A DNA stretch of 21,951 nucleotides from a virus: the IMG/VR virus record IMGVR_UViG_3300009160_000191, positions 1 to 21,951 of that record; one strand, written 5' to 3'. Positions 1-21,951 of this stretch are shown here, piece after piece. The notes below the pieces were generated by a model. The model searched no databases. It saw nothing but the letters and a program-made list of their open reading frames with translations, and was not told the DNA's origin. The position numbers were made by a program, and so were the translations under genes. Every line of letters starts with the position of its first letter. Position 1 is the first letter of the stretch.

Positions 1-530
1 ATAGCCAGAAAGTGACCTTTTCCCCCCCACCCCCACCGCTTTTATGAGGGGTATGTCACACAATTTTTTGCTGGAAATTAAGGAATAACAACAAAGGACG
101 TCTTTAAGATGGTATGTCTTGGCAGAAACAAACCTACCTAACGATTCCATTTATAAATATATAGACTAAATAGAAACCAAATAGGATTATATCTAAAGAC
201 TTGTAGGTAATATAGATTAACATTGAGTATAGTTCGTGCAACAATAGGACCAAACCCGATAATAAACAGTATTGTTTAAATTATCTTACTAACCATTAAG
301 GTTGTAGCTTCTCGTTTATCTAGTCTAGATGTAATGCACTACTTCACATCCCCAGTGGTCTGATCCCCGATACTGTTACTTGATCTCATCCGAGAGCAAC
401 TGTTAAGGAGAATCCACCGATTCAACACGGTTATCCCTATCTGTCAGCTACTACATTTAGGAGGGCTGGGTCATAGCCCCGTATCAGTAATATAAGCGAT
501 AAATAATTTTAAGTCAAGGTAAGGATGCTA
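1..530. other. Non-coding region with several short inverted repeats
   Basis: No reading frame of credible length starts or ends here on either strand. What can be seen: a C-rich run at 22-37 enclosed by nested complementary arms (GTGAC 12-16 with GTCAC 55-59; ACCCC 29-33 with GGGGT 48-52); a perfect 6-bp palindrome around a GTAT loop (263-278); a 5-bp hairpin GAATC/GATTC (410-423); and GGGCT/AGCCC with a 7-nt loop (463-479). No tRNA arm pattern was recognised on either strand. A regulatory region, a structured small RNA or an intergenomic junction would all fit; the sequence does not decide. One frame is open from the left edge to a stop at 45-47, too short to call a gene. Confidence 0.5.
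263..278. repeat. Perfect 6-bp inverted repeat, hairpin or operator-like
   Basis: TAAACA at 263-268 and TGTTTA at 273-278 are exact reverse complements around a GTAT loop. It lies in the gene-free leader about 250 bases upstream of the strong promoter. It could be a protein-binding palindrome, but no second copy was found by eye, so its role is unknown. Confidence 0.35.
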
Positions 531-559
531 TTGACATAGATATCTTAGTGATATATATT
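531..559 (+). promoter_or_regulatory. Near-consensus sigma70 promoter for the packaging/structural operon
   Basis: TTGACA at 531-536 is a perfect -35 hexamer. A 17-bp spacer separates it from TATATT at 554-559, a 5/6 match to the -10 hexamer. It sits at the end of the gene-free region and immediately before the first gene of a long co-directional run, so it likely drives that run with host RNA polymerase. The standard geometry puts +1 at about 566, which is the A of an in-frame ATG of the first gene. Confidence 0.7.
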
Positions 560-565
560 ATGCGT

Positions 566-823
566 ATGAAATATAACACTGCTAAAGAATGGATGCATGA
601 CATGTTTAAAGTGTTTGGCCCATGTGAATACAAAGCAGAAGTTATTACCGATAAAGGTTCAGCAGTATTCAAGTCACCTAAATGGCGTGATGACCCACCT
701 AATCTAAAAGCATATAAAGCTATTGATTGTATATTGCCAGAATTTTTAAGAACTAAGAAACCACAGGCAAAAGATAAAAAGAAGTTAGTCCAACAAATAA
801 CCAAGTATAAGGAGAATGTATGA
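566..823 (+). CDS. Hypothetical protein, first gene of the operon, possibly leaderless
   Basis: The product is unrecognised, about 85 residues from this start, and lysine-rich towards its C-terminus (TKKPQAKDKKK), with an aromatic/acidic N-terminal half (EWMHDMF, WRDD). The frame is open from a GTG at 548, with ATGs at 560, 566, 593 and 602. No Shine-Dalgarno lies before 548, 560 or 566. The promoter ending at 559 would place the first transcribed base at 566, so a start upstream of it cannot be used on that transcript. ATG 566 (leaderless) is therefore preferred; 593, preceded by a weak AAAGAA, is the alternative. It overlaps the next gene by an ATGA junction at 820-823. Function unknown. 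Confidence 0.6.
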   Translation: MKYNTAKEWMHDMFKVFGPCEYKAEVITDKGSAVFKSPKWRDDPPNLKAYKAIDCILPEFLRTKKPQAKDKKKLVQQITKYKENV

Positions 824-999
824 GTAGCGAATTAAAACCATTCCTAGTAAGACTAACACCAGAGAGTGTAGAGTTATTAGATAAAGCATCAAAGCAACTC
901 AAAAGACACAAGGCAGTTATTATTAACCAACTTATTAATCAATACCTATCTGATAGTTTAAATGACATCAATGAGAGATTAAATAAGCTAAGCGCATGA
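820..999 (+). CDS. Small ribbon-helix-helix (CopG/Arc-like) protein
   Basis: A 59-residue protein starting MSSELKPFLVRLTPESVELL and ending LNKLSA. A short basic beta strand (KPFLVRL) is followed by a helix (TPESVELLDKASKQL), a turn and a second helix (KAVIINQLINQYL). This is the pattern of CopG/MetJ/Arc ribbon-helix-helix DNA-binding proteins, which act as dimers with the strand in the major groove. AAGGAG at 809-814 sits 5 nt before the ATG. It overlaps the upstream gene by ATGA and the RusA gene by 4 nt, so translation is probably coupled. A transcriptional regulator of phage genes is likely; the target site is not evident. Assignment is by fold pattern only. Confidence 0.65.
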   Translation: MSSELKPFLVRLTPESVELLDKASKQLKRHKAVIINQLINQYLSDSLNDINERLNKLSA

Positions 1000-1340
1000 T
1001 ATTAGAACTTCCATACCCACCATCAGTTAATACCTACTGGAGAGCAAATGGCAAAAGAAGATTTATATCGAAAGAGGGCATGCTTTTTAAAACAGCAGTC
1101 CAGGCAATTTGTATGCGCGATAAAGTGTCATCATTTGGTGATAGTCGTCTTAATGTGTATATTAATATTCATCCACGTAGCAAGCGAAGATTTGATTTGG
1201 ACAATTGTTTAAAGGCTATTTTAGATGCTATGATGGCAGCCGGTGTATATGACGATGACTCACAGATAGATCAGTTATCTATTAACAGAGTTGAGCCATG
1301 TGTAGGCGGTAAAACAATGGTGGTGATTAGTGAAATCTAA
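996..1340 (+). CDS. rusA: RusA-family Holliday junction resolvase
   Basis: The 114-residue product matches RusA endodeoxyribonucleases in length and motifs. It has an N-terminal PYPPSVNTYWR block (residues 6-16), FDLDNCLKAILDAM (66-79) carrying the acidic pair D67/D69, and YDDDSQI (85-91) supplying the third conserved aspartate. RusA dimers cut four-way junctions symmetrically. In phages they resolve recombination and replication branches so that concatemers can be packaged. The gene overlaps the RHH gene before it by 4 nt and the zinc-ribbon gene after it by 11 nt. Its place just upstream of an SSB-like protein and the terminase genes fits DNA processing before packaging. The catalytic residues appear intact. 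Confidence 0.92.
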   Translation: MILELPYPPSVNTYWRANGKRRFISKEGMLFKTAVQAICMRDKVSSFGDSRLNVYINIHPRSKRRFDLDNCLKAILDAMMAAGVYDDDSQIDQLSINRVEPCVGGKTMVVISEI

Positions 1341-1521
1341 ACCAGAAGTTACTTTTGAAGAAGCACCCGTTGGAGAGTTTGGCCACAGATTTTGTTCTAC
1401 ATGTTACGCCCATGTTAAAAGTGATGGTGGCATGTGGAAGGTATCACCGAAGAAAACAAACAGACGCTGGATCTGCGCTAGGTGTCTAGAAAAAAGAGTT
1501 AAAGGCGCAGCAGTTAAATAG
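1330..1521 (+). CDS. Small zinc-ribbon protein
   Basis: A 63-residue basic protein with two CxxC knuckles, C22/C25 and C49/C52, about 24 residues apart. That is the arrangement of a single structural zinc ribbon. An aromatic/basic stretch lies between the pairs (GGMWKVSPKKTNRRW). It starts with GTG at 1330 inside the 3' end of the rusA-like gene; GGTGG lies just upstream as a weak ribosome-binding site. Such small zinc-ribbon proteins next to phage recombination genes may bind nucleic acid or a partner protein, but no specific family was recognised. Confidence 0.6.
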   Translation: MKSKPEVTFEEAPVGEFGHRFCSTCYAHVKSDGGMWKVSPKKTNRRWICARCLEKRVKGAAVK

Positions 1522-1530
1522 GAGATTAGC

Positions 1531-1794
1531 ATGGCGGAACAAAAACCAAGAAAACCAGGAACAGGCGTTGCGTTTAAGAATGAAAAGAAAACAGAAGATT
1601 GGCATCCAGAGTGGACTGGTGAATTTGCAGACCTTGATGGCAATTTATATTATCTTAATGTTAAAGAAGCAGTGGGCCAACATAGTGGCACACCATATCG
1701 TCAAGTAAGCATTAAACCAAAAGTAGCAAGAGCTGCGCCAGTTAATGCAGTGCAACCTACATTTGATGACTTACCAGACGACTTACCATTCTAA
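1531..1794 (+). CDS. SSB-like protein with acidic C-terminal tail
   Basis: The 87-residue product has a small core (about residues 11-65: GVAFKNEKKTEDWHPEWTGE, then DGNLYYLNVK and YRQVSIKP) that looks beta-rich. A flexible Ala/Pro/Val linker leads to the acidic tail FDDLPDDLPF (78-87). That end closely resembles the SSB C-terminal tip (E. coli ends DDDIPF), which recruits replication and repair enzymes. The xLFKNEKK...HPxxTG type of N-terminus occurs in small phage/plasmid proteins thought to be OB-fold-like; this is recollection, not a search result. GGAG at 1522-1525 precedes the ATG. It lies between the resolvase and the terminase small subunit, to which it is joined by a TAATG overlap. 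A single-stranded DNA-binding role is an inference. Confidence 0.55.
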   Translation: MAEQKPRKPGTGVAFKNEKKTEDWHPEWTGEFADLDGNLYYLNVKEAVGQHSGTPYRQVSIKPKVARAAPVNAVQPTFDDLPDDLPF

Positions 1795-2282
1795 TGACAG
1801 ATGAAGTCAAAACCAAAAAGCCCATTCCTTCACTTGCTGGCTATGGTGGTGTCCGTAGCCTTCAAAAGAAGCTTGAGCGCTCGACTACGTTACAGCAGAA
1901 TCGTGAGGCTGTTAGCTATTCTCTTTTATGTTTGGCGAATACAAAGCTTACTGATGTTATGGAGTGGGACGACCAAGGCAATATTAAAGTTAAACCGAGC
2001 AAGGATATACCGGAACACGCCTTGCAAGCTATTAAGAGCATTAAGTCTAATACTAAGACGGATAAAGAGGGTAATAGCTACACAACTCTTGATATAGAAT
2101 TGTGGGATAAAGTTGGTGTATTACGTATACTTGCCAAAGCTTCTGGTTTGTTAGATAATCCGGAAGAATCAGATAAACCAAGCGTATTAGGTATTAACAT
2201 ACGCGCACCAGAGATTATAGATCATGGCGAAACAACAGAAGCAACAGAAACAACAGGATCAGATCAACCAACTTCTGAGTGA
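1794..2282 (+). CDS. Terminase small subunit
   Basis: The 162-residue product has the layout of phage small terminases that recognise the packaging site and feed DNA to the large subunit. After a basic N-terminus, LTDVMEWDDQGNIKVKPSKD gives way to HALQAIKSIKSN, then a beta pair (SYTTLDIELWDK) and a helix GVLRILAKASGLL, the block typical of Terminase_2/XtmA-type subunits. The C-terminus is acidic and Thr/Glu-rich; part of it is written in a 9-nt tandem repeat that also encodes the start of the next gene. It lies two genes upstream of the large subunit, as expected. The start ATG overlaps the preceding stop (TAATG). Confidence 0.8.
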   Translation: MTDEVKTKKPIPSLAGYGGVRSLQKKLERSTTLQQNREAVSYSLLCLANTKLTDVMEWDDQGNIKVKPSKDIPEHALQAIKSIKSNTKTDKEGNSYTTLDIELWDKVGVLRILAKASGLLDNPEESDKPSVLGINIRAPEIIDHGETTEATETTGSDQPTSE

Positions 2283-2532
2283 AAGACAAATTACTCATGG
2301 TAGTTATCTAGGTAAAGCTATGCTTATCCAAGATATAAAATCTTATATAAGGGATTTTGGATCATGGAAATCAATGGATCCAGATATGCAAGAATCTTTA
2401 GATATGATTGTAACAAAAATGGCTAGAATAATTATTGGTGATCCGCATCACCATGATAATTGGATTGACATTGCGGGCTATGCAATGTTAGTAGCAAATC
2501 GTTTACAACTAGAGGAGAAAGGTAATGAGTGA
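2224..2532 (+). CDS. DUF6378-type phage protein
   Basis: The 102-residue product carries the recurrent phage block SERQITHGSYLGKA (19-32), a helix ending SLDMIVTKMARIIIGDPHHHD (58-78) and WIDIAGYAML (80-89). This matches, from memory, the family annotated DUF6378, usually placed among phage nucleotide or DNA-metabolism genes; its biochemical role is not established. The histidine/aspartate cluster GDPHHHD suggests a metal site, as in all-alpha NTP pyrophosphatase-like folds, but that is inference. No downstream in-frame ATG exists before the conserved block, so the start inside the terminase gene (a 59-nt overlap) is kept. The N-terminus is a Lys/Gln low-complexity run. Confidence 0.7.
   Translation: MAKQQKQQKQQDQINQLLSERQITHGSYLGKAMLIQDIKSYIRDFGSWKSMDPDMQESLDMIVTKMARIIIGDPHHHDNWIDIAGYAMLVANRLQLEEKGNE
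2229..2255 (+). repeat. Three 9-nt tandem repeats, dual-coding
   Basis: GAAACAACA, GAAGCAACA and GAAACAACA follow one another directly, one base differing in the middle copy. In the terminase small-subunit frame they read ETT-EAT-ETT. In the overlapping DUF6378-type frame they read (KQQ)3. Because the unit is a multiple of three, copy-number change would lengthen or shorten both low-complexity tails without breaking either frame. Confidence 0.85.
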
Positions 2533-2683
2533 TTTAGAGCAACGTATTCAAAAGTTACGAGATGCTTATGCATTAAATAACATTTACCAAACGGAAGCAC
2601 TGCAAATCATTGATGCACTTCAAGCACAACTTAACGTTCTTAATCAGTTATTGATGCTTGAGATTAAAGATATAGATGGCTAA
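2525..2683 (+). CDS. Small helical/coiled-coil hypothetical protein
   Basis: A 52-residue product, MSDLEQRIQKL...IKDIDG, is almost entirely predicted helix with leucines and isoleucines at heptad-like spacing (LEQRIQKLRDAYAL, then ALQIIDALQAQLNVLNQLLML). A short dimeric coiled coil is likely. GAGGAGAAAGG just upstream is a good ribosome-binding region. Its start overlaps the preceding stop (AATGAGTGA) and its end overlaps the large terminase start by 8 nt, so it is wedged between the terminase subunits and probably co-translated with the motor. A terminase accessory role is possible but unproven. Confidence 0.6.
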   Translation: MSDLEQRIQKLRDAYALNNIYQTEALQIIDALQAQLNVLNQLLMLEIKDIDG

Positions 2684-4229
2684 TAAAAAAGAAACATCTC
2701 AGAAAGCCATTCACGGCCCTGGGATTGATTTAGATTTTAGCACCGCACCAACAACATGGAACTTCTTACAGTCAGATGCATTCGTGCGTGGACTGATGGG
2801 TCCTGTTGGCTCTGGTAAATCCTATGCATGTGCCGCAGAGATTATGATGCGAGCAGTAAGACAAAAGCCATCTCCAGTAGATGGTATTCGTTATACACGA
2901 TTTGTCATTGTTCGTAACTCATATCCAGAATTAAAAACAACAACGATTAAAACATGGCAAGATTTATTTCCAGAGAATACTTTTGGACCAATGTTATACA
3001 CTCCCCCTATTACTCATCATATCCGTTTGCCATCTCGTGGTGAAGCAGCGGGTATTGATTGCGAAGTTATATTTTTAGCATTAGATCAACCTAAAGACGT
3101 AAGAAAACTTTTATCACTTGAATTGACTGGAGCGTGGGTAAATGAAGCTCGTGAACTTCCTAAAGCAGTTATTGACGGACTTACGCATCGTGTGGGTAGA
3201 TATCCGACTCAACGTGATGGAGGACCTACTTGGCATGGCGTGTGGATGGATACTAATCCAATGGATGATGACCACTGGTGGTATCGATTAGCTGAGAAGG
3301 ATAAACTTAATGGCAAGTATGCATGGCAATTCTTTAAACAACCTGGCGGTGTTATAGAAGTATCACCCGGTGATCTACCAGAGAATCCAGAAGCTAACGA
3401 TCATATATTTTCTGGCGGCCGTTGGTGGAAAATAAATAACAAAGCAGAAAACGTAGGAAATCTACCAGCCGGATACTATATGCAAATGCTTGGCGGTAAG
3501 AATTTAGATTGGATTAAATGTTACGCAGAAGGTAAATATACATACGTTCAAGAAGGTAGACCCGTATGGCCAGAGTATGATGACAGTGCCATGAGTGGTG
3601 AAGTTGAATACGACCCAGAGTTACCATTACAAGTTGGTTTAGACTTTGGTTTGACTCCAGCCGCAGTTGTTGGACAAAGATTAAACAATGGACGATGGAT
3701 TATCTTAGATGAGATTGTTACATTTGATATGGGACTAGAAAGATTTGGTCAGCAGTTATTAGCAGAGCTTAATGCTAGATACCCTAAAGCACAAATGCTA
3801 ATGTGGGGAGATCCAGCGGGTATGCAACGAGATGCTATTTACGAAGTGACCGCATTTGATTACTTACGCACATTGGGATTAAGAGCGCAACCTACACCAT
3901 CTAATGATTTTAAAGTAAGACGAGAAGCAGCAGCTGCACCTATGCAAAGACTTATTATGGGCAAGCCTGGACTTATGATTGCAACTAAATGCAAGATGAT
4001 ACGTAAGTCATTAGCGGGCGGCTATCATTTCAAACGTGTAGCAGTAGGTGCTGGACAAGAACGATTTAAAGATGCACCAAACAAAAACGAACACTCTCAC
4101 GTAGGTGATGCATTTGGATACTTACTTCTTGGCGGAGGAGAACATAAACGACTAACCAAGAGTCCATTATCAGCATCAACTATAATTGCACAAACTGTAG
4201 CAAGTAATGACTTCAACATATTCGATTAA
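2676..4229 (+). CDS. Terminase large subunit (packaging ATPase/nuclease)
   Basis: The 517-residue product contains both enzymatic halves of a DNA packaging motor. The ATPase half has a Walker A loop GPVGSGKS (42-49), a Walker B-like strand TGAWVNEARE (151-160), which has N-E where the textbook motif has D-E, as in many T7-type relatives, and a coupling segment MDTNP (191-195). The nuclease half has the RNase H-like acidic residues in GLDFG (D323), WGDPAG (D379) and HVGDAFGY (D478). It docks on the portal, translocates DNA into the prohead and cuts concatemers. The 3' end overlaps the next gene by 23 nt. The length is normal and no key residue appears missing. Confidence 0.95.
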   Translation: MANKKETSQKAIHGPGIDLDFSTAPTTWNFLQSDAFVRGLMGPVGSGKSYACAAEIMMRAVRQKPSPVDGIRYTRFVIVRNSYPELKTTTIKTWQDLFPENTFGPMLYTPPITHHIRLPSRGEAAGIDCEVIFLALDQPKDVRKLLSLELTGAWVNEARELPKAVIDGLTHRVGRYPTQRDGGPTWHGVWMDTNPMDDDHWWYRLAEKDKLNGKYAWQFFKQPGGVIEVSPGDLPENPEANDHIFSGGRWWKINNKAENVGNLPAGYYMQMLGGKNLDWIKCYAEGKYTYVQEGRPVWPEYDDSAMSGEVEYDPELPLQVGLDFGLTPAAVVGQRLNNGRWIILDEIVTFDMGLERFGQQLLAELNARYPKAQMLMWGDPAGMQRDAIYEVTAFDYLRTLGLRAQPTPSNDFKVRREAAAAPMQRLIMGKPGLMIATKCKMIRKSLAGGYHFKRVAVGAGQERFKDAPNKNEHSHVGDAFGYLLLGGGEHKRLTKSPLSASTIIAQTVASNDFNIFD

Positions 4230-4701
4230 CCCAGAAGTATTAGAAAACTTACCACACGTAAAAGGTTCATACTTTTTACCATTTCACGTAGATCATTTAG
4301 ATGAATTAGATAATCTTGATGAATATATACAATCTTTCGGGCTAGAAGGATTTAAAGCTCAAATTGCTGGACAAGCAACACGTGGTCCAGTCATTACAGC
4401 ATTTCTTTATGGTAAGCCAGTAGCAATATTTGGATGTGGATTACTATGGAATGGAGTGGCAGAAGTATGGTCTTTGCTGTCAGAGCAATCTAAGCGATAT
4501 CCAATGACCATGATTCGCGCGTCAAAAGCCTTTTTCGATATCTGTTGGATAACATTTAACTTGCACAGATTGCAAATATCTGTTAAAACATCTGATAATG
4601 TTGCTATGCGCTTTGCTCTAGCGTTAAAGTTTGAGCCAGAGGGCATTATGGCTAAGTATAGTCCGGCACAGGAAGATTTTACTTTATTTAGGAGATTATA
4701 A
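4207..4701 (+). CDS. T7 gp13-like internal virion protein (GNAT-like fold)
   Basis: The 164-residue product resembles the T7 gp13/DUF2833 group, which shares the GNAT acetyltransferase fold. A core strand pair AVIFG-like (PVAIFGCGLLW), then EVWSLLSEQSKRYP, a helix ending in FNLHRLQISVKTSDN, and the closing ALALKFEPEGIM correspond to GNAT beta4-alpha4-beta5. In T7, gp13 is needed for virion morphogenesis and infectivity rather than proven acetylation. No Shine-Dalgarno is visible before ATG 4207, which lies inside the terminase gene, so initiation is probably coupled. In T7 this gene lies in the tail block; here it sits directly after the large terminase. An active acetyltransferase cannot be excluded. 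Confidence 0.65.
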   Translation: MTSTYSINPEVLENLPHVKGSYFLPFHVDHLDELDNLDEYIQSFGLEGFKAQIAGQATRGPVITAFLYGKPVAIFGCGLLWNGVAEVWSLLSEQSKRYPMTMIRASKAFFDICWITFNLHRLQISVKTSDNVAMRFALALKFEPEGIMAKYSPAQEDFTLFRRL

Positions 4702-4952
4702 TGGGTGGACTATTTGGCGGAGCGCCAGACACTTCTGCTGCCGAAGAAAGTTTGGCTATGCAACGTAAGCAGATGGCAGATGCAGAAGCAAAAGCATTAG
4801 AAGATAGACGCAATTTAGAAGAACAAATGGCTGGTAGACGTAGATCAAGAGCAGCAACTGGATCACGTGTGCTACTTTCAGAAGCAAGACTTAATCCAGA
4901 AACCGGCATTGAAACGCTAGGAACTGAAACCCCACCAACAGGAGGAATGTAA
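4701..4952 (+). CDS. Small low-complexity virion-type protein (gp6.7/7.3-like position)
   Basis: The 83-residue product begins MGGLFGGAPDTSAAEESLAM. It continues as a charged helix/coiled coil (about 16-46, rich in Ala, Glu, Lys and Gln), then a basic RRRSRAATGSRVLL segment and a flexible Thr/Gly/Pro tail. Small proteins with a Gly-rich head and an RRR...S-L-L segment are common just upstream of podovirus portals; T7 gp6.7 and gp7.3 occupy that place and are virion components. Similarity is in layout, not proven homology. It overlaps the preceding stop (TAATG) and is followed after 2 nt by a gene with a matching design. Confidence 0.5.
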   Translation: MGGLFGGAPDTSAAEESLAMQRKQMADAEAKALEDRRNLEEQMAGRRRSRAATGSRVLLSEARLNPETGIETLGTETPPTGGM

Positions 4953-4954
4953 TT

Positions 4955-5146
4955 ATGGGCGGACCATCATCACCACCACCAGCACCACCACCACCACCAA
5001 AAGATTTAGCACCAGAACGTAATATGGCAGCAGAATCAGCAGCAGCTAAACGTGCGCGCCAAAGACGATCATCATTAATTTCGTCAGTTGCTACTCCAGA
5101 TGCATTAGGATCTGATGCAACTTTAGGCACTGGGGAAGGTGTTTAA
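4955..5146 (+). CDS. Small proline-headed virion-type protein
   Basis: The 63-residue product starts MGGPSSPPPAPPPPPK, then has an Ala/Arg-rich helix (MAAESAAAKRARQRRSSL) and a Gly/Thr tail (DALGSDATLGTGEGV). It shares the design of its upstream neighbour: MGG head, helical basic centre, RRxS segment, flexible tail. The pair may therefore be diverged paralogues or belong to one small-virion-protein class; T7 gp7.3 has a comparable basic R-A-R-S C-terminal part. GGAGG at 4941-4945 sits 9 nt before the ATG. The proline run is encoded by CCA trinucleotide repeats. Confidence 0.5.
   Translation: MGGPSSPPPAPPPPPKDLAPERNMAAESAAAKRARQRRSSLISSVATPDALGSDATLGTGEGV
4973..4999 (+). repeat. CCA trinucleotide repeat (polyproline)
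   Basis: Nine consecutive triplets, (CCA)3-GCA-(CCA)5, encode PPPAPPPPP near the N-terminus of the small virion-type protein. Uniform codon use makes this a true nucleotide microsatellite, prone to in-frame length change. Confidence 0.8.
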
Positions 5147-5301
5147 TGAAACAAGATAAAATGCAAGCCAAAGTTAAAAAAGTAATGAAGGAATGGAAAT
5201 CTGGAACACTTCATTCTGGCAAAGGTGGGTCAGTAGTTAAATCACAAAAGCAAGCCGTTGCTATTGCAATGAGTGAAGCTGGAATGGCTAAGAAAAAATG
5301 A
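5146..5301 (+). CDS. 51-aa basic protein, DUF6496-type
   Basis: The product is MKQDKMQAKVKKVMKEWKSG followed by TLHSGKGGSVVKSQKQAVAI and a C-terminal GMAKKK. The block VMKEWKSGTLHSGKGG...VKSQKQAVAIAMSEAG is the signature of the small family annotated DUF6496, widespread in phage genomes and of unknown function (family recalled, not searched). The protein is strongly basic with a lysine tail, so nucleic-acid contact or a virion-internal role is plausible. It starts at a TAATG overlap with the previous gene and ends in an ATGA overlap with the next 51-aa gene. Confidence 0.7.
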   Translation: MKQDKMQAKVKKVMKEWKSGTLHSGKGGSVVKSQKQAVAIAMSEAGMAKKK

Positions 5302-5453
5302 AAGCTGGATTATATGCAAACATTCATGCCAAGCGTGAACGCATTGAAGCTGGCTCTAAAGAAAAGATGCGCAAACCTGGCTCGCCTGGCGCTCCTACTA
5401 ATGCTGCATTTATTAAATCTGCTAAAACAGCAATGAAACCTAAGAAGAAATAA
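5298..5453 (+). CDS. 51-aa basic conserved phage protein
   Basis: The product reads MKAGLYANIHAKRERIEAGS, then KEKMRKPGSPGAPTNAAF and a tail ending KTAMKPKKK. The GLYANIHAKRxRI...GSxExMRxPGxxGAPTxxxFxxSAKTA pattern recurs in many phages and metagenomic contigs as a conserved hypothetical; no function is known to me. It is very basic and lacks a hydrophobic core large enough for an enzyme, so a nucleic-acid or capsid-binding peptide is more likely. It has the same length and a similar Lys-rich end as its upstream neighbour, with which it overlaps by 4 nt. Confidence 0.65.
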   Translation: MKAGLYANIHAKRERIEAGSKEKMRKPGSPGAPTNAAFIKSAKTAMKPKKK

Positions 5454-5454
5454 T

Positions 5455-5898
5455 ATGGAAAATAGATCATGTCCACTTCCTACGCATGATATTGAGGTTA
5501 ATTTAAAGAACCGCAATTATGCATTTGAACATTATGGTTATGGCCCAGCTAATCCAGAAGAACCTAATAAAGTTTTCTGGCTTAAAAAGGCTATTATGTA
5601 TAACAATACAGAAGAAGAAGCTAAAACTTTAAGATGTGGAAATTGCTCGGCTTTTATTCAAACAACTGCAATGCTTGAATGTATTAAACAAGGATTAGAA
5701 AAATCTGCTGATATGGAAGGTGGATACGATGAAGAAATGATTGCATCGGCTGATTTAGGCTTTTGCGAATTATTTTCTTTTAAGTGCGCAGCTGCTAGAA
5801 CATGCGATGCATGGTTAGCTGGTGGTCCAATGGATGATGCACGTTATGAAAAAGTAGATAAAGAACTTGAGATGCGTGATAATAGCGAGCAAGACTAA
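5455..5898 (+). CDS. Seven-cysteine protein, possible metal or Fe-S binder
   Basis: The 147-residue product has cysteines at about 6, 61, 64, 76, 104, 111 and 117: an RCGNC knuckle, then LEC, GFC, FKC and RTC. The conserved-looking centre, AKTLRCGNCSAFIQTTAMLECI, and the C-terminal CELFSFKCAAARTCDAW are spaced like ligands of a metal cluster. HiPIP-like Fe-S binding has been suggested for similar phage proteins, but I cannot verify that. The rest is acidic. It lies within the pre-portal small-gene block and ends in a TAATG overlap with a beta-rich virion-type gene. Function unknown; zinc or disulfide stabilisation are alternatives. Confidence 0.6.
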   Translation: MENRSCPLPTHDIEVNLKNRNYAFEHYGYGPANPEEPNKVFWLKKAIMYNNTEEEAKTLRCGNCSAFIQTTAMLECIKQGLEKSADMEGGYDEEMIASADLGFCELFSFKCAAARTCDAWLAGGPMDDARYEKVDKELEMRDNSEQD

Positions 5899-6482
5899 TG
5901 GCTATTAATATATCTAGAGAATCAGACACTACAAAATCTAGGCATGTTAATCCAGCTTATGTAGATAAAGATGGCATAAGTTATATTGCTGGATCTGATA
6001 GACCATTTCCTATTTTAGATATTAATCATCTACGCTTGCATGAAGGTAGAGCTTTTAAAGCATACAGAATATATCCAGGTGCAACAAAATTAGCAAATGG
6101 AGCAAGTTGTAATATAGCAGTTGCATGGGCTAGTGGCGTATATGCACATGTATTAGTTGATGCAAGTTGTGGTGGAGATGCTGAACTTTACATGTATGAA
6201 GATGCAACTGTATCTGGAGGAACATCATTTACAGCAATTAAAAGAAATAGAACAAGTGCAACAACAAGTCAATCAGCAATATTGATTAATCCAACTGTAA
6301 CAGTAACTGGAACTGAAATAGATGCAGAAATTATTGCTGGTGGATCTGGTAAAAAATCTGGTGGCGCTGGATCTAGTGCTTTAGAAATAGTATTAAATCC
6401 ATTAACGACATATTTATTTAGATTAACTAATGTGAGTGGGGCTTCTCAAATGGCTGAATTATTTTTAGAGTGGTATGAATAA
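5898..6482 (+). CDS. Beta-rich probable virion protein (decoration/fibre-like)
   Basis: The 194-residue product is dominated by alternating short strands and Gly/Ser/Thr/Asn turns (AYRIYPGATKLANGASCNIA, YAHVLVDASCGGDAELYMYE, TYLFRLTNVSGASQMAEL) and ends EWYE. Proteins of this size and composition, closing with an xxRLTNxSG...WYE strand, occur in podovirus structural modules and are usually called hypothetical or head-decoration proteins. No enzyme motif, signal peptide or membrane segment is seen. Position upstream of the portal supports a virion role; exact identity is open. Confidence 0.55.
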   Translation: MAINISRESDTTKSRHVNPAYVDKDGISYIAGSDRPFPILDINHLRLHEGRAFKAYRIYPGATKLANGASCNIAVAWASGVYAHVLVDASCGGDAELYMYEDATVSGGTSFTAIKRNRTSATTSQSAILINPTVTVTGTEIDAEIIAGGSGKKSGGAGSSALEIVLNPLTTYLFRLTNVSGASQMAELFLEWYE

Positions 6483-6754
6483 TGACTTTAAAGAAACATC
6501 AGAATCCTAAAGGTGGATTAAATGAAGCTGGTAGAAAATACTTTGAAAAAAAAGAAGGTGGTAATTTACAATCTCCAGTAAAAAATGGAACTAATCCTAG
6601 ACGCGTATCTTTTGCTGCTAGATTTGGTGGAATGAATGGTCCGTTAGTAGATAAGAATGGAAAGCCTACTAGATTAAAGTTAGCATTAAAGGCTTGGGGA
6701 TTTGGTAGTAAAGAAGCAGCAACAAACTTTGCAAATAAAAATAAGAAATCATAG
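6482..6754 (+). CDS. DUF6321-type basic protein
   Basis: The 90-residue product shows GGLNEAGRKYFEKKEGGNL (11-29), a PV block, then RRVSFAARFGGMNGPLVDKN (40-59) and GKPTRLKLALKAWGF. That order (GLNxxGRxYF...LxxPV...SFxARxxGMxGP...GKPTRxxLALxxW) is the signature I associate with the small phage family DUF6321. Relatives often have cysteines in the ARxxGM and final W-x-C positions; here Phe and Gly replace them. The protein is basic with a lysine tail (NKNKKS). Function is unknown. It overlaps the upstream gene (TAATG) and is followed 8 nt later by the portal gene. Confidence 0.7.
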   Translation: MTLKKHQNPKGGLNEAGRKYFEKKEGGNLQSPVKNGTNPRRVSFAARFGGMNGPLVDKNGKPTRLKLALKAWGFGSKEAATNFANKNKKS

Positions 6755-6762
6755 GGATTAAT

Positions 6763-8349
6763 ATGGCTGAAATGATGAGATTATCTGCTGATGATGTTTT
6801 AAAAAGACATGAAAAAGCTCTAACAAAAAAAGAAGATTTTAGATCTTTATACGAAGAATGTTATGAGTTTGCGTTACCACAACGTAATCTTTATGACGGC
6901 TATTATGATGGTAAAACATCTGGCCAAAAGAAAATGAATCGTGTATTTGATGCTACTGCTATTAACTCTACACAACGATTTGCTAATCGTATGCAATCTG
7001 GCATATTCCCACCACAACGTAAATGGTGCAGATTAGAGCCAGGCACAGATATTCCACAAGAACGTAAAGCACAAGCTCAAGCATCATTAGATGTTTATGC
7101 AGATAAAATGTTTGCTGCACTAAAGCAATCAAACTTTGATATTGCTATTGGTGAGTTCTTACTTGATCTATCAGTAGGCACTGCTGTAATGATGGTGCAA
7201 CCTGGTGATGATATTAATCCAATTAACTTTATTCCTGTGCCACAATTCTTAGTATCATTTGAAGAAGGTGCTAATGGTCAAGTAGACAATGTATATAGAC
7301 GTATGCGCATTAAAGGCGAGTCTATTATGCGTCAATGGCCAGATGCAAATATCCCAGAAGATCTACAAAGAAAAATAGATCAAAAGCCAACAGACGATTT
7401 AGACTTTATTGAGGCTACTATTTTAGATCAAAAACGTGGTGATTTCTGTTATCACGTTATTCATAAGGAATCTAAAACAGAGTTAGTCTATAGACGTATG
7501 ACTAGAAGTCCATGGATTGTATCTCGTTACGCTAAAGTAGCTGGTGAAATTTATGGCCGTGGTCCATTAATTACTGCATTGCCAGATATTAAAACTCTTA
7601 ATAAGACATTAGAGTTAGTGTTAAAAAATGCTTCATTAGCTATTGCTGGTGTTTATACAGCAGCAGATGATGGTGTATTGAATCCTAATACAGTTAAAAT
7701 TATTCCAGGTGCTATTATTCCTGTAGCACGTAATGGTGGCCCACAAGGCGAATCATTAAAGCCATTACCACGTGCTGGTGACTTTAACGTATCTCAAATC
7801 ATTATGAATGACTTACGTATGAGCATTAAACGTATTTTGCTTGATGAGTCATTACCACCAGATAACATGTCAGCTCGATCAGCTACAGAAGTTGTAGAGC
7901 GCATGAAAGAATTATCACAAAATCTAGGATCAGCATTTGGTCGTTTAATCAATGAAACAATGATTCCATTAGTTACCAAAATATTAGGTGTTATGGATGA
8001 TCGTGGCATGATTAACTTACCACTTAAAGTTAATGGTCTTGAAATTAAAGTATCAGCAGTAGCACCATTAGCACAAGCTCAAGCTATGGAAGAAGTGCAG
8101 AATGTATTGCAGTATGCACAAATAGTTCAAGGTGCTGGACCACAAGCTCAGTCAATTATTAAGATTGATGCTATGATGGAGTTTATAGCAGATAAGCTTG
8201 GAGTGCCACAACGCATTCTAAATACAGCAGAAGAACGTATGCTTATTCAACAACAACAAATGCAAATGGCTGCTATGGCAGCTCAAGCAGCACCAGAAGC
8301 AGTGCCAGAGATGGTTAAAGGTGCTATGAAACAGCAAGGTGGTATGTAA
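6763..8349 (+). CDS. Portal / head-to-tail connector protein (T7 gp8-like)
   Basis: The 528-residue product matches T7 gp8-type connectors in length (T7 gp8 is 536) and sequence style. The N-terminal helix region has YEECYEFALPQRNLY (30-44), then RMQSGIFPPQRKWCRLEPG (76-94), the family's characteristic P-x-W-x-x-L segment. A beta-rich wing follows, and a clip/stem helix region includes SARSATEVVERMKELSQNLG. The C-terminus is Gln/Met/Ala-rich (QQQQMQMAAMAAQAA). Twelve copies form the ring at one capsid vertex through which DNA enters and leaves and to which the tail attaches. AGGGA at 6753-6757 serves as ribosome-binding site. It overlaps the next gene by TAATG. Confidence 0.93.
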   Translation: MAEMMRLSADDVLKRHEKALTKKEDFRSLYEECYEFALPQRNLYDGYYDGKTSGQKKMNRVFDATAINSTQRFANRMQSGIFPPQRKWCRLEPGTDIPQERKAQAQASLDVYADKMFAALKQSNFDIAIGEFLLDLSVGTAVMMVQPGDDINPINFIPVPQFLVSFEEGANGQVDNVYRRMRIKGESIMRQWPDANIPEDLQRKIDQKPTDDLDFIEATILDQKRGDFCYHVIHKESKTELVYRRMTRSPWIVSRYAKVAGEIYGRGPLITALPDIKTLNKTLELVLKNASLAIAGVYTAADDGVLNPNTVKIIPGAIIPVARNGGPQGESLKPLPRAGDFNVSQIIMNDLRMSIKRILLDESLPPDNMSARSATEVVERMKELSQNLGSAFGRLINETMIPLVTKILGVMDDRGMINLPLKVNGLEIKVSAVAPLAQAQAMEEVQNVLQYAQIVQGAGPQAQSIIKIDAMMEFIADKLGVPQRILNTAEERMLIQQQQMQMAAMAAQAAPEAVPEMVKGAMKQQGGM

Positions 8350-8615
8350 TGGCTGGATGGGAAGATTTAGAACAAGCATTACCGCTTGATGTTAGAGATG
8401 TTAGTCAAGCTAGAGAAGATCTAGACAGACTAGCATTACGTGTATTAGGTGATGAAGATGGAAATAAATTGATGGATTGGTTACGCCAATCTGTTTTAGA
8501 GCAACCAGTTGCCTTGCCTGGTAGCGATTCTAGTTATGCTTACTACCGAGAAGGTCAGAATAGTATAGTCAGAGATTTAGAAGCAAGGTTAATTCGCGCA
8601 AGGAAAATAAAATGA
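8349..8615 (+). CDS. Bbp19-like small structural protein
   Basis: The 88-residue acidic helical product has a helix with LRVLGDEDGNKLMDWLRQSV (31-50), then SSYAYYREGQNSIVRDLEARL (61-81). The F/L-xxxxGxxxLxxL...YREGQxxxVxxIxxxI arrangement is the one seen in Bbp19-type podovirus structural proteins encoded between portal and scaffold. Its location here agrees. The precise virion position and copy number are unknown. It overlaps the portal stop (TAATG) and the scaffold start by 4 nt. Confidence 0.6.
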   Translation: MAGWEDLEQALPLDVRDVSQAREDLDRLALRVLGDEDGNKLMDWLRQSVLEQPVALPGSDSSYAYYREGQNSIVRDLEARLIRARKIK

Positions 8616-9394
8616 CAGACGACGTAATCGAGCCTAGTAGCTCTGAGGAATCTTCTCAAGACACTGGCCTACTCGATAATGTAAATGTAGAACCAGCGGC
8701 AGAAGCAGACTCAACAAAAACAGACATATCACATCTTGATAAACCAGAAGATGATGGCCCATTAGAAAGACCAGATTGGTGGCCAGAAAATTTCTGGAAA
8801 AAAGATGATGCAGAACCAGATTTAGAAGCGATTGCAAAATCGTGGACAGATCTTCGTAAGCAAATTTCACAAGGCAAACATAAAGCTCCAGCAGATGGAA
8901 ACTATGATTTGGCTGCATTTGGAGGAACTCCAGATACAGATCCAGTCAAAAGCCATGTAGTATCATGGGCTAAAGAGTATGGCGTAAGTCAAGTAGCTTT
9001 AGATGCTTTAGTTTCAAAGGTAGTTGAAATGAATGCCAACTCATCTCAAACAGCAACAGTAAACTTAGAGCAAGAACGTAAATCACTAGGGCCTAATGCA
9101 GATGCTCGTATTAAAAGCGTTGTTCAATGGGGAACTAGCCTTGTTCATAAAGGCGTATGGGGTAAAGATGACTTTGAAGAATTTAAAGTTATGGGTGGAA
9201 CTGCTAAAGGGATATCTGCTTTAGAAAAGATTAGAGCTGCTTATGAAGGTAGAGTTCCAACAGAAAGCGCACCAGCAGATGGAGCGCCATCTAAAACAGA
9301 GTTATATGCTATGGTAGGAGATCCAAAATACAAAACAGACCCAGCTTACAGGGCTAAAGTAGAGAAAATGTTTCAATCTTCCTTTGGAAGTTAA
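8612..9394 (+). CDS. Scaffolding / capsid assembly protein (T7 gp9-like)
   Basis: The 260-residue product is acidic and low-complexity at its N-terminus (residues 1-50, rich in Ser, Glu and Asp). It has an RPDWWPENFW segment (53-62), a central helical region and a basic C-terminal end (YRAKVEKMFQSSFGS). The DWWPxxFW...AKSxxxLRKQ pattern with an acidic head is typical of podovirus scaffolds, which line the prohead interior, guide coat polymerisation and leave before or during packaging. It lies immediately before the major capsid gene, separated by a terminator and a new promoter region, so scaffold and coat levels can differ. Confidence 0.82.
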   Translation: MTDDVIEPSSSEESSQDTGLLDNVNVEPAAEADSTKTDISHLDKPEDDGPLERPDWWPENFWKKDDAEPDLEAIAKSWTDLRKQISQGKHKAPADGNYDLAAFGGTPDTDPVKSHVVSWAKEYGVSQVALDALVSKVVEMNANSSQTATVNLEQERKSLGPNADARIKSVVQWGTSLVHKGVWGKDDFEEFKVMGGTAKGISALEKIRAAYEGRVPTESAPADGAPSKTELYAMVGDPKYKTDPAYRAKVEKMFQSSFGS

Positions 9395-9410
9395 TCTATG
9401 TAATAAACTA

Positions 9411-9437
9411 GGCCCACTTAATTGTGGGCTTTTTTTT
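9411..9437 (+). terminator. Rho-independent terminator after scaffold gene
   Basis: GCCCAC (9412-9417) pairs perfectly with GTGGGC (9424-9429) around a TTAATT loop, and a flanking G-T pair can extend it. Eight T residues follow (9430-9437). This is a textbook intrinsic terminator 17 nt after the scaffold stop, ending or attenuating the 566-9394 operon before the capsid gene. Confidence 0.9.
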
Positions 9438-9442
9438 GCATA

Positions 9443-9461
9443 AAACACTTGCCAAACACTT
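9443..9461 (+). repeat. Two AAACACTT direct repeats one helical turn apart
   Basis: AAACACTT occurs at 9443-9450 and again at 9454-9461, offset 11 bp, so both copies face the same side of the helix. They flank and overlap the putative -35 box TTGCCA of the capsid promoter. A further near-repeat, TTAAAAATCTG/TTAAAAACTG, follows at 9460-9480. This could be an operator or activator site; no protein is identified. Confidence 0.5.
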
Positions 9462-9477
9462 AAAAATCTGTTAAAAA
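9449..9477 (+). promoter_or_regulatory. Candidate promoter for major capsid gene
   Basis: TTGCCA (9449-9454, 5/6 to the -35 consensus) is separated by 17 bp from TAAAAA (9472-9477, 4/6 to the -10 consensus). It begins 12 bases after the terminator T-run and would give a leader of about 135 nt. That leader has weak hairpins, such as GCTAT/ATAGC at 9532-9546. A dedicated promoter for the most abundant protein is biologically sensible (compare phi10 of T7), but the -10 is imperfect. Confidence 0.4.
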
Positions 9478-9618
9478 CTGCTCAAGGCTCATTGCATTCG
9501 CAACCCTTCACACAAGTTGTCTTGTCGTTTGGCTATCGTAAATAGCAAGCACTGGCCCAGGCTTTATCTGGCTAACCAAAGCGATAAACTTTATTTTTAT
9601 CAATTCTAGGAGAATAAC

Positions 9619-10461
9619 ATGGCTATTGGATTATCTAATGCTTTTGTAACGCTCTTTGATGCCGAAGTTAAACAGGCTTACCAAGGTAAGGCAGAATTAG
9701 TTGGTGCTGTTAGACAAAGACGCGGTGTTGAAGGCTCAGTAGTAAAATTTCCTAAAGTAGGCAAAGGTGTTGCTACTTTAAGAATCCCACAAACAGACGT
9801 AACACCATTAAATGCAACATGGTCACAAGTAACTGCTACGCTTGCAGATTGGAATGCAGCAGAATATTCTGACATTTTTATGCAACAAAAAGTAAACTTT
9901 GACGAAAGACAAGAGTTAGTGCAATTAGTAGCTAACGCTATTGGTAGACGTCAAGACCAAATGATTCTTGATGCACTTGCTGCTTCATCAACATCATTAA
10001 CAGTGTCTAACGACATTGGCACTACAGACTCTAACCTTAACGTAGCTAAACTACGTGAAGCTAAACGTCTATTAGACAAAAACAATGTTCCACCAATGGA
10101 TCGCCATATTGTTTTACATGGCAATGGCTTGGCTTCATTACTTTCAGAAACAGCAGTAACTTCTTCTGACTTTAATACAGTTAAAGCACTTGTAGCTGGC
10201 GAAATCAATACATTCTTAGGTTTCACATTCCATGTATTGGGTGATCGTTCAGAAGGTGGTTTAGCAATTGATGGCTCTTTAGACAGAACAATGTTCGCGT
10301 TCCATAAAGATGCTGTTGGTTACGCAGAAGGCATAGCTCCTCGCACAGAAATCAATTATGTTCCAGAAAAAACATCATTCCTTGTGAATGCAATTTTCTC
10401 TGCTACAGCAACAACAATTGATGCTGAGGGTATCGTTCAACTCACTTGCCGTGAAACTTAA
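9619..10461 (+). CDS. Major capsid protein
   Basis: The 280-residue product is a coat protein by sequence style and position: after the scaffold, isolated by its own terminator/promoter gap, with the strongest ribosome-binding site in the region (AGGAG 9608-9612, 6 nt spacing). Features are an N-terminal arm (AFVTLFDAEVKQAYQ), GAVRQRRGVEGSVVKFPKVG (about 30-49), a mostly beta region with WNAAEYSDIFMQQKVNFDER, and the helix ending AIGRRQDQMILDALAAS, a spine-helix-like element of HK97-fold coats. It resembles the Phage_capsid_2 style more than T7 gp10; subgroup assignment is tentative. No frameshifted long form is suggested. Confidence 0.88.
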   Translation: MAIGLSNAFVTLFDAEVKQAYQGKAELVGAVRQRRGVEGSVVKFPKVGKGVATLRIPQTDVTPLNATWSQVTATLADWNAAEYSDIFMQQKVNFDERQELVQLVANAIGRRQDQMILDALAASSTSLTVSNDIGTTDSNLNVAKLREAKRLLDKNNVPPMDRHIVLHGNGLASLLSETAVTSSDFNTVKALVAGEINTFLGFTFHVLGDRSEGGLAIDGSLDRTMFAFHKDAVGYAEGIAPRTEINYVPEKTSFLVNAIFSATATTIDAEGIVQLTCRET

Positions 10462-10478
10462 TCTAAGGAGAAAATATT

Positions 10479-10766
10479 ATGGCATTTTCAAGCACAGCGT
10501 TTCAACCTATTGGCGGACAATCAAAAGCTGGTAATGCTCCACAAGTTTGGAGTTATACCACTACTGATTCTGCTGCAACAGTTGATACATCAGGTTATTT
10601 CAATACAGTAGCTTCACTAGTAAAGGTAGGCGACATTATTTGGCGCGTAACTACTTCTTCTGGTTCAGTTTCAACAGCTGGTCAGCACGTTGTAATGTCT
10701 GTTTCAGCTGCTGGAGTTGTAGATGTATCTGATACAACAGCATTAACAGTAACAAATACAGACTAA
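10479..10766 (+). CDS. Small capsid-associated (decoration-like) protein
   Basis: The 95-residue product is beta-rich and Ser/Thr/Val-rich: QVWSYTTTDSAATVDTSGYF (22-41), LVKVGDIIWRVTTSSG, then a repeating V-S-x-A-A-G-V-V-D-V segment. Such ~100-aa proteins directly behind the major capsid gene in podoviruses are usually head-decoration or head-associated proteins; binding to the shell is inferred from position and composition. AAGGAG at 10465-10470, 8 nt before the start, indicates high expression. It ends just before a strong RNA hairpin. Confidence 0.6.
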   Translation: MAFSSTAFQPIGGQSKAGNAPQVWSYTTTDSAATVDTSGYFNTVASLVKVGDIIWRVTTSSGSVSTAGQHVVMSVSAAGVVDVSDTTALTVTNTD

Positions 10767-10791
10767 AAAACTGTATCGTAGTAAGTAACTT

Positions 10792-10825
10792 GGGTAAGGT
10801 GGGTGTTTTGGCACTCACCTTATTC
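10792..10825 (+). terminator. Strong hairpin between capsid and tail genes
   Basis: Positions 10792-10805 and 10812-10825 form a 14-bp stem (11 bp near-perfect core TAAGGTGGGTG with CACTCACCTTA, one internal G-T, plus three outer pairs of which two are G-T) around a TTTTGG loop. The stem is stronger than the 9411 terminator, but only TTCTCACA follows, so there is no U-tract. It may be a leaky terminator, an RNA-processing site or a 3' stabiliser for capsid mRNA. It occupies the same place as the T7 late terminator between genes 10 and 11. Confidence 0.6.
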
Positions 10826-10844
10826 TCACATCTGGAGATAGAGT

Positions 10845-11459
10845 ATGGCAGCTGGAGATTCAGCATTATCAGTTTGTTCTGATGCACTAATATTATTAGG
10901 CGCAAAGCCTATTTCTTCATTCACAGAAGGCACTGATGAGTCATCTACTTGCGATCGTTTATATTACGATATAAGAGATCAAGCATTAATGATTTATCCA
11001 TGGTCATTCTCATTTAAAAAAGTTCAATGTGCTAGACTGGTCACTACACCGGTTACCGAATATACATACGAATATCAATTACCATCAGATAGATTAGGCT
11101 CACCAAGAGCAGTCTATGATGCTAATGAAGTAGGATCTCATCCAAGAAATGATTATAGAATCATGGGTGATAAGATTCTAACTAATTACGAAGAAGTATG
11201 GGTAGATTATCAATACTCTGTTACAGAGCCTAATATGCCTGTATATTTCATTCAATTACTTAAATATCTATTGGCATGGCATATATGTGTGCCTATTACA
11301 GACCAAGTAGATAAAGCTCAATATTGGCAAGGTGTAGCTATAGGATCACCAGGCGAAAATGGACGTGGTGGTTATATGCGTCAAGCTATGAATATTGATG
11401 GCCAAGGACAACCCATAAATGCTATACAAGACTTCTCATTGATTAATGTGAGGTATTAA
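10845..11459 (+). CDS. Tail tubular protein A (T7 gp11-like gatekeeper)
   Basis: The 204-residue product (T7 gp11 is 196) starts with a helix SALSVCSDALILLGAKPISS and contains DESSTCDRLYYDIRDQALMI (about 30-49) followed by YPWSFSFKKVQ. This is the hallmark arrangement of gp11-type proteins (A-L-x-x-L-G...Y...R...L-x-x-x-P-W-x-F). Twelve copies form the adaptor ring beneath the portal and hold the nozzle. GGAG at 10834-10837 precedes the start. It overlaps the gp12-like gene by TAATG. Confidence 0.9.
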   Translation: MAAGDSALSVCSDALILLGAKPISSFTEGTDESSTCDRLYYDIRDQALMIYPWSFSFKKVQCARLVTTPVTEYTYEYQLPSDRLGSPRAVYDANEVGSHPRNDYRIMGDKILTNYEEVWVDYQYSVTEPNMPVYFIQLLKYLLAWHICVPITDQVDKAQYWQGVAIGSPGENGRGGYMRQAMNIDGQGQPINAIQDFSLINVRY

Positions 11460-13462
11460 TGGCTCGTTTTGTTACAGTCCAAACAAACTTCACTACAGGC
11501 GAACTAGATCCACTATTAAGAGCGCGTATTGATTTAAAGTCTTACGAGAATGCATTAGAAACAGCTCAAAATGTATTCTGTCAGCCACAAGGTGGAATCA
11601 CACGTAGATCTGGCACTCGCTATATTAACTCACTTCCAAACACTAGCACAGATTCTGCTGCTAATGGTGTTCGTCTAGTTGCATTTGAATTTTCAACATC
11701 AGATAGTTATATGCTTTGCTTTACGCATAATCGTGCATATATATATAAAAATGGTGCATTAATTACCAATATTAATGGCACAGGAAATTCATATCTATCT
11801 ACATCTGGCGTTAGTTTAACATCAGCTAGATTAAATGAAATGTGTTGGACTCAATCTGCTGATACATTAATAATTACGCATGAAGATATTAATCCAGTTA
11901 AGATTGTTCGTGGCGCATCTGATTCATTGTGGACTGCATCAGCATTAACTTTTGATAGTATTCCTAAATATGCATTTACATTAGCATATAGTAATCCAGC
12001 TGGAACATTAACACCATCAGCCATATCTGGAAAAATTAAAGTTACAGCATCTACTGGAACTCCATTTTCTGCTGCATCAGTAGGTCAATATATTAATATT
12101 ACGCCACAAGGTCGTGCAAAAATAATCCAATATTTATCTGGCACAGAAGTTAATGTAGTAACAGAATTTCCATTCTTTGATACTACCGCTGTTGCTACTG
12201 GAAATTGGGAAATTGAATCTGGATATGAAAGTGTTTGGTCATCAACAAAAGGATGGCCAAGAACAGTATCTTTCCATCAAGGTCGTTTATATTTTGGAGG
12301 ATCTAAGTCAAGGCCATCTACTATATGGGGATCTGTTGTAGGGTTATTTTTCCAATTTGAACCAACAGAAGGGCTAGATGACGATGCTTTAGAAGCTACG
12401 TTAGATACTAATACGTTCAATGCCATTACAGATATTATTTCTGGACGAGATCTTACTATCTTTACAACTGGTGGTGAGTTCTATGTGCCACAAAATGGTC
12501 TAGAACCTATTACTCCATTATCATTCTTTGTGCAGTCTACTAGCCGTAATGGAAGTAAACCTGGCATACGAGTGCAACAACTTGAAGGTGGTGTTATATT
12601 TGTGCAAAGACAAGGTAAGTCATTATCTGAAATTGCATATTCTGATACACAGCTTACTTATGTTACATCAAAGATATCTCTATTATCTGGCCATCTATTA
12701 AAAACACCTAAACGCATGGCATTAAGACGTGCAGTAAATACAGATGAAAATGATTTACTTCTTATTGTAAATGGAAGTGATGGGACATTAGCATCATACT
12801 CATTAATGAGATCACAAAATGTTATAGCTCCATCAGAACTTGTAACATCAGAAGGATCATTTATTGATATTGGTATAGATCTTACTACAATTTATGCTGT
12901 TATTAAAAGAACTATATCTGGCACAGACCAATATTATGTAGAAAAAGTAGAGCAAGGATTATTAACAGATAGTGCTAAAACTGGTGGTGCAGCAGCATCA
13001 GTATCTATGAGCCATTTAGTTGGTAAAGAAGTTAATGTTATTCTTGATGGTATTGTGCAAGCTAACCAAACAGTAGCAGCCGGTGGAACAGTAACATTTC
13101 CTAGATCATCTACAATTTCTTATGAAGTAGGATTGCCAATTACAGTTCAAGCTACTACAATGCCTATAGATTTAAAAATTCAAACTGGAACACGTTTAGG
13201 CTTTAAAAAACGTATTGTTGAAGTTAATGCATTGGTATTAGAAACACAGAATATGGTAGTAAATGGCATTGAAGTCCCATTTAGATCATTTGATACACCA
13301 TTAACATTAGATGCAGATGTTCCAGAATTTACAGGGACTAAAGTATTGCACGGAATTCTAGGGTATAGTAATGAAGCTAAAATTACTATCACTCAGAGCG
13401 CACCATTAAAGTTTACCTTATTAGGTATGGAATATAAAGTAGCAGTTCACCAGGGGACATAG
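11459..13462 (+). CDS. Tail tubular protein B (T7 gp12-like nozzle)
   Basis: The 667-residue product has the diagnostic gp12 N-terminus: QTNFTTGELDPLLRARIDLK (8-27), YENALETAQNVFCQPQGG and ITRRSGTRYI, in which the G-E-x-x-P-x-L-x-x-R and G-G-x-x-R-R-x-G-x-x-Y motifs are clear. Downstream it is beta-rich, with the propeller-type segment SFHQGRLYFGGSKSRPSTIW near residues 274-293. It is shorter than T7 gp12 (794). Six copies would form the tail nozzle that contacts the cell surface and forms the DNA exit channel. It follows the gp11-like gene directly, as in T7. Confidence 0.92.
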   Translation: MARFVTVQTNFTTGELDPLLRARIDLKSYENALETAQNVFCQPQGGITRRSGTRYINSLPNTSTDSAANGVRLVAFEFSTSDSYMLCFTHNRAYIYKNGALITNINGTGNSYLSTSGVSLTSARLNEMCWTQSADTLIITHEDINPVKIVRGASDSLWTASALTFDSIPKYAFTLAYSNPAGTLTPSAISGKIKVTASTGTPFSAASVGQYINITPQGRAKIIQYLSGTEVNVVTEFPFFDTTAVATGNWEIESGYESVWSSTKGWPRTVSFHQGRLYFGGSKSRPSTIWGSVVGLFFQFEPTEGLDDDALEATLDTNTFNAITDIISGRDLTIFTTGGEFYVPQNGLEPITPLSFFVQSTSRNGSKPGIRVQQLEGGVIFVQRQGKSLSEIAYSDTQLTYVTSKISLLSGHLLKTPKRMALRRAVNTDENDLLLIVNGSDGTLASYSLMRSQNVIAPSELVTSEGSFIDIGIDLTTIYAVIKRTISGTDQYYVEKVEQGLLTDSAKTGGAAASVSMSHLVGKEVNVILDGIVQANQTVAAGGTVTFPRSSTISYEVGLPITVQATTMPIDLKIQTGTRLGFKKRIVEVNALVLETQNMVVNGIEVPFRSFDTPLTLDADVPEFTGTKVLHGILGYSNEAKITITQSAPLKFTLLGMEYKVAVHQGT

Positions 13463-13463
13463 T

Positions 13464-14117
13464 ATGAGTTTCTTATTACCAGCAGCACCAATATTAGCAG
13501 AAACAGCAGCAGCATCAGCGGCAACTACCGCATTTGGATCTACAGCTTTTTGGGCTGGGACAGCAGCAGCTGCTCCTATGGCAGCAACAAGTTTTGTGCC
13601 ATCATTATTGGTATCATCAACACCATCATTCTTTGGTAGCATTAGTAGTGCTTTTAATACTATTAAACCATTTATGGATGTTATATCTCCAGCAACTCAA
13701 GTGCTTAGTGGCATTAACTCTTTAAATGCTGGTCAAACACAAGCAAGCATGTATAAGTTACAGCAATTGCAATTACAAGCAAAAATTCAAAATGACAGAC
13801 TTAATCTTACAAGGCAAGGTAATGATGTGTTAAGAAGGTTAAACCAGTCTAATGCATCAGCAGCAGCACGTGGCTATGCTGGAGGCGTCAAAAGCTTTGA
13901 AGGATCAAGTGCATTGCTTATGGATATTAATACAAAATATGCTGGTCAAGATATGGAAACTATTCAGCAAAATATAGCAACATCATCAGCATATGGTCAA
14001 ATACAAGACAGCATGCTAACAACAGCATCAGACAAGGCTGTGTCTGGATCTTATGCAGACTTCTTTACTAGCGTAGGTAAAGCAGCTTATTTATATAGCA
14101 GTTTAAAAACAGTTTAA
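13464..14117 (+). CDS. Internal virion protein, T7 gp14-like
   Basis: The 217-residue product (T7 gp14 is 196) has a strongly Ala-rich hydrophobic N-terminal third (AETAAASAATTAFGSTAFWA, AAAAPMAATSFV) able to form membrane-active helices. A long helical region follows (YKLQQLQLQAKIQNDRLNL, VLRRLNQSNASAAARGYAGG), then the SFEGSSALL motif and a polar C-terminus. T7 gp14 is ejected first and inserts in the outer membrane as part of the DNA ejection channel. Composition, size and place between the nozzle and a gp15-like gene agree. Identity is by layout plus the G-V-x-S-F-x-G-S motif. Confidence 0.78.
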   Translation: MSFLLPAAPILAETAAASAATTAFGSTAFWAGTAAAAPMAATSFVPSLLVSSTPSFFGSISSAFNTIKPFMDVISPATQVLSGINSLNAGQTQASMYKLQQLQLQAKIQNDRLNLTRQGNDVLRRLNQSNASAAARGYAGGVKSFEGSSALLMDINTKYAGQDMETIQQNIATSSAYGQIQDSMLTTASDKAVSGSYADFFTSVGKAAYLYSSLKTV

Positions 14118-14126
14118 GGAATAGTT

Positions 14127-16337
14127 ATGGCAGACAGCCCACGTTATCAAAGAGCAAATTTAGTCTATGCTGATATGCCTAATATTCAGCCAGTAGATCT
14201 ACAGGAGCAACTTAACTCTAATAGACGTATTGGTGCTGCATTAGATACTATGACTAATATTACTACTGACATTGGTAAAAAATATGCAGTAGAAGCAGCG
14301 GCTAAATATAGTCTTGATAATCCTGTTACTCAAGAACAACTTATTGATGCCCAAAAGAACAATAGTAATCCAATTGCTAAAGATTTAAAAGGCGGCACAA
14401 TATTTAATGAAACGCTCAAGAAAGTTTATGCTCAACAAGCATCAGCAGAGTTTACTAACATTGCTTATACTCATTTTGAAGATGTAGATAAGCGAGTTAA
14501 AGATGGTGAACTAACTAATCCAGATGATATTAAGCAAGCACTTAATTCAGTAATTCAACCACAGCGTGATGTATTAAGCCAGATAGATGTAGAAACTGGG
14601 TTATCTTATGATGCTAAATTAAAGTCATATGCTAACACATACTATAAAAGCGCTTTAAATGAGCTTGATAAAAAAGCTAGAGAACGTATAGATTTAATGG
14701 CTGCTGATACAATGAAGATCCAAACTAAAATGTTTGAGAGTGATCTTGCTAATCAATATGATCCGATTGTAATAAAAGGATTATTAGACACAAGACTTCA
14801 AGATGGAGATACTACATTCAAACAAGGATCTCACAGAGAAGCATACAATAACCAATTACGCAAACAATTAGACTATTCAATTAATAATAAGTTTGCAGAA
14901 GATATGGCTAATACTTTTGGAAATGAAGGCGCTGCTATGCAGTCGTTAGAAAAAGGTAAGGCTGGCAAATGGACAGCATTTTGGAAAGATAAAACTGCTG
15001 ATGAGCAAGATGATCTTAGACAGTTTGTATTAAAAGAATTGCGCATTAAAAATGCCGGATCAGAAGAATTTGATCGTCAATATGCATCTAAGTTAAGTGC
15101 AGCTAATGATATGCTTACAAATGGATACCAGCCAGATGCAACATTATCTCAATGGCTTATCAATAATAGTTCATCATTAAAGCCAGACAGCGCTACAAAA
15201 GCATCAGCAAGTGCATTTAATCTTAAGCTAGATCAATTCAACAAACTTAATGGTATGAGCATGGGTGATAGACAAGTATATGAAGATTCTGTGCTTGCTA
15301 AGATTGGCCCTAATATGACCGCTGAAAATTGGCAAGTATATTCATTTATTAAGAAGTCTAATGAAAAATTTAATGAAAACATTAAAAAAGACTTTGTATC
15401 TACAATGAAAACTCAGAATGCATTTAGAGCTACATCTTTAAACTTTGCTGCACCAGATGATGTATTTCAAGGACAAGTAGATAATAGAATTAAACTTACT
15501 AAACAATTTGGCGCAATGAATAATGTTAAGCCATCATTTTTAGATGAAGGTGAAGTTGAATCATTAAAGATGTCATTAGACAATGCAAAGCCAGATGAAA
15601 GAATTGCAATCACAGGACGCATTGCCAAATCATTTGGTAATGATTCTCTTAGGGTATTTGAACAGTTAGCACCTAAAGATCCTGTTATGGCTCATATGGG
15701 AGTTCTTTATGCTAATCAATCTAATGATGACATTATTCGCAGACTAGCCAAAGGCCAAGATATTGTTAAGTCTGGATTTAAACCAGTAGAAGAAGCAACT
15801 ATGAAACAAGCTTCTATTAAAGATAGCATTGGTGATTCATTATATGCAGCTCCACAAAGTTATAATGCAGTAGTTAAAACAGCAGATACGTTGTATGCAG
15901 AAGAAGCTATGCGTAAAGGATTAACTTCATTTGATGGTGCAATATATAGCGAAAAGTTACAAGAAGCATCTGGAAGATCTGTGGGTGCTAATGGTAAGTA
16001 TTATGGTGGTGTTATTAAGTATAACAAATCAAAAGTTATTATTCCAAATTCAATACCACAAGATGACTTTGAAGATATTATGAACAAAGCCACTATTAAT
16101 GACTTTAGATTTTCATCTGACAATTTTGCGCAACGTGCAAATACTAACCAACTTATTGCAACAAATGGCAAAGAATTCTCATCTGATAAGATCAAAGATG
16201 CTAAGTTAGTTCCGGCTGGCAGAGATAACTTTATGCTTACTATTGATGATAGACCATTCTTGCTTAAAGATGGATCACCTTTATATATTAACGTAGATGT
16301 TCTATATAAGAAGCTTAGAAGCGAGAAACGTATTTAA
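14127..16337 (+). CDS. Internal virion protein, T7 gp15-like
   Basis: The 736-residue product (T7 gp15 is 747) is almost entirely charged, helical and without cysteines, signal peptide or hydrophobic spans. It opens with a YQRANLVYADMPNIQP segment, then a helical LNSNRRIGAALDTMTNI and many D/E/K/N-rich helices. No lysozyme, transglycosylase or ATPase motif was found. In T7, gp15 forms the periplasmic tunnel with gp16 after ejection. AAGGA at 14116-14120 is the ribosome-binding site, and the stop overlaps the next gene (TAATG). The call rests on length, composition and synteny. Confidence 0.72.
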   Translation: MADSPRYQRANLVYADMPNIQPVDLQEQLNSNRRIGAALDTMTNITTDIGKKYAVEAAAKYSLDNPVTQEQLIDAQKNNSNPIAKDLKGGTIFNETLKKVYAQQASAEFTNIAYTHFEDVDKRVKDGELTNPDDIKQALNSVIQPQRDVLSQIDVETGLSYDAKLKSYANTYYKSALNELDKKARERIDLMAADTMKIQTKMFESDLANQYDPIVIKGLLDTRLQDGDTTFKQGSHREAYNNQLRKQLDYSINNKFAEDMANTFGNEGAAMQSLEKGKAGKWTAFWKDKTADEQDDLRQFVLKELRIKNAGSEEFDRQYASKLSAANDMLTNGYQPDATLSQWLINNSSSLKPDSATKASASAFNLKLDQFNKLNGMSMGDRQVYEDSVLAKIGPNMTAENWQVYSFIKKSNEKFNENIKKDFVSTMKTQNAFRATSLNFAAPDDVFQGQVDNRIKLTKQFGAMNNVKPSFLDEGEVESLKMSLDNAKPDERIAITGRIAKSFGNDSLRVFEQLAPKDPVMAHMGVLYANQSNDDIIRRLAKGQDIVKSGFKPVEEATMKQASIKDSIGDSLYAAPQSYNAVVKTADTLYAEEAMRKGLTSFDGAIYSEKLQEASGRSVGANGKYYGGVIKYNKSKVIIPNSIPQDDFEDIMNKATINDFRFSSDNFAQRANTNQLIATNGKEFSSDKIKDAKLVPAGRDNFMLTIDDRPFLLKDGSPLYINVDVLYKKLRSEKRI

Positions 16338-18733
16338 TGAGCATTATCTATTCAGACATTAATATACAGCCGTATAAGTCAAATACACCAGTTCTAGGTG
16401 GTGAAGATACTGGTTTTCTGGAAAATATGCAAGCTGCTTATGATGCACAAGAATCATTTACAAAAGGAAGCGCATCAAGAACTATAGCATTTGATGACAT
16501 ATTTGCTCCTATTAGACAAAAAGTTATTGATAGATCTAATGTATCATCATTAGATAGAGTCAATATGTTTGGTGCTGATTCACGTAATCAATATGCATGG
16601 GCAGACAGAGATTATCCTAAATACGTCAATAATACACTTGACTATATAAAACAAAATCCAAGTCTTTTTCCAGAACCAGAGTTTCAAGGGTTAAGTTATG
16701 ACATCCTTGAGGGTAAAGCTATTGAAGGATCTAAAAAGAAGATAGAAGATCAAAAAGAAGTTGGAGCAAGACAAACATTCTTTGGTGGCGTTGGTGAGTT
16801 TATAGGTGATATTGGTGGTAATTGGTCCACAATGGATACATTTTCATTGGCAGTTCCAGAAGTTAAAGGCCCAGCTGTTATATGGCCTATAGTTAATAGA
16901 ATGTTTCAAAATACAATTGTTAATACTGGGGTTGAAGCAGCTAAATATCCAGATATTAAAGACTGGCAAGAAAAAGTAACTGGACAAGAATATGGATTTA
17001 AAGAATTTTTACAACATGAGAAAGATGTTGCTATTGGAACAATTGCATTGACTGGTGCATTTGAAGGTGCATTTAAAGTTCCATATAAAAAAGGATATCG
17101 CTGGACTAAAGATTCAATGCTTGAAGGAGTTGAAAAACTTCAAGATGTATATACTAAGAAATTTGGTGGTGATCCAGCAGCTAAAGCAGAGGCTATGAAA
17201 GACATTAATGCTATTAAAACACAAGATAGCATTGATAAATTTGTTAATGAATATAATCCTATTGCAGATGATGCTGGAGATATTGAACATAACAAACGAC
17301 TTAATCAAGTCAATGATGCTTTGGCTACAGGAAACTTTGATAAGCTTCCAAAAGAAACACCAACAATGAATCCTATTACAGATATTAATCATTTTGATCG
17401 CGCCAATCCAAATGTTAAATTCTATAATCCTAAAGATATTAAAGTAGATGCGGAAACATTTCAATTTAAAGCTGGTGGTAATGCAGAAGGTGTTACTGAT
17501 AGATTACAAGGTGTAACTCAATGGGATCCTATTAGTGCTAATACAGGCATTGTGTATGAAAAAGCTAATGGTGAAACATTTATTGTAGATGGGCATCAAA
17601 GATTAGCATTAGCTAAACGTATTACAGAATCAGATCCAGCACAAAAGATTGACTTTATTGCATTTCCATTAAGAGAGATGGATGGGGTATCTATAGAAGA
17701 AGCTAGAGTTATAGCTGCTATGAAGAATATAAGAGAAGGAACAGGAACAGCTATAGATGCTGCTAAAGTTCTTAAAATTGATCCAGCATTGTTAGATAAG
17801 TTGCCACCAACATCATCATTAGTTCGTCAAGCTAATGGCCTTATTAGACTATCTGACGATGCATTTAGATTGATTACCAACCAAATAATACCAGAACATT
17901 ATGGTGCTATTGTTGGAAATGTAATGACAGATCCTACAGAACAGATTGCTGCTATTGAGATGCTTAAGCGATTAGATCCGTCTAATACAAGACAAGCAGA
18001 ACAGATAGTCCGTCAAATGAAAGATACTGGATTTGTTAAGTCTACACAGGAAAGTCTATTTGGCGATGAAGTTATCTCTGAAAGCTTACTATTAGAACGT
18101 GCTAAAATATTAGACGCTGGAACATCACTATTCAAGACAGATAAGCTAGTATTCAAGAATCTTATGGAGAATGCAAATAAGATTGAGGAATCTGGCAATA
18201 TCTTAAATAGAAATAACAACGCAACCAATGAGGAAATATATGCCAAAGCAATCGAAATCACAAGGGCAAACGCCAATATCCAAGGATCCATATCAGAATC
18301 CCTTACTCGCATCGCAAGAGAATTTAAAGAAGGCGGAGGCAAAGGTTTACAAGGATACGCCCGCCAGTTCGCAGATGATGTCAAGCGATCAATTGAAGAC
18401 GGCAGTTACGAAAGGGTTCCAAATGGCGGACTTAGCAGCTTTGACGCAATTGAGAAGGAAGCAAATACGCTCAGCCCAGATGTAAAGAAAGAGTTAAGTT
18501 TATTTGATGAAGGCATTGGATCTAAAGGTGAAGTAGAGCAAACTAAAACTTTAGATACTGCAACAAAAGAAGAAATACAAATGGCACCGGAAATGAATAA
18601 TGCTGTTATTCATGTAGATGATATTGATCCAAATACAGGCATGCCATTTTCTAAAACACTTACCATGAAAGAAATCATGGATGATATTGCTCAAGACGAA
18701 AAAGCTATCAATAGATTGAAAGGCTGCATCTAA
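16337..18733 (+). CDS. Large internal/ejection protein with ParB/DdrB-like domain
   Basis: The 798-residue product lies where T7 begins gene 16. Residues 1-330 are helical, with a mildly hydrophobic span VAIGTIALTGAFEGAF (231-246). Residues about 360-470 look like a ParB/sulfiredoxin-type domain: FYNPKDIKVD, then GIVYEKANGETFIVDGHQRLALA with the signature DGHQR at 418-422, then DFIAFPL and SIEEARVIAAMKNIREGTGT. DdrB-like ParB domains of this kind are known in phage and plasmid polyvalent proteins delivered with DNA. Helical segments follow. Codons for about residues 620-717 differ strikingly from the rest (see findings). The C-terminus (TMKEIMDDIAQDEKAINRLKGCI) abuts the next gene by TAATG. 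Nuclease or DNA-binding activity is inferred. Confidence 0.7.
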   Translation: MSIIYSDINIQPYKSNTPVLGGEDTGFLENMQAAYDAQESFTKGSASRTIAFDDIFAPIRQKVIDRSNVSSLDRVNMFGADSRNQYAWADRDYPKYVNNTLDYIKQNPSLFPEPEFQGLSYDILEGKAIEGSKKKIEDQKEVGARQTFFGGVGEFIGDIGGNWSTMDTFSLAVPEVKGPAVIWPIVNRMFQNTIVNTGVEAAKYPDIKDWQEKVTGQEYGFKEFLQHEKDVAIGTIALTGAFEGAFKVPYKKGYRWTKDSMLEGVEKLQDVYTKKFGGDPAAKAEAMKDINAIKTQDSIDKFVNEYNPIADDAGDIEHNKRLNQVNDALATGNFDKLPKETPTMNPITDINHFDRANPNVKFYNPKDIKVDAETFQFKAGGNAEGVTDRLQGVTQWDPISANTGIVYEKANGETFIVDGHQRLALAKRITESDPAQKIDFIAFPLREMDGVSIEEARVIAAMKNIREGTGTAIDAAKVLKIDPALLDKLPPTSSLVRQANGLIRLSDDAFRLITNQIIPEHYGAIVGNVMTDPTEQIAAIEMLKRLDPSNTRQAEQIVRQMKDTGFVKSTQESLFGDEVISESLLLERAKILDAGTSLFKTDKLVFKNLMENANKIEESGNILNRNNNATNEEIYAKAIEITRANANIQGSISESLTRIAREFKEGGGKGLQGYARQFADDVKRSIEDGSYERVPNGGLSSFDAIEKEANTLSPDVKKELSLFDEGIGSKGEVEQTKTLDTATKEEIQMAPEMNNAVIHVDDIDPNTGMPFSKTLTMKEIMDDIAQDEKAINRLKGCI

Positions 18734-21231
18734 TGGCATTTAAAGATTGTATTGTTAATGGTCTTAAAGATGGTGACTTAACACCAGAACAAGCTAAAGC
18801 TGCTCAAGATGTATTTGAACAGCGCGAAGCTTTGCACAAGAATAATATGGGTGACAGTGCAGCAGAAGCTAAAGCAGCACAAGAAACTATTGAAATACTT
18901 GACTATGATAGATTACACAAGAAACGTGTATTGCTATTACAAAAATCAACTCAACAAGACATATCTAAAAAGCTATTTGGCCAAGAAGGTTATCGTGGCG
19001 GTAAAGATCCAGGCGCTGGTGCTAAAGCACTTATAGCTAAAGGTGATCCATTCTCAACATATAGCAATGTAGAAGCTAGACAAGCATCTATCTTTGGTCA
19101 ATTCCAATCTCAAATATCAGATGTATTAGCTACGTTCAGAGCAAGAGGATTAGGCTGGCATTCCAATGTAAATACATTGCATGATGTTGTGCGTGAACTA
19201 TGGGGAACTAATACAGGCAATAGTGCTGCTAAAGAAATGGCAGAGTCATGGTCTAAGGTAGGAGAGATGGCTCGTCAAATGTATAACGAAGCTGGTGGTG
19301 CTATTCCTAAATTAGATACATGGAGATTACCACAATCTCATAACATGGTAGCTGTAATGAAAGCTGGCCAAGAAGCATGGGTTAAATTTGTAACGCCATT
19401 GTTAGATCATTCAAAGATGATTAATGAGCGCACAGGAAAATCATTTACTCCACAAGAATTAGATCTAGCACTTAACGAAGTATTTAAGACGATTGGTGAA
19501 GATGGCTATAACAAGATGAAGCCAACTGGTGCTTTATATACAGGCCATAGATCATTAGCTAAACGCTATATGGATCATAGATTCTTATTATTTAAGAATG
19601 CTGATGATTGGATGAAGTATCAAGAGTCATTTGGAAACCCAGATACTTTTGCATCTATGAATCAATACCTACACAGAATGTCACATGACATAGCTATGAT
19701 GCAAGTGCTTGGACCAAATCCACATGCCACTATGAATTTTATTAGACAAAGTGTAATGAAAGATGCTCAAGAATTAAAGCTTAAATTACAAGATCAAAGC
19801 ATTGTAACGCGTGCAGAAGAAAATCTTAATAACATGGATGAGTTGTTTGATTTATACAACGGATCATCTTATGCATCAGCAGATCATTGGGTTCCAAGAA
19901 CTCTACAAGGAACACGTAACATAGTTAATTCTGCATTCCTTGGAAGCACAGCTATTACATCTTTAACAGACTTAGGTTTCCAAAAGCATACTGCTACTCA
20001 ATTAGGCATAGCATTTGGACCATTATTTAAACGTGTATTTAAAAACCTTAATCCATTGAATGTAGAAGAACGTGGAAAAATTGCATTAAGATCTGGACTT
20101 ATTGCTGAGTCATGGATTGGATTAGCACAGACACAAGCAAGGTTTGCTGGTGAGATGACAGGCCAACAAATTACACAAAGATTTTCTGATGTAGTAATGA
20201 GAGCATCTGGCCTTACTGCATGGACACAAGCTGGACGTCATGCATTTGGTATGGAGCTTATGGGTAATCTTGGTGATTTAGTAAGCAAGTCATTTGATAC
20301 TCTTGATCCTAGAATGCAAAAAGCATTAACTAGATATGGATTTGACAATGCATCATGGGATCTTATACGCCAATCAGAATTATATAACTATAAGGGCGCT
20401 ACATTCTTAAGGCCAGAAGAAATACGTTTAGCTACTCATATGCCTAAAGACCAAGCACAAGAGTTAGCATTACGATTCTTAGATATGGTAAATACAGAAG
20501 TAGACTATGCAGTGCCTACAGTTGGTTTAAGGGCTAAGGCTACACTTACTGGAGGAACTAAAGCTGGAACACTTCCTGGTGAGATTGTAAGAAGTTTTTC
20601 TATGTTTAAAAACTTCTCTGTTCAAGTAGCATACACACATTTATGGAAGTCAATGTCAGAAGCAACACTAGCTAAGAAAGCTGGATCATTAGCTGACTTG
20701 GCTATTGCTACAACTGCTATGGCTGCATTATCAATGCAACTTAAAGAGATAGCTAATGGACGTGATCCAAGACCAATGGATACCAAAGAGTTTTGGGGCG
20801 CATCATTCTTACTTGGTGGCGGCATGGGTATCTGGGGTGATTTCTTATTTAGTAATGTTAATCGTTATGGTGGTGGACTAGAAGATACTATTGCTGGCCC
20901 AGTAATTAACATGGCTAACTCAATTAAGAATCTTACTTATGGAAATGTGCAACAACTGATACAAGGCAAAGATACTAACTTTGCTGGTGAAACTTTAAGA
21001 ATGTTAGAAACATATATGCCAGGAAAAACATTATGGTATATGAAATTGTTATGGCAACGTCAGATGTTTGAAAGATTACATTTGTTTATTGATCCTAAAT
21101 ATCAACAAAGACTTAATAGTATGCAGACTAAATACCTTAAAGAAACTGGTCAGCATTATTGGTGGAGGCCTGGACAAGAATCACCAGATCGTGCGCCAGA
21201 GATATCTAGTGAAACTTTATTGACACAATAG
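18733..21231 (+). CDS. Large internal/ejection protein, polyvalent LPD38-like C-terminus
   Basis: The 832-residue product starts MAFKDCIVNGLKDGDLTPEQ and is helix-rich throughout. Hydrophobic helices near residues 654-672 (LADLAIATTAMAALSMQ) and 687-705 (FWGASFLLGGGMGIWGDFLF) could enter membrane, as gp16-type proteins do during ejection. The C-terminus, with PGKTLWYMKLLWQRQMFERL and then HYWWRPGQESPDRAP, resembles the end domain of large phage polyvalent/ejection proteins (LPD38-like; recalled, not searched). No soluble lytic transglycosylase motif (E-S...G-x-x-S-x-G-L-x-Q) was found, unlike T7 gp16. It is the last protein before the tail fibre, as gp16 is in T7. Together with the 798-aa protein it may replace gp16. 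Confidence 0.65.
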   Translation: MAFKDCIVNGLKDGDLTPEQAKAAQDVFEQREALHKNNMGDSAAEAKAAQETIEILDYDRLHKKRVLLLQKSTQQDISKKLFGQEGYRGGKDPGAGAKALIAKGDPFSTYSNVEARQASIFGQFQSQISDVLATFRARGLGWHSNVNTLHDVVRELWGTNTGNSAAKEMAESWSKVGEMARQMYNEAGGAIPKLDTWRLPQSHNMVAVMKAGQEAWVKFVTPLLDHSKMINERTGKSFTPQELDLALNEVFKTIGEDGYNKMKPTGALYTGHRSLAKRYMDHRFLLFKNADDWMKYQESFGNPDTFASMNQYLHRMSHDIAMMQVLGPNPHATMNFIRQSVMKDAQELKLKLQDQSIVTRAEENLNNMDELFDLYNGSSYASADHWVPRTLQGTRNIVNSAFLGSTAITSLTDLGFQKHTATQLGIAFGPLFKRVFKNLNPLNVEERGKIALRSGLIAESWIGLAQTQARFAGEMTGQQITQRFSDVVMRASGLTAWTQAGRHAFGMELMGNLGDLVSKSFDTLDPRMQKALTRYGFDNASWDLIRQSELYNYKGATFLRPEEIRLATHMPKDQAQELALRFLDMVNTEVDYAVPTVGLRAKATLTGGTKAGTLPGEIVRSFSMFKNFSVQVAYTHLWKSMSEATLAKKAGSLADLAIATTAMAALSMQLKEIANGRDPRPMDTKEFWGASFLLGGGMGIWGDFLFSNVNRYGGGLEDTIAGPVINMANSIKNLTYGNVQQLIQGKDTNFAGETLRMLETYMPGKTLWYMKLLWQRQMFERLHLFIDPKYQQRLNSMQTKYLKETGQHYWWRPGQESPDRAPEISSETLLTQ

Positions 21232-21246
21232 CAAAAATGGTATAGA
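21220..21246 (+). promoter_or_regulatory. Weak candidate promoter before tail fibre
   Basis: A perfect TTGACA (21220-21225) overlaps the last codons of the ejection-protein gene. TATAGA (21241-21246) follows after a short 15-bp spacer. It could allow separate expression of the fibre gene. Spacing is below the 17-bp optimum, so the call is weak. Confidence 0.25.
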
Positions 21247-21287
21247 CAAAAACAAGAATATAGTTAAAATAAGGCAAAGGAAAAATC

Positions 21288-21951
21288 ATGGCTGATTATG
21301 CAATAACGAACGTAGCAAGACGAGTAGTATACACAGGATCTGCTGGTGTAGGCCCTTATGCCTTTACATTCCCTGTATTAATAAATACAGATATCGCAGT
21401 ATATAAAAATACTACACTTCTTACTTTAACGACAGACTACACTGTAACTATTAGCGGAACTACTGGTCAAGGATCAGTCACATTAGTATCAGCTGCTACA
21501 GGCACTGATCGTATTACTATTGTAGGTGCAAGATCTATTCAAAGATCAACAGATTTCGTAACTGGTGGTGACTTCTTTGCTAACACACTTAATACAGAAT
21601 TAGATTCAGAAACAATCTTTATTCAACAAATTGCTGAAACAGCAGAGCGTGGACTTAAAGCGCCTGTAACAGATCCAACGTCTATTAACATGACGTTACC
21701 ATTCAATACTGTTAGAGCTAATAAGTTCTTATCTTTTGATGCTAGTGGCAATCCAACAGTTAATAATGCAGTAGGAACATATAGAGGTAATTGGGCTGCA
21801 TCTACAGCATATATTGTTTATGACATTATTAAAGATACATCTAACAATAACATCTATATCTGCTTAACTGCACATACATCTACAGGCGCACAACCTATAT
21901 CAAGTAATGCTGACGTAGCTAAATGGTCACTTCTTGTAGACGCTGCTTCTG
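21288..21951 (+). CDS. Tail fibre protein, T7 gp17-like N-terminus (3' truncated by window)
   Basis: The frame opens at ATG 21288 and stays open to the window end (221 codons visible). Residues 1-150 have the T7-tail-fibre N-terminal layout that anchors the fibre to the tail: VVYTGSAGVGPYAFTFPVLI, then IAVYKN, DYTVTISG, GSVTLVSAATGTDRITIVGA and a helix (ANTLNTELDSETIFIQQIAE) before a flexible linker. From about 165 a compact Trp/Tyr module appears (YRGNWAASTAYIVYDI, NIYICLTAHTS, AKWSLL), like the small carbohydrate-binding-type repeats in phage fibres. AAGG at 21271-21274 and AAAGG at 21276-21280 precede the start. The receptor-binding part lies outside the window. Confidence 0.88.
   Translation, partial: MADYAITNVARRVVYTGSAGVGPYAFTFPVLINTDIAVYKNTTLLTLTTDYTVTISGTTGQGSVTLVSAATGTDRITIVGARSIQRSTDFVTGGDFFANTLNTELDSETIFIQQIAETAERGLKAPVTDPTSINMTLPFNTVRANKFLSFDASGNPTVNNAVGTYRGNWAASTAYIVYDIIKDTSNNNIYICLTAHTSTGAQPISSNADVAKWSLLVDAAS

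Follow-up and report, generated by a model that had tools for sequence, protein, structure and literature searches.

The product of orf798, encoded among the late virion genes of a short-tailed phage, contains a conserved central domain of about 330 residues which, as modelled, is of the ParB/Noc type, a more specific assignment than the one originally proposed for it. The joint reading put forward here, which we consider about evenly poised between right and wrong, is that orf798 would be an injected ejection protein of ParB/Noc type, acting as a non-hydrolysing nucleotide latch on DNA and as a chassis for cargo domains. If this is true, a DNA-clamp fold of the ParB/Noc type lies inside the protein set injected by short-tailed phages, in no fewer than 551 viral stretches from metagenomes and in genome assemblies that are mostly alphaproteobacterial.

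Gene order and the ejection module

The whole stretch of DNA analysed (the window) is a virus contig of 21,951 bases carrying late genes of the short-tailed phage type, arranged in the order terminase, head-tail connector, capsid region, orf204, orf667, orf217, orf736, orf798, orf832 and tail fibre (Table 1); orf204 is adaptor-like and sits before the nozzle-like orf667, and orf736 has no match in the family libraries searched. The two frames of 798 and 832 aa named in the original prediction were both recovered, the second directly following the first. Outside the ejection module, a 164-aa ORF after the terminase (4207-4701) looks by eye like a GNAT acetyltransferase, and in Acinetobacter phage TPWB-05 an annotated acetyltransferase gene is found amid the tail and internal-protein genes; a 114-aa ORF (996-1340) resembles by eye a RusA-type Holliday junction resolvase, and the start of the tail fibre (21288-21950) has a weak match to a carbohydrate-binding module (PF02839, 6.6e-4, residues 168-201).

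Table 1. Positions in the window of orf798, of its segments and motifs, and of the neighbouring genes.
Feature	Position	Strand	Basis or remark
orf667, tail nozzle-like	11459..13462	+	phrog_376, 1.1e-120; Phage_nozzle, 2.1e-4
orf217, internal-virion-protein-like (gp14-like)	13464..14117	+	phrog_418, 0.0014
orf736, upstream ejection-module protein	14127..16337	+	position alone, the same as that of phiV10 p18 and BcepC6B gp15
orf798, predicted ejection protein with ParB/Noc-type module	16337..18733	+	intact 798-aa frame
N-terminal helical region, residues 1-354	16337..17398	+	fast-evolving
ParB-type nucleotide-binding N-domain, residues 357-466	17405..17734	+	AlphaFold2 models; Foldseek to Noc/ParB, prob 1.00
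box-I-like FQFK, residues 375-378	17459..17470	+	Q376 and K378 invariant, 52/52
P-motif DGHQR, residues 418-422, equivalent of ParB GERR	17588..17602	+	G, H and R invariant, 52/52
KNIRE, residues 463-467, equivalent of ParB ENLQR	17723..17737	+	N invariant, 52/52; catalytic E replaced, 52/52
ParB/Noc-type helix-turn-helix and helical domain, residues 467-564	17735..18028	+	6y93 match; hhalign co-linear with chromosomal ParB
beta-hairpin followed by long helices, residues 565-690	18029..18406	+	AlphaFold2 secondary structure; conserved, dN/dS 0.04 vs L005
QESLF, residues 571-575	18047..18061	+	fits sliding-clamp-binding consensus; lead
insertion (cargo) site, residues ~736-766	18542..18634	+	short linker in the window; extra domains in most relatives
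C-terminal segment, residues 767-798	18635..18730	+	conserved past the insertion site; alignment of relatives
orf832, homologue of phiV10 p20, epsilon15-type virion structural protein	18733..21231	+	phrog_684, 1.1e-174

The region had been described as a T7-style ejection module; a podovirus ejection module it is, its type being that of epsilon15 and phiV10. The product of orf832 matches phrog_684, a family annotated as 'virion structural protein', and its homologues include p20 of phiV10 and proteins of 113 phage records. Since the phiV10 homologue of orf832 is a gene in its own right, and no match to T7 gp16 was obtained, orf798 and orf832 are not the two halves of a split gp16, as had been suggested. 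The association of the two genes is constant: 80 IMG/VR loci were fetched, 67 of which have an intact 3' end, and in all 67 an orf832 homologue lies directly downstream of the ParB-encoding ORF (in one case after a 293-base gap), a nozzle homologue being also present in 64. In epsilon15, a relative of phiV10, the ejection proteins form an internal core (PMC8954989, review); from gene order and homology, we infer that orf798 would be loaded into the head and enter the cell along with the genome.

Conservation and distribution of orf798

Residues 366-669 of orf798 match, in PHROGs, phrog_10691 (4e-62) and the C-terminus of phrog_21 (5.7e-23), and no family was recognised in the protein by Pfam and NCBIfam searches; a fusion to a portal domain, hinted at by phrog_21, was looked for among named phages and not found. 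By tblastn over 50,697 phage records, the domain was detected in 21, the carriers including Ruegeria phage 45A6 (47%), Dunaliella virus SI2 (41%), phage S31-C1 and 17 Prochlorococcus phages of the P-SCSP1 group; relatives are moreover encoded by at least 551 IMG/VR stretches and by 41 loci in bacterial genome assemblies, mostly of Alphaproteobacteria, and none was found in the plasmids searched. The motif DGHQR was found exactly where the original prediction placed it, and is the sole DGHxR across all six frames of the window; at the level of sequence, the conservation of the surrounding domain in relatives rules out a chance occurrence.

Conservation is unevenly distributed along the protein: mean identity among relatives is 59% in the ParB N-domain, which is the best-conserved section of orf798, 54% in the helix-turn-helix part and 23% in the N-terminus. 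Comparison of the window with relative L005 gives dN/dS values of 0.04-0.08 for the ParB and hairpin-helix segments, compared with 0.14 for the N-terminus, indicating that purifying selection acts on nearly the whole of orf798. For the N-terminal 354 residues, no relatives were found by tblastn of the phage collection; by hhalign, they weakly resemble the N-terminal part of phiV10 p19-type proteins (phrog_1145) (E 0.008, score 28.0, compared with at most 20.0 in 20 column shuffles), and the PHROG search gave no match to phrog_1145.

Structural assignment of the central domain

AlphaFold2 models were obtained for the full orf798 with 30 relatives (mean pLDDT 66.5, most of the central domain being at about 75-85) and for residues 355-690 with 52 relatives (pLDDT 83.9). 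With both models, Foldseek searches of the PDB returned ParB, Noc, Spo0J and KorB structures at the top (7nfu, 7bnk, 6sdk and others), the leading matches having a probability of 1.00, in agreement with the ParB-like fold that had been anticipated around DGHQR. The best match, 7nfu (E 2.3e-4, TMt 0.53), extends over ~220 aligned columns, which span both the nucleotide-binding domain and the helix-turn-helix domain, and the Noc DNA-binding domain alone (6y93) is matched with a TMt of 0.63-0.64; TM-scores by target are moderate (0.53-0.55), in line with a flexible two-domain protein. In the viral structure library, the model matches phage ParB/Spo0J proteins and the S31-C1 protein annotated as 'large polyvalent protein associated'.

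At the sequence level, the domain was compared by hhalign with 11 chromosomal-type ParBs, drawn from genomes that carry relatives of the orf798 domain, yielding a co-linear alignment of 134 columns (E 0.016, score 25.3, compared with at most 21.7 in 20 column shuffles) which pairs GHQR with GERR and KNIRE with ENLQR, and runs on through the helix-turn-helix; the hhalign probability is about 3%, so that the link is weak at this level, yet in register. PDB sequence searches, with the single sequence and with a profile, found no ParB, which was found by structure comparison alone, and the Pfam ParB_N profile (PF02195) has no match in the window. Since the orf798 family has no PF02195 match, a 2025 survey of the ParB-CTPase fold, which was searched with that profile (PMC12704722), is not expected to recover it. 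A ParB_N match in one relative was considered as possible support and set aside, since it falls in the cargo region and the main domains, taken by themselves, have no ParB_N match. As to the partners of a partitioning system, no palindrome resembling a parS or Noc site was found in the window, although the orf798 helix-turn-helix has diverged and its site may differ, and no ParA was identified among the window ORFs, part of which went through the family libraries.

The predicted nucleotide pocket

In the alignment of 52 relatives from which motif counts were taken, G419, H420, R422 and N464 are identical throughout, the P-motif taking the form GH[Q/N/H]R in 52/52; position 463 is never a glutamate, and H420 stands in place of the GERR glutamate in every relative, the comparison ParBs having GERR and EN[ILV]QR in 11/11. 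On our reading, FQFK would line up with the QPR of ParB. For the B. subtilis ParB, CTP binding depends on G77 and R80 of GERR and hydrolysis on E78 and E111, and PadC, which is devoid of equivalent glutamates, binds CTP and does not hydrolyse it (PMC8494293). The 2025 survey of the ParB-CTPase fold reports binders of CTP, ATP and GTP, which sequence does not reliably discriminate (PMC12704722). Given that the binding Gly, Arg and Asn are kept and that both hydrolysis glutamates are lost, the orf798 module is predicted to bind a nucleotide without hydrolysing it. The possibility of an enzyme, raised in the original prediction, is weakened by the same residues: none of the 52 relatives has either of the CTP-hydrolysis glutamates, so that gating of DNA binding by a nucleotide is a better fit than catalysis.

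The GHxR form occurs also in enzymes of the ParB/sulfiredoxin superfamily. A phosphotransfer enzyme resembling sulfiredoxin or SerK, with GHxR as its active site and a host protein or metabolite as substrate, would be compatible with the invariance of GH[Q/N/H]R and with a weak DUF1015 match in 12 of 35 domains (best E 0.0016), and both SerK and Srx are ParB-fold enzymes that bind ATP (PMC12704722). We nevertheless consider it very unlikely, because SerK and Srx have no helix-turn-helix (PMC12704722), which the orf798 family has, and neither appears among the 50 Foldseek matches listed in either PDB search.

Relation to DdrB

The description of the domain as DdrB-like has been abandoned, in that PF18763 has no match in the window, hhalign against a nine-sequence alignment of P1 DdrB type is not significant (E 0.25-0.27, in the wrong register), and the closest structures are canonical ParB and Noc proteins with their helix-turn-helix. 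A true ddrB-ParB domain (1.5e-42) is found in the corresponding gene (the slot gene) of Acinetobacter phage TPWB-05 (L100 3318-6164), together with a transglycosylase; this gene lies between a 'head protein' gene and the TPWB-05 homologue of orf832, and in the ddrB-ParB region its product shares 37% identity with P1 DdrB, the prototype of the domain, which has been reported to be packaged in the head (PMC5512222). Two branches of the ParB superfamily therefore fill one and the same place in the podovirus ejection module.

For the DdrB-like ParB domains of polyvalent proteins, Iyer et al. 2017 propose an NTP-regulated DNase (PMC5512222), and it could be argued that orf798 is a DNase or NTPase of this sort, cutting host or competing DNA or degrading NTPs early in infection, all the more so as a genuine ddrB-ParB domain occupies the same slot in Acinetobacter phages. 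The profile results above, the absence of both ParB hydrolysis glutamates and the presence of a helix-turn-helix domain, which points to DNA binding, make this alternative unlikely in our judgement.

The insertion site and the polyvalent relatives

An alignment of 30 relatives reveals inserts of about 290-560 residues at one site, with conserved sequence on both flanks; the site is empty in the window protein and in a few relatives. A Pfam match to Zeta_toxin was obtained in 8 of the 30 (best 4.6e-22), and in the proteins of L047 and L088 ParB_N matches lie within the insert. In relatives L022-L091, the site contains Zeta-toxin-like kinases, RelA/SpoT-looking domains or second ParB-like domains; the RelA/SpoT assignment is a reading of motifs, PF04607 being matched in 1 of 13 records, weakly (0.0027) and below the cut-off.

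More distant relatives fuse the domain with ART-PolyVal, GNAT, methylase, helicase, LPD38 and transglycosylase domains. In Ruegeria phage 45A6 (L008 12802-24540), a protein of 3912 aa joins it to helicase, methyltransferase, GNAT and LPD38 domains, and in Prochlorococcus phage P-SCSP1c (L011 10621-18336), gene 21 encodes an unannotated protein of 2571 aa with the ParB module; gene 21 of P-SCSP1a has been guessed to be an internal virion protein from its size and position only (PMC9860041). When several disparate domains were looked for in the window orf798 by means of the family libraries, one was found, the multi-domain state being that of the relatives. The best explanation of this pattern is that the family would be a delivery chassis, made of a constant ParB core and of one C-terminal site that takes effector domains in relatives. 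As the relatives are polyvalent proteins, the idea that orf798 enters the cell with the genome, already contained in the original prediction, appears to be sound.

These architectures bear also on the possibility that the module is a pilot element which binds DNA non-specifically and arranges the end of the packaged DNA, its action being confined to the virion or the ejection channel and no nucleotide-gated function being exerted in the cell. Gene order, co-inheritance with structural proteins and purifying selection on nearly the whole protein are all compatible with such a role; the pocket residues, however, are invariant across very different architectures, proteins of 2400-3900 aa included, and DNA organisation alone would not require an invariant pocket, which counts against this explanation and leads us to regard it as improbable.

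The QESLF motif

The consensus for binding to the bacterial sliding clamp is QL[S/D]LF or QxxLF (PMC12309361), which QESLF fits. The strict motif Q-x-[SDGNT]-[LM]-F is found in 41 of the 52 aligned relatives, with position 2 variable, and in 30 proteins 29 matches were counted versus 1.6 expected from a shuffle control, which ignores shared ancestry. After the ParB region of P1 DdrB (L102 2417-5404), a QGDMF sequence is present, at a place comparable to that of QESLF in orf798. Taken at face value, the consensus, the motif counts and the QGDMF of P1 DdrB would suggest that QESLF tethers the protein, once injected, to the sliding clamp (DnaN) of the host, the target being the replisome and not the phage DNA; this, however, seems to us quite improbable, given that the motif is absent from the cyanophage P-SCSP1 branch of the 52-relative alignment and that the control overlooks common descent. 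Since the domain model puts QESLF within a beta-hairpin, its conservation may be structural, and the motif is therefore treated as a lead only.

Proposed mechanism and its implications

According to the latch reading, orf798 would serve a podovirus of epsilon15/phiV10 type as ejection (pilot) protein and would bind a nucleotide, most likely CTP or ATP, probably via GHQR and N464. The lack of the hydrolysis glutamates leads to the prediction of a one-shot latch, in which the nucleotide-bound protein would close on DNA without recycling, as would suit a protein that acts once per infection. The likeliest substrate would be the entering phage DNA, to be held or shielded; the host chromosome or replisome would be an alternative one. 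In a bolder version, which we offer as tentative and on the whole rather doubtful, a widespread podovirus ejection family would deliver a hydrolysis-dead ParB/Noc switch that closes irreversibly on DNA ahead of all phage gene expression and serves as a chassis for swappable toxin-like domains, the target DNA being the incoming genome or host replication sites reached via the sliding clamp.

That the residues for binding are retained and those for hydrolysis lost offers a sharp and cheap biochemical test. From the ParB module, furthermore, a function can be suggested for giant proteins that lack annotation, P-SCSP1 g21 among them, and the fixed cargo site could reveal early-acting phage effectors from sequence alone.

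Comparison with known systems

The orf798 module shares with ParB, Noc, Spo0J and KorB the predicted fold over both domains, the G and R of the P-motif and the N of ENxQR; it differs from them in the replacement of both hydrolysis glutamates, in the lack of a PF02195 match, in being embedded in a phage ejection protein and in the lack of a recognisable parS in the window. PadC of Myxococcus xanthus is likewise reported to be a ParB fold devoid of the hydrolysis glutamates (PMC8494293); unlike orf798, it is a cellular protein with no phage ejection context. P1 DdrB (PF18763) and orf798 both place a domain of the ParB superfamily in a phage protein that is packaged or would be injected, but P1 DdrB reads ESGNGRT where the orf798 family reads VDGHQRL.

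The modules of epsilon15, phiV10 and BcepC6B have the same order of adaptor, nozzle, gp14-like protein, large protein, slot protein and phrog_684 protein as the window; their slot proteins, by contrast, are different, that of phiV10 being of 600 aa with no recognisable ParB domain and that of BcepC6B having a transglycosylase in place of the ParB domain. The slot gene product of VP2 is of 390 aa. P-SCSP1 g21 carries the same domain at the ejection-protein position, but is much longer than orf798, is about 30% identical to it in the domain and has no QxxLF motif. As for the polyvalent proteins (Iyer et al. 2017, PMC5512222), the window protein departs from them in that a single recognisable domain is present and the insertion site is empty, whereas its relatives, as polyvalent proteins do, mix the domain with several others, Zeta-toxin-like ones included; injected polyvalent-type proteins with a ParB-superfamily domain are an already known class, of which orf798 would be a new form.
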